A DNA stretch of 64,000 nt from Xanthocytophaga agilis (lineage in GTDB: Bacteria > Bacteroidota > Bacteroidia > Cytophagales > 172606-1), in the NCBI RefSeq assembly GCF_030068605.1, contig NZ_JASJOU010000016.1, forward strand, positions 124,001 through 188,000, read 5' to 3'. A program made the position numbers and the translations under genes. The number at the start of each line of letters is the position of its first letter. Position 1 is the stretch's first letter. The notes under the pieces are model-generated. The model was not told the DNA's origin. It saw nothing but the letters and a program-made list of their open reading frames with translations, and searched no databases. Shown here piece after piece: positions 1 through 64,000 of this stretch.

Positions 1-1
1 T

Positions 2-238
2 ACATATTCAGGCCCTTGTACAGGATGGGATACACATGTAGGAGAATTGATGCTTGATATAGTAGTTGATGGAAATAGCTTTCCACTGACTCAAATCCTC
101 ACCCAAAAAGATTTGAAAGAACTGGGTATACATAATCGTAAAATCATACTCGATAATCGGCCTCCAGAATACAAGTATACCGATTGTTGCGAAGGATGGA
201 ATATTGCATTTGGATGTTCTGAAGTTATCAGAAACTAA
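2..238 (+). CDS. hypothetical protein, 5' end outside window
   Basis: The reading frame is open from the left edge to a TAA at 236-238. The first internal start would be TTG at 47 or ATG at 50, but the open frame upstream (ending TGWDTHVGELM) reads as protein, so the gene probably begins outside the window. The visible part is a soluble, mixed-charge sequence with a C-terminal segment containing CCEGWNIAFGC. I do not recognise the family. A second stretch in the same frame follows directly after the stop, so this may be the surviving part of a decayed gene. Confidence 0.45.
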   Translation, partial: TYSGPCTGWDTHVGELMLDIVVDGNSFPLTQILTQKDLKELGIHNRKIILDNRPPEYKYTDCCEGWNIAFGCSEVIRN

Positions 239-247
239 CCCAAATAA

Positions 248-442
248 GCAAGTGCGCGAGTATCTATAGAAGAAAGGAGACTAAGATTTGAGATTCCGGA
301 TGAAGAAGTACTTGAAGGGGATGAAAATGGAAAAATCAACATAGACTATAAGCTGGATTCATTAGGAGTGGAAATATCCAGACGTTCTTCCTTTACTCTT
401 TTTAGAGATGAAGACTGGAATTGGGACATCAAAGTGCATTAA
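248..442 (+). pseudogene. open stretch without a start codon, probable gene remnant
   Basis: This stretch is in the same frame as the preceding gene and is open for 64 codons after two stops (236-238 and 245-247). It has no ATG near its beginning. The translation is acidic and protein-like (for example RFEIPDEEVLEGDENGK, and RDEDWNWDIKVH at the end). It is either the 3' part of a gene that lost its start or the tail of the preceding gene separated by stop mutations. Function unknown. Confidence 0.3.
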
Positions 443-549
443 CTGGTATGTCAGATCTAATAATACATAGCCAATATACAAATCCTTTCTAGTCACTCAT
501 ATTAAATCATGTACAAAACGACTCTCAGAAGTTGCGCTGGAATAATCCT

Positions 550-1092
550 ATGAAAATAGTCTATTGTCTTTTGATATGCTTATTACTATCAGTATTCATC
601 TATGGTCAGGAATCTACACATATCTCTATTACTCGATTGACAGTAAATCATCATGGCATAAAGTCCATATTACGTAAAATGTATCGGGAAGAGAAAGATA
701 GCTTCGAAAGTCCTCATGATGATATTTTTACTGTTTTAAGACTTGAAGAAAAATCCAGATATGTCTATGAAATTAAAGTTGGCATCATTGACTGTACCAG
801 TTACACACATTTAACCAGTGCCACAAAGGATAGCCTGTTGGGGTATTTCGATTTCAAAGGAGTACCTGTCTTGGTATTCAGTAATAAGGTAACCTCGTTA
901 CTTACTAAAACCAACCAGCAAAAGAAATTTAATTTTGTAGAAGCGATAATTGCAGCACCGATAAATAAAGAGGATGAAAATAAAATTCCTCCTCCTCCCT
1001 CAAATTTTGAACCTACAATCTGGTATTATACATTAAAAGACAGAGAAATCATTTTTAATAAAGTAATCTTGGATACAAGAACACTAGAATAA
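550..1092 (+). CDS. hypothetical secreted protein
   Basis: The protein is 180 aa if translation starts at ATG 550, which places a typical signal peptide at the N-terminus: MKIVYCLLICLLLSVFIYGQ, with likely cleavage after YGQ. A longer reading from TTG 532 would put charged residues before the signal and is less likely. The mature part is soluble, lysine-rich and without motifs I recognise. It is probably exported to the periplasm. It sits alone between gene remnants. Confidence 0.6.
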   Translation: MKIVYCLLICLLLSVFIYGQESTHISITRLTVNHHGIKSILRKMYREEKDSFESPHDDIFTVLRLEEKSRYVYEIKVGIIDCTSYTHLTSATKDSLLGYFDFKGVPVLVFSNKVTSLLTKTNQQKKFNFVEAIIAAPINKEDENKIPPPPSNFEPTIWYYTLKDREIIFNKVILDTRTLE

Positions 1093-1131
1093 AGCCAATT
1101 TCTGAGAAATAAGTACTTAAGTTGATTAAAA

Positions 1132-1436
1132 ATGGATTATTATGATAGATATAAGAATGGACAATGTATTGATGTCTGGAGTGAGTTAACAGAAATGCAG
1201 ACACATCCTATTGAACAGCAAACACAAATCGCTAATTACTGGATCTCATGTGTGATAGGGTAGAATATAATCTTAATGTCATTGTTTCCCTTTTACCCAT
1301 ATTTGGTTATACATTTCATGATTTTGGAATCACTTCTGATCATGAGGCAATTCCTTATGAAATTGTCCCAGTACAAGGTACAAGGGAGATAATGGAGTTA
1401 AACAATTACTTAAACCCTCCTGTTAACCATCTTTAA
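1132..1436 (+). pseudogene. frameshifted and truncated small protein gene
   Basis: An ORF starting at ATG 1132 (MDYYDRYKNGQCIDVWSEL...) stops at TAG 1261-1263. A second frame, open from 1248 to 1436, continues with a sequence that reads as the next part of the same protein (RVEYNLNVIVSLLPIFGYTF). The order (KNGQ..DVW.EL, then RVEYN...LLP..GY.F) resembles from memory an uncharacterised family of about 200 aa found in Bacteroidota and Planctomycetes. Both the frame change near 1246-1260 and the early TAA at 1434-1436 point to a broken copy. The family assignment is tentative. Confidence 0.4.
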
Positions 1437-1567
1437 TAAATAATGCTATATAGTTTGGAATAGAATGTCATAAAACAACTGTCATAGTTCCTATTCCTAT
1501 CCATCATGTTTTGGACAGGCTCTTGTAAATCGACTAGACTACCATATTTTGTACTAGCATTTCTATA

Positions 1568-2074
1568 CTACTTGTTCTTTTTTTCTAGTTTGCTTAACGA
1601 TTGTCTTCTTATTAATTCTGCAATGCCTGTTCCATTATACGTATGATCGTTATACTCAATAAATGTTTCATCTTGATAATTGACTTTTAAGACTATGCTT
1701 AAATTCTCTTCGCCGTTTTGTGTGAAGTATATATAAAGCCAATGTATAGGTCGAATGTTGTCAATGTATTTTGCAGGAGCAGATTGTAATGTAGTACAAA
1801 AAGTTTCTATCTCTTTTTTATCAACTATTGTAAGTTTTGCATCATGGCTGAAATGCCACTCGTTATCACTCCATTTCCAACTGCCTTCGCGAATCTCGAT
1901 TTTGCTTATTGACTTTGCGTTTACCAATGGTTTCTTTGAAGTGTCAAACCAGGATTCTCTAAAGTACAAAGTGTAAGAAGCATTAATCACAAATAGTCCA
2001 TTTGACACAATAAAAAGAATAATAAGCGTCTTGCGTTGTTTCTTATCAGTAAAAAGTTGTTTCCAGGTTATCAT
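1568..2074 (-). CDS. hypothetical protein with one N-terminal membrane segment
   Basis: The protein is 168 aa. After a short basic cytoplasmic start (TDKKQRKT) there is one hydrophobic segment, LIILFIVSNGLFVINASYTL, at about residues 17-36. The rest is soluble, with beta-like stretches such as LNIVLKVNYQDETFIEYNDH near the end. It is probably an inner-membrane anchored protein. No family recognised. The start at 2074 is an ATG with no better alternative. Confidence 0.55.
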   Translation of the reverse strand: MITWKQLFTDKKQRKTLIILFIVSNGLFVINASYTLYFRESWFDTSKKPLVNAKSISKIEIREGSWKWSDNEWHFSHDAKLTIVDKKEIETFCTTLQSAPAKYIDNIRPIHWLYIYFTQNGEENLSIVLKVNYQDETFIEYNDHTYNGTGIAELIRRQSLSKLEKKNK

Positions 2075-2301
2075 TCACTATGATTACTAATGCTAAAATA
2101 TGGTGGGTGCTCTGACTGTCTAATACTGTTATCCATCAAAGATATGAAAGCTATTTTTTAGCTCGTTGCTCAACATTATTTAAAATTCTATTGATCTAGA
2201 GTCAAAAGTAGGCTTTCATAATTGATAAATATCAATGGAGAATGCTAAAAGTTGAAAACGCCTTCATAAAGACTTAAAACTACATAAACGTCAGTGAATA
2301 A

Positions 2302-2344
2302 CAACTACCACAAAGTATCCCTTTATGATACTTTGTGGTAGTTG
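2302..2344 (-). terminator. 18-bp perfect inverted repeat after the NmrA-like gene
   Basis: CAACTACCACAAAGTATC and its exact complement flank a 7-nt loop. It lies 7 nt after the end of the leftward NmrA-like gene. The T-run after the stem is weak, so it may stabilise the mRNA 3' end rather than terminate by itself. Confidence 0.55.
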
Positions 2345-2351
2345 GATGTAC

Positions 2352-3248
2352 TTACTTTAGAAAAATGTACCGGTTTGCTTTTACCCAATCTTCCATTGGG
2401 GTCATTTTCACTGGAAGCTTTTCCAAAACCTCTCGCATATTAGGGTTGTATTTTGATGGGTATTCACTGACAGTTGCCAGGCTCTGATAGTATTGCTGAA
2501 TGCCAGTTGCAGCTTCATCGTGCATAAATGTTCGCAGGATATCTCCAAACTCTTTGGGAGGTAGAGCATAGTAGGTGATTTTTTCGCCCAGGCCTATAGA
2601 AAACCTTTCGGCTAGTTCAGTCCCATTTAGATTGTCCAGCCCACTTACCTGAAAAGACTGCCCTGCCAGTTCCGGTTTGAAAAGAGCTTCGGCTACCAAT
2701 GCCCCAACATCTTCAGAACAAATCCAGCCAATGGGCATTTGTTCTGGTGTGGGATAGGCTACCTTTCTCTGATTCTGTACATAGTTGACCGTATAGGGAG
2801 CCAGGAGGTTTTCGGCATACAAAGGTGGCTCGATAATACTATAGGGTACTCCGCTTTGCGCAAAGTATTCTTTGACATCCAGTCTTACATCCTCACTGGG
2901 AATGCCGGTTTTAGAGGGCGAAAGGTAACCGCTAGTATTCCAGACAATAAGTTTTACATGATTTATCCGGGCCGCATCAATCACATTTCTGGCATATTGT
3001 AAACCATCAGCAGGATTAGGCAATGAAGCCGGAATTAAGAATGAAATAGCATCCACTCCTTTCGTAATTTCTATTATTCTGTTGGCATCGGCCATATCTG
3101 CCAATACGGGAGTGGCACCTGCTTTTGTCAGGCGAGGGAAATTTGTTTGTGAATGTGTAGTGGCAAGTACCTCTGCACCTTTTCTTTTTGCTGCTCCAAT
3201 TACATTAAACTGTTGTGAACCTGTGGCTCCAAAAATTAGTACTTTCAT
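2352..3248 (-). CDS. NmrA-like NAD(P)-binding protein
   Basis: The protein is 298 aa and starts with the Rossmann nucleotide-binding motif MKVLIFGATGSQ (glycines at residues 7 and 10). The body follows the NmrA/atypical short-chain dehydrogenase pattern: a second strand with ATTHSQTN, ADMADA, AISFLIPASLP, and a C-terminal half with QSFQVSGLDNLNGTELA. Members bind NAD(P)(H) and act as reductases or redox sensors in the cytoplasm. It is divergent from an HxlR-type regulator at 3415 with a shared intergenic operator, so the regulator probably controls it. The substrate is unknown. Confidence 0.85.
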   Translation of the reverse strand: MKVLIFGATGSQQFNVIGAAKRKGAEVLATTHSQTNFPRLTKAGATPVLADMADANRIIEITKGVDAISFLIPASLPNPADGLQYARNVIDAARINHVKLIVWNTSGYLSPSKTGIPSEDVRLDVKEYFAQSGVPYSIIEPPLYAENLLAPYTVNYVQNQRKVAYPTPEQMPIGWICSEDVGALVAEALFKPELAGQSFQVSGLDNLNGTELAERFSIGLGEKITYYALPPKEFGDILRTFMHDEAATGIQQYYQSLATVSEYPSKYNPNMREVLEKLPVKMTPMEDWVKANRYIFLK

Positions 3249-3315
3249 ATACGAGTTTCTTTTTTATTGTGAAAAACGTATATACTTCCTATCGATAGTT
3301 ACATATATACCGTAA

Positions 3316-3355
3316 ACTTGTACAAATCTATTGAGGCACTTACATTTGTACAAGT
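3316..3355. promoter_or_regulatory. paired palindromic operator between NmrA-like and HxlR genes
   Basis: ACTTGTACAAAT (3316-3327) and its exact complement ATTTGTACAAGT (3344-3355) lie with centres 28 bp apart. Each half carries its own 8-bp palindrome TTGTACAA. Two dyads in a divergent intergenic region fit binding by two dimers of the neighbouring HxlR-type protein; that last step is inference. Confidence 0.6.
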
Positions 3356-3414
3356 ACTTACCAAATAGTTGGGTACCTACTTACGGGTTAGAATTTTTAA
3401 ATCAGCGAATACAA

Positions 3415-3759
3415 ATGGAAGAAAATTTAAAAAAAATTAATCCTTGTGATGAAAACTGTCCTGTAAAAGCAGCCTTACACTTACTGGGAGGAAAATGGAC
3501 GTTATTGATACTGTTTCAGATAAACGACAGGATACTGAGATATGGCGAATTGAAAAGAACCATTCCCGGCATAAGCGAAAAGATGTTAATTCAGGAACTA
3601 AACTTTCTGGTAGAACATAAGCTGGTAAGCAAAAAATCATATCCCGAAATTCCTCCCCGAGTAGAATACCAACTGACAGACCTTGGCATAAAAGCATTGC
3701 CTATTATTGATAAGCTAGCATTATTTGGTCAGGAAAACCTAATTGGGTCTACTCTGTAA
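3415..3759 (+). CDS. HxlR-family winged-helix transcriptional regulator
   Basis: With the ATG at 3415 the protein is 114 aa, the usual HxlR length. Family features are the N-terminal cysteine motif PCDENCPVKAALHLLGGKW, the recognition region with RYGELKRTIPGISEKML, and the wing (PPRVEYQLTDLG). The cysteines may be redox or electrophile sensors, as in several family members. An upstream TTG at 3331 would add residues encoded over the operator and is unlikely. It is divergent from the NmrA-like gene, a common arrangement for HxlR regulators and their target. Confidence 0.88.
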   Translation: MEENLKKINPCDENCPVKAALHLLGGKWTLLILFQINDRILRYGELKRTIPGISEKMLIQELNFLVEHKLVSKKSYPEIPPRVEYQLTDLGIKALPIIDKLALFGQENLIGSTL

Positions 3760-3932
3760 ATAAATGGGTTTGATTTTATCTCATATCTTTTCTGGAAATA
3801 AGGAAAAGCAAGAGCAAGCATTTGAACAATGCTGTTACCATAAGGAAGAAATATTCTAAAACAGTACTGTCTTTATGAAGAGAATTCTCTCTCTTTTTGC
3901 CTTTCTCAAAAACGTTGATTACTTAAAACCAA

Positions 3933-4439
3933 ATGAACTATCTGTCACTTAGTATACTTTCTACCCTTTTATTCCTGATAAACAGTTGTAACCAAAAACA
4001 GAATTACCAGTATGATACGTTTACAGTAGACACCACTTTGAGTAGGCAACTCGTTTTTCGCCTTATGGATAATGAATATGAGTTACTAAACTTACTTGAT
4101 AAAGATACAATACCTCGTAAAGCTACCTCTACTGTAACCATAGCAGTACTGCAAGACTCTCACGATCGGATGTATACAATGGACAAGCTCAGATGTGAAG
4201 CTAGTCTCAAAAAAGATACCTTGCGGATTACGATCGGGTATGCAGATGGTTTTACCGGAGCAGGGATCAGTGTAAGAGCAACTGGAAATACATTTAATAC
4301 GTTACCGTACCAATTTTATGATGTGATTACTGGCGAGAAAGAACCTATTATCCATAGTGAAAAACAAAAACTGATGCTCAATAAAGCAGCCTACCAGGTA
4401 GGGATAGCCTATACGGCCACCTTTACTTACGAACCATAG
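3933..4439 (+). CDS. hypothetical lipoprotein
   Basis: The protein is 168 aa. The N-terminus MNYLSLSILSTLLFLINSC carries a signal sequence ending in a lipobox-like LINSC, so the cysteine at about residue 19 is the likely lipidation site. The mature part is beta-rich and ends with AYQVGIAYTATFTYEP. No family recognised. Probably an envelope protein. It stands alone between the HxlR gene and a convergent ABC transporter gene. Confidence 0.6.
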   Translation: MNYLSLSILSTLLFLINSCNQKQNYQYDTFTVDTTLSRQLVFRLMDNEYELLNLLDKDTIPRKATSTVTIAVLQDSHDRMYTMDKLRCEASLKKDTLRITIGYADGFTGAGISVRATGNTFNTLPYQFYDVITGEKEPIIHSEKQKLMLNKAAYQVGIAYTATFTYEP

Positions 4440-4519
4440 ATACAGACAGCGTCAAAAAATATGCATCAGGCTTTTTCAGAACAGTTGTAACAAAAGAAGA
4501 ATAAAGGGTAAAATGAATT

Positions 4520-6376
4520 TTATTGATACCCCCTCGCCTGTAATCTGAATAGCTCAGCATAGCGACCATTGACTTGCAGCAGTTCCTCATGACTACCAAT
4601 TTCCAGTAATTCGCCATTGTCCAGCACCAGAATCCGATCAGCCATACGAACCGTAGAGAAGCGGTGTGATATCAGTACAGCCGTTTTCCCCTGAGTGAGT
4701 TCTGCAAAACGCTGAAATACTTCGTATTCGGCACGGGCATCCAGAGCGGCAGTCGGTTCGTCGAGAATCAGAACCTGTGCATCACGCATGTAGGCACGCC
4801 CCAGGGCTACTTTCTGCCACTCCCCTCCTGATAGTTCTACTCCATCACCGAAGCTACGTCCCAACATCTGGTCATAACGGGCAGGCAGTTTCTCGATTAC
4901 ATGATTGGCCAGGCTTTGCTGTGCAGAAGATTCAATGCGCGACAGGTTTTCTTTATCTCCAATCTTGCCAATAGCAATGTTGGTTCCGGCAGTCATCTTA
5001 AATCGTACAAAGTCCTGGAAGATTACGCCTATATTTTCACGCAAGTCTTTCAGATCATATTCCCGCAAGTCGCGTCCATCCAGTAAAATTCGTCCTTCTG
5101 TTGGATCATACAGACGCGCCAGCAACTTTACCAGTGTTGTTTTTCCAGCTCCATTCTCCCCTACCAAAGCCAGCTTCTCTCCCGGATGTAAGGTAAAGTT
5201 CAGGTGTCGGTTCGCCCATCGTTCTGAATTATGATACCGAAAGCCAACATTCTCAAAAACAAATCCCTGTTGAATTGGACGGGGAAAAGGCAGGGCATTA
5301 TCGAGAGAAGCGATATTGGGCGTTATATCAAAATATTCAAACAGATCACGTAAATATAGAGCCCCTTGTGATACACTGGAGAAACGAGACAATATACCTT
5401 CCAGCAAACTACGCAGTTGTCTGAAGGAACCTGCCAGAAACGTCAGATCCCCAATTGAGATCTTCCCTCCTATAGTCCGCCAGATAATAAGCACATATGC
5501 CGAATAATAACCAATTGTTCCAATACCGGAAAGCAAGCTACCCCACGAAGCTCTCCGGATAGATAAACGTCTATTCTGTGTATAAAACTGCCAGGATAGT
5601 TCTTTAAACCGATTAATCAGAAAATCGGATAGTCCAAATATCTTCACCTCCTTCGCCGATTCGTCACTAGCCCCCATATAGCGCAGATAATCCAGTTCCC
5701 GACGTTCAGGAGTCCACCCTCTCACCAGCGAATAACTCTTCTCATTGAAATAGTTCTCACCCAAAAAAGAAGGAATTACAGCCAAGAGCAAAACCATAAT
5801 CAGCCAGGGATTAAATGCAACCAGTCCACCTGCCAGAAAGAACATTGTGATGGAATCCTGTACCTGACCGAGCACCTGAGATAGCAGCACCGTACGGCCA
5901 ATAGTCTGCTGACGAGCCCTCTCCAACTTGTCATAAAATGTAGGATCTTCAAACTGTTCCAGGTCCAGTGTAGCTGCATGCTCCATAATCTGGACAGAGG
6001 TCTTGTTGGCAAACAGATCACCCAGCAAACTATCTATCAAGGCAATGGATCTACCCAAACCATCTGATAGGATAGCTAGCCCTAGTTCTGCACCAATAAG
6101 CCACCACAGTTGTTCATGATCAGCATTGGATTGTTTGGTCTGAAGTATTACCTCATCTATAATTAATTTACCAATGTAGAGTATTAGTACAGGTATAGCA
6201 GCCCGAAAAATACGTAAGATAACATTGGCAATAAATAAAGAGGGAGAGGCATCCCAAACCATGCGAAAGAAAGCAGGCAGGTTGCGTAAAGCACCTAGCC
6301 GTTCCCGTAAAGTTACTTTCTCATCAGTTTCATTACCTGGTCTGCCACTACGACCAGTACTAGAGCGAATCGCCAT
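4520..6376 (-). CDS. ABC transporter, fused permease and ATPase
   Basis: The protein is 618 aa: an exporter-type half transporter with about six membrane helices in residues 40-340 and an ATPase domain after about 370. Walker A is GENGAGKTT at about 406, the signature LSGGEWQKVALGRA at 515, Walker B LILDEP at 536-541 and the switch histidine in LISHR. It would act as a homodimer in the inner membrane and export an unknown substrate. The N-terminus is a charged, serine/glycine-rich tail. No partner gene is adjacent. Confidence 0.9.
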   Translation of the reverse strand: MAIRSSTGRSGRPGNETDEKVTLRERLGALRNLPAFFRMVWDASPSLFIANVILRIFRAAIPVLILYIGKLIIDEVILQTKQSNADHEQLWWLIGAELGLAILSDGLGRSIALIDSLLGDLFANKTSVQIMEHAATLDLEQFEDPTFYDKLERARQQTIGRTVLLSQVLGQVQDSITMFFLAGGLVAFNPWLIMVLLLAVIPSFLGENYFNEKSYSLVRGWTPERRELDYLRYMGASDESAKEVKIFGLSDFLINRFKELSWQFYTQNRRLSIRRASWGSLLSGIGTIGYYSAYVLIIWRTIGGKISIGDLTFLAGSFRQLRSLLEGILSRFSSVSQGALYLRDLFEYFDITPNIASLDNALPFPRPIQQGFVFENVGFRYHNSERWANRHLNFTLHPGEKLALVGENGAGKTTLVKLLARLYDPTEGRILLDGRDLREYDLKDLRENIGVIFQDFVRFKMTAGTNIAIGKIGDKENLSRIESSAQQSLANHVIEKLPARYDQMLGRSFGDGVELSGGEWQKVALGRAYMRDAQVLILDEPTAALDARAEYEVFQRFAELTQGKTAVLISHRFSTVRMADRILVLDNGELLEIGSHEELLQVNGRYAELFRLQARGYQ

Positions 6377-6532
6377 GTATAAAAATCTACTACGTTAAAA
6401 CCCGATTGGATGTACGAATAATGACACACCATAGGTGTAACAAATTTTCCAGGAAAAAGATCATACACAAAAAAGGTCTGAACAGATGTCCAGACCAGCA
6501 AGATATTCTTGACCATTGTATTCTATACAATA

Positions 6533-6930
6533 TCAGGAAAGCAAATCCTTCTCTTTCAAAAAGTCAAATATGAGTTTATCCACTTCTGAAATTTTGTCCT
6601 TATCGCTATAATTTAACCAGGTTATTTCTTCAATTTCAGAGGCAGCACTTATCTCTCCAGTATATTCTGCCATATAACAGGTCATTTGTACCATGGCTCC
6701 TTCCGGATGCCCGTGTGCCTGCGCCTGAAATACTCCTACTAATTGCAGCGTATCGTTAGTCAGGTTAATACTCAACTCCTCATTGATTTCTCTGCAAAAG
6801 CTTGTACATCAGTTTCACCAAGTTCTCTTTTTCCTCCGGGAATATAGTATTTGTCTTTTCCAGAGGTTCTGGTAGAAAGGATAGATTTATTTTTTAACTC
6901 AATCCAGGCAAGTTTGTCAATTGTTTTCAT
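6533..6930 (-). pseudogene. Nudix hydrolase gene broken by a 1-base frameshift
   Basis: The frame starting at ATG 6930 reads MKTIDKLAWIELKNKSIL... and reaches the first half of a Nudix box, GGKRELGETD, before stopping at TGA 16 codons later. The -80-aa frame ending at 6533 supplies the rest of the box (REINEEL) and the C-terminal half. The two join across about 6793-6799, where one base appears to be missing next to an AAAA run. Together they give GGKRE-GE-x7-REINEEL, a full Nudix motif (usual form G-x5-E-x7-REUXEEXGU). Either a recent inactivation or a sequencing error at the short run. Confidence 0.7.
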
Positions 6931-7002
6931 GTAGTTAACAGGTGAAATAGTTTGATACCAATATAAAGCAAAATAGTAAAAAGACTGTTAGTCAAGTACA
7001 CG

Positions 7003-7028
7003 AAAAAAGCCCGACTTGTAGCCGGGCT
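7003..7028 (-). terminator. hairpin terminator of the coiled-coil protein gene
   Basis: On the minus strand AGCCCGG / CGGGCT pairs form a stem followed directly by TTTTTT. It lies just after the stop of the gene ending at 7050. Confidence 0.75.
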
Positions 7029-7049
7029 CCTGTATTGAATAGATAATAA

Positions 7050-8072
7050 TTATTTAATGTCATTTAGTTTTGCTCTTACCTGCTCCACTACCTTTTTTTG
7101 TTTCTCAATTTCTTCCTGGGCTTTTTTCTGTTCTTTCAGATTGGCTTCTATTTCTTTAGGTATTCGCTCTCTGTCTGCCGCATTTTTTGCCAGCTTGTTT
7201 TGCAGGTCTGTTTTCTGTCGACCGTTCTTTTCCTGATCCTTACGAAGACTCTCTCCGGTTTTGATGGCTTTATCTCTTTCTTTTTCACGGGCTTTCAACT
7301 CTTTTTCAGAAGCCTGAATTTCCACAGGCATATCCTTTTTCTTCTTTCCTACATAAACTACACCAGCCGAATCCAGTGAGGACTTTACAGAAGTCATAAC
7401 AGTCTGCTGCTTCGTATAGGCTTCCACAGTCTGTTTTTGCTCGTCCTTGTTCAAGATAATGTCACGAACCAACTGGATAGAATCATTATGGTTCTTTACC
7501 ATTTGCTCATCATAGCTGATCTTGTCTTTTTTGTTTTCCTCCAGATCTTTTTGAAGGTTTTCACCTTTGCGCACCAACTGCTCATTAGTACGAATCCGCT
7601 TATCAAGTTCTTTCTGTGCTACTTCCACCTCACGATTCACTTGTTCACGATACATTCTTACACCAAAATCGTGCAACAAGTCTACAGCTGAGGAATATTT
7701 TGAATGTGCAGGATCTGTAATAAAGGCAGCATCGTCTTTTAAGGAATAGAAAATAGTTGTAGCCCCATCACTACTGGTAACTTTGCTGGTAATAGCTATG
7801 GGAGCAAATGAAAGATTTGGCATCTTGCCTACAGCAACGGAATATACATTCTTGCTGCCTTTGGGAGTTTCAACCTTGCCATATTCTTTCAAAAATTCTT
7901 TCCAGCCTTTGGTCACATATTTTTCATCAATATATAATACAGTTTGCACGCCTTTTGCTTCATTACTGATAATAAATTCAGTAGCAGGCTTTACTGTAAC
8001 TGTCTGAGCCTGTAAGGTAAACAAGGCACCTAACAACAGTAAGCTCGTGCTCAGCGTAAAAAAGATTTTCAT
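7050..8072 (-). CDS. secreted coiled-coil protein of unknown function
   Basis: Starting at the ATG at 8072 gives 340 aa with a clear signal peptide (MKIFFTLSTSLLLLGALFTLQAQ). The longer ORF start at 8114 would put 14 extra residues before it. After a globular region of about 100 residues, the rest is strongly charged and heptad-like (VAQKELDKRIRTNEQLVR, KELKAREKERDKAIKTG, EEIEKQKKVVEQVRAKL), which predicts long coiled coils. Likely periplasmic. It is divergent from an M61 peptidase gene, with the 8073-8350 spacer probably holding both promoters. Confidence 0.65.
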   Translation of the reverse strand: MKIFFTLSTSLLLLGALFTLQAQTVTVKPATEFIISNEAKGVQTVLYIDEKYVTKGWKEFLKEYGKVETPKGSKNVYSVAVGKMPNLSFAPIAITSKVTSSDGATTIFYSLKDDAAFITDPAHSKYSSAVDLLHDFGVRMYREQVNREVEVAQKELDKRIRTNEQLVRKGENLQKDLEENKKDKISYDEQMVKNHNDSIQLVRDIILNKDEQKQTVEAYTKQQTVMTSVKSSLDSAGVVYVGKKKKDMPVEIQASEKELKAREKERDKAIKTGESLRKDQEKNGRQKTDLQNKLAKNAADRERIPKEIEANLKEQKKAQEEIEKQKKVVEQVRAKLNDIK

Positions 8073-8350
8073 AGTAAATACATTTAAACGAATAACTATT
8101 TTTAGAACATTCAAAAGTATAAATTTTTATTCAGGTTCGTCGTTATTATCATAATATCCGTATATATTTCTGATCACCGCTTATCCGGGGTCACGTCCGT
8201 TTATTGCAATGCCTTACTATAAATTATAATTATTCTCTAATTTGCAATATTGCACACAAATTGTACCATTAAAGTCTCCACGTTATCGTTGTAGTATTTT
8301 AATTTTTGACAAAACATTCTCATTTTAATCATTTCTTGAATTTGTTCTCA

Positions 8351-10210
8351 ATGAAAAAAATTCTGTTCAGTTGGGTAATGAGCCTGACAATCGTTGTTAC
8401 GGCATGGGCAGTGGAGCCACCCAAAACTCCTTTTTATCAGTTTACGATTGACCTTACCAAAGTAAAGCAAGATAAGGTAGGTGTTAATCTTATTGTTGCA
8501 CCCCAAACCAAGAAAGAAGTTACCTATTACCTTCCCAAAATAGTACCAGGTACTTATGCAAACTATGATTTTGGCCGATTTGTTTCCGAATTTCAGGCAA
8601 GAGACAAGCAAGGCAAACCGCTACAAATAGAAAAGGTAGATGAAAACAGTTGGAAGATTAAGCAAGCGAACCTGTTACATCGGATCAGCTATACAGTAGA
8701 AGATACCTGGGACACAGATCTTGAGGGCGAGTTTGTATTTGAGCCAGGTGGGACAAACATTGAAGAAGAAAAAAACTTTGTTTTAAATACACATGGCTTC
8801 TTTGGCTATCTTGATGACCAGAAACGCGTATCCTACGAGGTGAATGTAGTGAAACCTGCAGGTTTTTACGGATCTACACCCTTAAATACTTCCAAAGTAA
8901 CAGGAAATACAGATACATATCTGCTTAATTCCTACAATGAACTGGTAGACTCCCCAATGATGTATAACAAACCTGATACTACTATATTAAAGGTAGGTGG
9001 CGCAGATATTCTGATTTCTATTTATTCACCTAATAAAAAGGTATCTGCTAAAGAGGTAGGAACAAACATTGGTCCTATGCTGGAAGCACAAAAACAGTAT
9101 TTAGGTGGTAAATTGCCTATTAAGAAATATGCCTTCCTGATTTATTTGTTTGACAAACAACCTAAGTCCGGCAAACTGGGAGCACTGGAACACTCCTATT
9201 CTTCTCTATACTGCCTACCTGAATATAGTGCAGCAGAATTGTCTCAGACCATTCGGGATGTGGCTTCACATGAGTTCTTCCATATTCTGGCACCGTTAAG
9301 CATTCACTCAGAGCAGATTCACTATTTTGACTTCAACAAACCTCAAATGTCCAAGCATTTGTGGCTCTACGAAGGAATGACTGAATATTTTGCAGGCCAT
9401 ATGCAGGTAAAAGAAGGTTTGATTGATTTGCCTAAATATGCAGAGATGATACGTGATAAGTTTTATGCTGCAGATCAATACAATGATTCTCTTCCGTTTA
9501 CAACCATGAGCAAAGGCTGTCTGGATGTATATAAAGACCAGTACGACAACGTGTATCAGAAAGGTGCGTTGATAAACCTTTGTCTGGATATCAAATTGCG
9601 CCAACTATCAGGTGGGAAGTATGGGGTACAAAACTTAATGGCAGACCTGGCTAAAAACTATGGCAAAGACAAGCCATTCAAAGATGAAGAGTTATTTAGT
9701 GTTATTACCAAACTTACCTATCCTGAAATCGAAACATTCTTTAAACGGTACGTGGATGGTCCGGAACGTCTGCCTCTGGAAGAATGCTTTGCCGCTGTAG
9801 GTATCACATACAAAGCCAATGGAGGTAAAGTGAAAACTATATCTTTGGGTAACATAGAGATGGGATTCAATGCCGCTACCAAACGTCTGGTGATTGCCAG
9901 CACAGCCAAGATGAATGATTTTGGCAAGAAGATGGGCTATCAGGAGAAGGATGAAATTGTCTCTATCAATGGCAATAATGTAACTATCGAAAATGTACAG
10001 CAGGTATTTACAGAGTTCAGAGAAAAGACCAAAGAAGGAGATAACCTGGAAATGGTAGTAGCTCGTCAAGGTGCAGATGGAAAAGAACAACAGGTGAAAC
10101 TACAGGGCAAAGTACAGTCAGTAGAAGTAGAACAAAAACATTTGTTTGAACCAATGGCTAGTCCTACAGCAGAACAAATTGCTCTGCGAAAAGCATGGAT
10201 TAATCAATAA
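8351..10210 (+). CDS. M61-family metallopeptidase with PDZ domain
   Basis: From the ATG at 8351 the protein is 619 aa with signal peptide MKKILFSWVMSLTIVVTAWA. The zinc site is HEFFH (about residues 307-311) followed by LWLYEGMTEYFAG, whose glutamate is the usual third ligand of glycyl aminopeptidase-like M61 enzymes. A conserved N-terminal beta domain (YYLPKIVPGTY) precedes it and a PDZ domain (about 505-590, EIVSINGNNV) follows. It probably trims peptides from N-terminal glycine or alanine in the periplasm. The upstream TTG-free extension from 8306 adds 15 residues before the signal and is not chosen. Confidence 0.9.
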   Translation: MKKILFSWVMSLTIVVTAWAVEPPKTPFYQFTIDLTKVKQDKVGVNLIVAPQTKKEVTYYLPKIVPGTYANYDFGRFVSEFQARDKQGKPLQIEKVDENSWKIKQANLLHRISYTVEDTWDTDLEGEFVFEPGGTNIEEEKNFVLNTHGFFGYLDDQKRVSYEVNVVKPAGFYGSTPLNTSKVTGNTDTYLLNSYNELVDSPMMYNKPDTTILKVGGADILISIYSPNKKVSAKEVGTNIGPMLEAQKQYLGGKLPIKKYAFLIYLFDKQPKSGKLGALEHSYSSLYCLPEYSAAELSQTIRDVASHEFFHILAPLSIHSEQIHYFDFNKPQMSKHLWLYEGMTEYFAGHMQVKEGLIDLPKYAEMIRDKFYAADQYNDSLPFTTMSKGCLDVYKDQYDNVYQKGALINLCLDIKLRQLSGGKYGVQNLMADLAKNYGKDKPFKDEELFSVITKLTYPEIETFFKRYVDGPERLPLEECFAAVGITYKANGGKVKTISLGNIEMGFNAATKRLVIASTAKMNDFGKKMGYQEKDEIVSINGNNVTIENVQQVFTEFREKTKEGDNLEMVVARQGADGKEQQVKLQGKVQSVEVEQKHLFEPMASPTAEQIALRKAWINQ

Positions 10211-10214
10211 AAAT

Positions 10215-10258
10215 ATAACAAAAAAGCCTTCCTGATATCAGGAAGGCTTTTTTGTTAT
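10215..10258. terminator. bidirectional terminator between convergent genes
   Basis: A perfect 22-bp palindrome with core AAAAGCCTTCCTGAT / ATCAGGAAGGCTTTT has T-runs on both strands. It separates the M61 peptidase gene and the convergent DUF2306 gene, whose stop codon (10255-10257) lies inside it. Confidence 0.9.
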
Positions 10259-10926
10259 GCCACCTTCATCTTCTTACGATAGTATCGGGTCCAGACACCA
10301 ATTCCTATTCCCCCTATTACTCCAGGAGCTATCCAGGCTACTAGTGGAGGGATAAATTCTACTTTGGCAGCATTTACCACACAAAAGGCTGTTAAGGTTG
10401 CCAAGTAAGCCCCCATAATGCGACCCATGTGTAGGAAAAACCAAGCCGTTTTCTCCGGAATGGCCTTCTTGCGGTAGACCTGTAGATCATGTGAGGCAAT
10501 ACGAGCATAAAAAACGCCAAAGACTGCATAGAGTATAGCAAAGGATGTATTGCCTGCTGTAAAATTCCAGACTGCAAGCCCAATCATACATATACCTGCC
10601 AGAAGGCCTATTCCCGAAATAATCCAATCGTTCAGCGTTGGAAGAATTTCTTTTTTCTGTTTAGTTGCCTGTACTCCCGTATAGGTCAGATAAAAGCTAA
10701 ATATTCCAATAAACGCCAGGAATAGGAGAAACGGACGATACGGTTTGATTATGTATGTGACTAATGCCGAAGAAGAAACCAGATACATAGCCCATACATA
10801 AATACGTCCTGCATTGATATGTAACTTACCTCCTTTTTTAGCAAACATTGGAATCAATCCGACAGTAAGGGCGGTAAAACCTGCCAGAATGTGAATATAA
10901 AGTGTTAGTTTTTGTAAAGCTTCCAT
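10255..10926 (-). CDS. DUF2306-like integral membrane protein
   Basis: With the ATG at 10926 the protein is 223 aa (MEALQKLTLYIHILAGF). About six membrane helices are visible, with conserved-looking YIHILAG, KGGKLHINAGRIYVWAM and LHMGRIMGAYLA. Histidine and arginine residues within these segments match the DUF2306 type of membrane protein. Function unknown. The longer ORF start at 11031 would add a low-complexity, cysteine-rich stretch overlapping the LytTR gene region and is not used. Confidence 0.65.
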   Translation of the reverse strand: MEALQKLTLYIHILAGFTALTVGLIPMFAKKGGKLHINAGRIYVWAMYLVSSSALVTYIIKPYRPFLLFLAFIGIFSFYLTYTGVQATKQKKEILPTLNDWIISGIGLLAGICMIGLAVWNFTAGNTSFAILYAVFGVFYARIASHDLQVYRKKAIPEKTAWFFLHMGRIMGAYLATLTAFCVVNAAKVEFIPPLVAWIAPGVIGGIGIGVWTRYYRKKMKVA

Positions 10927-11066
10927 GTGAACAAAATGTGTTTTTTGGTTTGGTCTCTGCAAAAGTAGAAGGAGGATTGGGAGCCCGCAATAGCAAAGGG
11001 ATAAGCAGGCAGGCTTTGGGACAATTGACACGAAATGGGACTAAAAACAAGCTTTTGGGACGTTTG

Positions 11067-11900
11067 TCAAGCTTTCTGAAGTACCTCAAGCACTTGTTTA
11101 GCATATTTTCGTGCTACAGGTATAGTCTCTTCCAGCCCTAAAAGATGAAGTTTGTATCCTTGTGCATTACCTGAAATACGTGTTACCTGTTCCAGATTTA
11201 CAATATATGAACGGTGACATCGGATGATATCCGATACAGACACCTGTGACTCCAGTCGGGTAAGACTACTTCGGATTAGCTCTTTGGTGATTCGTCCCTC
11301 TGTTTGTATACACACCGTACAATAATTATCCGCACTTTCTATATATAATAGCTGAGAGGACTTTACTATTAACCGATCTTTTTCATTCTCTGCAATTAAT
11401 TCCACTACGGAGAATTCTGGATAAACAGGGGAATGTATCTCAACAGGTTTGGAATAATGTCTCAGCCGGACAATGTAATTTGCCAGAACAAAGCCTGTTG
11501 TTGGAAAAATACCAATGGAGAAAGTAGTAATAGCGGTAACCAGGAAGTTATGAAACCGGAATGTTGCGGTATCCAGTATCCACATATTATAAAGGTAATT
11601 TCCTATGGTAACACTAAGTAGAATAAAAACTACCCAACCTATTTCTTTCCAAACTTTCCAGCTTTTTTCATTAAAAAATGAAATCCATTGCAAACGAATT
11701 CCATAAAAATCAATCAATAATACGAGTATTGTTACCAGACCATATCCGGCAATTTTGAGAACCTTGCACTCAGTATTCCATTGGTAAATTCCAAAAGGCT
11801 GAAAGAACACTAAAAATCCTGCCACAAACAATCCCGCCAACACAATTCCTATACTATCTCTTTTTGTTACTTCCCGAAAAGGATATGGTTGATTTAACAT
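11067..11900 (-). CDS. membrane-anchored LytTR DNA-binding regulator
   Basis: The protein is 277 aa. Four hydrophobic segments lie in residues 15-150 (IGIVLAGLFVAGFLVFF, LVTILVLLIDF, VVFILLSVTIGNYLY, ITTFSIGIFPTTGFVLA). A LytTR domain follows at about 175-277, with LLYIESADNYCTVC, LIRSSLTRLESQ, RCHRSYIVNLEQV and IPVARKYAKQVLE. LytTR proteins bind direct repeats upstream of target promoters. No sensor kinase gene is adjacent. The gene probably acts alone; it lies 140 nt from the DUF2306 gene on the same strand and may be transcribed with it. Confidence 0.88.
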   Translation of the reverse strand: MLNQPYPFREVTKRDSIGIVLAGLFVAGFLVFFQPFGIYQWNTECKVLKIAGYGLVTILVLLIDFYGIRLQWISFFNEKSWKVWKEIGWVVFILLSVTIGNYLYNMWILDTATFRFHNFLVTAITTFSIGIFPTTGFVLANYIVRLRHYSKPVEIHSPVYPEFSVVELIAENEKDRLIVKSSQLLYIESADNYCTVCIQTEGRITKELIRSSLTRLESQVSVSDIIRCHRSYIVNLEQVTRISGNAQGYKLHLLGLEETIPVARKYAKQVLEVLQKA

Positions 11901-12129
11901 ACATCAGATACTAGCTAAACAATTCATACAAAGAAACACCACGAAGATAAGGCGAATCAAGGATTCTTACTCATTGATGAAATCACATTGACAAACTTTT
12001 AACCTATTTACTAACTTAACGCTCTATGAATCAACGCAATTCAATAGAAAAAATCAGATAACAAGGATTTTTATATTCCGCAACTTTAGGACTCTTCTCT
12101 CCTATTATAGAACAAATTCTAGTTTACTT

Positions 12130-12162
12130 TTTGATAAACTAAAGGAACCATTGTATCTTTTG
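12130..12162 (+). promoter_or_regulatory. Bacteroidota-type promoter before the esterase gene
   Basis: TTTG at 12130-12133 and TATCTTTTG at 12154-12162 are 20 nt apart. This matches the Bacteroidota consensus (TTTG at -33, TAnnTTTG at -7) with one extra T. The gene starts 45 nt downstream. The rest of the 11901-12206 spacer shows nothing else I can support. Confidence 0.5.
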
Positions 12163-12206
12163 CCTCCTATCCAATCTATCAGATCATATTTACACCTGAT
12201 GAACGT

Positions 12207-13142
12207 ATGCAACTAAAACATTTTATCAGTTTATCTTTTTTATGTATTTTGACCACTACGCTTTTTGCTCAAACTCCTGCTATAACCGTGTCAGCTACAG
12301 TTCCTGAACCCATACTACTCTGGCCTGAAGGCGCTCCGGGAGCCTTGGGAGATACTGATGAAGACAAGCCAGCCATTTATCCCTTTCCCGCTCCCAAAGA
12401 AACAGCTACCGGGGCAGCAGTGCTAATCTGCCCCGGAGGCGGTTATATTAATCGTGCCATGGAGCATGAAGGCTATGACTTTGCCCGCTGGTTTAATCAA
12501 ATGGGCATCACAGCTTTTGTACTCCGGTATCGGGTTAACAATGCAGAGCACAAAAAGTACGGATACCCACATGCTTTCCATGATGCGACCAGAGCCATGC
12601 GAACCATACGTAGCCGGGCTAAAGAGTGGAGTATCGATCCTGATAAGATTGGGTTAATGGGTTTTTCAGCAGGTGGGCACCTGGCTTCTATGCTGGGTAC
12701 ACACTTTGATAATGGCAATTCCAAAGCCAAAAACGTATTGGACAAAACTTCTTCACGTCCCAGCTTTCTAATGCTGATTTATCCGGTTATCTCCTTCGCA
12801 ACCCCTTATACCCACCGTGGATCAAGAGATATGCAGATTGGTCCGGACTTGGATTCAACACTGGCCGAATATATGTCTACTGAAAACCATGTGACCAGCT
12901 TTACCCCTCCTACCTTTCTGATGTATACAGACGATGATCCGGTACTTGCAGACAATGCAGTCTTATTCTACATGGGTTTACGTAAAGCAAAAGTCCCTGC
13001 CGAACTACATATATATGAAAAGGGTGGACATGGTTATGGTATGGCAAATGGCGTAGGCAAAGCACCTAACAACCCTATTCTGGCAACCTGGACAGACCGA
13101 CTTAAAGACTGGCTCAAAAACAGAGGAGTTGTGAAAAAATAG
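12207..13142 (+). CDS. secreted alpha/beta hydrolase, acetylesterase type
   Basis: The protein is 311 aa with a signal peptide (MQLKHFISLSFLCILTTTLFA). It has the fold of the BD-FAE / acetyl xylan esterase-like alpha/beta hydrolases: oxyanion segment CPGGGY, nucleophile elbow GFSAGGHLAS, acid residue in YTDDDPV and histidine in GGHGYGM. It probably removes acetyl or similar ester groups from sugars in the periplasm. It is preceded by a recognisable promoter and followed by a strong terminator, so it is a single-gene unit. Confidence 0.88.
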   Translation: MQLKHFISLSFLCILTTTLFAQTPAITVSATVPEPILLWPEGAPGALGDTDEDKPAIYPFPAPKETATGAAVLICPGGGYINRAMEHEGYDFARWFNQMGITAFVLRYRVNNAEHKKYGYPHAFHDATRAMRTIRSRAKEWSIDPDKIGLMGFSAGGHLASMLGTHFDNGNSKAKNVLDKTSSRPSFLMLIYPVISFATPYTHRGSRDMQIGPDLDSTLAEYMSTENHVTSFTPPTFLMYTDDDPVLADNAVLFYMGLRKAKVPAELHIYEKGGHGYGMANGVGKAPNNPILATWTDRLKDWLKNRGVVKK

Positions 13143-13168
13143 AAAGCTAGTTTAATAGTTATATTTTA

Positions 13169-13215
13169 AAAAGTGAGGTTGATGTAGCCTGTGATACTAC
13201 ATCGGCCTCACTTTT
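13169..13215 (+). terminator. terminator of the esterase gene
   Basis: AAAAGTGAGG-TT-GATGTAG pairs with CTACATC-GG-CCTCACTTTT across a 9-nt loop (TT/GG are wobble pairs). It ends in TTTT and lies 27 nt after the stop. Confidence 0.8.
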
Positions 13216-13407
13216 CCATTTATAATAAAACTCTTCTATAATAAAACTCTTCACATTATATAATAGCCTCTATCCATTATACCAATACCATTGGGTCAAA
13301 TGAAGATCTGTGTATTCTATTATCAGACTTCATGAGGACTATCCATTTTTATATCGTATTTTTAATGAATGACATTTATGAAATACCCACCAATACCAAA
13401 AGTTAGT

Positions 13408-14436
13408 ATGATAAAATTGTCTGTAAGAGTAGTCGTTCTTCTTCTGGCTCTATCGGCAGCTTCCTGCAAAAAGGATGATGAATCTGTAATGAAAATAGAA
13501 CCTATTGTATATGTTGGGGGCACTGTACAGATAGGTAATAGCTCCCAGGTAAAATATTGGAGAGATGGAATAGAATTTCCTATGGACACAGATACAGATG
13601 GTATTGGTTTGTCTTTGTTTGTAGATGAGTATGAAGTATATATAGCAGGACAAGGCCCTACAGGACCCAATATAGCTGCAAAATATTGGAAGAATCAACT
13701 GGCTGTTAACCTTACCAAAGAAACAACTTCATATATTAATGAGATTCTTTCCATAGCCAATTCCATTTTTGTGTTTGATAAAAATGTGTATGTAGCAGGC
13801 AGTGAATGGAATGGATCACATCTTATAGCTAAATACTGGAAAAATGGAATACCTGTTGACCTTACAGATGGCAGTAAAGATGCAGAAGCTACTTCTGTTT
13901 GTGTGGAAGGTGGAAATGTGTATACAGTGGGTTACGAACGAATTGGACCAAATAGTATAGCTAAATACTGGAAGAATGGAAAAGTTGTAAATCTGACAGA
14001 TGGTTCAAGTAGTGCTTATGCACAGGCCGTAACTATTGTAAATAATGATGTCTATATACTGGTCAATGATTCCAGGAGTGGAATCAGCTATTGGAAAAAT
14101 GGAGAAAAGGTAAAGGTGACCGATAGCGAACCAAAAACAATTGCTTATGGAATCTTTGTATCAGGTTTGGATGTGTATGTGGTAGGAGGTGAATGGAATG
14201 GAAATGCGTATCAGGGAAAATACTGGAAAAACGGACAAGGCATCGACATCAGAGATGGAGACAATTATACAGTAACTAACTCTATTTACATTTTTGATGA
14301 TGATGTCTATATAGGTGGCTATGTATCTCCATATGGCAAACTAGCTACTGCAGCCTATTGGAAGAATGGCGTTATTACCAAATTGACAAATGGTGTTAAT
14401 CCTTCTTACACTTCTGGAATCTATGTTTGCAAGTAA
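13408..14436 (+). CDS. lipoprotein with seven KYWKNG repeats
   Basis: From ATG 13408 the protein is 342 aa with a lipoprotein signal (MIKLSVRVVVLLLALSAASC), the cysteine being the likely lipidation site. The mature part holds seven copies, roughly 45-50 residues apart, of a motif AKYWKNG-x(2)-V-x-LTDG, alternating with VYVAGSEWNG-type strands. The first copy is KYWRDG and the fifth SYWKNG. Seven regular beta-rich repeats suggest a beta-propeller on the cell surface or in the periplasm. Upstream ATGs at 13369 and 13378 are possible starts, but they lengthen the signal region. Ligand unknown. Confidence 0.75.
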   Translation: MIKLSVRVVVLLLALSAASCKKDDESVMKIEPIVYVGGTVQIGNSSQVKYWRDGIEFPMDTDTDGIGLSLFVDEYEVYIAGQGPTGPNIAAKYWKNQLAVNLTKETTSYINEILSIANSIFVFDKNVYVAGSEWNGSHLIAKYWKNGIPVDLTDGSKDAEATSVCVEGGNVYTVGYERIGPNSIAKYWKNGKVVNLTDGSSSAYAQAVTIVNNDVYILVNDSRSGISYWKNGEKVKVTDSEPKTIAYGIFVSGLDVYVVGGEWNGNAYQGKYWKNGQGIDIRDGDNYTVTNSIYIFDDDVYIGGYVSPYGKLATAAYWKNGVITKLTNGVNPSYTSGIYVCK

Positions 14437-14467
14437 CTACATAGCAGAGTCTTTTCAGAGCATAGTA

Positions 14468-14515
14468 AATACAAATGCCTTCCAAAAATACATACTTTTG
14501 GAAGGCATTTGTATT
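14468..14515. terminator. bidirectional terminator with 20-bp stem
   Basis: AATACAAATGCCTTCCAAAA and its exact complement flank an 8-nt loop. It lies between the repeat lipoprotein gene and the convergent desaturase gene. Confidence 0.88.
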
Positions 14516-14526
14516 ACAGGACTTTA

Positions 14527-15612
14527 TTAAACTAATACAGGTGCTGGTTGTTTTCCAAGTTCTTTCATCATGCGAACATGTGAAACCAGTGCGCCACTCA
14601 TAGTAGAAAACTCATGATAAGGTAAGTTATACTCCTCACAAGTTGCTTTCACAATATGACTAATTGCCGGATAATGTATGTGACTAATACGAGGAAATAA
14701 ATGGTGTTCTACCTGATAATTTAATCCACCCACAAACCAGGATATAATCTTATTACCTCTTGCAAAGTTTGCAGTTGTACGAATCTGATGTACAGCCCAC
14801 TCATTCTCTATTTGAAGAGGCTCAATACCTGCAAATTCAAACTCTGTATGTTCAACAACGTGAGCTAATTGAAATACTACCGCCAATGTAAGTCCCATAG
14901 TGATATGCATGAAAGCAAATCCGATGGCCCAGGCTTGCCAACCCACTAAATATACAGGAACAGCTATATAGAATATAGCATAAAGGACTTTACTTACCCA
15001 GAAAATGATATGTTCATTTCTATCCATTTTTTGGAGTGGAGTAGTAAATACTTTCTGTTTGAAGTATTTATTAAAATCCATCAGAAATATCCAGGCAAAC
15101 GAACTGATTGCATAGACCAAAAACACATAAAAGTGTTGGAAACGATGTGCCGGAACCCAGGTCTGCGTCTGACATTGACGCATTAAGGGGCTTTTGGCAA
15201 TATCATCATCTACACCATCTACATTGGTATAGGTATGGTGTACAATGTTGTGCTTGAACTTCCAGATAAAAGCGTTACCTCCTAAAGCATTTAGTGTTAG
15301 CCCTAAAAGATCATTCACCCATTTTTTGCTTGAATAACTTCCATGGCAGGCATCATGCATAACATTGAATCCAATACTTGCCAGAACAAACCCCAGCAAA
15401 GCGCTCAAGGCTATGCCTGGCAAAATAGACATTGGAACAGTCAGCAATAGTAAGTACAAAATTATTGCAGAAGGAATTAACACTGCCGTTTTTAGGTAAA
15501 GCCTCCAGTTTCCATTTTTTTTAAGATTGTTTTCAGAAAAATACTGATCAACAGATGATTGGAGGGCACGATAGAAACTAGTGTTTTTACGACTGAATGT
15601 GACTTTGGGCAT
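14527..15612 (-). CDS. membrane fatty-acid desaturase, front-end/acyl-lipid type
   Basis: The protein is 361 aa. The three histidine boxes of membrane desaturases are present: HDACHGS (about 107), HNIVHH (about 145) and QVEHHLFP (about 298, with Q replacing the first H as in front-end desaturases). Four or more membrane helices lie between them. It would use O2 and an electron donor to introduce a double bond into an acyl chain; the position cannot be read from the sequence. There is no cytochrome b5 domain. A second desaturase of the delta-9 type is at 17637. Confidence 0.88.
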   Translation of the reverse strand: MPKVTFSRKNTSFYRALQSSVDQYFSENNLKKNGNWRLYLKTAVLIPSAIILYLLLLTVPMSILPGIALSALLGFVLASIGFNVMHDACHGSYSSKKWVNDLLGLTLNALGGNAFIWKFKHNIVHHTYTNVDGVDDDIAKSPLMRQCQTQTWVPAHRFQHFYVFLVYAISSFAWIFLMDFNKYFKQKVFTTPLQKMDRNEHIIFWVSKVLYAIFYIAVPVYLVGWQAWAIGFAFMHITMGLTLAVVFQLAHVVEHTEFEFAGIEPLQIENEWAVHQIRTTANFARGNKIISWFVGGLNYQVEHHLFPRISHIHYPAISHIVKATCEEYNLPYHEFSTMSGALVSHVRMMKELGKQPAPVLV

Positions 15613-16078
15613 GAAACCGAGTTAAACCTAAAAGATAAAGAAGAATTAAATTTTAATAGATAGTGGTTGTATTCTTAACGAAGAATTTATCTACAAGGTA
15701 TGTCTTTATCGCCATATATTTTTAAAAAAATCAAAAATTATCTGGCTTATGTTCAAAAATATCAGTCTAAGAGTAAAATATATTGTTGCTTTTTGACCTA
15801 ATAATATCTGATAATAGGAGCTAAAAAGGGCTTACTGATGAAATAAAGGCATTTCCTTATAGTTTACGACCACATTAAGCTCTCAGAACTTGTGTATGAT
15901 TATGGGTAATATACGTATAAAGCAGATGAATAGTTTTGTAAATGCCAAAGGATTGACTTTATTTCTACCAAAATTAAAACTATATATTCAACTATACGTA
16001 TAATTGTTATCCGCCACTTCACCTAGATATAAAGATAGAGTATACGTTTTGTGTTAATCAAGTTAAACTCCTCAACTG
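15613..16078. other. noncoding spacer
   Basis: This 466-base AT-rich spacer lies upstream of divergent genes (desaturase to the left, small hypothetical gene to the right). I see no ORF of note, no strong hairpin and no RNA gene. It probably holds promoters for both directions. Confidence 0.4.
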
Positions 16079-16345
16079 ATGCAGATTCATACACTTACTA
16101 TCTCCAATACAGACGGCGGTCTGACAGATCTTCACATTTGCACAGATCCCGGTATGCCAGCAGCAGCAGGATTATGGATTACAGAGGTGAACTATATAGT
16201 GCTTGGCAATGATCGATGGCTCGAATGGAATGAGATCTATGGTCATAGTGAAAAACAAAAAATTTTCCTCGCAAAAGTGGAAAAACATACCTTACAAGAT
16301 ATCGCTCCTACTATAAGTACAATATTTCCCTTGAGAAACCGCTAA
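16079..16345 (+). CDS. small hypothetical protein
   Basis: The protein is 88 aa, soluble, without signal peptide (MQIHTLTISNTDGGLTDLHI). The sequence is protein-like, with acidic and aromatic residues evenly spread (LGNDRWLEWNEIYGHSEKQK). I do not recognise it. It lies 69 nt upstream of the DUF5009-like membrane protein on the same strand and could share its transcript. Confidence 0.5.
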   Translation: MQIHTLTISNTDGGLTDLHICTDPGMPAAAGLWITEVNYIVLGNDRWLEWNEIYGHSEKQKIFLAKVEKHTLQDIAPTISTIFPLRNR

Positions 16346-16414
16346 AATTTCAGAAAGGATAGGGAAAACAATGTAGAAAGTAGTAAATTTTCGAATTGAA
16401 AAAACTTACTATTT

Positions 16415-17584
16415 ATGCAAACCCTTATTTCTACTTCTGAAACCTTAATAAACAAACCGTCTTCTCCGCGATTTCTCTCTCTCGATGTATTTCGTGGTAT
16501 GACTGTTGCCGGAATGATTCTCGTCAATAATCCCGGAAGCTGGGAATATGTATATGCCCCATTGAGACATGCATCCTGGAATGGCTGTACGCCAACTGAT
16601 TTGGTTTTTCCGTTCTTTTTGTTTGCTGTAGGCAATGCCCTGAGTTTTGCTATTGGAAAATATGTGTCAGAAGGTACAGGTAAAGTGCTGCAAAAAATCT
16701 TTACACGTACTCTGCTGATTTTCGGGATAGGACTGCTACTGAACTGGTTTCCGTTTTTCAAATTACAGGATGGAGAATGGGTTTTCAAAACGTTTGACAA
16801 ACTCCGGATTTTCGGGGTATTACAGCGAATTGCACTTGCCTACATGGGCGGAGCATTGGTTGTTGCATTTTTTAAACCCAAACAATCCTTTGCTATAGCT
16901 TGCGGACTCCTGATTGGTTACTGGATTATTTTACTCAGCTTTGGCGACCTAACACTGGAAGGTAATGCAGTGTTGAAACTGGATAAATGGCTGCTAGGCG
17001 AAGATCATTTGTACCATGGGTATTACAGCGAAGTCCTGAAACAAAACATTGCGTTTGATCCGGAAGGACTGCTTAGCTTTATACCTGCAATAGCATCTGT
17101 GATATTTGGTTTTTTGGTAGGTCGGTTTATCAAAGAAAAAGGTAACACATACGAAATGCTTTCCAACCTGTTTGTATTTGGCAGCTTAGCTATATTTATA
17201 GCCCTGTGCTGGAATATGTTATTTCCTATTAACAAACCTATCTGGAGCAGTTCCTATGTATTTCATACTACAGGCTTGGCAATGATACTACTGGGGGTTG
17301 TTATTTATCTGGTTGATCTGAAAGGATACAAAGGGTGGACTAACTTCTTTGTGATCTTTGGCAAGAATCCACTTTTCATTTATGTCTTGTCAGGAATTGT
17401 TCCCAAACTTATGTCATTGGTTCCCGTTGGAGATACTAATCTGTCCGGATGGCTTTACAGTGGCGTACTCCAACCGATAGCTGGTGATTATAACGGATCT
17501 TTACTATTTGCTATTCTAAATGTACTCTTCTTCTGGTTTATAGGACTGATACTGGACAGAAAGAAAATTTATATTCGTGTGTAA
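16415..17584 (+). CDS. DUF5009/NagX-like membrane acyltransferase-family protein
   Basis: The protein is 389 aa with about ten membrane helices. The N-terminal signature RFLSLDVFRGMTVAGMILVN, then SWNGCTPTDLVFPFFLFAVG, is typical of the family related to heparan-alpha-glucosaminide N-acetyltransferase (DUF5009, DUF1624). It may transfer an acyl group to a glucosamine derivative or transport a sugar, but neither is shown here. It is followed by a bidirectional terminator. Confidence 0.82.
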   Translation: MQTLISTSETLINKPSSPRFLSLDVFRGMTVAGMILVNNPGSWEYVYAPLRHASWNGCTPTDLVFPFFLFAVGNALSFAIGKYVSEGTGKVLQKIFTRTLLIFGIGLLLNWFPFFKLQDGEWVFKTFDKLRIFGVLQRIALAYMGGALVVAFFKPKQSFAIACGLLIGYWIILLSFGDLTLEGNAVLKLDKWLLGEDHLYHGYYSEVLKQNIAFDPEGLLSFIPAIASVIFGFLVGRFIKEKGNTYEMLSNLFVFGSLAIFIALCWNMLFPINKPIWSSSYVFHTTGLAMILLGVVIYLVDLKGYKGWTNFFVIFGKNPLFIYVLSGIVPKLMSLVPVGDTNLSGWLYSGVLQPIAGDYNGSLLFAILNVLFFWFIGLILDRKKIYIRV

Positions 17585-17600
17585 ATGAAATATTAGTAAT

Positions 17601-17631
17601 GAAAAAGCCCTGAAATTATCAGGGCTTTTTC
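17601..17631. terminator. bidirectional terminator
   Basis: GAAAAAGCCCTGA / TCAGGGCTTTTTC with a short AAT loop between convergent genes ending at 17584 and 17637. Confidence 0.88.
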
Positions 17632-17636
17632 ATATA

Positions 17637-18389
17637 TTAAGCTTTTACTTTTACAGGCTTGAGCTGAATAATATTTAACCAGCTCAATACTTTTATAATA
17701 GGATAAGTTGGATCAAATTCAAACCACTTGGCAGCAAAATTCAGACGATTAGGCAGCTTGTGATGGTTGTTCTGAAATAACTCTCCCATCATCAATACAT
17801 CCATTATCAGAGAATTTTTAGATTTATCGTGATTATCAAAATTCGAATAACCATACTTGTGACCACTCCAGTTTACAATAGCTCCATGTACGGGCCCCAT
17901 CAGAAAATGGATAGGTAGCAGGAAGAAAAATGCCCAATGCATATCCAACCATATAAAGGCAGCAATGTAGACCAATACATAAAATGTACCCCATGCAATG
18001 CGAGAAGGCCATGAGTCTCCAATATTCTCCAAGGCCTTCCAATAAGGATAATTACGATCAAATTGTGGTTCAGGATCTTTTCGAAAATTTACGTAATCAT
18101 TATAAATATCCTTTGTTTTCCACATCATTGTAAAGACATTTTCAGTATGATGTGGCGAGTGAGGATCTTTGTCTGTATCGCTATAAGCGTGATGCATACG
18201 GTGCAGAATAGCATATCCTCTTGGACTTAAGAAAGAAGATCCTTGAGAAACATAGGTAAGAAGATAGAAAAACTTCTCCCAGAACATATTCATGGTAAAC
18301 ATTTTATGCGCAGCATACCGATGCAAAAAAAACGTCTGGCAAAATAGTGAGATGTACCAGTGAGCAAAGAAAAAAGCAAGTATAATCAC
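17637..18389 (-). CDS. delta-9 type acyl-CoA desaturase
   Basis: The protein is 250 aa. Histidine boxes of stearoyl-CoA-type desaturases are visible: HRYAAH (about 24), HRMHHAYSD (about 64) and NNHHKLPNRLNF (about 208). Several membrane helices lie between. The enzyme would desaturate saturated acyl chains and set membrane fluidity. It is shorter than many homologues at the N-terminus; the ATG at 18389 is the first start of the frame. Together with 14527 the cell has two different desaturases within 4 kb. Confidence 0.88.
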   Translation of the reverse strand: MIILAFFFAHWYISLFCQTFFLHRYAAHKMFTMNMFWEKFFYLLTYVSQGSSFLSPRGYAILHRMHHAYSDTDKDPHSPHHTENVFTMMWKTKDIYNDYVNFRKDPEPQFDRNYPYWKALENIGDSWPSRIAWGTFYVLVYIAAFIWLDMHWAFFFLLPIHFLMGPVHGAIVNWSGHKYGYSNFDNHDKSKNSLIMDVLMMGELFQNNHHKLPNRLNFAAKWFEFDPTYPIIKVLSWLNIIQLKPVKVKA

Positions 18390-18672
18390 TAGAAAAGGGA
18401 ATTTTATAAGTTAACAACTGAGAATGAATTCACTAATGGGTCTAGACCTGTATGGAAAATGTATGCAAAGTAGCCAAAGAATAAGACTCCTGCAATTTAA
18501 ATCAGAACTTTTACACCTTTTTCCCAGAGAGAAAATCTGTTGCCCGTATGTCAGATCAGGTATAAACTTGTATTTGTATTTACAAAAAGCTTAAGCTTGA
18601 ACAAGTGTCAAAGTGAAAAAGTTTCTTTGTTTTATTAAAATACAATTCCACTAATACGACTTCACTGTTCTA

Positions 18673-19713
18673 TTAGTCTTGGGTATTTACATACTTCTCC
18701 CATTTTTCAAGAACTGACGAAAAGTCTTCAGGAAGCTCGCTGTCAAACTGCATCCACTGACGGGTTTTGGGATGTTGAAAACCTAATGATTTTGCATGAA
18801 GTGCCTGACGTGGAAGAAGTTTAAAACAGTTTTCAACAAATTGCCTGTATTTGGTAAATGTAGTTCCCTTTAGTATTCTGTCTCCTCCATAAGTTTCATC
18901 ATTAAATAAAGGATGTCCCAGATATTGCATATGGGCGCGTATCTGATGGGTACGTCCAGTTTCCAGATTACATTGTACTAGTGAGATATAACGTAATGCC
19001 TTAAGGGTTTTATAATGAGTAATAGCATGTCGACCAATATCACCTTCTGGAAATGCCGCTACAACACGTCGATCTTTAGGGCTGCGGCCCAAATTGACAT
19101 TTACAATTCCTTGTGGAGGATTCATTTCTCCCCACACCATTGCGTAATAGGTCCGCTCAATACTATGGTCATAAAACTGTCGCGCAAGATGTGCCATTGC
19201 TAACTCTGTCTTGGCAACCACCATCAAACCGGAAGTATCTTTATCTATACGATGTACCAGACCTGGTCTGCCTTCACCATTTTGTGTAGTGGGCAGATTT
19301 TGAAAATGATAGGCCAACGCATTTACTAATGTGCCTGTCCAGTTCTGGTATGCCGGGTGTACTACCATGCCAGCAGGTTTATTAATCACCAGTACTTCGT
19401 CATCTTCATATACTATATCCAATGGAATATTTTCTGGAATAACTTCTGTATCCCGTGGAGGTTCAGGCAGAGATACAGTAATTACATCCAATGGTTTAAT
19501 CTTATAGCTGGATTTTACAACTTTATCATTGACTTTAACAGACTCTGCTTCGATTCCCTGTTGTACTTTATTACGTGTAGCATTAGGAATACGATCCATT
19601 AAAAACTTATCTATCCGTAATAAGGACTGTCCTTTATCTACTACAATACGATAATGTTCATACAGATCTCCATCTTCGTTGATCTCATTATTTTCAATAA
19701 AATCATTGTTCAT
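18673..19713 (-). CDS. rluD: RluD-like 23S rRNA pseudouridine synthase
   Basis: The protein is 346 aa. An S4 RNA-binding domain lies at about 28-90 (LLRIDKFLMDRI..VKVNDKVVKSSYK). The catalytic domain has the RluA-family motif with the active aspartate, GLVHRIDKDTSGLMVVAKT (about 152-170), and the RTHQIRAHMQYLGHPL segment. It converts uridines to pseudouridine in large-subunit rRNA. RluD is the most likely subtype by length and S4 domain; RluC or a general RluA-family enzyme cannot be excluded. Confidence 0.88.
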   Translation of the reverse strand: MNNDFIENNEINEDGDLYEHYRIVVDKGQSLLRIDKFLMDRIPNATRNKVQQGIEAESVKVNDKVVKSSYKIKPLDVITVSLPEPPRDTEVIPENIPLDIVYEDDEVLVINKPAGMVVHPAYQNWTGTLVNALAYHFQNLPTTQNGEGRPGLVHRIDKDTSGLMVVAKTELAMAHLARQFYDHSIERTYYAMVWGEMNPPQGIVNVNLGRSPKDRRVVAAFPEGDIGRHAITHYKTLKALRYISLVQCNLETGRTHQIRAHMQYLGHPLFNDETYGGDRILKGTTFTKYRQFVENCFKLLPRQALHAKSLGFQHPKTRQWMQFDSELPEDFSSVLEKWEKYVNTQD

Positions 19714-19810
19714 ATTTTTTGCTTCATTAAATAGATTACTAACTCAAACATAAAAATCAGCTTTCTTTGCAGTTAGTATACTGCAATTTATTCTATAATA
19801 CCTCTAAGTT

Positions 19811-20740
19811 ATGTCAGAAGATCTGTTTTATAAACCACCTACGCCCATTCAACCTATTCATAGCTCTGTGGCCGAAAAAGCTGGGGTACAATGGGTGATC
19901 AAACGTGATGACCGGATTGATCCACAAATATCAGGGAATAAATGGAGAAAATTAAAATACAATTTACAATGTGCGAAAGAACAGGGGTATAAAACTCTAC
20001 TGACATTTGGAGGAGCGTACTCCAACCATCTCTATGCAGTAGCTGCTGCGGGTTCCTTATTTGGATTTGAAACAATAGGTATTATACGGGGTCAGGAATT
20101 CGCTCAGTTGTCTCCAACGCTTCAATTTGCTCAAAGTTGTCATATGCAACTGGAGCTTTGGCCTAGGGAGGAATATCGTTTAAAGGAAAAATCTGAGTTA
20201 TTTAAACAGATTCAGGAACACTATGACTCATTTTACATGATTCCCGAAGGCGGAAGTAATGCATTGGCAGTCAAAGGCTGCACTGAAATCATTGAGGAAA
20301 TAGATATTCCTTTTAATTATGTTAGTTGTGCCTGTGGGACTGGGGGCACTATAGCTGGTTTAATTGCAGGTTTGCATGACAAAAACATTTGCCTGGGTAT
20401 ACCTGTGTTAAAAGGAGGAGACTTTCTGAAGAGTGATATTCAGGAATTACTCTCACAGTATTATTTACAGGAGGGGAAAACTATTCCACCCTTTAGAAAC
20501 TGGCAGCTTGAAACAAACTACCATTTTGGTGGATATGCCAAAACTACTCCTGAATTAATTTCTTTCATTCATCGTTTCGAACAGGAAAATAACTTTCTGA
20601 TTGACCAGGTTTATACGGCCAAGATGCTAGCAGGAATAGAAGATCTTATTCTCCAGGGTAGGTTTAAACGAGGAGATACCATTATCTCTATTCACACAGG
20701 AGGCTTACAGGGAAGACTTCCTCAATTATCGAACATGTAA
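19811..20740 (+). CDS. PLP-dependent deaminase, D-cysteine desulfhydrase/ACC deaminase family
   Basis: The protein is 309 aa with the fold-type II PLP pattern: ISGNKWRKLKYNL contains the likely Schiff-base lysine, followed by GGAYSNHLYAVAAAG (phosphate-region motif), then EGGSNALAVKGC and CGTGGTIAGL. The C-terminus has IISIHTGGLQG. It probably releases ammonia from D-cysteine or 1-aminocyclopropane-1-carboxylate; the substrate cannot be chosen from sequence alone. Divergent from rluD. Confidence 0.88.
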   Translation: MSEDLFYKPPTPIQPIHSSVAEKAGVQWVIKRDDRIDPQISGNKWRKLKYNLQCAKEQGYKTLLTFGGAYSNHLYAVAAAGSLFGFETIGIIRGQEFAQLSPTLQFAQSCHMQLELWPREEYRLKEKSELFKQIQEHYDSFYMIPEGGSNALAVKGCTEIIEEIDIPFNYVSCACGTGGTIAGLIAGLHDKNICLGIPVLKGGDFLKSDIQELLSQYYLQEGKTIPPFRNWQLETNYHFGGYAKTTPELISFIHRFEQENNFLIDQVYTAKMLAGIEDLILQGRFKRGDTIISIHTGGLQGRLPQLSNM

Positions 20741-20744
20741 GATA

Positions 20745-20873
20745 TTACTTCCAGGCAGACTTATTTCTGGGCGCTTTGGCCGCATAAGACTTTTTGCCAC
20801 TATGGGCAGGGTCTACAGAGGTACAGGCAACAGAAGTAATAAGGATAAGAGCAATAGCAATACTAGTTTTCAT
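20745..20873 (-). CDS. small lipoprotein
   Basis: From ATG 20873 the product is 42 aa: a signal MKTSIAIALILITSVAC with a lipobox-like SVAC, then a short basic tail (SGKKSYAAKAPRNKSAWK). Only about 26 residues remain after lipidation. Small basic lipoproteins like this are common in the phylum but poorly studied. It ends 4 nt from the convergent PLP enzyme gene. Confidence 0.55.
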   Translation of the reverse strand: MKTSIAIALILITSVACTSVDPAHSGKKSYAAKAPRNKSAWK

Positions 20874-20991
20874 AGCTGTGAAAATAGATAGTGAACAAAA
20901 TTTGTCAACACACCGATTATATATAAAAAGTAAGTGCAAAGTTATTCAACCTGACACTTACTTCTTTGGTTACGACAAAGTGATGATATAA

Positions 20992-21396
20992 TTAACTGGC
21001 CAGAAGGACATCCTGAGAATCAAGGGTAGATTTCCCAAGCAATTGGCGTATACGTTGTTTTAACTGAGATTTGGATAAGGGCTTAATTGCAAAGTCTGTT
21101 GCACCAGCATGTATATATAGATTTCGTTCTGTGACTTTATCGAGATCAGACAATATCAAAATAGGGATACTTCTATGGGCAATATTGGAACGTAATTCTT
21201 TAATAAAATCGACACTATTCAGGTAAGGCATACCTGCATCTGCAATAATCAGATCAGCGTGGTTTCCTTTTTCCAGCCAGTCTATAGCTTCAAGGCCATC
21301 ATTTTTTACAATAAGCTTGTATTCACTTCCTAAAACCGCCTCGAATGTTTTTATAACTGCGCTTTCTGTCTGAATTATTAGCAATTTTTCCTGCAT
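20992..21396 (-). CDS. stand-alone receiver-domain protein with altered acidic pocket
   Basis: The protein is 134 aa and consists of one receiver (CheY-like) domain. The phospho-acceptor region ADLIIADAGMP and the conserved lysine in AIKPLSKSQL are present, as is the switch serine in LILSDLD. The first strand, however, reads KLLIIQTESA where receivers normally have two acidic residues (LIVDDD). This loss of the Mg-binding pair suggests weak or no phosphorylation. No kinase gene is adjacent. Confidence 0.82.
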   Translation of the reverse strand: MQEKLLIIQTESAVIKTFEAVLGSEYKLIVKNDGLEAIDWLEKGNHADLIIADAGMPYLNSVDFIKELRSNIAHRSIPILILSDLDKVTERNLYIHAGATDFAIKPLSKSQLKQRIRQLLGKSTLDSQDVLLAS

Positions 21397-21783
21397 GAGA
21401 ATATCTGTTTACATCTGTTTAACACTAGTACATACTTGTAGCGAAGAGATTTGATTCGCTTCTTTGAAGATAAGTACGCCTAAGAATGAAAATGTAAAAC
21501 AAGCATATAGCCTCAACTTGTAATTTTGCCTTTATGCCCCGTTAAAACTGAGGGAATAAGCTTCAGAGTTATAAATAAGCTTATGGATTTATAGGGTAAA
21601 ATGCTAACTAGTAGAAACTAAATATTTGAAAATGAATTATATTTCTTAATTAATCAAAAAAAAAGGTTGCGAATTGGAAATAAACTCTTATAAGTAATAA
21701 AAGTAATGGGTTTGTTAAAAAAAGAGGATTAAAACAGGGCTCTGTATTATAAAAAGAACATTTCTGTGATTTTTTATAGAGTT
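21397..21783. other. noncoding spacer
   Basis: A 387-base AT-rich spacer between two leftward genes. It contains A-runs (about 21655-21665) but no ORF, hairpin or RNA gene that I can support. It should hold the promoter of the receiver gene near 21400-21450. Confidence 0.4.
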
Positions 21784-22479
21784 TTAGAATTTAATTAAAG
21801 AAAGTAGGATGTACAAAACAATGATTAATGGAAGTGCAGCGAATTGCAGGAAGATGAGTAAACCAAGAGAAAGAAACAGGAACAGGTAACGGACTTTATT
21901 ATTAGCTATAGAAAAATCTTTGAATTTTAAAGCGAACAAAGGAATTTCTGAAGTCATTAGAAAACTCATTATCAATACATACCCACATAATACAAGCGGA
22001 TTAAGGATATAGGTGTTCCAGTGAGGATGTTGCCATAAAATGAGTGGCAATGCTCCAACAAACAAAGCATTGGCTGGAGTAGGTACTCCTATAAATGAAT
22101 CTGTTTGTCGGGTATCTACATTAAACTTGGCAAGTCTCAGCGCTGAGAATATGGTAATCAAAAACGCTATGTAGGGTAGTACAACAAACAATTCCAAGCT
22201 ATAATCATCTCCCATAAGGCTTTTTTGCAAAAGCTTATATAAGATTACACCAGGCAAAACCCCAAATGTAACACAGTCAGCCAAAGAGTCTAGTTCTTTA
22301 CCAATAGCAGAATGTGATTTAAGTATTCGAGCAGCAAACCCATCCCCAAAATCAAGTATTGAGGCCAGACCAATCATGTATGCAGCAAAAATGAGATCAT
22401 TATTAAAAACTGAAACTATACCAACACATCCACAAAACAAGTTTCCACATGTAAAAATATTAGGAATATGTCTTTTCAT
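21784..22479 (-). CDS. pssA: CDP-diacylglycerol-serine O-phosphatidyltransferase
   Basis: The protein is 231 aa with about seven membrane helices. The CDP-alcohol phosphotransferase motif D-G-x2-A-R-x8-G-x3-D-x3-D is complete in DGFAARILKSHSAIGKELD plus SLAD (about 46-66). The N-terminus MKRHIPNIFTCGNLFCG is typical of the short PssA form. It makes phosphatidylserine, the precursor of phosphatidylethanolamine, in the inner membrane. It stands alone with spacers on both sides. Confidence 0.92.
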   Translation of the reverse strand: MKRHIPNIFTCGNLFCGCVGIVSVFNNDLIFAAYMIGLASILDFGDGFAARILKSHSAIGKELDSLADCVTFGVLPGVILYKLLQKSLMGDDYSLELFVVLPYIAFLITIFSALRLAKFNVDTRQTDSFIGVPTPANALFVGALPLILWQHPHWNTYILNPLVLCGYVLIMSFLMTSEIPLFALKFKDFSIANNKVRYLFLFLSLGLLIFLQFAALPLIIVLYILLSLIKF

Positions 22480-22701
22480 AGGTAGTGGCAGTGGTTTTAA
22501 TTTAGTTTAGTATATGCATCCTGTTATACTCTTCATTCGTTGGCTTATAAAACAGGAAGTGCTCAAAGAAACATATTTTCATCTAGCAAACCAAACATAC
22601 ATTACGAGTTCATATGAATATCTCTAGTTTATCATTTTTTCTTTGGCTCTCCCTGATAAGTTAATAAATTATGTCAACTTATTTTAGGAAGGAAGATCAT
22701 T

Positions 22702-22740
22702 TAATGAAAAAACCCTGTTGCGAACAGGGCTTTTTCATTA
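22702..22740. terminator. terminator of hemE
   Basis: TAATGAAAAAACCCTGTT / AACAGGGCTTTTTCATTA, with T-runs on both strands. It ends at the hemE stop codon and reads mainly on the minus strand. Confidence 0.85.
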
Positions 22741-23766
22741 GTGACTATATTCTTTCACTGTTTCAATAAAACAACGGACTTTATCCGGATCTGTATCCGG
22801 ATAAACACCATGTCCCAGATTGGCAATATGACGTTGAGGGCCAAAAGCTTTCAGCATATTCTTCACTTCTTTCTCTATTGTCTGATAGTCTGCATACAAT
22901 ACACATGGATCAAGGTTGCCCTGAAGTGTTTTGTTGGGCCCTACCAGTTGTCTGGACTCTATCGGGTCCATTGTCCAGTCTAATCCTATGGTATCACATT
23001 CCAGCTGGGCTATTTCTTCACGGGCAAACCATGCATCTTTGGCAAAAACCGTTTTTGGAACTCCCTGAATAGCAACACAGATCTGTTTCAGATATGGTAG
23101 TGAGAAGGTACGGTATTGTTCCGGACTGAGAATGCCTGCCCATGAATCAAAGATCTGAATCAGATCAGCACCTGCTATAATCTGGCCTTTCAGATACGCA
23201 ATAGTACTGTCCGTAATTTTTTGAAGCAGTGCATGTGATAATTGAGGATCAGTATATAACATCCGTTTCGCTTTTGAAAACGTCTTGGAACCACTTCCTT
23301 CAATCATATAAGCAAATATCGTCCATGGAGCACCTGCAAATCCAATCAGTGGTACCCGGTTATTCAAATTACGTTTGGTAATCCGGATAGCCTCCAGCAC
23401 ATATCCCAGATCCGTTTCTGCATCAGATACTTTCAGTCTTTCCACATCAGCCTGAGTCTGTACAGGATTTGGAAACCAGGGGCCTCTTTTCTCTACCATC
23501 TCATAAGGTAATCCCATAGCTTCGGGAATCACCAGTATATCAGAAAAAATAATGGCTGCATCTACTCCCAGAATATCAACTGGTTGTATAGTTACCTCTG
23601 CTGCCAGCTCAGGAGTAGTAGCTAAGCCAATAAAACTACCTGCTTTTTCACGTACAGCCCGGTATTCAGCAAGGATACGACCTGCCTGGCGCATCAGCCA
23701 CACAGGAGTACGTTCTGTTTTTTCACCACGGGCAGCCCGTAGCAATAAATCATTTTTCAATGTCAT
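22738..23766 (-). CDS. hemE: uroporphyrinogen decarboxylase
   Basis: From ATG 23766 the protein is 342 aa, the normal length. Family hallmarks: [18 protein letters not shown] near the N-terminus (substrate-binding arginines), [14 protein letters not shown] with the catalytic aspartate, [16 protein letters not shown], and [12 protein letters not shown] near the end. It decarboxylates uroporphyrinogen III to coproporphyrinogen III in haem synthesis. The longer ORF to 23859 adds hydrophobic residues not found in the family. Confidence 0.95.
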
Positions 23767-24026
23767 GTGGCAAAGGTAATTAAGAAGAGTGAATAAGGCA
23801 GAAAGAGAACAAAAGAAAAATAGAGTGCAACTAATTATATTCTCTTGCTCTTCAGACATTGTCTATTATTGTCATACAAACAATTATTTGCTAGCAACTC
23901 TTAAACAAATCCCATTAATGCTTTAATATGTGCAATAAAATACATTAAATTTACATCTCTTTGTAGAATCCAGGTTATGATTCTTTGACCTTTTTATACA
24001 CTCTTTTGTATCCTTAGTTATCACTT

Positions 24027-27000
24027 ATGAAAATCACCAAAATTCATGGTGTTTCTGCTGGCTTGTTAGGAATGTTGCTGTTTGCAAGTGCCTATCAGAC
24101 AAATACTACCACCCGACCACCAGAAACTGTACTGGATAGCTTGTATCGCCAGCTAACCGATGGGCAGAAACGACTTCCTGAAAATGCATTACTAGGCCTT
24201 AAAATAGCCGATGGCCTGGATGCTACCTTGTTTGCATCGGAACCTACTATCACCAACCCAACCAATATAGATGTAGACGCAAAGGGACGTGTCTGGGTAT
24301 GTGAAGCGTATAACTACAGGCCTGCCATCAATGGTAATCCTAGTCACAAGGAAGGCGACCGCATTATGATTCTGGAAGATACCAATGGTGATGGAAAATC
24401 GGATGTTAGCAAGGTCTTTTACCAGGGACCCGAAATTAATGCACCATTGGGCATCTGGGTAATGGGTAATAAGGTATTAGTTTCCCAAAGTCCGTATGTT
24501 TATTTGTTTACAGATGAGAATGGAGATGATAAAGCAGATAAAAAAGAGATTGTTTTTGAAGGCATAAGTGGAGAACAACATGATCATGGTATGCATGCCT
24601 TTGTATTTGGCCCTGATGGAAAATTCTATTTCAACTTTGGAAATGAAGGACAACAGCTAAAGGATAAAGAAAACCGATTTATCAAAGATATAGAAGGCAA
24701 TGAGATTGCTGTGAAAAACTATAAACAAGGCGTAGTATTCCGTTGTGATGCTGACTTTAAAAATCTGGAGGTACTGGGACAAAATTTCCGGAATAATTAT
24801 GAAGTAGCCGTAGATTCCTATGGTACTCTCTGGCAATCAGACAATGATGATGATGGCAACAAAGGTGTTCGTATTAATTATGTAATGGAATATGGAAACT
24901 ATGGTTATACAGATGAGATAACGGGGGCAGGATGGCAAGCTAATCGTACCAACATTGAACCAGAAATCCCTCGCCGTCACTGGCACCTAAATGACCCGGG
25001 CGTAGTTCCCAATCTGTTACAAACAGGTGCTGGCTCTCCTACAGGAATGGTGGTATACGAAGGCGCATTGCTTCCAGAACCTTTCCGCAATCAGATGATT
25101 CACTGTGATGCAGGTCCCAATGTAGTTCGTTCGTATCCTGTCTCTAAAGATGGTGCTGGTTACAAGGCTTCTATCATAAATATAATGGAAGGCGTACGTG
25201 ATCAATGGTTCCGCCCATCTGATGTATGTGTAGCACCTGATGGTTCATTATTAGTTGCCGACTGGTATGATCCAGGTGTAGGTGGACACCAGGCTGGTGA
25301 TCAGAATCGTGGACGGATTTTTAGAGTTGCCCCATCCAACACACCTTATAAGATCCCTACTTATAATCTAAGTACAATAGAAGACGCATTGAAAGCATTG
25401 GAAAACCCAAACCTGTCTGTGCGATATCAAGCATGGAATACTATACATAACATGGGTACCAAGGCAGAAAAAGCACTTTCCAAATATTATAAGGCAAATG
25501 CTCAGAATCCTCGTATGCAGGCAAGGGCATTATGGTTATTAACCAAAATAGATGGTAAAGGCAAAAGATATGTAGAAATGGCATTAAAAGATGCCAATCC
25601 GGATATTCGAATTACAGCGTTACGTGCTGCCCGTGAGTTGAAACTGGATATTATTCCATATGTAAAACAATTGGTCAGTGATCCGGATGCTCAGGTTCGG
25701 AGAGAATGTGTGATTGCACTCCATCATAACTCCAGCGCAGAGGCACCTGCCTTATGGGCAAAACTGGCACAACAATATGACGGAAAAGACCGCTGGTATC
25801 TGGAGGCTTTGGGCATTGGTGCGGATAAACAATGGGACAGCTATTTTTCAGCGTGGTTAAAAGTAGCGGGAACAGATGCAGATGTTGCAGCAAGCCCTGC
25901 CAATCGGGATATTATCTGGCGTGCGCGTACAGGACAGGCGGTACCTCTTCTTGCCAAACTTGCCTCTGAGTCTTCTACAGATGTTGGTCTGCGATTGCGT
26001 TATTTCCGTGCATTTGACTTCATTCCAGATGTCAATGCTAAATCTATAGCATTGTTGAAAATGCTGGAAGGCAGTAATTCAGATCAGACTCAGATTAACA
26101 AATTAGCTCTCAATCACCTGGACCCTGCTTCTGTTCGTCGTTCTGAAACGGCAATGAATGCCCTTAGAAAGGTACTTACATCTGTGCAGGGTACACAAGA
26201 ATATCTGGAACTAGTAAGCAGATACGAATTGGAAGAAGAAAATGATCGCTTACTGAAAATGGCTCTGGAAAAAAATGGTGATCGTTTGGGCAGAGATGCT
26301 GCTGGGCTTCTGTTAAAACAAAATGGAGGCGGTAAAGTAAGGGAGATTATTAATGGTAAAGATGAAAAACAGGCTGTGGGTATGTTGACTGCCTTACGAT
26401 CAGTAGGTAGTAAAGAATCTCTTCAAATTCTGGAAGCAACGGCTTTTAACGCTAAAAATTCTTTATCTCTCCGGAGAGAAGCAGCTGGCCGCATTGGCAA
26501 TAGCTGGGATGGAGAAGAACGGGTACTGACACTGTTAAAAGAAGGCAAAGTGCCTGAAGAACTAAAAGCTTCTCTTGTCAATAGTGTAAGTGGAGCCTGG
26601 AGAAAAAGTGTGCGAACTGAAGCGGCCAGCTATCTGGGAAAAACAGCTACAGTACAAAAACATCCTGCACTGGATCAGATGCTGACTATGAAGGGGGATG
26701 CTACAAATGGTGTTACCGTTTTTAAAAACAATTGTTCGGTTTGCCATCAGGTAAAAGGAGAAGGAATGGATTTTGGTCCAAAGCTATCAGAGATTGGTAG
26801 CAAGTTGCCGAGAGAAGCTCAGTATATCTCTATCATGCACCCAGATGCTGGTATCAGCTTTGGCTATGAAGGGTATGAAATAAAGCTTAAAGATGGTAGT
26901 ACCATAGCAGGTATCATTGCCAGCAAAACAGAAACAGATCTACAACTGAAAATGCCGGGAGGAATAGTAAGTAACTACAAGATGGCTAAAGTTGCCTCTA

Positions 27001-27110
27001 TCAAACAAATGGAGAGTTCGATGATGCCCTCAGGACTAGCTGATAATATGACTACTCAGGAACTGGTAGATCTGGTTGCCTACTTGGTATCGTTAAAAAA
27101 ATCGAACTAA
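24027..27110 (+). CDS. large secreted cytochrome c/HEAT-repeat protein (membrane-bound dehydrogenase type)
   Basis: The protein is 1027 aa with a signal peptide. The N-terminal part (about 50-450) is a beta-propeller related to sugar/PQQ dehydrogenase-like domains (FASEPTITNPTNIDVDAKG, SLLVADWYDPGVGGHQAGD). The middle (about 455-880) is alpha-helical HEAT-like. The C-terminus has a haem c site, CSVCHQVKGEGMDFGP (CxxCH at about 905), followed by a family-specific segment ending with the helix TTQELVDLVAYLVSLK. It is the type described for Planctomycetes and Bacteroidota, with unknown substrate, and is expected in the periplasm. Confidence 0.88.
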   Translation: MKITKIHGVSAGLLGMLLFASAYQTNTTTRPPETVLDSLYRQLTDGQKRLPENALLGLKIADGLDATLFASEPTITNPTNIDVDAKGRVWVCEAYNYRPAINGNPSHKEGDRIMILEDTNGDGKSDVSKVFYQGPEINAPLGIWVMGNKVLVSQSPYVYLFTDENGDDKADKKEIVFEGISGEQHDHGMHAFVFGPDGKFYFNFGNEGQQLKDKENRFIKDIEGNEIAVKNYKQGVVFRCDADFKNLEVLGQNFRNNYEVAVDSYGTLWQSDNDDDGNKGVRINYVMEYGNYGYTDEITGAGWQANRTNIEPEIPRRHWHLNDPGVVPNLLQTGAGSPTGMVVYEGALLPEPFRNQMIHCDAGPNVVRSYPVSKDGAGYKASIINIMEGVRDQWFRPSDVCVAPDGSLLVADWYDPGVGGHQAGDQNRGRIFRVAPSNTPYKIPTYNLSTIEDALKALENPNLSVRYQAWNTIHNMGTKAEKALSKYYKANAQNPRMQARALWLLTKIDGKGKRYVEMALKDANPDIRITALRAARELKLDIIPYVKQLVSDPDAQVRRECVIALHHNSSAEAPALWAKLAQQYDGKDRWYLEALGIGADKQWDSYFSAWLKVAGTDADVAASPANRDIIWRARTGQAVPLLAKLASESSTDVGLRLRYFRAFDFIPDVNAKSIALLKMLEGSNSDQTQINKLALNHLDPASVRRSETAMNALRKVLTSVQGTQEYLELVSRYELEEENDRLLKMALEKNGDRLGRDAAGLLLKQNGGGKVREIINGKDEKQAVGMLTALRSVGSKESLQILEATAFNAKNSLSLRREAAGRIGNSWDGEERVLTLLKEGKVPEELKASLVNSVSGAWRKSVRTEAASYLGKTATVQKHPALDQMLTMKGDATNGVTVFKNNCSVCHQVKGEGMDFGPKLSEIGSKLPREAQYISIMHPDAGISFGYEGYEIKLKDGSTIAGIIASKTETDLQLKMPGGIVSNYKMAKVASIKQMESSMMPSGLADNMTTQELVDLVAYLVSLKKSN

Positions 27111-27143
27111 GAGGTGATCTAACTTATTTATCAAACTACATAT

Positions 27144-27179
27144 AAAAGCCATGGATAAGTTAGTTATCCATGGCTTTTT
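27144..27179 (+). terminator. terminator of the cytochrome c protein gene
   Basis: AAAAGCCATGGATAA / TTATCCATGGCTTTT with a short loop and a T-run, 33 nt after the stop. Confidence 0.85.
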
Positions 27180-27385
27180 CGTAAGAAGGCTGCACCTCTC
27201 ACAAAAACTAAAATATATAGTGAGACCATACTGAAACGTTGTAAGAAGAACACGTTAAAAATATACCTGAAAATCCTTTTATTTGCACCAACATTAAATG
27301 TTTTACTATAATCTTTCAATTTTCAGCTAGTGAGGTCTGCATAAATAGTAGTTTCATACTAGTCTGATGCGTTTTAGTTACCTGC

Positions 27386-28942
27386 ATGAAAATTCCTGCT
27401 CCTGAAAAAAAAATCATCTGGATAAGTATTGGTATTATTATAAAAACCATGTTTTACTTATATTTTTTCTCTACAGGAGTGGAGAAACATTCACCAGGAA
27501 GTTTGTACATCGAAACATTTGCAACTAAGTCCTATGTTCTTCCTATTGAGAATTTTTTAAAGTCTGGTAGCTATATAGAAGATGTTAATGAACCAGTCTC
27601 TCAATATATCCGAACACCAGGATATGGAATCTTTTATCTTGCGTTCAGACTTTTCAGCAATGAGCATACAGCTAAAAATTTACTTATCATCCTGCAGATT
27701 CTATTGAGTGGTATTTCTGTCTACTATCTTGCAATGACAGGCTACTACATCTATAAGTTTTCAGGCGTGTTCTATTGTATTTTTGGCATATATGCAGTAT
27801 CTGCCTTTGTAAGTATGTACGATGGTTTTCTTATATCCGAAAGCCTGGCTATAAGTTTCCTTATTTTCTCTCTTTATTCAATTATTAAACTTCTTTACCT
27901 GCCTGGTTCCTATCGGGATGTTTTGATAAAGCTTTTCTGGGCTGGTCTGTTTCTCATGTTAAGTACATTTATACGTCCAACAGCAGCCCCTTTATTCCTA
28001 TTGATTATACTGTTTGTAGTTGTTCGTCTCAAAACTTTGATGACAAAGCAGAAAATAATAGCAGCAATGATTTTCTTTGTTTCTATATTCGGGATTATTG
28101 AAACCAGTTGGCTGGTGCGCAATTATCTTGTTTCGGGACGTTTGATACCTTTCCAATACAATTCATGGATACATCGTACGGGTGATCCTGTTAAAGATGT
28201 GGAATATCATGCCTACCATTGGATACATACAGTTGGCGATAATAGCATTTTTTATGAGTACAATACACTCGCAGCGTGGTTCTTTGATTCTGGCTTTGCA
28301 GAAAAGAGTTATACACCTCCTCCTCATATCTACACCTCAGCATACAACATTGATTCCTTACAAATGGCAAAGAAAAAATTTCTGGCCTATCGAAATCGCT
28401 TTGGTGTATTTTCATCAGACCTTTCCATGTTTAAAAGCACACGCCGACATACAAATTCCGCAGATCTAACCAATGAAAAGAGCGAAGCAATAAAGCTGAA
28501 CCAGATTTTTACTCGATATATAGATACTTATCGTCATGAGAAGCCTTTTGATTTTTATATTTTAAACAACTTCCGCCTATTAAAAATATTTCTGGTGCAT
28601 AGTGGTACAGGCCAGCTCCCAATGCCATCACTCGCAGAAATGAAGCAAAATAAAGATTTCGTAAGTATATTCGTTAAGCTAAGTCAATCATTTCTCTACT
28701 GGTTTATTTTACTGGCAGGTATAGGAGGAGTGATAGTATGTATACTAAAAAGAAACCTTCAAAGTATTTTTCTTGCTCTTGTGGTAATATATGGGATTTC
28801 GATTTTCCCGTTCTTTGTAAAGATAATTGAAATACGTTTTATCTGCTTTGCGTACCCTTTTCTGGCGGCTTCTGCTGGAATTTGTCTGACTTATGTAGTA
28901 AAACGGAAGCAAATGAATTTGATATACAGCAAAAACCAGTAA
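27386..28942 (+). CDS. multi-pass membrane glycosyltransferase-like protein
   Basis: The protein is 518 aa with about ten hydrophobic segments (IIWISIGIIIKTMFYLYFF at the start, YWFILLAGIGGVIVCIL and FICFAYPFLAASAGICLTYVV at the end). A long soluble insert with acidic and aromatic residues lies at about 255-425. The layout resembles GT39/ArnT-type polyprenyl-phosphate sugar transferases, and the early PVSQYIRTPGYGIFYL segment resembles their first loop. Followed 29 nt later by a GT4 glycosyltransferase, suggesting joint work on a surface glycan. The family call is moderate. Confidence 0.65.
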   Translation: MKIPAPEKKIIWISIGIIIKTMFYLYFFSTGVEKHSPGSLYIETFATKSYVLPIENFLKSGSYIEDVNEPVSQYIRTPGYGIFYLAFRLFSNEHTAKNLLIILQILLSGISVYYLAMTGYYIYKFSGVFYCIFGIYAVSAFVSMYDGFLISESLAISFLIFSLYSIIKLLYLPGSYRDVLIKLFWAGLFLMLSTFIRPTAAPLFLLIILFVVVRLKTLMTKQKIIAAMIFFVSIFGIIETSWLVRNYLVSGRLIPFQYNSWIHRTGDPVKDVEYHAYHWIHTVGDNSIFYEYNTLAAWFFDSGFAEKSYTPPPHIYTSAYNIDSLQMAKKKFLAYRNRFGVFSSDLSMFKSTRRHTNSADLTNEKSEAIKLNQIFTRYIDTYRHEKPFDFYILNNFRLLKIFLVHSGTGQLPMPSLAEMKQNKDFVSIFVKLSQSFLYWFILLAGIGGVIVCILKRNLQSIFLALVVIYGISIFPFFVKIIEIRFICFAYPFLAASAGICLTYVVKRKQMNLIYSKNQ

Positions 28943-28971
28943 ATATTTCAGTAGTATTTTCTAAAAACAGA

Positions 28972-30096
28972 ATGTCAAAAATACGAATTACTTATATTCT
29001 GTCGAATATTAATAAAGCATTAGCTTTCGAATGGATAGCCCAGTATCTGGACAAAGAAAAGTTTGATCTAAGTTTTATACTGCTTAATCCAGGAGATTCT
29101 GTGCTAGAACGTTTTCTTACTGAGCACAAAACACCTTTTATTCGTATTTCCTATCATGGCAAAAAAGATTTGCCGGGAGCTATATCTCAAATTCGGCAAT
29201 TCTTAAAAAAAAATCAAATACAGATAATACACTGTCACCTATTTGATGCAAATATTGCGGGACTTATCGCTGCAAGATTAGCAGGCATTCAAAAACGTAT
29301 TTTTACCAGACATCATGCTACATTTCACCACCAATACTTCCCACGTGCAGTTTGGTATGATCGCTTCATTAACTGGATGGCATCAGATATAATCGCTATT
29401 AGCGAAAATGTAAAACAAGTGCTAATCGAAAAAGAGAAGGTAGATCCACACAAGATTACCCTAATCCATCATGGGTTTGAATTGGAAAAGTTCAGAGAGA
29501 CTTCAGAGGAGAAAATAACTCAGTTAAAGGATAAATATAGAACGATAGGCAAGTATCCCGTAATTGGGGTTATATCTAGGTATTTTGAATTAAAAGGTAT
29601 CCAATATATTATTCCGGCATTTAAAGCATTGCTTGATTTCTATCCCAATGCCCATCTGGTGCTGGCCAATGCCAATGGAAATTATAAACAGGAGATTGAG
29701 CAATTATTACAAACACTTCCATCTAATAGCTACACAGAGATCCCATTTGAAGAAGATTTGTTTTCTCTCTATCAAATCTTTGACATTTTTATTCATGTAT
29801 CTATTACTACAGATATTGAAGCATTTGGACAAACCTATGTAGAAGCGTTGGTAGCAGGAATCCCTTCTGTTTTTACTCTTTCCGGGGTAGCTGCAGAATT
29901 TATTCAGGACGGCAACAACGCATTGGTTGTTCCTTTTAAGAATAGTGATGCCATTACAGCTGCATGTAAAAAAATACTAGCTGACCCTAACCTTCAGAAG
30001 ACACTGATTGAAAATGGCATAAAAAGTGTACAGGAGCGATTTGCATTAAAACAGATGATCTCTAAACTAGAGAGTCTCTATCTAAAAGATTTCTGA
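28972..30096 (+). CDS. GT4-family glycosyltransferase
   Basis: From ATG 28972 the protein is 374 aa with a GT-B fold. The N-terminal half has ITYILSNINKALAFEWIAQYL and IIHCHLFDANIAGLIAARLAG. The C-terminal half has VIGVISRYFELKGIQYII and the donor site segment EAFGQTYVEALVAGIPSVF with the family's two glutamates about eight residues apart. It adds a sugar from a nucleotide donor to a lipid-linked or surface glycan in the cytoplasm. The ORF is open further upstream into the preceding gene, but this ATG fits the family start. Confidence 0.88.
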   Translation: MSKIRITYILSNINKALAFEWIAQYLDKEKFDLSFILLNPGDSVLERFLTEHKTPFIRISYHGKKDLPGAISQIRQFLKKNQIQIIHCHLFDANIAGLIAARLAGIQKRIFTRHHATFHHQYFPRAVWYDRFINWMASDIIAISENVKQVLIEKEKVDPHKITLIHHGFELEKFRETSEEKITQLKDKYRTIGKYPVIGVISRYFELKGIQYIIPAFKALLDFYPNAHLVLANANGNYKQEIEQLLQTLPSNSYTEIPFEEDLFSLYQIFDIFIHVSITTDIEAFGQTYVEALVAGIPSVFTLSGVAAEFIQDGNNALVVPFKNSDAITAACKKILADPNLQKTLIENGIKSVQERFALKQMISKLESLYLKDF

Positions 30097-30110
30097 TAAG
30101 CTAGTACACT

Positions 30111-31214
30111 TTACTTCTCAATCTCAAACATTCGCACATCGGTAGCCAGTGAAGCAAAGATCTGACGACTTCGCTCAGGACGAGCATCTGTTATAAATAG
30201 TTGTCCAAATGTCTGATTGGTAATCATTTCAATGAGCTTGTTGATCCGAAGATCATCCAGCTTATCAAAGATGTCATCTAGTAATAATAAAGGTTTTGAG
30301 CCTTTTTCTTTCTGTAGGATTTCAAACTGAGCCAGCTTTAGCGCAATAACAAACGACTTTTGCTGACCCTGTGATCCAAATTTCTTTAGAGCATAGCGAC
30401 TTATTTCAAATACAAAATCATCTTTATGTATTCCTTTGGTTGTGCGCTGCAACTGTAAATCCCGTTTCATAGCAAAGGAATAGTCATATTTGAAGCTGCT
30501 TTCAAACAACTCCGATTCATAAATAAGATCTACCTCTTCACGGCTTTCGCTAATAAATGCATAGTATTTTTGTACCAGTGGCACAAAACTCTGGATAAAC
30601 TGATGGCGTTTCTGATGTATAATATCTCCCAAAGGCAAAAGTTGGGTATCAAATGTTTCCAGAAGGTCTTTGTCAAAGTAGTTGCGTTCATAAAATTGTT
30701 TAAGCAAACTATTCCGGTGCTTCATTACACTGTTGTACTGCATCAAGGTATCCAGATACTTATGATCCAGTTGAGATAGCATATTATCAAAAAACTTGCG
30801 ACGTAGCTCACTGGTATCCCGGATCAGATCTGTGTCATCAGGAGAGATAAGTACAACAGGGAATCTTCCAATATGCTCACTTAACCGCTCATAGGCCTTT
30901 TTATCCAGCATCACTACTTTTCGGCTTCCGATTTTCAGACTACAAGTTACCTGCTGCCCTCTGGCAGATGTCTCACCAGAAGATGTTTCTTTAAACACAC
31001 CATCAATCATAAAAAACTCTGCACCATGCCGGATACATTGTGCATCTGTCTGGCTAAAAGCACTTTTGGTTAGTGCCAACATATAAATCGCATCCAGCAG
31101 ACTGGTTTTTCCACTGCCATTTATACCAACTATACCATTGACCGAAGGGCTAAGGGTAAGAGAAAGTTCTTCGTGATTCTTAAAATTAAGTAGCTGTATT
31201 CGCTCAAGGTACAT
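30111..31214 (-). CDS. recF: RecF recombination protein
   Basis: The protein is 367 aa, the family's size. It starts MYLERIQLLNFKNHEELSL, has Walker A GINGSGKTSLLDAIYML at about 31-47, the SPDDTDLIRDTSELRRKFFD segment, the ABC-like signature FGSQGQQKSFVIALKL at about 283 and Walker B PLLLLDDIFDKLD. RecF loads RecA at gapped DNA with RecO and RecR. It is convergent with the GT4 gene, with 14 nt between them. Confidence 0.95.
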   Translation of the reverse strand: MYLERIQLLNFKNHEELSLTLSPSVNGIVGINGSGKTSLLDAIYMLALTKSAFSQTDAQCIRHGAEFFMIDGVFKETSSGETSARGQQVTCSLKIGSRKVVMLDKKAYERLSEHIGRFPVVLISPDDTDLIRDTSELRRKFFDNMLSQLDHKYLDTLMQYNSVMKHRNSLLKQFYERNYFDKDLLETFDTQLLPLGDIIHQKRHQFIQSFVPLVQKYYAFISESREEVDLIYESELFESSFKYDYSFAMKRDLQLQRTTKGIHKDDFVFEISRYALKKFGSQGQQKSFVIALKLAQFEILQKEKGSKPLLLLDDIFDKLDDLRINKLIEMITNQTFGQLFITDARPERSRQIFASLATDVRMFEIEK

Positions 31215-31541
31215 ATTCCAAACTATAGATTCTGAGTCAGAAGAGATGTCCTGTACATCCCTGTTGCTGAATAGGTTTCCAAAATACTATCTTTTTCTTT
31301 ATCCCACTTCTTCTGTTGTGCACTTTTGTCTTTTTTCTATCATCTTTCGCGTATAAACATTTTTTGTGTATTTTCGCAGGGCTATTGGAAATCGGTGTCA
31401 GGTTTCCACAAAAAGCCTCTATTTCTCCTGAAATACCCTTTTTTAAAACAGTGTACCAAATTACCTGCTTTAAACTAGTAAAGGAGTGATTCCATTTAGT
31501 TAGTAATTTGCACAATTTGCTCATCTACTTATTTATTAAAT
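31215..31541. other. noncoding spacer between recF and pdhA
   Basis: A 327-base spacer upstream of two divergent genes. A 95-codon minus-strand ORF (31237-31524) crosses it, but it has a basic, low-complexity sequence and no family resemblance, so I treat it as chance. The region near 31490-31540 is AT-rich and should hold the pdhA promoter. Confidence 0.4.
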
Positions 31542-32654
31542 ATGGCAGTTAAAGAAACAAAGGCAGCGAAAGCTAAAACAAACGAAGCATCCAAGAAAAA
31601 AGACCCTTTGGCAACAGTAAGTGAAGGGGCTGCAAAAGCAAAAAGCAATGGTGCAAAAAAAGCAAAAGCGTCATACCCTCGGGAAACATATATGTACTGG
31701 TATGAAAGCATGCAATTGATGCGGAAGTTTGAAGAAAAAGCAGGGCAGTTATACGGACAACAAAAGATTCGTGGATTTTGTCATTTGTATATTGGTCAGG
31801 AAGCATGTGCGGCAGGAGCAGTATCTGCTTTAGAAAAAGGAGACAAATACATTACAGCATATCGTGACCATGCTCATCCGCTGGCACTGGGCACAAGCCC
31901 TAATGCAGTAATGGCGGAGTTGTTTGCAAAGGCTACTGGTATTTCTAAAGGAAAAGGTGGTTCTATGCACATATTTGATAAAAGTGTAGGATTTGTTGGT
32001 GGACATGGTATTGTAGGTGGACAGATTCCTTTGGGTGCAGGTATTGCATTTGCAGAAAAATATCAGGGAACCAAAAACCTGTGTATCTGCTATATGGGAG
32101 ACGGTGCTGTACGTCAGGGAGCTTTGCATGAGGCCTTTAACATGGCAATGCTGTGGAAATTACCTGTTATTTTCTGTATTGAAAATAATGGATATGCAAT
32201 GGGTACTTCTGTATCCCGTACTTCTAATGTAACAGATCTTTACACATTGGGTGAAGCCTATGATATGCCGGCTGAGCCAGTAAACGGTATGGATGTAGAA
32301 GCTGTACATGATGCGATTTCCCGTGCTGCTGACCGTGCCCGTAGTGGCGAAGGTCCAACCTTACTGGAACTACGTACGTATCGTTACAAAGGACACTCCA
32401 TGTCTGATCCTCAGAAATACCGTACACGAGAAGAAGTAGAACAGTGGCGCTTACAAGATCCAATCGAACTGGTAAAGAAAACCATTCTGGATAACAAAAT
32501 GGCAACTGAAGAAGATCTGAATGCTATTGATGAGAAGATCAAAGAACAGGTAGATGAATCTGTACGTTTTGCAGAAGAGTCTCCATATCCAGATCCATCT
32601 GAAGCATTCAAAGATGTATATGCAGAGCCAAACTATCCATTTATAATGGACTAA
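31542..32654 (+). CDS. pdhA: pyruvate dehydrogenase E1 component, alpha subunit
   Basis: The protein is 370 aa. The thiamine diphosphate motif GDGAVRQGALHEAFNMAMLW...IENNGYAMGTS (GDG to NN) is intact, and phosphorylation-loop residues YRYKGHSMSDPQKYRTREE are conserved. With the beta subunit it decarboxylates pyruvate and passes acetyl groups to E2. The first 44 residues form an unusual Lys/Ala-rich, low-complexity extension (KETKAAKAKTNEASKKKDP) before the family start YPRETYMYWYESM. No beta subunit or E2 gene lies in the window, so the complex is encoded at scattered loci. Confidence 0.93.
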   Translation: MAVKETKAAKAKTNEASKKKDPLATVSEGAAKAKSNGAKKAKASYPRETYMYWYESMQLMRKFEEKAGQLYGQQKIRGFCHLYIGQEACAAGAVSALEKGDKYITAYRDHAHPLALGTSPNAVMAELFAKATGISKGKGGSMHIFDKSVGFVGGHGIVGGQIPLGAGIAFAEKYQGTKNLCICYMGDGAVRQGALHEAFNMAMLWKLPVIFCIENNGYAMGTSVSRTSNVTDLYTLGEAYDMPAEPVNGMDVEAVHDAISRAADRARSGEGPTLLELRTYRYKGHSMSDPQKYRTREEVEQWRLQDPIELVKKTILDNKMATEEDLNAIDEKIKEQVDESVRFAEESPYPDPSEAFKDVYAEPNYPFIMD

Positions 32655-32675
32655 CAATACTTGGGTTAAGAATCG

Positions 32676-32703
32676 AAAAGCCTCCATTGCTGGAGGCTTT
32701 TTT
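32676..32703 (+). terminator. terminator of pdhA
   Basis: AAAAGCCTCCA / TGGAGGCTTTTTT hairpin with T-run, 22 nt after the stop. Confidence 0.9.
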
Positions 32704-32838
32704 AATTGGTAAACTCTGCGATTTGAAAACGTATAGCTTTTATAGCCAATAGTTGAAGCAGATAATTAATAACAGGATATATTCAATTTGGGAAGTCACA
32801 AAGGATACAATTTACTTTGTACTATTATTTCATGAACT

Positions 32839-34890
32839 TTGTTGACTCTTTTACAGTCTGATAGGAAAAGAGATTTTATTTCAGATTCAAGAATCATATA
32901 TATACCTTTTTATTCATTGAAAAAACTTATTCTTCTTTCCAGGCTTATTTGTCAGATGGGCTGGAGAGCTTTTCTATTTCGTGTTTCCTATGAAGTAAAG
33001 AAACGTAGTGGATGGCTGCAAAGAACTTTTCCAACGAATGTTCCCTTTACTGCATTCACTACACTGGAAGGCTGGCAAGGCCAACCTGTACATTTTTTCT
33101 TCCCTTCCAGAGAAGCCTTAGTACACATAAAAAAGGATTCAGTTTTAGATGAAAATACACTGGAATCGCTTTCGGTAGAGAATGAATTGATTGATACAGG
33201 CCATGTTCCCTTTTTCAATGCAAGTTTTCAATACCTGGGAAAAGACTATAACTGGCTAACTCATCCTGAAACAAAGTATCAGTATTCACCTATACAACAC
33301 TGGTCTACCATACGGGAACTTGACCCTAAGATTGGCGATATCAAGTTTGTATGGGAAAAGTCACGCTTTGCCTACTTATATCCTGTGATCCGGTATGACT
33401 TCCATACACAAATAGATCGGGCAGCATTTGTATTCCATGAAATAGAAGACTGGATTGAAAAAAATCCTCTGAATTGTGGTCCTAACTATGTATGTAGTCA
33501 GGAAACTTCGTTGCGGATTCTAAACTGGACGTTTGCTCTTCATTATTACAAAAACTCACCTGAACTTACGGAAGATCGGTTCCAGACCATCCTTCACTCT
33601 ATTTACTGGCAAGCCCAGCATGTGGCAGCAAATATAGATTTTTCCAGAATTGCTGTCCGGAACAATCACGCCATCACAGAATGTCTGGGACTATACCTGG
33701 TAGGCTTGCTGTATCCTTTCTTTCCGGAAAGTGCAGAATGGCGAAAAAATGGAAAACAATGGCTTACAGAAGAAGGTTTATATCAGATCTATGAAGATGG
33801 ATCGTACTTGCAGTTCTCCATGAATTATCATCGGGTAACAATGCAGTTGTTTACCTGGGCATTTATTCTGGCAGAACGCAATGGAGATCGTTTTGAGGAT
33901 AAACTGTATGACAGAGTATATAAATCGCTGAATCTGTTATACCAACACCAGGATACTGTTACTGGGCACTTACCCAACTATGGGGCAAATGATGGCGCAT
34001 TATTCTTCAGACTCAATTCGTGTACCTATCGAGATTATCGTCCACAGTTGAACGCACTATACTACTTCTTTCATCAAAAGCCCTTGTATGTGAATGGTAT
34101 CTGGGAAGAAGATATATTCTGGTATGGACTCCAAGGACAGAGAAAACAAACATTTTTTTTTCCTGCATTTACCAAAGACCAAAGTTTTGCTTCACCATTA
34201 GCTCTGGACAAAAATTCAGGCAGACAAACGGGTTTCTATGTACTGCGTGATCCAGACAAGTTTGCATCTGTTCGGTGTGGCAATCATCCTGACCGCCCAT
34301 CACAAGCAGATAATCTGCACATAGATATTTGGTATAAGGGTATTAACCTGATGCGGGATGCAGGATCGTATAAGTACAATACAGAACCAGGCTTGCTAAA
34401 ATATTTTATGGGAACAGCCTCTCACAATACCATTCAACTGGGAGATCTGGATCAGATGTTGAAAGGAGGACGCTTTATATGGTATTACTGGAGTCAGGCT
34501 GCAGGAGCAACGTTGACAGATCAGGAAGATCGTATTGTATTTGAAGGAAAAGTTCATGTATATCAACAAGTTCATTCAAAGATTTTTCACCATCGGAAAA
34601 TCGTCCAGTATAAGAATGAGCCCCGTTGGGAGATAGAAGATACCTTACTTCTGCCAGAAGAGATCAAACAGAAGAATCTTCCAGTATATCAACGCTGGCA
34701 TCTACATCCGGATTTTGAGACTCAGGGCTGGAAGATTGTGTGTGAAGGCAAGAATGGAAATTCTATTGTTCTCCAAACCAAAGACGGCTGGTATTCTTCT
34801 TTTTATGGAGTCAAAGAACCCGTAACTGAATGGTATTACGAAAACAAAGAAGGTTATTTCAAAACAACTATTCTTTATATAAAGTCCTAA
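32839..34890 (+). CDS. heparinase II/III-family protein
   Basis: The frame is 683 codons. The sequence has the two parts of the family: an alpha/alpha toroid (LNWTFALHYYKNSPEL, NNHAITECLGLYLVGLLYPFF, YEDGSYLQFSMNYHRVTMQ) and a C-terminal beta-sandwich (DNLHIDIWYKGINLMRDAGSYKYN, ASHNTIQLGDLDQM). Such proteins are polysaccharide lyases or act in exopolysaccharide synthesis. There is no signal peptide, which fits the second type. The start is uncertain: TTG 32839 and TTG 32917 precede ATG 32956 (MGWRAFLFRVSYEVKKRSG), which matches the family's N-terminal motif. No polysaccharide cluster is adjacent. Confidence 0.82.
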   Translation: MLTLLQSDRKRDFISDSRIIYIPFYSLKKLILLSRLICQMGWRAFLFRVSYEVKKRSGWLQRTFPTNVPFTAFTTLEGWQGQPVHFFFPSREALVHIKKDSVLDENTLESLSVENELIDTGHVPFFNASFQYLGKDYNWLTHPETKYQYSPIQHWSTIRELDPKIGDIKFVWEKSRFAYLYPVIRYDFHTQIDRAAFVFHEIEDWIEKNPLNCGPNYVCSQETSLRILNWTFALHYYKNSPELTEDRFQTILHSIYWQAQHVAANIDFSRIAVRNNHAITECLGLYLVGLLYPFFPESAEWRKNGKQWLTEEGLYQIYEDGSYLQFSMNYHRVTMQLFTWAFILAERNGDRFEDKLYDRVYKSLNLLYQHQDTVTGHLPNYGANDGALFFRLNSCTYRDYRPQLNALYYFFHQKPLYVNGIWEEDIFWYGLQGQRKQTFFFPAFTKDQSFASPLALDKNSGRQTGFYVLRDPDKFASVRCGNHPDRPSQADNLHIDIWYKGINLMRDAGSYKYNTEPGLLKYFMGTASHNTIQLGDLDQMLKGGRFIWYYWSQAAGATLTDQEDRIVFEGKVHVYQQVHSKIFHHRKIVQYKNEPRWEIEDTLLLPEEIKQKNLPVYQRWHLHPDFETQGWKIVCEGKNGNSIVLQTKDGWYSSFYGVKEPVTEWYYENKEGYFKTTILYIKS

Positions 34891-34918
34891 TCCTCTGCCC
34901 GGGATTAGGCTTTTTTTC
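34886..34918 (+). terminator. terminator overlapping the heparinase-like stop codon
   Basis: CCTAATCC / GGATTAGG stem followed by CTTTTTTT. The gene's TAA stop lies in the left arm of the stem. Confidence 0.8.
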
Positions 34919-34926
34919 TAACAGGA

Positions 34927-35112
34927 CTATATTACACCTCTCTTGAGATAATCTCTCACCGCATCAGGAGAAGTACCCACCTTGTCAACAGCCATTTGCA
35001 ACTTCTCATAGTTGCACCCCAATTCTACACACCACTTGATGACCTGCCAGGTGTTGGATAGATCAATATCACTTGAAATGAATGGGCGAATTCTATTCAT
35101 AGCTTTTTTCAT
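34927..35112 (-). CDS. DUF3606-like small protein
   Basis: From ATG 35112 the product is 61 aa. The C-terminal two thirds match the DUF3606 pattern: a short strand SSDIDLSNTWQVIKWCVELG, then YEKLQMAVDKVGTSPDAVRDYL. These small proteins are of unknown function, often found with stress genes. A GTG at 35124 would add four residues. It is preceded by an 18-bp palindrome shared with the NACHT operon at 51.7 kb. Confidence 0.75.
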   Translation of the reverse strand: MKKAMNRIRPFISSDIDLSNTWQVIKWCVELGCNYEKLQMAVDKVGTSPDAVRDYLKRGVI

Positions 35113-35174
35113 GATTGATAACACCTCTGTTTTTGTAGATTAAAAATGAGCATCAAACAAGCACATTTTCAATG

Positions 35175-35201
35175 CCTTGTCAATACCCCTAAAGGGGTAT
35201 T
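35175..35201 (-). promoter_or_regulatory. palindromic site upstream of the DUF3606 gene
   Basis: On the plus strand AATACCCCT-AA-AGGGGTATT is a perfect 9-bp dyad (35182-35201). It is preceded by CCTTGTC, so on the minus strand it reads ...GGTATTGACAAGG, where TTG may be the -33 element. The same 13 bases CCTTGTCAATACC occur at 51721-51733 upstream of the NACHT operon. Confidence 0.55.
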
Positions 35202-35394
35202 TTCTTATTTTCGCCTTATTAAAGCGTTATTATCATATTTATTTGTTACACCTAGTCTATATGCAATCAAAAAACATTGTACTTTGTAATTCTCCCATAG
35301 AATATTTCCAATAATTCTATCTATACTTGTATCTATCGACATATATGTGATCCATTATTATTCACTTTTCAATCTTTATTGCATTACCTGAATT

Positions 35395-37110
35395 ATGGAA
35401 AAGAAACTTCGTTCTCAGCAGTGGTTTGGAAAAAAAGGCAAAGATGGTTTTATATACCGGGCTTGGATGAAAAATCAGGGTATCCCACATGATGAATTTG
35501 AAGGAAAACCTGTAATTGGCATCTGTAATACCTGGTCTGAGTTGACCCCATGCAATGGACATTTTCGGGAGTTGGCAGAATCTGTTAAAAAAGGCGTATG
35601 GGAAGCAGGCGGTTTTCCTGTGGAATTTCCTGTCACATCATTGGGAGAAACGCTGATTAAACCAACGGCTATGCTTTACAGGAACCTGGCCAGCATGGAT
35701 GTAGAAGAATCCATTCGTGCCAATCCGATAGATGGTGTGGTACTGATGTGTGGTTGTGATAAGACTACTCCTTCCCTGATTATGGGTGCCTGTAGTGTAG
35801 ATATCCCCACATTGGTAATATCAGGAGGCCCTATGATGAAAGGACGCTGGAGAGGTAAATATATTGGTACTTCGGATGTATGGCACATGGCCGAGCAGTA
35901 CAAAACCGGAGATCTGTCGCAGGAAGAATTTGTCGAGGCCGAAGCTTGTATGGCTCGAACACCAGGGCACTGTGCTGTAATGGGTACAGCGTCTACAATG
36001 GCATCCATGGTTGAAGCGCTGGGTTTATCTCTGCCTAATAATGCTTCGATTCCGGCAGCAGACTCCCGCAGAAAGGTATTAGCACATCTTTCCGGAAGAC
36101 GTATTGTAGATATGGTTCGTGAAGAGATGTATCTGTCTAAGATACTTACCCGCGAAGCATTTGAAAATGCCATTATTGTCAATGCCGCTATAGGCGGTTC
36201 AACCAACTTTGTGATACACCTACTGGCAATTGCCGGACGTATTGGAGTAGACTTAAAACTGGATGACTTTGATGCATTGTCACATGATATTCCATTGATT
36301 GCCAATATTCAGCCTTCAGGAGAACATTTTATGGAGGACCTGTATTATTCCGGAGGACTCCCTGCAGTGATTAAAGAACTGGAATCACTGATTCGAAAAG
36401 ATGCACTGACGGTGAATGGAAAAACAATGTGGGAAAATTGTAACGCAGCCCCTTGCTACGATCGAGATGTAGTTGGTACACTGGAAAATCCCTTTAAACC
36501 TCAGTCAGGAATGGCAGTAGTGAAAGGTAACCTGGCAATCAATGGAGCTGTAATTAAACCATCGGCTGCCACTCCTGCCCTGATGACTCATCGGGGTAAA
36601 GCAGTAGTGTTCGAAAACATTGAAGACTATCATGCCCGTGTAGACGACCCAGATCTAGATATTGATGCAAACTCGATTATGGTGTTAAAAAACGTAGGTC
36701 CGAAAGGTTATCCGGGTATGGCAGAAGTAGGAAATATGACTCTACCCAAGAAGCTACTCGAACAAGGTGTTACAGATATGGTACGCATTTCGGATGGTCG
36801 TATGAGTGGTACAGGATATGGTACAGTGGTATTACATGTTTCTCCGGAAGCTTCGGCAGGTGGTACACTGGCATTGGTACAAAATGGAGATTGGATCTCA
36901 CTGGATGTACCAAATCGTAGCCTTCATCTGGAAGTATCCGATGAGGAGCTGGCAGAACGTCGCCGCGAATGGGAATCGCAATTACGTGCTCAACCACCTC
37001 GGGGCTACGTAAATCTGTATATTCAGCATGTAGAGCAAGCACATTTGGGAGCAGATATGGATTTTCTGAAAGGTAAGTCGGGCAGTGTGGTTACACGTGA
37101 TTCTCATTGA
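35395..37110 (+). CDS. IlvD/Edd-family dehydratase, probably a sugar-acid dehydratase
   Basis: The protein is 571 aa. Iron-sulfur ligands of the family are visible: ICNTWSELTPCNGH, LMCGCDKTTPSLIMG and a third cysteine in ARTPGHCAVMGTAS. The C-terminus has SDGRMSGTGYGTVVLHVSPEA. The N-terminal KKGKDGFIYRAWMKNQG segment is typical of L-arabinonate/xylonate-type dehydratases rather than the valine-pathway IlvD. It would remove water from an aldonic acid to give a 2-keto-3-deoxy acid. No pathway partners are adjacent; the ABM-domain gene lies just downstream. Confidence 0.85.
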   Translation: MEKKLRSQQWFGKKGKDGFIYRAWMKNQGIPHDEFEGKPVIGICNTWSELTPCNGHFRELAESVKKGVWEAGGFPVEFPVTSLGETLIKPTAMLYRNLASMDVEESIRANPIDGVVLMCGCDKTTPSLIMGACSVDIPTLVISGGPMMKGRWRGKYIGTSDVWHMAEQYKTGDLSQEEFVEAEACMARTPGHCAVMGTASTMASMVEALGLSLPNNASIPAADSRRKVLAHLSGRRIVDMVREEMYLSKILTREAFENAIIVNAAIGGSTNFVIHLLAIAGRIGVDLKLDDFDALSHDIPLIANIQPSGEHFMEDLYYSGGLPAVIKELESLIRKDALTVNGKTMWENCNAAPCYDRDVVGTLENPFKPQSGMAVVKGNLAINGAVIKPSAATPALMTHRGKAVVFENIEDYHARVDDPDLDIDANSIMVLKNVGPKGYPGMAEVGNMTLPKKLLEQGVTDMVRISDGRMSGTGYGTVVLHVSPEASAGGTLALVQNGDWISLDVPNRSLHLEVSDEELAERRREWESQLRAQPPRGYVNLYIQHVEQAHLGADMDFLKGKSGSVVTRDSH

Positions 37111-37151
37111 TTTATATAATCAAATGCAAAATATCTAGATTAATCTCTTTT

Positions 37152-37445
37152 ATGCTGGTTCGTATCGTACGTATGACATTCCAGATAGACAAGGTTGCAG
37201 ACTTCCATACTATTTTCCGGCAGTCGCAACCTATCATTCGCAGTTTTCCGGGATGTCTTCATGTAGAGTTATTGCAGGATGCCGACAACCCGGTTATTTA
37301 CAGTACGTTGAGTCACTGGGAAAATGCGGCAGCGCTGGAAGCATACCGGCAATCAGATTTTTTTAGAGATACATGGAGTAAAACTAAAATACTGTTTTCA
37401 GATAAGCCTATTGCATTTTCGTTATATCCGGTTACAATAAGCTGA
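37152..37445 (+). CDS. ABM-domain (antibiotic biosynthesis monooxygenase-like) protein
   Basis: From ATG 37152 the product is 97 aa. The dimeric alpha/beta barrel pattern is visible: MLVRIVRMTF, then FRQSQPIIRSFPGCLHVELLQD, and SHWENAAALEAYRQSDFFRDTW. Such small proteins act as monooxygenases, haem-degrading enzymes or simply stabilise quinone-like compounds. The longer reading from 37107 overlaps the dehydratase stop and adds non-family residues. It is likely co-transcribed with the dehydratase. Confidence 0.78.
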   Translation: MLVRIVRMTFQIDKVADFHTIFRQSQPIIRSFPGCLHVELLQDADNPVIYSTLSHWENAAALEAYRQSDFFRDTWSKTKILFSDKPIAFSLYPVTIS

Positions 37446-37478
37446 AATATATGTGGGCAGTAATTACTGCCCACTATT

Positions 37479-39728
37479 TTACTCTTCCTTAAAATCCAGC
37501 TTGTAGATATGGCCGTATTCATGAAAGATATCTTCTGGACGTATTTGCAGGTCTTTCACAATACCTTCACGGATGTCATACACCCAGCCATGTACCCGTA
37601 ACCGGGCATTGGAACTCCAGGCTTTTTGCACAACAGAGGTTTTATGGATATTATAGACCTGCTCCCGAATATTTAACTCTACCATTCGCTTAAACTTCTC
37701 ATCCTGTTCAGTGATGGCATCGAGTTCTGCTCTATGCAGCCGGTATACATCTTTGATATTTAGCAGCCACTTGTCTATTAATCCATGATACGTGTTTTCC
37801 AGTGCAGCTTTTACGCCACCACAGCCATAATGTCCACAGACAATAATATGTTCTACTTTCAGTACTTCCACTGCATACTGCAACACAGACATAAAATTTA
37901 AGTCTGTGTTTACTACCAGATTGGCAACATTTCGGTGAATAAACATTTCGCCAGGTTGTGTGCCTGTTATTTCATTGGGATGTACCCGGCTATCCGAACA
38001 ACTGATAAAGAAAAACCTAGGCTGCTGGCCTTTAGCCATATCTTCAAAAAAATCAGGGTCCATATTCAATTTTTCGGCAACCCATTTTTTATTATTCACC
38101 AATAACTGCTGATAGGTATTCTGAACATGGTTATGCTCATGATTGTGATTTTCAGGAAGCTTTATATTGTATGTTCTATTAACCTGATTAACAAAGCCTA
38201 GTGTGATATTTTTAGCTTTGGCAGTTTCCTGAAAATCTTTGATTACCTCCAATACATCATGATCAATAAAGGTAGACTTTGTCCCATCGATCTCAACAGT
38301 ACTGTTATCCGGCAGATTTTCCAGAATCTCGGCAATGCTGGCTTTATTCAAAAATGAAACATGCTCACTCAAATCAATATGTATATGTCTGTTTTTCTGA
38401 TTGATCTTTGTTGTCAGAAAATACGAAGTTTTCAGATTCTCTCTCAAAATAAAAAAGATACCTACAACCATACCAATACCAATTCCTATTAGCAGATCAG
38501 TAAAAATAACGGCTACCACTGTCACAATAAAGGGTAGGAATTGGGATAATCCCAGTTTATACATTTCCTGAAAGATTTCCCATTTAGCCAGCTTATATCC
38601 TACAAAAATGAGAATGACAGCCAATGAAGCTAATGGAATGTAGTTCATGAACCGGGCAAAAAATAAAACACTCATCAAAAGAAGTACCCCATGAATGATA
38701 GCTGACAACTTGGATTTGGCTCCTGATAAGATATTGGTGGAGCTACGAACAATAACTGATGTAACCGGAATCCCACCAATGAGTCCAGCCACTAAATTTC
38801 CTACTCCTTGCGCCTTTAACTCTCGATTGGCAGGGGTACGTCGTTTGAGAGGATCTAGCTTATCTGTTGCTTCTATATTTAGAAGAGTTTCCAGGCTGGC
38901 AACAATAGCAATTGTAATAGCAGTAATGTATACTTTAGGGTTACCTATTTGTGAAAAGTCTGGAAATACCACCAGATTAGGCACCTCCTGCAAGCCTTTG
39001 ATTACAGGTAAACTCACCATATGAATAGGCTGCAGAGATAAAACCGGAATATAAGTTGAGAAAACAATGTTAATCAATGTGCCAACAATCACAACAACCA
39101 GTGAAGCAGGGATAAACTGAAGATTACGCATTCGCTTTTCCAATGCATTCCAGGAAAGTAATGCAATAATAGAAGCAATGCTAATCAGTACGGCACCAAA
39201 CTGAGGATCACCGATGGCATTCGCAATTTCAGTCAATGTATTCTCGCCATCCAGCTGAAAAAACTCAAATTCACCTTCTGCATCTTTGTCATCACCTAAT
39301 GCATGTGGGATTTGTTTCAGTATCAGGATAATTCCGATTGCAGCAAGCATCCCTCTGATAACAGCACTGGGAAAAAATAAACTAATGACTCCTGCACGAA
39401 GAAAACCCAATATAATTTGTAGAATGCCTGCAATAACCACTGCTAGTAAAAATGTTTCAAAATGATTGTCTACTCTGTGTATACCACTTAATACAATAAC
39501 AGTAAGTCCAGCAGCAGGTCCACTAATGCTCAGGGAAGATCCACTCAGTGAACCAACCACGAGACCACCAATAATTCCGGAGAGGATACCCGAGAACAAG
39601 GGGGCTCCAGAAGCAAGCGCAATCCCTAAACACAATGGTAATGCAACTAAAAATACGACTAGCCCTGAACGGAAGTCGTCCCTGAAATGCGCGAACAAAT
39701 CAGGTGCACCTGCTTGGTTATTTTTCAT
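37479..39728 (-). CDS. SulP-type anion transporter fused to a beta-carbonic anhydrase
   Basis: The protein is 749 aa. Residues 1-420 form a SulP membrane domain (GLVVFLVALPLCLGIALASG, SSLSISGPAAGLTVIVLSG). A STAS-like domain follows at about 430-545, with HIHIDLSEHVSFLNKASI and STFIDHDVLEVI. The last 200 residues are a beta-class carbonic anhydrase with zinc ligands in CSDSR (577) and HYGCGG (633). It probably imports bicarbonate and interconverts it with CO2 at the membrane. SulP-carbonic anhydrase fusions are known in bacteria. Confidence 0.92.
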   Translation of the reverse strand: MKNNQAGAPDLFAHFRDDFRSGLVVFLVALPLCLGIALASGAPLFSGILSGIIGGLVVGSLSGSSLSISGPAAGLTVIVLSGIHRVDNHFETFLLAVVIAGILQIILGFLRAGVISLFFPSAVIRGMLAAIGIILILKQIPHALGDDKDAEGEFEFFQLDGENTLTEIANAIGDPQFGAVLISIASIIALLSWNALEKRMRNLQFIPASLVVVIVGTLINIVFSTYIPVLSLQPIHMVSLPVIKGLQEVPNLVVFPDFSQIGNPKVYITAITIAIVASLETLLNIEATDKLDPLKRRTPANRELKAQGVGNLVAGLIGGIPVTSVIVRSSTNILSGAKSKLSAIIHGVLLLMSVLFFARFMNYIPLASLAVILIFVGYKLAKWEIFQEMYKLGLSQFLPFIVTVVAVIFTDLLIGIGIGMVVGIFFILRENLKTSYFLTTKINQKNRHIHIDLSEHVSFLNKASIAEILENLPDNSTVEIDGTKSTFIDHDVLEVIKDFQETAKAKNITLGFVNQVNRTYNIKLPENHNHEHNHVQNTYQQLLVNNKKWVAEKLNMDPDFFEDMAKGQQPRFFFISCSDSRVHPNEITGTQPGEMFIHRNVANLVVNTDLNFMSVLQYAVEVLKVEHIIVCGHYGCGGVKAALENTYHGLIDKWLLNIKDVYRLHRAELDAITEQDEKFKRMVELNIREQVYNIHKTSVVQKAWSSNARLRVHGWVYDIREGIVKDLQIRPEDIFHEYGHIYKLDFKEE

Positions 39729-39881
39729 TTGACCGGGGATAAGTAGTTAGTCAAATTTACAAGAAAAAATAGGCTAAAACCAAGCTTAGTGATGAAAGGA
39801 TTTCTAGTCTTTCAAAAGAAGGAAGAAAGGTGTGTTAACACAGAAAATGAACAACTTATATTTCATTTAACACCATTCAGT

Positions 39882-40679
39882 CTATCTAAACATTTGCTGA
39901 ATATCAGACTGTATGTCGAACAAATCACTCATAGTATATAATCCAACAGATGCTGTTAAATGTTCGTTTGCAGGCGTACTTTCGATACATGCACCAATCA
40001 ACTGAATCTGATTGGCCAGATCTGGCATATACTTCATTCCATAGATAGCAAAACGGGCAATTCTCTCTTTATCATCATTGTATCTCTGCCCTTTGGCCTT
40101 CCGATTGTCCAGATCTTGAATTATGGGAACACAATCAAACTCTCCTTCATAAAATTCAATGATTGGAGCTTCGTTAGGTCCTGTTAGCTTATGTATATAT
40201 GCTGCGTAAAACTTTCCGTCCAATTGTATAGATACTACATCTTTGGGTCTGTAAAAGGTGATACTCTCAGGCATCGCAGGTTTACGTTTTAACGCAACAG
40301 GGGCAGCACTTATCACCTTTTTAATCTCTTCTGACTTTCTGAAAAAGCCATCACTCAATACAACCTCCTGATTGAGCAGATCAATTGCTTGAATAGCATT
40401 TTGGGTCAGTACTGGATCTGCAAAACCATACTTATGGAGTGTAACGGCTAAAGCAAGAACAGCCTTCTGCTTATAATGTTCTGATACTTCTTTGCTATCA
40501 GCATGCAGTATACAATTCCAACGCAATAAAAGCTTTGGGAGAATATAGGTAAGATGACTTTGTTGGTTTCCCTGTTTATCATAAGCCATGGCATACCAAG
40601 TTAGCCTTGAAATGTCATCGTCAATAGATTGTACCAGATATTTAGCTGCTAGTTTGTCTAGGATTTGCTGATGTGTCAT
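39882..40679 (-). CDS. hypothetical protein
   Basis: The protein is 265 aa, soluble, without signal peptide. An N-terminal helical part (residues 1-125, with LTYILPKLLLRWNCILHAD) is followed by a beta-rich part starting near SITFYRPKDVVSIQLDGKFY and ending with LTASVGLYTMSDLFDIQSD. The second half resembles no family I can name. It stands alone; its upstream region holds unusual repeated segments. Confidence 0.55.
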   Translation of the reverse strand: MTHQQILDKLAAKYLVQSIDDDISRLTWYAMAYDKQGNQQSHLTYILPKLLLRWNCILHADSKEVSEHYKQKAVLALAVTLHKYGFADPVLTQNAIQAIDLLNQEVVLSDGFFRKSEEIKKVISAAPVALKRKPAMPESITFYRPKDVVSIQLDGKFYAAYIHKLTGPNEAPIIEFYEGEFDCVPIIQDLDNRKAKGQRYNDDKERIARFAIYGMKYMPDLANQIQLIGACIESTPANEHLTASVGLYTMSDLFDIQSDIQQMFR

Positions 40680-41102
40680 ACTAATTTTATTTACTTTCCT
40701 TCAAGTCCAAAGAAGAGTGGTTCTTTTAAATTAAATATGGGGATGGCAAAAGTATCAATTCTTTTGACAGCACAACTTTCTATTGATGCAAAACAGCTGA
40801 CAATAATCAGCAATCTGATATGTTAAAAAGATGATCAGAATTCCGATAGTTTGAAAAAACAACAGAAACTCCAGTGAAACAAAAGTTTGAACTAAATTCC
40901 AGTCACCTGTGAAAGTGAACAGAGTTTAGGTCAATGAAGAAAGTGACCATTATTCGAATAGTTGCATGAAAATGATCGGTATTCTAGTCAAACGCAAAAA
41001 TGATTTGAATAATGGTCAAAAACACCTTTGATTAACAACCTATATCCTATTGCTAAGTAGCTCCCTCTGAACAGAATTCCGATCATATTGTAAAGTCCTC
41101 TG
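40680..41102. repeat. spacer with short direct and inverted repeats
   Basis: This 423-base gap has no convincing ORF. CAGAATTCCGAT occurs at 40836-40847 and 41072-41083. A degenerate inverted copy (ATGATCGGTATTCTA) lies at 40972-40986. GACCATTATTCGAAT (about 40945) faces ATTTGAATAATGGTC (about 41003), one mismatch apart. It may be the remnant of a small mobile element or of a duplicated regulatory region. Confidence 0.4.
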
Positions 41103-41141
41103 AATAAAAAAATATCCATGCTGTTCAGAACAGCATGGATA
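41103..41141 (-). terminator. terminator of the hisG-hisD unit
   Basis: TATCCATGCTGTTC / GAACAGCATGGATA is a near-perfect dyad. On the minus strand it is followed by TTTTTTT. It lies 32 nt after the hisD stop. Confidence 0.85.
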
Positions 41142-41172
41142 CAAACTAAGTATGAATATGCTAACTTTTTTA

Positions 41173-42456
41173 TCAGGACAAGGATGCCAGACGAATGCTT
41201 ACTGCATTTTTATGGGCCATCAATTCTTCTGCTTCTGCCATCTGCTCTACAATAGGTCCTACCTGCTGAATACCACTGGCTGTAATCTGCTGAAAAGTAA
41301 TCTTTTTCACAAAGCTATCTACCGACACGCCACTGTATGCACGGGCATATCCATTGGTAGGTAGTGTATGGTTGGTACCAGATGCATAATCTCCTGCTGC
41401 TTCCGGCGTATAATGTCCCATAAATACAGAACCAGCATTAGTAACCAGAGGTGCAAGGTTTTCAGCTCGGTCTGTTGCCAGAATCAGGTGTTCAGCAGCA
41501 TACTGATTGAGTAACTCAATCGCTTCAGCTTCATCCTTTACCAGAATAGCTTTGCTGTGTTGCAATGTTTGTGCTGCCATTGCCATTCGGGGAAGTTGTT
41601 TCACTTGCTCTTCTACTTGCTTCTGAGCCTCCTGAAGTAACTTTTCACTCACAGAAACCAGAAATACGTGGCTGTCTACTCCATGTTCGGCCTGAGACAA
41701 CAGGTCAGCAGCTACAAAGGCAGGATTAGCCGTATCATCTGCATATACAGCCACCTCAGATGGCCCCGCAGGCATATCAATAGAGATACCTTCCTGAGAA
41801 ACGATCTGTTTGGCAGCAGTAACATACTGATTTCCCGGACCGAATATCTTGTATACTTTTGGTACTGACTGTGTACCATAGGCCATAGCACCAATAGCCT
41901 GTGCCCCTCCTACCTTAAAAATTTTATGGATACCAACCAGATGGGCAGTATACAAAATGGCAGGATGCACTTTTCCTTCTTTATTAGCAGGGGTGCAAAG
42001 TACTACCTCTTTGCATCCAGCTATCTGAGCAGGAACACCCAACATCAACACAGTTGAAAACAAAGGTGCTGTACCTCCAGGTATATAGAGACCCACCTTA
42101 TCAATTGCTACACTTTTACGCCAGCAAGTTACTCCTGGCATAGTTTCGATAGGCTCGGGTTGTTGCAGTTGTGCCTGATGGAAAGTAGTAATATTGTTTC
42201 GGGCAGCCTGGATAGCGGATTTTAATTCCTCTGATAATAATTGTTCTGCTTCCTGTATCTCCACCTCAGAAACCTGTAATTGTGAAAGGCTTACCTTGTC
42301 AAACTGTTCTGTAAAACGAATTAGAGCAACATCTCCTTCCTGACGAACCTGATCAAGAATTGGAATAACCCTCTGCCGGATATCTGCTGAACTGGCAACC
42401 GGACGAATAATCAATTCAGGCCAGACAGAGACAGAAGGATAAGATATAAACTGCAT
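41173..42456 (-). CDS. hisD: histidinol dehydrogenase
   Basis: The protein is 427 aa, the normal length. Key segments: KIFGPGNQYVTAAKQ, DMPAGPSEVAVYAD (catalytic region), LLSQAEHGVDSHVFL with zinc-binding residues, and YTPEAAGDYASGTNHTLPT with the catalytic glutamate and histidine region. It performs the last two oxidations of histidine synthesis, using NAD. It is third in the order hisG, unknown gene, hisD on the minus strand. Confidence 0.95.
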   Translation of the reverse strand: MQFISYPSVSVWPELIIRPVASSADIRQRVIPILDQVRQEGDVALIRFTEQFDKVSLSQLQVSEVEIQEAEQLLSEELKSAIQAARNNITTFHQAQLQQPEPIETMPGVTCWRKSVAIDKVGLYIPGGTAPLFSTVLMLGVPAQIAGCKEVVLCTPANKEGKVHPAILYTAHLVGIHKIFKVGGAQAIGAMAYGTQSVPKVYKIFGPGNQYVTAAKQIVSQEGISIDMPAGPSEVAVYADDTANPAFVAADLLSQAEHGVDSHVFLVSVSEKLLQEAQKQVEEQVKQLPRMAMAAQTLQHSKAILVKDEAEAIELLNQYAAEHLILATDRAENLAPLVTNAGSVFMGHYTPEAAGDYASGTNHTLPTNGYARAYSGVSVDSFVKKITFQQITASGIQQVGPIVEQMAEAEELMAHKNAVSIRLASLS

Positions 42457-42502
42457 AACGTAAATCGGTATAAATGTATTGAATATCCCTATCTGAAAAC
42501 AC

Positions 42503-43063
42503 TTATGGGTTCCAGGACTTGGGAAGAGGAGTAGCCTCTAAATAATATCGGCAGGGCTGATACTTGTGAATAAAGGTGAGCATGTCATTGACACGTTCTT
42601 CTATCTCTACATAATAGTCGGAATGAAGCTTCTCTGCTTTATTTACAATCACTCTGGCTCTTTTTACTACATATTCTGCAAAGTTATCAGCACGTTTTGA
42701 CTTCTTTTCCAGCATGTCTTTTTGCCGGGTAAACGGCTCATTGATTAATGCTAGTAACAGAACAACTTCACCAAACTTATCTTTTGTCACCTTTTCATGT
42801 CGGGTGATCTGACCACTTTTTTCGCGCATAGCCATCATCAGCCAACCAGGTGTGTCATAGTGTTCATACGAAGCCATTTCTATGATTTGCTGAAGCAATT
42901 CATTCCGTCTGTCCAAGGTATCATTGTCATCCCCCAGCAACTGATGTTCCAGTTTTTCAGTAAGTAAGGTATCTTTGGAAATAAGCCGGATCAGCAACTT
43001 GTCTTTCTCTTTCTGAGGCATTTCCAGAATTGCCTTCTCTACATGTTTAGCAATCTTTGGCAT
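42503..43063 (-). CDS. hypothetical helical protein between hisG and hisD
   Basis: From ATG 43063 the product is 186 aa (the ORF begins 8 codons earlier). It is almost entirely helical and charged (KHVEKAILEMPQKEKDKLLI, HEKVTKDKFGEVVLLLALIN, KRARVIVNKAEKLHSDYYVE) and has no membrane segments. It resembles small helical proteins of unknown role in Bacteroidota (DUF6155-like, a tentative call). It lies 47 nt before hisD and 64 nt after hisG, on the same strand, so it is probably in their transcript. Confidence 0.6.
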   Translation of the reverse strand: MPKIAKHVEKAILEMPQKEKDKLLIRLISKDTLLTEKLEHQLLGDDNDTLDRRNELLQQIIEMASYEHYDTPGWLMMAMREKSGQITRHEKVTKDKFGEVVLLLALINEPFTRQKDMLEKKSKRADNFAEYVVKRARVIVNKAEKLHSDYYVEIEERVNDMLTFIHKYQPCRYYLEATPLPKSWNP

Positions 43064-43127
43064 AGTTTGTAAATGGTAATGAAACAAAATATACTAAATG
43101 CATGCCATTGGGGGCAGAAGTTCCTTC

Positions 43128-43988
43128 TTACATAATCATTTTCTCAATCGGAACTACCAGAATACCCTGTGCACCTGCCGCTCTCAGATTATCAATGATG
43201 TCCCAAAAAGCATTTTCATTGATTACAGAATGAATAGAAACCCAGCCTTCTTCTGCCAAGGGCACAATCGTAGGACTTTTCATTCCTGGTAAGATAGATG
43301 TAATCTGTGCAACTGCGTCCTTAGGTGCATTGAGCAAAATGTATTTGTTATTTTTGGCAGCCTGTACCGATTTGATACGGAATATCAGTTTGTCCAGAAT
43401 TTGTTGCCGGGCAGGGCTCAGATTAGGATGTGCAATCAATACAGCCTCAGAGCGAAATATTACTTCCACTTCTTTCAAACCATTGCTCATCAGAGTACTA
43501 CCTGAACTCACAATATCACAGATAGCATCCGTCAGTCCGATGCTGGGAGCAATCTCTACCGAACCACTAATTTCATGGATATCTGCTTCAATTTTATGTT
43601 CCTGCAAAAAGTTCGACAGGATTCGAGGATAGGATGTAGCAATTCGTTTTTGATGCAGATCAGTAAGCTGCCGATAATCATCTCCACGTGGTACAGCTAA
43701 AGACAAACGGCATTTGCTGAAACCTAAGCGATGGACAAGATCTACCTTTTGATGAGTTTCAATCAGAACATTTTCTCCCACAATACCAATATCCGCCACA
43801 CCATCCGCTACATAACCAGGGATATCATCATCTCGAAGGGAAAGAAACTCGGCAGGAAAGTTAGCAGCTTCCGATTTTAGCTTGCCAGTTCCGTTGTTAA
43901 ATTGAATGCCACACTCCCGAATCAGATTGAGAGAGTCTTCACTAAGCCGTCCTGACTTCTGGATGGCAATACGGATCATTTCAGACAT
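43128..43988 (-). CDS. hisG: ATP phosphoribosyltransferase, long form
   Basis: The protein is 286 aa, the long form with a C-terminal regulatory domain. The catalytic domain has MIRIAIQKSGRLSEDSLNLI, DDIPGYVADGVADIGIVGEN and the PRPP loop EIAPSIGLTDAICDIVSSGSTL. The C-terminal ACT-like domain ends MKSPTIVPLAEEGWVSIHSV. It catalyses the first step of histidine synthesis and is normally feedback-inhibited by histidine. First gene of the hisG-x-hisD unit. Confidence 0.95.
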   Translation of the reverse strand: MSEMIRIAIQKSGRLSEDSLNLIRECGIQFNNGTGKLKSEAANFPAEFLSLRDDDIPGYVADGVADIGIVGENVLIETHQKVDLVHRLGFSKCRLSLAVPRGDDYRQLTDLHQKRIATSYPRILSNFLQEHKIEADIHEISGSVEIAPSIGLTDAICDIVSSGSTLMSNGLKEVEVIFRSEAVLIAHPNLSPARQQILDKLIFRIKSVQAAKNNKYILLNAPKDAVAQITSILPGMKSPTIVPLAEEGWVSIHSVINENAFWDIIDNLRAAGAQGILVVPIEKMIM

Positions 43989-44219
43989 ATTCAGATAAAG
44001 AGTTAGCAGTAAGCAGTTTGTCAGTAGGTGTTAAGTTGTTGCGAGAGATTTCTTCCCAAGCCTGCTTACTGGCCAGTACCTACTGTTTTGAGCCCGCAAA
44101 GGTAAACAAAGAAATGGTTGTGTGTAAATTCTGATAAAATAATATCTTTGTTAGGTCGTCATTCCTCAGCAAACGTTTAAAGTAATTACCCATAGACGAT
44201 AAAACTGAATTATAGTATC

Positions 44220-44705
44220 ATGCCAGCTAAACAACCCAAGTTTTATTCTCCTGCTGATGCCTATGTAAAAGCTACAGCCTTTTGTGCCTACCAAGAACGC
44301 ACTCAACAGGAAGTAAGAGAGAAATTATATACCTATGGATTAGAAGAAGACGAAGTAGAGGAAATCATTGTCAGACTCATTCAGGAAAACTTTGTAAATG
44401 AGGAACGGTTTGCCAAGACCTTCGCAGGTGGAAAGTTTCGTTTGAAGAAATGGGGACGCATTAAAATACGTCTGGAACTTAAAGCACGCGGTTTATCGGC
44501 TTATTGTATTCAGAAAGGAATGGATGAGATAGACCCGGAAATTTATTGGGACACCCTACTGGAACTTGCTGATAAGAAAAATGCATCAGAAAAAGAGCCC
44601 AATCCTCTTGTTCGCAAACAGAAAGTAGCCCGATTTCTTTTGGGTAAGGGATACGAGCAAGATCTGGTATGGGAAGCTGTGAATTCTGTAAATGAAGAAG
44701 AGTGA
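44220..44705 (+). CDS. recX: RecX-family regulator of RecA
   Basis: The protein is 161 aa. RecX is built of helical three-helix repeats; AYVKATAFCAYQERTQQEVREKLYTYG, then DEVEEIIVRLIQENFVNEERFAKTFAGGKFRLKKWGR match the first two. It binds the groove of the RecA filament. Transcribed divergently from hisG. Confidence 0.85.
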   Translation: MPAKQPKFYSPADAYVKATAFCAYQERTQQEVREKLYTYGLEEDEVEEIIVRLIQENFVNEERFAKTFAGGKFRLKKWGRIKIRLELKARGLSAYCIQKGMDEIDPEIYWDTLLELADKKNASEKEPNPLVRKQKVARFLLGKGYEQDLVWEAVNSVNEEE

Positions 44706-44975
44706 TTACCCTCTTTATTTTTTGTCCTATGAAAGACATACGCCCTTTTGGAAAAATCACACTCTCCTCTGTCCTTCTGAAAGAATCTTGTGACAAATAG
44801 AGCATTGCTTAGTTTTTGAGCGAAAGAATATTCTCCAATCGGAAAAGCCGCCGGTCTTGCCACGAGATCCTTCCAGGAGGACAAAAAAGGTATAGTGATT
44901 CTTTCGAGAAGATAGCGAGGAATGGTTTCTTTTAGAGGTTAGGTTTATCAAACACCTTATCTTGACTACATTATT

Positions 44976-45623
44976 CTAACGTCCCAACTCATCAAATCTA
45001 CCTTTTAACCGATAGCGGATAAATACCTTTTTACCAGATGATTTTTCCAGAAGGGGTTGAAGTATCCGGGATGCATTGGTACGAGTTTGTTCCAATATTC
45101 CCATATCCAAAGCAGATTGTTTAATCTGAACTTCAGCCTTCTTGTAGGCTTCATTGATCATAACCGCTTGTTCGTCTACATTCTTTACATCATATACCTT
45201 AGACTGGTCATGATTGATACGATAGTAACATAACTCTGGCTCTGGCAGAAAAGCAATTAATGTATCTCCTTCTGTCACCAGATCGGAGTCCTTGATCTTT
45301 GTCAGATCAATACAGCCAACAGCTTCACCTTTCACAATTAATACAACTTTAGCATTTTCGAGAGGTATGGTTAGGGGTATCCATTCTTTGATAGCCTTGT
45401 TTTCTATTAACTCACGTTTCTTCTCATATTCCAGAATATCTTTGAAGTTGTAACGTACCAGTTCCAGTTTACCAATCCGATTGATTTCTTGCAAGACAGT
45501 AGTATGTGAAATCTGGGTTTCGGCAGGTGGCAATTCCGGATGATAGAAAAATTTGATGTAAATAGCGATACTGCCTGCAATAATCAGTATCAGAACAAGT
45601 AGACGGGAAAGAATGCGGATCAT
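44976..45623 (-). CDS. DUF4230-family membrane-anchored protein
   Basis: The protein is 215 aa with one N-terminal membrane segment (LSRLLVLILIIAGSIAIYI, residues 5-23). The rest matches DUF4230: TTVLQEINRIGKLELVRYNF, ENAKVVLIVKGEAVGCIDL, and the helical end with NEAYKKAEVQIKQSALDMG. These proteins face the outside of the inner membrane; their function is unknown. Confidence 0.85.
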   Translation of the reverse strand: MIRILSRLLVLILIIAGSIAIYIKFFYHPELPPAETQISHTTVLQEINRIGKLELVRYNFKDILEYEKKRELIENKAIKEWIPLTIPLENAKVVLIVKGEAVGCIDLTKIKDSDLVTEGDTLIAFLPEPELCYYRINHDQSKVYDVKNVDEQAVMINEAYKKAEVQIKQSALDMGILEQTRTNASRILQPLLEKSSGKKVFIRYRLKGRFDELGR

Positions 45624-45665
45624 GCTTATGAAATGATCAAATACAATACCAAATGTATAGAATTA

Positions 45666-45703
45666 TAATAAAAAACCCGCAAGGATGGTGGTAATCCTGC
45701 GGG
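45666..45703 (-). terminator. terminator of the STAS-like gene
   Basis: CCCGCaAGGAT pairs with ATCCTGCGGG, and on the minus strand T-run follows. A second GC-rich hairpin (GTGGCGGC / GCCGCTAC, about 45708-45735) lies next to it, closer to the gene. Confidence 0.75.
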
Positions 45704-45759
45704 CGCGTAGCGGCGTATTGGAGTGGGGCCGCCACTTTACGTATCTATATGTTATAATT

Positions 45760-46194
45760 TTACTCCTGGATATACAGCCATTTGACTGCATTTACCAGCG
45801 AAGTGAATAATTCGATTTGTACAGTGGGCGGTATAACAAGAGAGGTATTGGCATTAAATAAACGCCATTCCTGCTCTGGAGGAGTCAGCTGAGCAATATA
45901 ACGGAGCCCTTGTTCATTGGCAACAGGTAACCATTCATTCACCAACCAGCGATTAATCTCTGGCAATAGTGGACTATATTTAATAGCATAGCTATCAATA
46001 ATCAGACGTGAACAGTGATTTTGCTCAATAAATTCCAGGCACTCTCCAAATCCTTTGCGAGCTTCAATAAAGGTTAATTGATTTGCACAGCTTACAAATA
46101 ACCATTGATTGACCTTGTCATAATAGACGACAATATTATCAGTATCAAACTTTAGTTTCATATTTCCGTAACTGGTAGCTTTAGAGGTTTTCAT
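45760..46194 (-). CDS. small STAS/SpoIIAA-like hypothetical protein
   Basis: The protein is 144 aa. Alternating strands and helices (NIVVYYDKVNQWLFVSCANQ, EARKGFGECLEFIEQNHCSR, RLIIDSYAIKYS) suggest the SpoIIAA/STAS-like fold seen in small proteins of the Cytophagales. I see no phosphorylatable serine motif that would make it an anti-sigma antagonist. Function unknown. Confidence 0.6.
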   Translation of the reverse strand: MKTSKATSYGNMKLKFDTDNIVVYYDKVNQWLFVSCANQLTFIEARKGFGECLEFIEQNHCSRLIIDSYAIKYSPLLPEINRWLVNEWLPVANEQGLRYIAQLTPPEQEWRLFNANTSLVIPPTVQIELFTSLVNAVKWLYIQE

Positions 46195-46505
46195 AGTTAC
46201 TCATTAATACTATATTCCTACCATTATTTACTAACAATTAGATTAACGCTGGCTTTCCTTAGATAAACGCAAATTCTGCAGGCATTAACCTATATGCGAT
46301 ATCTTTTTTACAGACACTAGTATAATACAAATAGCATACCAGCCTTATACTCTTTCAGGTTGGTATGCTATGAAATATTTATTACAAAATACCTGTTTAA
46401 AATAGTTTACCTTTTCGAATAACCCTCACTAATAGTATATGAATATCAGAACACATTGTGGATGAAGTCATTAGCGCTACCAATATCTTTCAACATGCTA
46501 CAGTT
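46195..46505. other. spacer with a 14-bp inverted repeat
   Basis: This 311-base gap lies between divergent small genes. ATAGCATACCAGCC (46331-46344) pairs with GGTTGGTATGCTAT (to 46371) with one G-T pair and a 13-nt loop. It has no T-run and may be a protein-binding dyad or an RNA structure. Nothing else is visible. Confidence 0.45.
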
Positions 46506-46598
46506 ATGGAACAATTTACTCTTTTATTTATTGCTATTGTTTTTTTAGGAATGGGGCTTGCGGCAAACCTCACAGAGAAAAAGCATAGCTCACATTAA
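46506..46598 (+). CDS. 30-residue single-pass membrane peptide
   Basis: ATG 46506 to TAA 46596-46598 encodes 30 aa: MEQFTLLFIAIVFLGMGLAA as one hydrophobic segment, then a short charged tail NLTEKKHSSH. The ORF is followed 28 nt later by a strong terminator (46627), which supports a real transcript. It is too short for family assignment; CcoQ-like or other small membrane subunits have this layout. Confidence 0.42.
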   Translation: MEQFTLLFIAIVFLGMGLAANLTEKKHSSH

Positions 46599-46626
46599 TT
46601 GGTTTTACGACTAGGTTTAAAATGCC

Positions 46627-46659
46627 AAAAGGCTCTCTTACTTATAAGAGAGCCTTTTT
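46627..46659. terminator. terminator between convergent genes
   Basis: AAAAGGCTCTCTTA / TAAGAGAGCCTTTTT hairpin with T-runs on both strands, between the small membrane peptide and the convergent MtfA-like gene. Confidence 0.87.
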
Positions 46660-46694
46660 ATTGATAGAAGAACAGACCTCAAAATAGGTAATTG

Positions 46695-47627
46695 TTAATC
46701 AGGCTTCTGATGAAACATAGCTGACAAAAATGCATACAGTTCAGGATGTTTCCTATGAAACTTCTCCGGATTATCGAAAAAGTACTCACTTACCACAGCA
46801 AGAAATTCAGCATTGTTTGTCAATCCATAGGGATTAATATCCGAATGCCCTTTCTGAATGCTATCAATTTCCTGTTTGACGGCTTGCAGCCATCCACTTG
46901 TATAAGAATGATTCAGGAATATTTCAGGTAAACCATCCACTGCTCCATCTTCTTTATCAAGCAAATGTACAAACTCATGAATGCCAACATTATTTTTATT
47001 GGCGGTACCATCAAATCCTGCTATCAGATCAGGCTTTGATAAAATCATACTATGCTCCATAAACCGATTGCCGACCATACCCGTAATACGCTGTTCATGT
47101 CCCTCATATCGTGTTGTCTGAAAGGATTCGTCAAAAGAATTAGGATAAATTAATATTTCGTGAATAGAACGATAATCATAGAAAGGAAACGCAAATGTAG
47201 GAATTATGGCACTGGCAGCTACCAATAGTTTAATTGTATCGTCAATCTCAGTATCTATTCCTTCAATCTTTTTTTCTGCCAGAAAAAACTGAACCCGTGT
47301 ATTAAATATCTCTTTTTCCGGTTCTGTGAGGTCCTGATAATAGGTAGAATGTTCTTCCAGATAGCGCTTCCATGCTTCTGGAAAGGGACTATTAATCAGC
47401 TTCAGCCTTCTATAATACTTTTTATTGTATTGCCAGTGCACTATACCAATACATAACCAAAGCAACAAACAAATAATTGTAGCAATCTCAAGCTTTTCTG
47501 TAGGACTGATGATATATAATAAGCCTGCGGTAAGAAAAGCAAACAGCCCTGTCCAAAGCTGACTACTAAGTAACTTTTTCCGATAAGTAGATTGATACGT
47601 GATTGTATGATCTGAAGGGATAATCAT
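46695..47627 (-). CDS. MtfA-like zinc peptidase (M90)
   Basis: The protein is 310 aa. Two N-terminal hydrophobic segments (about 22-38 and 46-63) precede the peptidase domain. The zinc site is HEFVHLLDKEDGAVDG (about 230-245), matching the HExxH...D pattern of MtfA, followed by AEFLAVVSEYFFDNPEKF, the helix with the third ligand glutamate. E. coli MtfA acts in control of glucose transport, but Bacteroidota members carry the extra membrane anchor and have no known role. Confidence 0.85.
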   Translation of the reverse strand: MIIPSDHTITYQSTYRKKLLSSQLWTGLFAFLTAGLLYIISPTEKLEIATIICLLLWLCIGIVHWQYNKKYYRRLKLINSPFPEAWKRYLEEHSTYYQDLTEPEKEIFNTRVQFFLAEKKIEGIDTEIDDTIKLLVAASAIIPTFAFPFYDYRSIHEILIYPNSFDESFQTTRYEGHEQRITGMVGNRFMEHSMILSKPDLIAGFDGTANKNNVGIHEFVHLLDKEDGAVDGLPEIFLNHSYTSGWLQAVKQEIDSIQKGHSDINPYGLTNNAEFLAVVSEYFFDNPEKFHRKHPELYAFLSAMFHQKPD

Positions 47628-47753
47628 AAAATGGTGTAGATTGATCTCAGGTAGCTTTATTTCAATTATTTTTTGCCAATGTGTAAGTTTTGGTTTTTAA
47701 AAACAACTTATTCTGTAAAATACAACAGGATGATAGTTGAAACTTAATAATCA

Positions 47754-48227
47754 ATGGAAAAAATATTCTTAAAAGCCATTCATGAACACCAGAACCTTAT
47801 TTATAAAATATGCCACATGTATCGTGACACTAAGGAAGACCAAAAAGATTTATTTCAGGAAATCGTATTTCAACTCTGGAAGGCCTTTCCTCATTTTCGG
47901 AGTGAATCTAAAATTACTACCTGGATGTATCGTATAGCTTTAAACACTGCTATACTGGAATTCCGGAAATCAAAACTTCCCATTTCGTATTCAGACCAAC
48001 TGCCAGATCAAGTATCTGTACCCGGTCCGGTTGAAGAACTAGATCAGGAAGAACAAATGTATCAATTGGTTAGGTGCCTGGATGTTTCTGAACGGGCCAT
48101 ACTTACTTTGTATCTGGAAGAATATTCCTACAAAGAAATCGCAGACATTACCGGGATTACCGAAAACTATGTAGGTGTAAAAATCAATCGTATCAAAGAA
48201 AAACTTAAATCACTCTCAAACAGATAA
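47754..48227 (+). CDS. ECF-type RNA polymerase sigma factor
   Basis: The protein is 157 aa with region 2 (NLIYKICHMYRDTKEDQKDL, FRSESKITTWMYRIALNTAI) and region 4 (SERAILTLYLEEYSYKEIAD, then a helix-turn-helix ITGITENYVGVKINRIKEKL). It should direct RNA polymerase to a small set of promoters. The next gene begins 4 nt later and encodes a membrane protein, which may be its anti-sigma partner. Divergent from the MtfA-like peptidase gene. Confidence 0.9.
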   Translation: MEKIFLKAIHEHQNLIYKICHMYRDTKEDQKDLFQEIVFQLWKAFPHFRSESKITTWMYRIALNTAILEFRKSKLPISYSDQLPDQVSVPGPVEELDQEEQMYQLVRCLDVSERAILTLYLEEYSYKEIADITGITENYVGVKINRIKEKLKSLSNR

Positions 48228-48231
48228 CTCT

Positions 48232-48780
48232 ATGGATTTCGAATCACTAAAGTCAAATTGGGAAAAGTCCCAAGGCACCCCCAAACAGGAATCAGAACTG
48301 AAACAAATGACCCATATCAATCAACATCCGGCCTTAAAAAAGATACGAGTGAGACTGATATTGGAAGCAGGACTTCTGGTATTTATACTATTTATCTACA
48401 GAGACTGGTTTGACGGAGCCCACAAACCGCTCTATATTAATATACTTTTGGGAATCAGTATTTTTCTGTTTATTCTCAATGATGTGTTGAGCTATCTGGC
48501 GATAAAGAATCCTGTTGTGTCAGGTACTATAAAAACATCTGTAGAAAAACATATTGTTACATTAAGGCGACTCTCTGTCTTTTCATTGCTTGCTTCTGCT
48601 ATTTACAGTGCGTTCCTTTTGAGTTTTCTTACTTCTACTATTCACTTTACTACTATCAAATACTTTATGCTGGCGGGTATTATTTGTACGATGCTAATTC
48701 TGCTTTACGCTTCTTATTGGCAATGGGAGAAGCGAATTCGTAGTTTTGCTGAGGTTATTAAGGAGTTTACAGACGTATAA
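48232..48780 (+). CDS. membrane protein coupled to the ECF sigma factor
   Basis: The protein is 182 aa with an N-terminal soluble part of about 42 residues (FESLKSNWEKSQGTPKQESE) and four membrane helices (about 43-57, 66-85, 105-126, 137-158). Its start lies 4 nt after the sigma factor stop, so translation is probably coupled. By position it is the candidate anti-sigma factor, although I see no ZAS or other known anti-sigma motif. Confidence 0.65.
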   Translation: MDFESLKSNWEKSQGTPKQESELKQMTHINQHPALKKIRVRLILEAGLLVFILFIYRDWFDGAHKPLYINILLGISIFLFILNDVLSYLAIKNPVVSGTIKTSVEKHIVTLRRLSVFSLLASAIYSAFLLSFLTSTIHFTTIKYFMLAGIICTMLILLYASYWQWEKRIRSFAEVIKEFTDV

Positions 48781-48873
48781 AGACCTTCTGATTTCGTTTT
48801 CTTACAATTTCAGAAGAAATCTGCCTACTACTTTTGATGCATACTTTAGTATTCACTCAAAACACACATCAAA

Positions 48874-49023
48874 ATGGAACGGACAACACATGTAACTTTT
48901 GACAAGTCGGCGTATAATCCAGTCGTATTTAAAACCTACAAACTTGTCAAGAAACTAACCAAGTACACTATCTACATTACAATGTTGTATTTTATGTTTG
49001 AAGGATTTATGGCATGGAAGTAG
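48874..49023 (+). CDS. 49-residue small protein with one hydrophobic segment
   Basis: ATG 48874 to TAG 49021-49023 encodes 49 aa: a polar N-terminus (MERTTHVTFDKSAYNPVVF), basic KTYKLVKKLTK, then a hydrophobic YTIYITMLYFMFEGFMAW. A strong terminator begins 3 nt after the stop. The basic stretch before the hydrophobic segment suggests a membrane peptide with its N-terminus inside. It could be the last gene of the sigma-factor unit. Confidence 0.45.
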   Translation: MERTTHVTFDKSAYNPVVFKTYKLVKKLTKYTIYITMLYFMFEGFMAWK

Positions 49024-49025
49024 AC

Positions 49026-49065
49026 AAACAAAAAGGCGATCTTTTAAAGGATCGCCTTTTTGTTT
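49026..49065 (+). terminator. terminator of the 49-residue protein gene
   Basis: AAACAAAAAGGCGATC / GATCGCCTTTTTGTTT: a perfect 16-bp stem with a T-run. The accessory region starts just beyond it. Confidence 0.9.
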
Positions 49066-49245
49066 AGTACCCGAGGCCGGTACACAACCTAAAGTACAAA
49101 TTCTTGAAATACAATTAATTACGATACAATTTTAAGCATTGAGTGACAAATGGGTGACAAAAATAGATTGAAGGACATACCTTATACTTTTTGTTACCAT
49201 TTAATCTTTGCACATTAGATCTTTAACATATTTATCTGATATGCT
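49066..49245. other. possible left boundary of the accessory region
   Basis: This 180-base spacer contains GTACC-CGAGGCC-GGTAC, a 5-bp dyad around a GC-rich core (49067-49083), unlike the AT-rich surroundings. Further on TGACAAATGGGTGACAAAA has a short direct repeat (TGACAAA). Gene content changes here from housekeeping to defence and phage genes. No integrase or tRNA gene is visible, so an att site is only a guess. Confidence 0.3.
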
Positions 49246-51075
49246 CTATTTTTGCTTATACTGATATGCAAAATACTCCAAGAAAGTCCTATGTAGAAAA
49301 GTCACACCTCCACCTACGCGCTGCAAAAAGACCAATGCTATTGTCTTCTCAAAAAATCTTCTATAATTCAAAGGACTCTTTCGACTAAGAAAAGTTATAA
49401 GACGCAGGGTATAATGCTGGATAACGGCAAGTCCGCCGTACCAGAAGCCAAACGTAAATGTAGCAAAGTATGCAACAATTAAAGAAAGGTCAGACATCCA
49501 TGAGGCACCAGTTACGAAAGCAATTGAGTTAAATAATATTATTGAAGGTGCAAAACCGACGGTTATTGAAACAAATGCCGCATTTCTTAGAGAATTATGA
49601 ATACCCTGATTTAACTTTAATCTTTTCGCTTTATCGACCGGCACTGAAACTAACCCTTCTCTGATACAAAAAAGATATCCAAATACGAATGATTCAAGTA
49701 GTTTTACAGGAGATAATAATGCAGCAAAAAAAAAGCCTAATGTTATTCTCTCTCTACTATTGAAAGGACTTGCGATGCCTCTCTCTAATCCCTTAGCGGC
49801 ACCTTTCCAAGACCATGTTAGTTTTTCTACTACAGAAACGTCCAATTGAGACGATTTAGCTGCAAAAAACATGTTACCAAAATGTGCAAGTACCCCTCCT
49901 ATCAAAGCACAAAAACATCCCAAGATTGTTGCTAATACAAAAGCTCCTTGCATGGCATAAAAAAGAAATATTGCCCCTCCTATGATAAAAGCTGGAAGTA
50001 TACTCACAACAATTGTATACATTGCTAATTGCCAATTATTAGATAGCCAGGTAGGTTGCAACATTTCTAGATAAAACTCAGACTGATTATTCTTCTGCAT
50101 TTGAAATGCTATCCAATACAGTTCTCTAAGAATTATATCTTTACTTATTGCTTGAATTAAAGCAGGTTTTCTATCAAACATTCTTTTAATGAATGTTTCA
50201 AATAAATGTTTTCGCCTTTCTGAAATTGATTCGAAGTCTCTTTCTGTTAAGTCTTCATAAGTCAAACCTTGGTAAGCAAGACACATTACACTGACCATCA
50301 AAGGGGTTTTGGCTAATTCCTGCAATATTAAATCTTGGTTGAATACTCTTTCCAATCCATTAAATTTTTCAGCATTTTTAGCCAAGTATATTTTAACATG
50401 ATTAGTTGTAAGTGGTTGCAAGCATAAAGCAGCTGGAACGTTAAGTTTTTTCGTCAATGATATATACTCTTCTTGACGACAAGATACCACTAGGCCAGAT
50501 AGGCCATAGTCTCGCATAAAAATGTTAATTTCTTTTACACACATTAATCGGAATTCAGTCTTAACCTCATCAAGCCCATCTAACAGCATAAGGAGTCTGT
50601 GATTTTTGAGCCATTTTCTCGTATTTCTCTTTGGAGATAAATTTCTAAGACTCAATTCATTTACAATCCATTCAAAAATAGATGTTCGTTCATTGGCCCA
50701 TGAAGTAAGATTTAATATAACAGGAATAGGAAGGGTTGGATCTTGCTGAGCACAAGCTATTAATTCTTTTGCAAGTTGTAGAAGGGTAAAAGTCTTACCT
50801 GCTCCTGCAGCCCCAAGAATCAAAAGAAGCCTACCTTCTTTATTAAATATATCAATAACACTACTATTCTGTGAATATATTTTTTTTTCCTTTTGTGGAA
50901 TCTCAATAATATCCTTAAAAGAAGTATTACTTACTTCTTCTAAATTTACTTTATCGATCTCTAAATAGGTGTCAGTTAATAGAGAATGCTTTAATACGCC
51001 TTCAATCCAGAAGTGATTCACTCTCTGAAGTAGGTGTAACTGATTACTTCTATCCTCTAAATCAGAAGTACTCAA
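49246..51075 (-). CDS. NACHT-domain STAND NTPase with membrane C-terminus
   Basis: The annotated part (TTG start, 51075) is 609 aa. Walker A is GAAGAGKT at 88-95, Walker B LLMLLDGLDEV at 161-171, with SCRQEEY (sensor arginine region) near 200 and LAKTPLMVSVMCLAYQG near 255. Residues about 345-565 contain six or so membrane helices. This is the NACHT type of STAND NTPase, many of which detect phage. The frame is open without ATG or GTG for 47 more codons upstream, to the end of the preceding gene, so TTG is probably not the true start (see the -1 frameshift site). Full fused protein: 807 aa. Confidence 0.85.
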   Translation of the reverse strand: MSTSDLEDRSNQLHLLQRVNHFWIEGVLKHSLLTDTYLEIDKVNLEEVSNTSFKDIIEIPQKEKKIYSQNSSVIDIFNKEGRLLLILGAAGAGKTFTLLQLAKELIACAQQDPTLPIPVILNLTSWANERTSIFEWIVNELSLRNLSPKRNTRKWLKNHRLLMLLDGLDEVKTEFRLMCVKEINIFMRDYGLSGLVVSCRQEEYISLTKKLNVPAALCLQPLTTNHVKIYLAKNAEKFNGLERVFNQDLILQELAKTPLMVSVMCLAYQGLTYEDLTERDFESISERRKHLFETFIKRMFDRKPALIQAISKDIILRELYWIAFQMQKNNQSEFYLEMLQPTWLSNNWQLAMYTIVVSILPAFIIGGAIFLFYAMQGAFVLATILGCFCALIGGVLAHFGNMFFAAKSSQLDVSVVEKLTWSWKGAAKGLERGIASPFNSRERITLGFFFAALLSPVKLLESFVFGYLFCIREGLVSVPVDKAKRLKLNQGIHNSLRNAAFVSITVGFAPSIILFNSIAFVTGASWMSDLSLIVAYFATFTFGFWYGGLAVIQHYTLRLITFLSRKSPLNYRRFFEKTIALVFLQRVGGGVTFLHRTFLEYFAYQYKQK

Positions 51076-51175
51076 CGAATACTCAACCTTGAAATTCTTT
51101 ATGTTTTGCGAAGTTCTTATAATAATATCTCTGGCATTTACATGCTGAAAAGAGACAATTGGTTCATGAAAGATG

Positions 51176-51222
51176 GAGGCAGTTGAGAAAATGGTAGATT
51201 CTCTTGCCTCTATTACGGGTTT
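51176..51222 (-). other. putative -1 programmed frameshift signal
   Basis: On the minus strand the 151-codon gene ends GTA AAC CCG TAA. A-AAC-CCG (51222-51216) is an X-XXY-YYZ heptamer; slipping back one base gives AAA CCC and continues GTA ATA GAG into the NACHT frame. The spacer TAATA (5 nt) is followed by a two-part stem: GAGGCA (51210-51205) with TGCCTC (51181-51176), and GAGAA (51203-51199) with TTCTC (51189-51185), loop TCTACCATT. Heptamer, spacer length and stem all fit canonical -1 frameshift sites. A simple indel or sequence error is the alternative. Confidence 0.55.
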
Positions 51223-51668
51223 ACATGGTTGCCTCCACCAGCCCTTACATCATTTATTGTTATATCACCTTTAAATTCTCCTTTCTTTATCTTTACACCT
51301 GTTCCAGTAGATATTATTGTTCCGATTTTAAGCGAAGCAGCTTTTACTTCTTCAATATCCACACCTAATGCAGTTAAAGATTGGGTGTCATATTTTGAAA
51401 CTAGATCAAGAAGATGTTGTGACAATGCTAATATTTCAGAGTCATTTGCTACATTAGTTTCACTTAGATCTTCGGCTAACGAACTTTGTTTTATTTTTGA
51501 CTCAGGCTTGCTTTCGAGAGGCTGAAGATTTACATTTTTATATTTAGTAACGATTATATTTTTAATACCTTCATATGCGTCTTTGATAAGACTTTCCCCG
51601 GTTGGTTTAAGAGCAGCAGCAGCTCCTGCTGCCAATGCTGTAACAATAGAGCTAATTATAGGATCCAT
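51213..51668 (-). CDS. small N-terminal module of the NACHT system
   Basis: The protein is 151 aa. The N-terminal helix DPIISSIVTALAAGAAAAL is hydrophobic and small-residue-rich; a helical middle follows (ILALSQHLLDLVSKYDTQS). The end is beta-rich and glycine-rich (VKIKKGEFKGDITINDVRAG), like the junction segments found between effector-associated domains and NACHT domains in STAND proteins. By position it is the adaptor or effector-associated part of the NACHT protein, either separate or joined by frameshifting. The family name is inference. Confidence 0.7.
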   Translation of the reverse strand: MDPIISSIVTALAAGAAAALKPTGESLIKDAYEGIKNIIVTKYKNVNLQPLESKPESKIKQSSLAEDLSETNVANDSEILALSQHLLDLVSKYDTQSLTALGVDIEEVKAASLKIGTIISTGTGVKIKKGEFKGDITINDVRAGGGNHVNP

Positions 51669-51720
51669 CTCTTTATTAGAGTATTGATAAACTAAAATTA
51701 AATAAAGATAGATTTACGCT

Positions 51721-51746
51721 CCTTGTCAATACCTCAAATGAGGTAT
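51721..51746 (-). promoter_or_regulatory. palindromic site upstream of the NACHT operon
   Basis: On the minus strand ATACCTCA-TT-TGAGGTAT is a perfect 8-bp dyad, followed by TGACAAGG. TTG within it and TATCTTTA about 16 nt downstream could be the -33 and -7 promoter elements. It lies 52 nt upstream of the start codon and matches the site upstream of the DUF3606 gene. Confidence 0.55.
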
Positions 51747-51877
51747 ATTTAATAACTACCAGAACAAAAATTAGCTCTGGTAGTTATTGATTAAATCCCT
51801 TAAAACCCATGAAGTCAAAGAACATGACCCCTCAAAGTTGAGGAATTAGGATGACTCACTTTTGAGCCATCAAATAT

Positions 51878-52279
51878 TTATCTACTCTTATCTGTTTTCT
51901 TTTGGCTGCTTTTACGAGCATATCCATACCCTTCCTTCTCTGCAATGGCGTCAATCTTCTTTTTAGCATTGTTAGGCAGAAATCCAAAACGATGCATTTT
52001 CGTTAGTAGCTCCTCACAGTCAAAGCAGTAAACTTCTACCGTGTATTGCTTCTTTCGTTTGGGATCATACTCTCCAATATTTTTGAATTGAGACTGAAAC
52101 AGGCAGTAGTTGTCCCCTGTAATCACTACGGTTACAGGGAACGACAACGGATTGGGAAATAAAACTTTATCAGGCTTAAACTGTATCAGAAGATTGTGTC
52201 TACCTGGATTGTCTTCTATGATCTGGTAGACAACACCTGCCTTACGCAGCAGCCTTTTCAGATCCGGAAACGTGTTCAT
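51878..52279 (-). CDS. hypothetical protein of the accessory region
   Basis: From ATG 52279 the product is 133 aa and overlaps the previous gene by 38 nt. Beta-rich middle (FPVTVVITGDNYCLFQSQFK, YTVEVYCFDCEELLTKMHRF) and a basic C-terminal tail (YARKSSQKKTDKSR). No family recognised. It ends the leftward set that starts at 53533. Confidence 0.55.
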   Translation of the reverse strand: MNTFPDLKRLLRKAGVVYQIIEDNPGRHNLLIQFKPDKVLFPNPLSFPVTVVITGDNYCLFQSQFKNIGEYDPKRKKQYTVEVYCFDCEELLTKMHRFGFLPNNAKKKIDAIAEKEGYGYARKSSQKKTDKSR

Positions 52280-52952
52280 TAGGCTCAACCAGGGATTTAT
52301 AAACAAAGATAGCTTCCAGTATATCATTAAGAGGACGACTCATTTTTTGTATTTCCTGTACATCCCGCATTCTATCTCCCCGTATGATGGTTTGTAGAAT
52401 AATCGTAAAGTCTGAACTTAGCTTTAGCCTTTTACTTTCCAGTTTGTCATAATCTGGTTCTTTAAAGCCTGTAATTTCACTTACGAAGAAGCCAGCTACC
52501 TGTTTAGCTGTGTAGACAATAAAGTGTCCCTTTTGCCAATCGAAGTCAATAGGTTTTACTGGTAGGACAAAATCTTCGAACTCCCATGCTAATCTATCGT
52601 AATCTACATTACTGAGTCTGACTTTTTCAAAGGCTATTACTTTCAGCAAGGTTGTGTGTATGGTCTCTAACGTGGAATGAAAATTCTGTAAAGCCTTCTG
52701 TTCCGTTTCTCCATAAGAAAGAATCATTTTTTGTATTCTCTGCAACAGGAATGTATAGAGCAGGGAGTCCTTCCGTTCTTCCTCTATATCGGGTGCAGGA
52801 GAAGGCGCAGGACCTTCTGCTTCTACATCTGGAGCAGAGGAAGGGATAACAGGCATGGTAGCTTTAGATTCAGTTTGTGTAGGCTCAGCTTGTACAGCAC
52901 TGGCATTTTGTATAGTCTGAGTAGTTAAAGAATTTGATTTGGCAGATTTCAT
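52242..52952 (-). CDS. hypothetical protein with disordered N-terminus
   Basis: The protein is 236 aa. The first 60 residues are rich in Pro, Ala, Ser and Glu (PDVEAEGPAPSPAPDIEEER) and likely disordered. The rest is helical, with LYTFLLQRIQKMILSYGETE and FIVYTAKQVAGFFVSEITGF. Family unknown. It is third in the leftward set controlled from the operator region at 53545-53654. Confidence 0.6.
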   Translation of the reverse strand: MKSAKSNSLTTQTIQNASAVQAEPTQTESKATMPVIPSSAPDVEAEGPAPSPAPDIEEERKDSLLYTFLLQRIQKMILSYGETEQKALQNFHSTLETIHTTLLKVIAFEKVRLSNVDYDRLAWEFEDFVLPVKPIDFDWQKGHFIVYTAKQVAGFFVSEITGFKEPDYDKLESKRLKLSSDFTIILQTIIRGDRMRDVQEIQKMSRPLNDILEAIFVYKSLVEPNEHVSGSEKAAA

Positions 52953-52994
52953 GAGAGTGAAATGTTGTGATGTGAATAATAAGTGAATAGTAAA

Positions 52995-53315
52995 TTATTT
53001 TTGTCCGTCTACAAGATCCTCAAGTGCAGACATAAATCGATATAGCCTTTCAAACTGGTGGAAGTAGCCTTCAATAGTTGCCTCATTATCATATTGAGAA
53101 TTCAGATACAGATAGGATTGAGCTTTAAAGAGCAAGTCTTTATGTTCTCTGATTAATCCTGCCGTAGCGTCTGCATCTGCTTCTAGTAAAATATTAAGTA
53201 CATCTACTTTCTTCTTATCAAGGAAGTGGTTAGTAAGTAAGGACTGCTTTACTTTGCGAAAGGCTTTCTGTGAAGTTGATTCTGAAGCAGGACTTGGAGT
53301 TTCCATAATGAACAA
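52995..53315 (-). CDS. hypothetical helical protein
   Basis: The protein is 106 aa, charged and helical throughout (ASESTSQKAFRKVKQSLLTN, KKVDVLNILLEADADATAGL, HQFERLYRFMSALEDLVDG). No motif recognised. It lies 23 nt after the first gene of the leftward set. Confidence 0.55.
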   Translation of the reverse strand: MFIMETPSPASESTSQKAFRKVKQSLLTNHFLDKKKVDVLNILLEADADATAGLIREHKDLLFKAQSYLYLNSQYDNEATIEGYFHQFERLYRFMSALEDLVDGQK

Positions 53316-53338
53316 TAGATAAAGAGTGAATGAATGAT

Positions 53339-53533
53339 TTATAATGAGAATGATTGCATTAATATTTCTGTACTTTCAAAGCCAAGCAGACGGGCTACTG
53401 ATTCCGGCGCAAAGCTGATTAGGCCTGTTCGTTTGTTCTTGATGATATAAACTGAGTCGTTACCTGTAACATACTCATACACCCATTCCGTGGGTGTTTC
53501 ATCAATCAGTGCTATAGTTGCAGCTTCTGTCAT
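53339..53533 (-). CDS. small protein, first gene of the leftward accessory operon
   Basis: The protein is 64 aa. The C-terminal part VYIIKNKRTGLISFAPESVA, then RLLGFESTEILMQSF recalls the N-terminal domains of phage antirepressors (BRO/KilA type), where a short hairpin is followed by a helix. The start codon lies 11 nt from the nearest AACAC-N7-GTGTT operator. A role as Cro- or antirepressor-like protein is only a guess from position. Confidence 0.5.
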   Translation of the reverse strand: MTEAATIALIDETPTEWVYEYVTGNDSVYIIKNKRTGLISFAPESVARLLGFESTEILMQSFSL

Positions 53534-53544
53534 AAAACCAAAAC

Positions 53545-53654
53545 AACACTTTATTGGTGTTATATCAAGACATAAAAAACGCCCTTAAGAGGACATTACA
53601 AATGTAACACCATTTAAGTGTTGCATCCAAATATTATAACACTTTTTTTGTGTT
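53545..53654. promoter_or_regulatory. three operators AACAC-N7-GTGTT
   Basis: Three perfect dyads of identical form lie at 53545-53561, 53606-53622 and 53638-53654, with centres 61 and 32 bp apart. They fill the spacer between the divergent small gene (53533) and the HTH gene (53691). Same arms, same 7-bp spacing, different centres. This is the pattern of a phage-type control region, and the HTH protein is the likely ligand. Confidence 0.75.
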
Positions 53655-53690
53655 AATATTTGGGCATTTATTACCTTTGATTAAAAATCA

Positions 53691-53933
53691 ATGGCAAACG
53701 TGGATTTAGATAAACGATTAGAAATACTAGGACAAAAACTTGAAGAGTTTGGGATCTCTTACGACCGATTAGCACAATATTCAGGCAGGAGTAAGACCAG
53801 CATCTCAAAGATGTTTGGTAAAAATGACACCAAAAGATACAGGACAGAGGGGAATGTGGAAGCTGCAGAACAAGGATTCGAAAAGATAATTGAAGAGCTA
53901 CGACAAAAGATTTGTGGTAAAGCTTCCTTATGA
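53691..53933 (+). CDS. small HTH regulator, probably repressor of the accessory element
   Basis: The protein is 80 aa. A helix-turn-helix is visible at about residues 21-45: FGISYDRLAQYSGRSKTSIS with KMFGKND after it. The C-terminal helix (EAAEQGFEKIIEELRQKI) may serve dimerisation. It is divergent from the leftward gene set, with three AACAC-N7-GTGTT operators between, as expected for an autoregulating phage-type repressor. A terminator follows. Confidence 0.7.
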   Translation: MANVDLDKRLEILGQKLEEFGISYDRLAQYSGRSKTSISKMFGKNDTKRYRTEGNVEAAEQGFEKIIEELRQKICGKASL

Positions 53934-53967
53934 GCCATATATCATAAATTTTCAATAGTTATATAGC

Positions 53968-53997
53968 AAAATCCCCGTCTTAGTGATGGGGATTTTT
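53968..53997 (+). terminator. terminator of the HTH regulator gene
   Basis: AAAATCCCC / GGGGATTTT hairpin with T-run, 34 nt after the stop. Confidence 0.85.
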
Positions 53998-54134
53998 ACT
54001 TTTATAGCCTATATAAACTTTTCTCAAAGACTTATATAACAGATAAAGAGACAACCTGGTAATGTACAGGTTTAGCAAATAAGTTTTACAGACCTTAGAA
54101 AATACGGGAAAAATACCCTTAAAAAAGGGGGAAA

Positions 54135-54154
54135 ATACCCCATTCGTGGTATTG
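54135..54154 (+). promoter_or_regulatory. third ATACC-N8-GGTATTG site
   Basis: ATACCCCATTCGTGGTATTG has the same outer arms and near-identical centre as the sites at 35181-35200 and 51727-51746. It lies in a spacer (53998-54350) before the nuclease gene, about 200 nt from its start. The spacer holds no ORF that I can support. Confidence 0.45.
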
Positions 54155-54350
54155 TATACTTATTTGGCTTTACAGATATTGCATTTCACTGAACTTTAAC
54201 TGTAGTTTTTTTATATAAACTATCGCTTAACAACTTTTTCAGAAGGCGAATAAGCTTTCATTCTACCTTACAAACACCTGAATTCCTTTCTTTCAATAGC
54301 AGCCTATTGATTACACAACAATCGTATACATCTAATCCCATTCTTGTTTC

Positions 54351-55445
54351 ATGAGTGATTTTATTGACCTGATCAAAGTGATCGGAGAAAAGGTGTCTCG
54401 TCTCAAAGACCAGATTCAAACCGAAGAGGCAACCAAAAATGCATTTATTATGCCCTTCATTTCTGCATTAGGGTATGATGTATTTAATCCAATGGAAGTG
54501 GTCCCAGAGTTTGTAGCAGATATTGGTATTAAAAAAGGAGAGAAAGTGGATTATTGTATCTTCAAAGATGGGACACCAGTCCTGATTGTAGAGTGTAAAT
54601 GGCACGGAGAAAAGCTAGATGTACACAACTCACAGTTACACCGATACTTTCATGTAACCAAGACTCGCTTTGCCATGCTCACCAATGGCATTATCTACCG
54701 TTTCTATACTGATTTGGAAGAACCTAATAAGATGGATGAAAGTCCTTTTCTGGAATTCAATATTACAGATCTGAGAGAAAGTGTAATCAGTGAGTTAAAG
54801 AAATTTCACAAATCAGTTTTTAATGTAGAGGAGATCTTAAGTTCTGCCAGTGAGTTAAAGTATTCACGGGAAATTCGTAGTATCCTTTCCAGTCAATTGG
54901 TTTCCCCTTCTGAGCCATTTGTTAAATACTTTGCGTCTCAGGTATATAATGGACGTCTGACACCTAAAGTGATTGACCAGTTCAGTTCCATTGTCCGTAA
55001 AACATTTGCTCAGCTAATCAATGATAGTATCAATGAACGATTGAAGAATGCATTGACTACAGAGGCAACCCAACCTACGATAGAAAGGCCTGTAGCTCAA
55101 CCTCAACCAGAAGAACAGCCTATTGTAGATGACAAAGTGAATAAGGTAATTACCACACAGGAAGAGATTGAAGCCTTTTTTGTGGTAAAGTCTATTCTTA
55201 GAGGCAGCGTACGAAGCCAGCGTATTACCTATCGTGATGCCCAGAGTTACTTTGCAATCTTTATGGATGACAATAACCGTCGTCCTGTGTGTCGTCTATA
55301 TCTGGAAGGGAAGAAATATATCGGACTATTTGATGGAGAAAAGAAAGAGAACCGGCTTCCTATTGATACACTGGAAGATATTTACACATACTCATCCCAG
55401 TTAACAGAAGCAGCTCTGAGATATCCGGATGATGTGAAGAACTGA
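54351..55445 (+). CDS. orphan HsdR N-terminal-like nuclease
   Basis: The protein is 364 aa. The N-terminal half matches the HsdR-N domain of type I restriction enzymes: TEEATKNAFIMPFISALGYD, then the PD-(D/E)XK core KVDYCIFKDGTPVLIVECKW (about 61-83; D, then E-x-K) and HVTKTRFAMLTNGIIYRFYT. The C-terminal part (from about 270) is beta-rich (GSVRSQRITYRDAQSYFAIF). There is no helicase, HsdM or HsdS, so it is not a type I complex. It stands directly before the Pycsar-like operon and is probably a defence nuclease; this role is inferred. Confidence 0.78.
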   Translation: MSDFIDLIKVIGEKVSRLKDQIQTEEATKNAFIMPFISALGYDVFNPMEVVPEFVADIGIKKGEKVDYCIFKDGTPVLIVECKWHGEKLDVHNSQLHRYFHVTKTRFAMLTNGIIYRFYTDLEEPNKMDESPFLEFNITDLRESVISELKKFHKSVFNVEEILSSASELKYSREIRSILSSQLVSPSEPFVKYFASQVYNGRLTPKVIDQFSSIVRKTFAQLINDSINERLKNALTTEATQPTIERPVAQPQPEEQPIVDDKVNKVITTQEEIEAFFVVKSILRGSVRSQRITYRDAQSYFAIFMDDNNRRPVCRLYLEGKKYIGLFDGEKKENRLPIDTLEDIYTYSSQLTEAALRYPDDVKN

Positions 55446-55594
55446 TTTTTCATAAAAACGAAGCCTCAATAATAAATTGGGGTTTTATGATCTTAAAACA
55501 AGTCCATTTTTCATAGAGATACACTATTTGAGATATTAACAGAATCTTCATCATTTCATACATTACCAGGACACTCAGAACTTAATTCCTCTTT

Positions 55595-56011
55595 ATGAAA
55601 TACCTAGTACTCTTCTTTATTTTTACACCTCTATTTTCATTCGCACAAAATAAAGGAGATAATCAAATTACTGTTACTACTTCACTCATTGGAGATGAGT
55701 TGTATAAGAAGATTGGACAGGATTTACTAGATAAAGGCTATACCATTGAAAAGTCTGACAAAGAACTAGGTTATATTATAACTAACTTCAAACCGGTTTT
55801 TGGTGATAGAAGTCTTAAAATCATTGTGAAGTTACGTGATAACAAAGTTATGCTTAGTGGTCTAATGGGAGTAGGTGATAAGCCAACTGAAGCTAATGGC
55901 ATTGTGATCATTTATAATCCAAGTGGGATGCTAATTTTCCGCAAGGTTTGGCCTTACCTGGAAGAGATTGCTAAAGAGATAGGAGGAGAGATATCATATA
56001 CAAAAACTTAG
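55595..56011 (+). CDS. hypothetical secreted protein
   Basis: The protein is 138 aa with a signal peptide (MKYLVLFFIFTPLFSFAQ). The mature part follows a small alpha/beta pattern (TTSLIGDELYKKIGQDLLDK, LGYIITNFKPVFGDRSLKII). No family recognised. It has its own spacers on both sides and is probably unrelated to the defence genes next to it. Confidence 0.6.
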   Translation: MKYLVLFFIFTPLFSFAQNKGDNQITVTTSLIGDELYKKIGQDLLDKGYTIEKSDKELGYIITNFKPVFGDRSLKIIVKLRDNKVMLSGLMGVGDKPTEANGIVIIYNPSGMLIFRKVWPYLEEIAKEIGGEISYTKT

Positions 56012-56171
56012 GCTTCCTCCTTTTACATTAATTATGTACTTTCTGAATACGACTTACAGCGACCTACACTAGACTAAATCAGAAGTTGACAGAGAAAATA
56101 TCCATTTGTAGATATTCTATTGCTAGAATGTTATTTTGAAGCTTACACATATATAATTTCCTCTTAAACAT

Positions 56172-56945
56172 ATGCCGAACTTACTACAGATTAAAGACTT
56201 ACGTGAAAAATATAAATCAAATAAGGATGTTTCTGATAAGTCAATAAAACTTCTTACAGAAAGCTTTAATTCTCGGCCTTCTGATATAAAAGCGTATTTC
56301 CAACAACAAAGTGTGGATCCAAAAATTATTCAATACTTTGAGAATCAGAAATCTTCCGATGTCGTCCTTTTGTTCATAGACATTACTGACTTTTCAAAAA
56401 AATGTCTAAAAATGAATGCTGTTACCTTATCAAGGTATTTGGATGACTATTATGATATAGTTATACCTATTATTTATAGCCACGGAGGTGAGGTAGAGAA
56501 AATTATTGGAGACGGAATAGTTTGCCTTTTTGGAGAACCATTTCTTACAGGTGCTCAATCAACTTTTTTTCAAAATTCTGAATCTTGTGCTAAAGACATA
56601 ATTGCAGAACTAAAAGATACAGATAAGGAGGTAAAAATAGCACTACATGAAGGTACAATAATGTACTATAAAAATAAAACTCAAAACTATCCGGAATATA
56701 CTATGATTGGGCAGCCTTTAACGGAGCTTTTTCGACTTGAAAGTGAATCGCAAAATAACGCTATAAATTTTTATTCTCCTACTTCTTATGATAATATGCA
56801 CTGTACTAGTGGGTTAAATGCACACCCCGGAACTAATATCACAACCGCATTTTCTAGTTGGAATAAATCTAATCCAATCTCAATAACTTTGAAGGGAGTA
56901 ACCTATAGTCTTATGAAGACACTGACATGTACAAGCAAAATATAA
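56172..56945 (+). CDS. class III nucleotide cyclase, first of two (Pycsar-like)
   Basis: The protein is 257 aa. A cyclase homology domain lies at about 70-215. Both metal-binding aspartates are visible, in LLFIDITDFS and in KIIGDGIVCLFG. The transition-state arginine is kept in ELFRLESES, but the usual asparagine of the VN-x-A-x-RL motif is replaced (QPLTELFRL). It may thus need the second cyclase for a full active site. A beta-rich C-terminal tail follows. It starts a tight operon (12 nt to the next gene), pointing to a product signal for the membrane effector. Confidence 0.8.
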   Translation: MPNLLQIKDLREKYKSNKDVSDKSIKLLTESFNSRPSDIKAYFQQQSVDPKIIQYFENQKSSDVVLLFIDITDFSKKCLKMNAVTLSRYLDDYYDIVIPIIYSHGGEVEKIIGDGIVCLFGEPFLTGAQSTFFQNSESCAKDIIAELKDTDKEVKIALHEGTIMYYKNKTQNYPEYTMIGQPLTELFRLESESQNNAINFYSPTSYDNMHCTSGLNAHPGTNITTAFSSWNKSNPISITLKGVTYSLMKTLTCTSKI

Positions 56946-56957
56946 GTATTACATTAG

Positions 56958-57929
56958 ATGGACCTGCAAACACTTCAAGACATTAGCGATAATATTAAAG
57001 ATGTATTTGATACACAGTTCGAATATTCAAATACTAACCTGGTTCCTAATTATGAAGATACTAACTTAACATATGAAAGAGGACAAATTAAAAAAGGCAA
57101 AAGAATTAAAACATGTGTTTTATATATTGATATAAGAAACTCAGTTAATTTAAGTAAAGAGTCTCCTCGGGAATTTATAGGCCAACTATATACCGGCTTT
57201 GTGAAAGCAATGCTATTAGTTGCGGATTATCATGGAGGATATGTAAGAAATATTATTGGTGATAGAGTAATGGTTGTTTTCCCAACTTATGATTGCTGTA
57301 CAAGTGCGATTGAATGTGCAATATCTATGAATACGGTTGCGCATCATATTATTGCTGTTCATGCCGGAGTGAGAACATTTAAGTGTGGTATTGGTATTGA
57401 TTATGGGATGATGCGTGTATTAAAAACAGGGATTGTAAAACAAGGAAAAGATAGGACTTCATATAAGAACTTAGTATGGACAGGAAGAGCAGCTAACATT
57501 GCTTCTCGACTAACAGATCTCGCAAATAAAGCGATTCAACAAATAACCTATAAAGTTAGATATCAACCTCCTAGAAGAAGAAAGCTTATTAGATTCACCC
57601 CAAGTAGCCCTCTTTATTATATCCCATCCCCTGTAGAAGAAGAATATACACCTGAAAGTTTCTCTCAACAAATTGGTTGGACAGAACAATCAGGCTTACA
57701 ATTTTCTAAAGGCACCATATTAAACATAACAAAGATTGAAAAAGAAATCTCTTACAAACCGATACTAATTACGGGTTCCGTTTTCAGTGGATTAGTTGAA
57801 GAAAACGCTGAGCATGAATCTATTGCCAAAGGGTTCTGGGAAGAACAAAAAATAGGAGTTAAAGACTACGATGGCAAAGTATATGGCTGCAATCTGACAT
57901 GGAAGTCAGCAAATAAAATTCAATATTAA
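56958..57929 (+). CDS. class III nucleotide cyclase, second of two (PycC-like)
   Basis: The protein is 323 aa. All catalytic residues of class III cyclases are visible: metal aspartates in VLYIDIRNS and NIIGDRVMVVFP, and the asparagine and arginine in GRAANIASRLTD. Pycsar cyclases (PycC) make cCMP or cUMP on phage infection; this protein has their typical C-terminal domain, with KPILITGSVFSGLVEEN and VKDYDGKVYGCNL. Base preference cannot be read here. Upstream is a second cyclase lacking the asparagine, downstream a PycTM-like effector. Confidence 0.85.
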   Translation: MDLQTLQDISDNIKDVFDTQFEYSNTNLVPNYEDTNLTYERGQIKKGKRIKTCVLYIDIRNSVNLSKESPREFIGQLYTGFVKAMLLVADYHGGYVRNIIGDRVMVVFPTYDCCTSAIECAISMNTVAHHIIAVHAGVRTFKCGIGIDYGMMRVLKTGIVKQGKDRTSYKNLVWTGRAANIASRLTDLANKAIQQITYKVRYQPPRRRKLIRFTPSSPLYYIPSPVEEEYTPESFSQQIGWTEQSGLQFSKGTILNITKIEKEISYKPILITGSVFSGLVEENAEHESIAKGFWEEQKIGVKDYDGKVYGCNLTWKSANKIQY

Positions 57930-57946
57930 CTTAATAGAAGAACAAC

Positions 57947-58486
57947 ATGGAAGAACGATTAAGATATATTTTTGGTAATGTAAATGATTGGCTAAAGTTT
58001 GCTGAAACTAAGAATGGTGCACTAATTACTCTCAATGGCGCTTGTATATTTGGTATATTTCAAATAGAAAACTGGGGCAATATAAGTGATAACTTTGAGT
58101 TATGGACCAAATGGTTATTTGTGTCAAGCCTTGCCATAAGCACTGGGCTTGCCTTATTCTCATTTATGCCCTATACACGATCATTAAATGCTCAAAGCAA
58201 GTTAAATTCCGACAATCCATTAGATTTCAAATCGCTTAATTTTTATTTCTTTGGTCATATAAAATTTTTTGACGATAAAACATTTTTAGAGGTTCTATAT
58301 AAGGATACAAACACAAGCATTCCAAATCTATATCCAAAAACAGAAGAGTTTCTTGCAAGACAAATAATAGTTAATGCTCGAATTGCATCCAAAAAATATG
58401 GATATTTTGCATGGGCAATTAAATTTTGTGTACTAGGAATTGCAGCAACTTGCTTATTTGTATTAGGTAAAATCATCTTTGGTTAG
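57947..58486 (+). CDS. PycTM-like membrane effector
   Basis: The protein is 179 aa. The N-terminal motif NVNDWLKFAETKNGALITLN matches the Pycsar membrane effector family (PycTM), in which this segment leads into the first membrane helix (about 26-43). Further helices lie at about 58-81 and 150-178 (FCVLGIAATCLFVLGKIIF). On binding a cyclic pyrimidine nucleotide, PycTM proteins impair the membrane and stop phage spread. It begins 17 nt after the second cyclase gene, so the three genes form one operon. Confidence 0.85.
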   Translation: MEERLRYIFGNVNDWLKFAETKNGALITLNGACIFGIFQIENWGNISDNFELWTKWLFVSSLAISTGLALFSFMPYTRSLNAQSKLNSDNPLDFKSLNFYFFGHIKFFDDKTFLEVLYKDTNTSIPNLYPKTEEFLARQIIVNARIASKKYGYFAWAIKFCVLGIAATCLFVLGKIIFG

Positions 58487-58673
58487 ATATAGAATTATAC
58501 AATTCAGTTAGTTCACAATAGATTATAAATATTTGTACAAACTAGCAAAGGCGCATTTGTTTAAAAGAAATTACAAGATATAACCATTGGTTATAGTACA
58601 ATAATTTGGGAGAAGGGAGAGTACACACATATGAGATTGCTCTTGTGCAAGAGGCAATTAGAAAGAACACAAT

Positions 58674-58708
58674 AGGAAAAGATCTGGCAATCTGCCAGAC
58701 CCTTTCCT
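58674..58708. terminator. imperfect hairpin between Pycsar operon and tape measure gene
   Basis: AGGAAAAGATCTGGCA pairs with TGCCAGACCCTTTCCT (two wobble pairs). It lies between convergent genes ending at 58486 and 58747 and could end transcription from both sides. No long T-run. Confidence 0.5.
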
Positions 58709-58746
58709 CTGACACTCATATATAGATTGTAAAAGCTGAGGAGGTA

Positions 58747-61170
58747 TTATCCTCCTGTTTTATTGATTTTCCCTGTTGACTTGTTAATATAACCTACCAG
58801 TGCACCTCCTTCATCTGCAATCACTAACCTACCTGAGATAAATAGGTTTTCAATAGTTGAACCAATGGGTGTAACATTGGCATTTGTTCTTACTTCCTGT
58901 GTTCTTATAGCACTTGCAGTACTCCCACCAGAAGAAGATAAACCCGATTGTATAGATGCACTACTAGCACTCCCGCTACCAATACCACTCCCCATATTAG
59001 AAACGGCCCCTTTTACGTAAGCTCCCAACGCTACTAATGCAGTACCAGCTGCGATGGCTACATAAGGGTTTAGTGATTGTAAGCCTATCTTTATGCCTAA
59101 CATTGCCACTCCAAATCCAATTGTTAACTTACCTAGTTGCTGTGCCAAATCACCAACACTAGAAAGTAAAGCTTTTCCAAAGCCGTCAAACCCGTCTAAT
59201 CCTGCTATAGTTGCGCCTAATGCATCCCCAAAAGAAGCAATTGTATCTGTAGCAAATGCTTCGAGTGCTTGTTTCACACTTACTGAAAAAGCTTGTACAG
59301 TATCGGCATTACCCATCAGGTTTTCATTGAATGACTTTAGATAAGGTTCGGTTTCTATAATAGTTTTTTGGATGTTTTCACCCATTTTTGCGTAAACAGG
59401 TGAAATAACATCATCAGGTGCTTTAAAGGTTGTGTTGAAATAAGAGGTATCCAGTGTTGCAACTCCTGACTGATTCATATTTATACCTTTTGAACTCAAA
59501 GGAGTAACTGCTGTGGCTTTCAGACTTTTCAAGGCTGCAGCACCTAACGTATTATACTGACCAATCAACTTTTGTATGATAGTCGATTGAGGCTTTAAGC
59601 CCAACTCTATCAGGTTGACTATGCCTTTTTCAAGTATTCCTACCTTTTCCCCAATTACATCATAGGTACTACCAAAAGCCTGTGCTTTTAAATCGGTATC
59701 GGATAAATCTTTATTTAATGCTTTTAACGCATCTGCAATCTTTTGATTAGACTCACTGAGTAATGCAGCCGCTTTATTTCCGGACTCTTGAAGGCTTGCG
59801 TTTCTTTCTGCCAGGATCTTATCGATCGCTCGCATTTGTCCGTTTAATTGAGCCGCGACTGATCTGGCGGCGTCCTGATCAGTTCCAGATCCGGAACGTA
59901 AGATATCAAACTGAGACTGCCGGAACTCTTTACTCAGTTTATCCCGTATCTCTTTCAGCTTGTCTGATGCGGTTTTCTGGTATTTCTCCAAACTCACAGT
60001 AAAGGCTTTCATAGCTTCTTCACTCAGTTGTTGATTCTGTACAGCTTTTCCTGGATCTTCAGTTGAGGAGGCCACTATTACACCCCCTATAATAGCGGCA
60101 GGAATGGCAATTTTACCCAGGATACCCCAGGCGCCGTTTGCAGCTGTCTGAAGCGTAGTAAGGCCTGTAATAAGTGTAGGTATAGCTTTTGTGATGGCAC
60201 CAATACCATACAAAACCGGACCTGTCGCTGCTGCAATACCACCCATTACCAAAATAGTTTTTTGGGCTTCTGGTGTTAGTTGTGAAAAAGAAACTGCCAG
60301 CTCTTCAATCCATTTACCCAAAGCCTCTGTTTTACCCTGTATATCAAAGTTTTTATTGATAGAATCTCCCACTTTCGCCAAAGACTTATCAATCGTAGCG
60401 GATAGGTTGGTAAATGAGGTACCTAAGGATGTTGCGGCTCTGGGACCTTGTGAGAGTGCACCTATAATAGCATCGGTTATCTGCTTACTACTAACCCCTA
60501 TTTTGCGCAAATCTTCCGCACGTGCAGAGCCGAAGGTATCCTTCAATATCTTATTCACTTGTGGCAAAGCATCTTTGATAATATTCAAATCTTCACCAAG
60601 AGGTAAATCAGTATTGGCTAGTTGCTGAAAGCCATAGATCACTCGCTCTAATTCCTGATTTCCTCCTCCAACCAAAGCATTGGCATTTGCCAGTTCAGTA
60701 ATCCACTTGCGAGCATCTTCAGCAGATTTACCAATCGCTTGCAGGTTGATGGATGCTTTTACTGCCTGATTCAGTGACAAGCCTGGTAATTTGGATGCAG
60801 CTTCGAGTTTTTTAAATTCTTCTTCTCCAGCTTCAGCAGATTTTGAAGCAGAAATCAATCCCTTTTTCAGTTGGTCTAACTTTGCATAGGAATTAACTGA
60901 AGCAGTAGCCAATCCTGCCAGTGGCAAACTAACACCAACAGTCAACGCTTTACCAGCACTCTGCATAGTGTCAGCCAGTCTTCCAAAGCCTTGACTCCAC
61001 TTAGCATTAAACTTATCCAGATCCTGATAGTTACGGGCCAGATTAGTATTCACACTGGCTGAAAATCCTCTCAATGCATCCTGGCTTTTTTTGATAGCAG
61101 ACTCAAATTGTTGTGAATCTCCTGATATCTTTACTGAAAGCGCCGCTAAAAGTTCATTTACTCCTGCCAT
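58747..61170 (-). CDS. phage tail tape measure protein
   Basis: The protein is 807 aa. The N-terminal half has the tape measure pattern: helical coils, GRLADTMQSAGKALTVGVSL, SLPLAGLATASVNSYAKLDQ and LPLGEDLNIIKDALPQVNKI. Hydrophobic segments lie at about 305-360 (TILVMGGIAAATGPVLYGIG) and about 670-725. The C-terminus is glycine/serine-rich. It fixes tail length and passes DNA into the host. For a Siphovirus-like tail it is on the short side. It lies 1 nt after a 149-aa gene, in an operon running off the right edge. Confidence 0.88.
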   Translation of the reverse strand: MAGVNELLAALSVKISGDSQQFESAIKKSQDALRGFSASVNTNLARNYQDLDKFNAKWSQGFGRLADTMQSAGKALTVGVSLPLAGLATASVNSYAKLDQLKKGLISASKSAEAGEEEFKKLEAASKLPGLSLNQAVKASINLQAIGKSAEDARKWITELANANALVGGGNQELERVIYGFQQLANTDLPLGEDLNIIKDALPQVNKILKDTFGSARAEDLRKIGVSSKQITDAIIGALSQGPRAATSLGTSFTNLSATIDKSLAKVGDSINKNFDIQGKTEALGKWIEELAVSFSQLTPEAQKTILVMGGIAAATGPVLYGIGAITKAIPTLITGLTTLQTAANGAWGILGKIAIPAAIIGGVIVASSTEDPGKAVQNQQLSEEAMKAFTVSLEKYQKTASDKLKEIRDKLSKEFRQSQFDILRSGSGTDQDAARSVAAQLNGQMRAIDKILAERNASLQESGNKAAALLSESNQKIADALKALNKDLSDTDLKAQAFGSTYDVIGEKVGILEKGIVNLIELGLKPQSTIIQKLIGQYNTLGAAALKSLKATAVTPLSSKGINMNQSGVATLDTSYFNTTFKAPDDVISPVYAKMGENIQKTIIETEPYLKSFNENLMGNADTVQAFSVSVKQALEAFATDTIASFGDALGATIAGLDGFDGFGKALLSSVGDLAQQLGKLTIGFGVAMLGIKIGLQSLNPYVAIAAGTALVALGAYVKGAVSNMGSGIGSGSASSASIQSGLSSSGGSTASAIRTQEVRTNANVTPIGSTIENLFISGRLVIADEGGALVGYINKSTGKINKTGG

Positions 61171-61171
61171 A

Positions 61172-61621
61172 TCAATTTAAGTTATAGTGTTCACTCATAA
61201 ATGTGGGATCATTGTAATACTGTCGGATAAACTGGATAGCAGTATGCATCCATCTGTAAAATACAGCAGGCTCGTTTCGGATGGCATAATAAGCCGCTCG
61301 TTTAAATAATCCATAGTAATACTCATCTGGATTCTCGATTGTCTTGAGTGCCCATAAGCAGGAGTCTATTGTCTTTTGGAAACGAATACAAGCCTGATGT
61401 ACATCATCTGTATCGGTCCACCATTGAAAATCATCCCATATCTGTTTGGCATCCTGCAAATCTTTCACCTTTCCCTTTAACATCTCATCTACAGTCACAT
61501 AGCTTACAAAGCTATCGTACTGTTCAACACTAAGGTTACTTGCCACCAAAAGGGTATTCTTACCCATGTGTGCAAAAGATTTTTTCTTTGGATCATATAA
61601 AAGCCTCATTGTCTTACTCAT
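61172..61621 (-). CDS. hypothetical phage protein before the tape measure gene
   Basis: The protein is 149 aa, helical, rich in tyrosine and tryptophan (DDFQWWTDTDDVHQACIRFQ, YGLFKRAAYYAIRNEPAVFY). It lies 1 nt from the tape measure gene, where tail assembly chaperones usually sit, but I see no sequence support for that role. A start at ATG 61609 is also possible. Confidence 0.55.
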   Translation of the reverse strand: MSKTMRLLYDPKKKSFAHMGKNTLLVASNLSVEQYDSFVSYVTVDEMLKGKVKDLQDAKQIWDDFQWWTDTDDVHQACIRFQKTIDSCLWALKTIENPDEYYYGLFKRAAYYAIRNEPAVFYRWMHTAIQFIRQYYNDPTFMSEHYNLN

Positions 61622-61631
61622 TTAATGATGT

Positions 61632-62051
61632 TTAGTGATCTCTTCCATACAATAGATCTTCAAAAGGGTCTCTCTCATCAGATGGCTTTGCAACACCAAT
61701 TTTCTGCATAGTTTGTGGACTAATTAGAAGTTGTGTAGCAAACCCGCGTACAGTCCCTGCCAGAATATTCATCCGATTTAGATTTCGTGTATCTGACAGA
61801 TCTGATTGTAGAGCTGTTAGGTAGGCATCTTGCGCCAGTATCAATGCCTCTACCATCCATAGGTTATGCATGTAGAGAAGGCCTTGCTCAATAAGAAATT
61901 CACAGATGCTTTGCCACATCAAATGGTGAATTTTGGGAATAGTGGCAACAGGCGTAGGAACCTGTCCAATAATCCCTGTACCTTCTAACTGTGGACGTTC
62001 CCTATCTGGCCTGTATGTCCCTCTAGCTATCTTTAATTCTTTGTTTTTCAT
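61632..62051 (-). CDS. P27-like phage terminase small subunit
   Basis: The protein is 139 aa. The start KELKIARGTYRPDRERPQ is the P27 signature (a basic ..GTxRxDR.. segment). MWQSICEFLIEQGLLYMHNL (WxxxxxxLxxxGLL), and the end TVRGFATQLLISPQTMQKIG with its final helix also fit. It would recognise phage DNA and start packaging with the large subunit. It is unusual that no large terminase or portal gene lies next to it; instead two small genes lead directly to the tape measure gene. Confidence 0.65.
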   Translation of the reverse strand: MKNKELKIARGTYRPDRERPQLEGTGIIGQVPTPVATIPKIHHLMWQSICEFLIEQGLLYMHNLWMVEALILAQDAYLTALQSDLSDTRNLNRMNILAGTVRGFATQLLISPQTMQKIGVAKPSDERDPFEDLLYGRDH

Positions 62052-62155
62052 ATAGTTGAATTCATTTTTAAGATGTATTTTACTTTGATCCCCTCCCCCT
62101 GAATTTTTGACAGGGAAAATCTGTGACTGGGGCTCCGGTGTTGTACTAACTCATT

Positions 62156-62578
62156 TCAACCTAAACACTCCCCCTCCCCTTTGGAGGTATCGTTCACCAA
62201 TGATTCATCCGAATGGAGATTTCTCCAGATATCAAGTCTTTCCTGAAAGTCAACAGATAACCTTTCTTCAATGGCTTGTTTCAATAGTTGGTCTCTATTT
62301 GGATTATCTCTGTACTCAATCAATAAAGATTGCAACCATTCAGCAGGATCATGTGGAGCTCTGGGATCAAAGGCCAAACGTTCTAACTTATCTATAGGAT
62401 AGGTATAGTCATCAAATGTACAAGCATCTTTTATCCAGGTATGGGCATCAAAGAGGGTAGCATAGAAGAGGTACTCATTCCAGTTTGGCTTAGAAAATGA
62501 GCTTTCAAACGAACTATCTGCAAACAATTGTGTAAGTATGATAAATATCCCGTTAGGTAGTGGTTTAGGTATCTTCAT
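62156..62578 (-). CDS. hypothetical phage-region protein
   Basis: The protein is 140 aa, acidic and helical, with DAHTWIKDACTFDDYTYPID and LLKQAIEERLSVDFQERLDI. No family recognised. It lies between the unknown 286-aa gene and the P27-like gene on the same strand. Confidence 0.5.
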   Translation of the reverse strand: MKIPKPLPNGIFIILTQLFADSSFESSFSKPNWNEYLFYATLFDAHTWIKDACTFDDYTYPIDKLERLAFDPRAPHDPAEWLQSLLIEYRDNPNRDQLLKQAIEERLSVDFQERLDIWRNLHSDESLVNDTSKGEGECLG

Positions 62579-62656
62579 AGTAATAGTTAACAGGCATTGT
62601 TTTTTTATTTCTGTAGTATCGTTCCTGCAAGGGACGGTGAATTATTAGACTCTGGA

Positions 62657-62689
62657 GAAAACCCCGTTTTCAGTGAAGACAGGGTTTTC
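62657..62689 (-). terminator. hairpin after the 286-aa gene
   Basis: GAAAACCC / GGGTTTTC stem with GC-rich centre, 13 nt after the stop of the leftward gene at 62702. Weak T-run, so it may only end part of the transcription. Confidence 0.5.
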
Positions 62690-62701
62690 CTTTCATGTTT
62701 C

Positions 62702-63562
62702 TTAGTGGAGAAATCCGAAAGTGACTGTTTTGATCTGCTGTACGAATTGCAGCATCTGTGAGTATTCTTCCTTGTGGTCCTGATCCGCGCTCAGTGACTC
62801 AAACAGTTCCCGTATCTGATAGCCTGTTTCAATCGCTTCTGTGAACAAGTCTGCAATGTTGCCATTCCGGATATCGGTGTTCATCTCTGCCTCTACTGTA
62901 TCTGCCAGTGTCATAGGCTCCATTTCTCCAACTTCATTTTCCTTGTAGAGTTGTAATGGTGTACCTTGTTGTGCAAAGAATTTAAAAGGAGAAAAGCTAG
63001 TCTCATTGCGGACCATCAACAGAAAGTCTGAATAATCGGTTGCTCTGGAAGTGCCTAATCCTTCCCCTCGAACTTCTTTGTGTTTAGCTTTCTTCTCGTG
63101 GTAATTGGCACCAATGCAGGATAGGAGTTCTGTGTGAATAGTATAGTGTCTTATGCTTTCCCAATCTTCCTGGTAACGAATAGACCCATCCTCGTTGAAA
63201 TCCTCATCATCAGTCGAACCGTATTCTTCAATAGAGATAATACGATTACGAATAGCGAACTCCTTCCAGTTGCCTCCAAATTCATTCAGATACTGAAGAA
63301 GCATCTTTTCAACTTTCAATACTGCGGAATGGAACTGATTCAATCCATTGGAAAGAATAGCTAGTTGGTAATAACGTTCAAAGCGTTCATAAGCAGAATA
63401 GATAGTTTCTACATCTGACAAATCTCTATCTACAGATTGAACATGTACTTTCATACTGTAATAAACAGGATCAGAGATTATATCAAATGTTGACAGACTA
63501 TTCATGAAAGCATTGAATAGTTCTGCCAGGCGGGTTTCAGATTCGATTCTACGGAGTTGCAT
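62702..63562 (-). CDS. hypothetical phage-region protein
   Basis: The protein is 286 aa, acidic and mostly helical (SAVLKVEKMLLQYLNEFGGN, ETGYQIRELFESLSADQDHK), without membrane segments. A middle part has EEYGSTDDEDFNEDGSIRYQ. No family recognised. By position in the leftward block it may be a structural or DNA-packaging accessory protein. Confidence 0.55.
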   Translation of the reverse strand: MQLRRIESETRLAELFNAFMNSLSTFDIISDPVYYSMKVHVQSVDRDLSDVETIYSAYERFERYYQLAILSNGLNQFHSAVLKVEKMLLQYLNEFGGNWKEFAIRNRIISIEEYGSTDDEDFNEDGSIRYQEDWESIRHYTIHTELLSCIGANYHEKKAKHKEVRGEGLGTSRATDYSDFLLMVRNETSFSPFKFFAQQGTPLQLYKENEVGEMEPMTLADTVEAEMNTDIRNGNIADLFTEAIETGYQIRELFESLSADQDHKEEYSQMLQFVQQIKTVTFGFLH

Positions 63563-63599
63563 TGTTTTAGTATTTGAGTGAATAATTTTGAGTGAATAA

Positions 63600-63770
63600 T
63601 TAGAATGGAAGAATATGGTTAAAGCCAGTGTGCAGGCAATGCACTATCGTTTCACCTGCTCCTGTATCGTAGAAGATATTATTGCTATCTCTTCCGACTT
63701 CAGTTAGAAGATCCTGGAATATCAGGTTGTTGATTGCCTGTTGTAAGGCATCGTTTAAAACTTCGTTCAT
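63600..63770 (-). CDS. 56-residue phage-region protein
   Basis: ATG 63770 to TAA 63600-63602 encodes 56 aa (MNEVLNDALQQAINNLIFQD, then LTEVGRDSNNIFYDTGAG). The start overlaps the stop of the gene before it in the sequence ATGA, typical of coupled translation in phage operons. The end is followed by the gene at 63562. No family recognised. Confidence 0.5.
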   Translation of the reverse strand: MNEVLNDALQQAINNLIFQDLLTEVGRDSNNIFYDTGAGETIVHCLHTGFNHILPF

Positions 63771-64000
63771 GCTGCTTGCTGTGGTAATAGTGAGCGTTCT
63801 TGTTCGTTATCGACTTGTTCATTATTGAAAGGGATGTCCCATTCTTTGGGATAAGACCAGAATTCGAGATAGTCAAAGCGTAACAGGTAGTCTGCCAGAT
63901 CAAGCCCTTTCTCTCGTTCCTAGTCTGTGGCTATGGTTTCGAGTAGATCTGATACAATCACATTCGGAAAGTCTTTTGTTGTCTCTTTCCATTTCTCGTA
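63767..64000 (-). pseudogene. phage-region gene with an in-frame amber codon, 5' end outside window
   Basis: The minus-strand frame is open from the right edge to TGA 63767-63769 except for one TAG at 63920-63922. Before it the translation reads ...DLLETIATD, after it EREKGLDLADYLLRFDYLEF, which continues as good protein sequence. A change of CAG (Gln) to TAG would explain it. It is a nonsense mutation, an amber codon read through, or a sequence error. The stop overlaps the next start (ATGA). Confidence 0.55.

Follow-up and report, generated by a model that had tools for sequence, protein, structure and literature searches.

A probable three-operator immunity switch in a satellite-like integrative element of Xanthocytophaga agilis

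What does a small helix-turn-helix (HTH) protein control when three copies of one palindromic site separate its gene from a divergent neighbour? This question is raised by a locus in a 64,000-nucleotide stretch of the Xanthocytophaga agilis genome (contig NZ_JASJOU010000016.1, positions 124,001 to 188,000; hereafter the window), in which AACAC-N7-GTGTT occurs in three exact copies within 110 bp (53545-53654; copies at 53545-53561, 53606-53622 and 53638-53654). The expected number is 0.06, and three copies were reached in none of 100 shuffles. A first-pass annotation of this DNA had described three perfect copies between divergent genes, and both their positions and the two open reading frames on either side are confirmed. 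In a 19-bp form of the site, TAACAC-N7-GTGTTA, operator 3 is perfect, and operators 1 and 2 carry one outer mismatch each. The features are:

53339-53533, minus strand: 64-aa first leftward gene, family c18; no regulator match by profile
53544-53562, unstranded: candidate operator 1, 10 bp before the leftward start codon
53605-53623, unstranded: candidate operator 2, between the predicted -33 and -7 boxes of the leftward promoter
53637-53655, unstranded: candidate operator 3, over the predicted -33 box of the repressor promoter
53691-53933, plus strand: 80-aa predicted HTH repressor; AlphaFold2 pLDDT 88.8, middling HTH fold matches

The whole genome (9,768,099 bases in 66 contigs) holds eight such sites when each, listed on both strands, is counted once. 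Three form the switch cluster and the other five are all singletons, so that several sites occur together only here, as the annotation had anticipated. A reversed control pattern has 12 sites, and a role as a regulon motif was rejected on this comparison (8 sites in 9.77 Mb versus 12); the motif is at chance level genome-wide, which argues against a wider regulon and leaves only the switch cluster unusual. The region is probably the immunity (dormancy) switch of a phage-satellite-like integrative element of about 20 kb, in which the repressor would act on three operators to keep a leftward operon off.

The 20.1-kb element and its sisters

The switch lies within a 20.1-kb element at tRNA-Leu. 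From the right, the gene order is tyrosine integrase, a 292-aa protein without a match, an excisionase-like HTH protein (phrog_66, 3.5e-6), a D5-type primase and a DUF6371 protein, followed leftward by the small terminase-like protein, tape measure, Pycsar genes, HSDR_N gene, repressor, leftward operon and NACHT gene. The features to the left and right of the switch are:

49066-49080, unstranded: attL core AGTACCCGAGGCCGG, 15 bp; repeated at 69147-69161 (outside the window), 3' end of tRNA-Leu(CAA)
49246-51075, minus strand: NACHT ATPase, defence-type cargo; Pfam NACHT 1.8e-8, weak PADLOC matches only
51213-51668, minus strand: 151-aa protein adjoining the NACHT gene; no Pfam match, one weak PHROG match of unknown function (0.0099)
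51878-52327, minus strand: leftward operon gene, 149 aa; 95% identical in sister element G1C55
52242-52952, minus strand: leftward operon gene, 236 aa, family c2 by gene comparison
52995-53315, minus strand: leftward operon gene, 106 aa, family c3; the probable start is an inner ATG
54351-55445, plus strand: HSDR_N-type nuclease-like protein, cargo; Pfam HSDR_N 5.9e-16, 99% identical in G1C55
56172-58486, plus strand: Pycsar-type defence cargo, two cyclase-like genes and then a PycTM effector; PADLOC PycC 7.9e-11 and 1.4e-43, Pfam PycTM 2.6e-9
58747-61170, minus strand: tape measure protein; Pfam TMP_3 3.3e-15, phrog_1533 2.7e-15
61632-62051, minus strand: small terminase-like protein; phrog_83 6.3e-7, no Pfam match, Terminase_2 proteins in four sisters

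The Pycsar-type set (56172-58486) has an extra cyclase-like protein, and the tape measure gene stands without other recognised tail genes in the element. The NACHT system, which had been placed beyond the leftward genes, does lie inside the element, probably as a separate transcription unit and not as part of the leftward operon. Together with the 151-aa gene (49246-51668), it sits between attL and a conserved block at the end of that operon. This block (51806-51895; 67-90 bp, with small hairpins) is common to four elements and lies close to the left tRNA end in three sisters; it is possibly an end structure, an RNA or a terminator.

Relatives of the repressor occur in six of eight genomes of the bacterial family, with five in G001 (same genus) and two in G000 (the window's own genome). 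Among 395 genomes of a class sample, only the window's own had any, at an E limit of 1e-5 and with at most 14 candidates scored per genome among the matches listed. Genome contigs yielded no locus to a single-sequence query and eight loci to an alignment query, and neither viral_contigs nor phage records held a relative. By sequence, the repressor family was thus found only in one family of Cytophagales in these searches.

Twelve loci were compared gene by gene, with the right end of G0C4 left out. Integrase cluster c5 is present in five elements (the window's own, G1C60a, G1C60b, G1C55 and G1C1), primase cluster c12 in three (the window's own, G1C60a and G1C55), and Terminase_2 proteins in four sisters from two species (G1C60a, G1C55, G1C1 and G0C4), these being the only Terminase_2 matches in G001 (3) and G000 (1). 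Clusters c7, c8 and c9 are kept in the same order among the sisters, not all three in every one. Attachment cores were found for G1C55 (tRNA-Ser; 22.9 kb) and G1C1 (tRNA-Arg; 27.0 kb), and no credible core was found at the other six loci tested. Cargo differs between elements, with type III restriction-modification (R-M) parts in G0C4, a type ISP enzyme in G1C1 and Pycsar in the window's element. Near 171.5 kb of G001:C2, the left flank and attachment core of the window's element are followed by a different integrase gene, which indicates that the site is used by other elements too; an empty attachment site in G001 was not borne out there.

The element does not look like a whole phage. Among the element genes scanned with Pfam and PHROG profiles (most genes, though not every small ORF), none matched a capsid, portal or large terminase. 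The phrog_2 search gave weak matches only and failed to detect a genuine large terminase elsewhere in this genome (phrog_38, 4.2e-85), which makes the phrog_2 result unfit as proof of absence. That terminase belongs to a separate prophage-like region of the window's own genome (G000:C2, about 354-372 kb), which also has a portal (phrog_33693, 1.3e-18), a minor tail match and a serine recombinase. This region is a candidate helper of the element.

The element could instead be a decaying prophage, its switch the leftover of a prophage immunity region. A tape measure gene is kept, and satellites are described as lacking structural genes (PMC13376191). TMP_3 matches are confined to the window's element, G1C55 and G0C4 (the last below cut-off), so the element set is not uniform; a tape measure in all sisters was rejected, the 730-aa genes that occupy this position in G1C60a and G1C1 having no TMP_3 match, and the first 509 residues of a 928-aa protein of G1C60b had no Pfam match. 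Against decay, the four sisters of two species keep Terminase_2 and shared genes in order, and c5 recurs in five elements; the same genes would hardly be left in sisters by independent decay. A decaying prophage is accordingly judged rather unlikely.

Operator triads, promoters and the leader hairpin

The 200 bp upstream of 14 loci, the window's own included, were searched for operator triads, and a three-site layout was found at ten (the window's locus, G1C1, G1C55, G1C60a, G1C60b, G5C84, G7C311, G7C270, G7C453 and G0C4). To this extent the tripartite phage-type switch of the first-pass annotation stands, as a control region in which the repressor and operators of a mobile element lie among divergent genes; its Cro or antirepressor partner does not. 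In a best-triple test on either strand with 18-bp sites, none of 200 shuffles equalled the triad at any of the ten loci (at 19 bp, one of 200 did for G7C453). No credible triad is left at the other four. G7C264 was dropped despite 0/200, as it has GC-rich repeats unlike the other sites and an in-frame stop; G1C33 (192/200) was dropped on inspection by eye, the region of operators 2 and 3 being missing; and G6C110 (83/200) and G4C1 (112/200) are distant loci with no triad. A stricter symmetric half-site test with 60 shuffles gave 0/60 at five of the ten loci and weaker values at G1C60a (14/60), G5C84 (6/60), G0C4 (5/60), G7C311 (4/60) and G1C60b (1/60), at which the two tests pick partly different sites. 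They disagree on the first site of G5C84 and G7C311, which the best-triple test places 75 bp from the second. Spacing between operators 1 and 2 is 58-62 bp at nine loci by the symmetric test and 60 bp in G1C60a by the best-triple test; between operators 2 and 3 it ranges from 31 to 57 bp and varies with the sites used.

Bacteroidota promoters follow the consensus TTTG/TAnnTTTG. The predicted promoter boxes at all loci were placed by this consensus, and in the window the predicted signals are:

53578-53597, minus strand: leader hairpin and T-run, at the predicted start of the leftward transcript; flagged terminator-like
53599-53606, minus strand: leftward -7 box TACATTTG (TAnnTTTG); its TA is common to operator 2
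53628-53631, minus strand: leftward -33 box TTTG, 21 bp from the -7 box
53647-53650, plus strand: rightward -33 box TTTG, within operator 3
53672-53679, plus strand: rightward -7 box TACCTTTG, by the same consensus
53968-53996, plus strand: terminator-like hairpin after the repressor gene; 12 pairs, T-rich tail

At seven of the ten loci, the TA of the leftward -7 box forms the first two bases of operator 2, which starts 6 bp from the start of CAAAnnTA, and a -33 CAAA or CAA lies at 19-21 bp; at the other three, the -7 box is off by one base or carries a 1-bp shift. The rightward -7 box TAnnTTTG starts 11-32 bp before the repressor start at nine of ten loci, with a -33 TTTG or TTG at only five of these nine. 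Operator 3 covers the -33 zone of the repressor promoter in some loci, extends 2 bp into the -7 box at G5C84 and G7C311, and lies upstream of both rightward boxes in G1C60a and G0C4. Because its position shifts between loci, autorepression may not be universal.

Conservation of the leader hairpin was an unexpected result. Directly after the leftward -7 box, a hairpin followed by a T-rich run is more stable than mononucleotide shuffles at all ten loci (p 0 to 0.034), and its stems change letters while keeping their pairing (GTCC/GGAC, GTGC/GCAC, GTGG/CCAC). In the window it is also terminator-like, and the stretch as a whole has 9 terminator-like sites versus 3.4 in shuffles. The hairpin could on these grounds be the main control, a terminator after the start site that is relieved by a phage or element factor. 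Such a role is improbable, however: the stem has only 4-8 pairs, A residues separate it from the T-run in some loci, G7C453 has a longer leader with a different fold, and the hairpin begins within a few bases of the predicted leftward start site. A stabilising 5' stem or a DNA site would account for it just as well.

The predicted repressor, its candidate operators and the gene opposite

Repression by the 80-aa protein, which the annotation had named as the likely repressor, remains the favoured reading. The AlphaFold2 model is predicted to consist of an HTH and one long last helix. In Foldseek, its best rows are C.Esp1396I (best E 0.17, prob 0.99), and all E values exceed 0.1. A VIA fold comparison reached Z 8.3, with many HTH families tied; the fold neighbours from the two comparisons (C.Esp1396I, HipB, Stl, POU and HNF-1 domains, and the repressor of a phage-inducible chromosomal island, PICI) are all middling and alike. 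The PICI repressor structure 6h49 gave Z 6.1 and rmsd 4.8 over 73 aligned residues, a score common to many HTH folds, and Pfam matches fell below cut-offs. A cysteine near the C-terminus is invariant in all 11 repressors of an alignment of 11.

Half-sites differ between loci: TAACAC in the window, TAACAT in G1C1, TAACAA in G1C55, TAAAAC in G1C60b, G5C84 and G7C311 (the last also TACAAC), TATCAC-like in G7C270, TACTAA in G7C453, and asymmetric TAAGAA/TAACAC types in G0C4 and G1C60a. The three TAAAAC-like loci, from three genomes, have T-V-[AG]-L-V in common in the presumed recognition helix. With operators entered by hand and chosen between the two site tests, operator profile is correlated with protein distance over ten loci (Mantel r 0.38, p 0.008), with recognition-helix columns (r 0.39, p 0.004) and with the rest of the protein (r 0.32, p 0.03), and operator length (19 versus 18 bp) is correlated with the protein (r 0.62, p 0.007). 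The correlation with the rest of the protein means that relatedness alone accounts for part of the signal.

In G001, no two of the four elements that retain an intact triad have the same operator. Co-residence and covariation suggest that elements within one genome, differing in operators, would coexist in a cell as heteroimmune neighbours; in the window's own genome, the TAACAC half-site is partly common to both elements, which makes cross-recognition possible there. DNA identity between the window and G1C55 is 91% over 51815-52957 and 93% over 54100-55574; a further 67 bp match at 53274-53340, and blastn gave no match between them at 53341-54099. The two repressors share 41% identity, and the operators are unlike in both half-site and length. 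Window and G1C1 have the 64-aa gene in common (93% DNA), with repressors 42% identical. On these alignments, the switch is swapped as a cassette between near-identical flanks of two elements, those of the window and G1C55.

Three operators between divergent genes might also signify a lambda-type two-repressor switch, flipped by DNA damage, with CI represented by the 80-aa protein and Cro or an antirepressor by the 64-aa protein, the role that the annotation had offered for the latter. Several operators for one putative repressor do lie between divergent predicted promoters, and CI of TP901-1 is reported to repress at three operators as well (PMC7250872). The 64-aa protein, however, matches no Pfam or PHROG profile at E 0.1, occurs at two of the twelve loci compared, and is the second leftward gene in sister G1C1, where it is 97% identical. 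No opposing Cro-type DNA-binding protein was recognised at the locus, and the 64-aa gene, whose product is not Cro-like by profile, is a replaceable member of the operon. The repressor model also lacks a separate cleavage or oligomerisation domain; 80 aa leave no room for an SOS-cleavage domain, and a direct response to DNA damage, the trigger that had been suggested, is therefore not predicted, although an indirect one may occur. A lambda-type switch is thus highly improbable.

Slighter still is the chance of an R-M controller (C protein) timing the neighbouring HSDR_N-type gene, a reading to which the Foldseek rows and that downstream gene lend some colour and which was rejected on terminator, linkage and conservation: other HTH folds score as well as C.Esp1396I, the hairpin at 53968-53996 separates the two genes, no methyltransferase is recognised beside the HSDR_N gene in the window, HSDR_N (cluster c19) is found at 2 of 12 loci while switch and leftward operon persist without it, and the linkage and co-transcription with an R or M gene expected of a C protein are not indicated by the sequence.

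Proposed mechanism and comparison with known systems

The satellite-like immunity switch starts from the observed site positions, their overlap with predicted promoter boxes, their conservation and covariation, and the element ends. The 80-aa protein, probably as a dimer, would bind all three operators. At operator 2, which overlaps the predicted boxes, it would cover the leftward promoter and repress it; at operator 1, it may block elongating polymerase or steady binding at operator 2 across the spacing of about 60 bp; and at operator 3, over the predicted -33 box, it would limit its own promoter in the window. The leftward operon would thereby stay off while the element is dormant. As trigger, a phage protein is more probable than SOS cleavage, whether the phage is incoming or resident. 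A precedent is offered by analogy with Stl of the SaPI islands, a satellite repressor that is described as displaced by helper proteins and not cleaved (PMC6092414, PMC6695447).

More tentatively, the elements may constitute an undescribed satellite family of Cytophagales that carries its own small terminase (and in some cases a tape measure) to re-use a helper, exchanges a heteroimmunity cassette of repressor, three operators and hairpin leader between conserved flanks, and in this way lets several elements with differing defence cargo coexist in one cell. No study describing them was found among the titles and abstract beginnings of open-licence PMC articles. With about ten naturally occurring pairs of repressor and operator from a single small protein family, and several of them in one cell, specificity drift and the number of related islands per genome could be put to a test. 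The pairs also mark a set of islands with defence cargo in a bacterial family that has been little studied, and the promoter and operators predicted to silence these islands can be named.

Three operators and divergent promoters recall the CI/MOR switch of TP901-1 and lambda-type switches. In contrast to these, no second regulator is recognised opposite, the repressor has no further domain, and half-sites differ among sisters. C.Esp1396I is similar in size and predicted fold, and structure 4i8t, by its title, places it on a 19-bp duplex, the operator length seen here. The present gene differs in being uncoupled to an R-M pair and kept with an unrelated leftward operon. Small integrative elements without a full virion gene set of their own include cfPICI, PLE, PICMI and P4. 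Likened to these in general features, the present element stands apart in its Cytophagales host and its small terminase-like and tape measure genes. The first three are named among other satellite families in PMC11389934.

A further likeness is to SaPI Stl and the PICI repressor Rpr, where an integrative element that carries integrase, primase and terS has an HTH master repressor next to divergently transcribed genes. The HTH of Stl is reported to resemble C.Esp1396I, and a modelled Stl site has TATCTC palindrome halves (PMC6695447, PMC6092414). In contrast, the protein described here has 80 aa without the further domains of Stl, would act on three candidate operators, and belongs to an element with a tape measure gene whose integrase, primase and small terminase-like genes are at the far end on the opposite strand. 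By definition, int in a PICI shares both side and strand with the master repressor, and xis and replication genes are divergent (PMC6092414); here int, the xis-like gene and primase are at the far end on the minus strand, with the repressor on the plus strand. Like PICIs, the element has an integrase and a specific attachment site (a tRNA-Leu core, with tRNA-Ser and tRNA-Arg in two sisters), with tRNA cores as just named. Of the gene content expected of PICIs (a replication gene and terS without large terminase or capsid genes), primase and a small terminase-like protein are present, no large terminase or capsid was matched in scans of most genes (phrog_2 missed a large terminase elsewhere in this genome), and a tape measure is present. 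The gene set fits a satellite, but the gene order is not that of PICIs and the tape measure is unusual, and the element is therefore called satellite-like.
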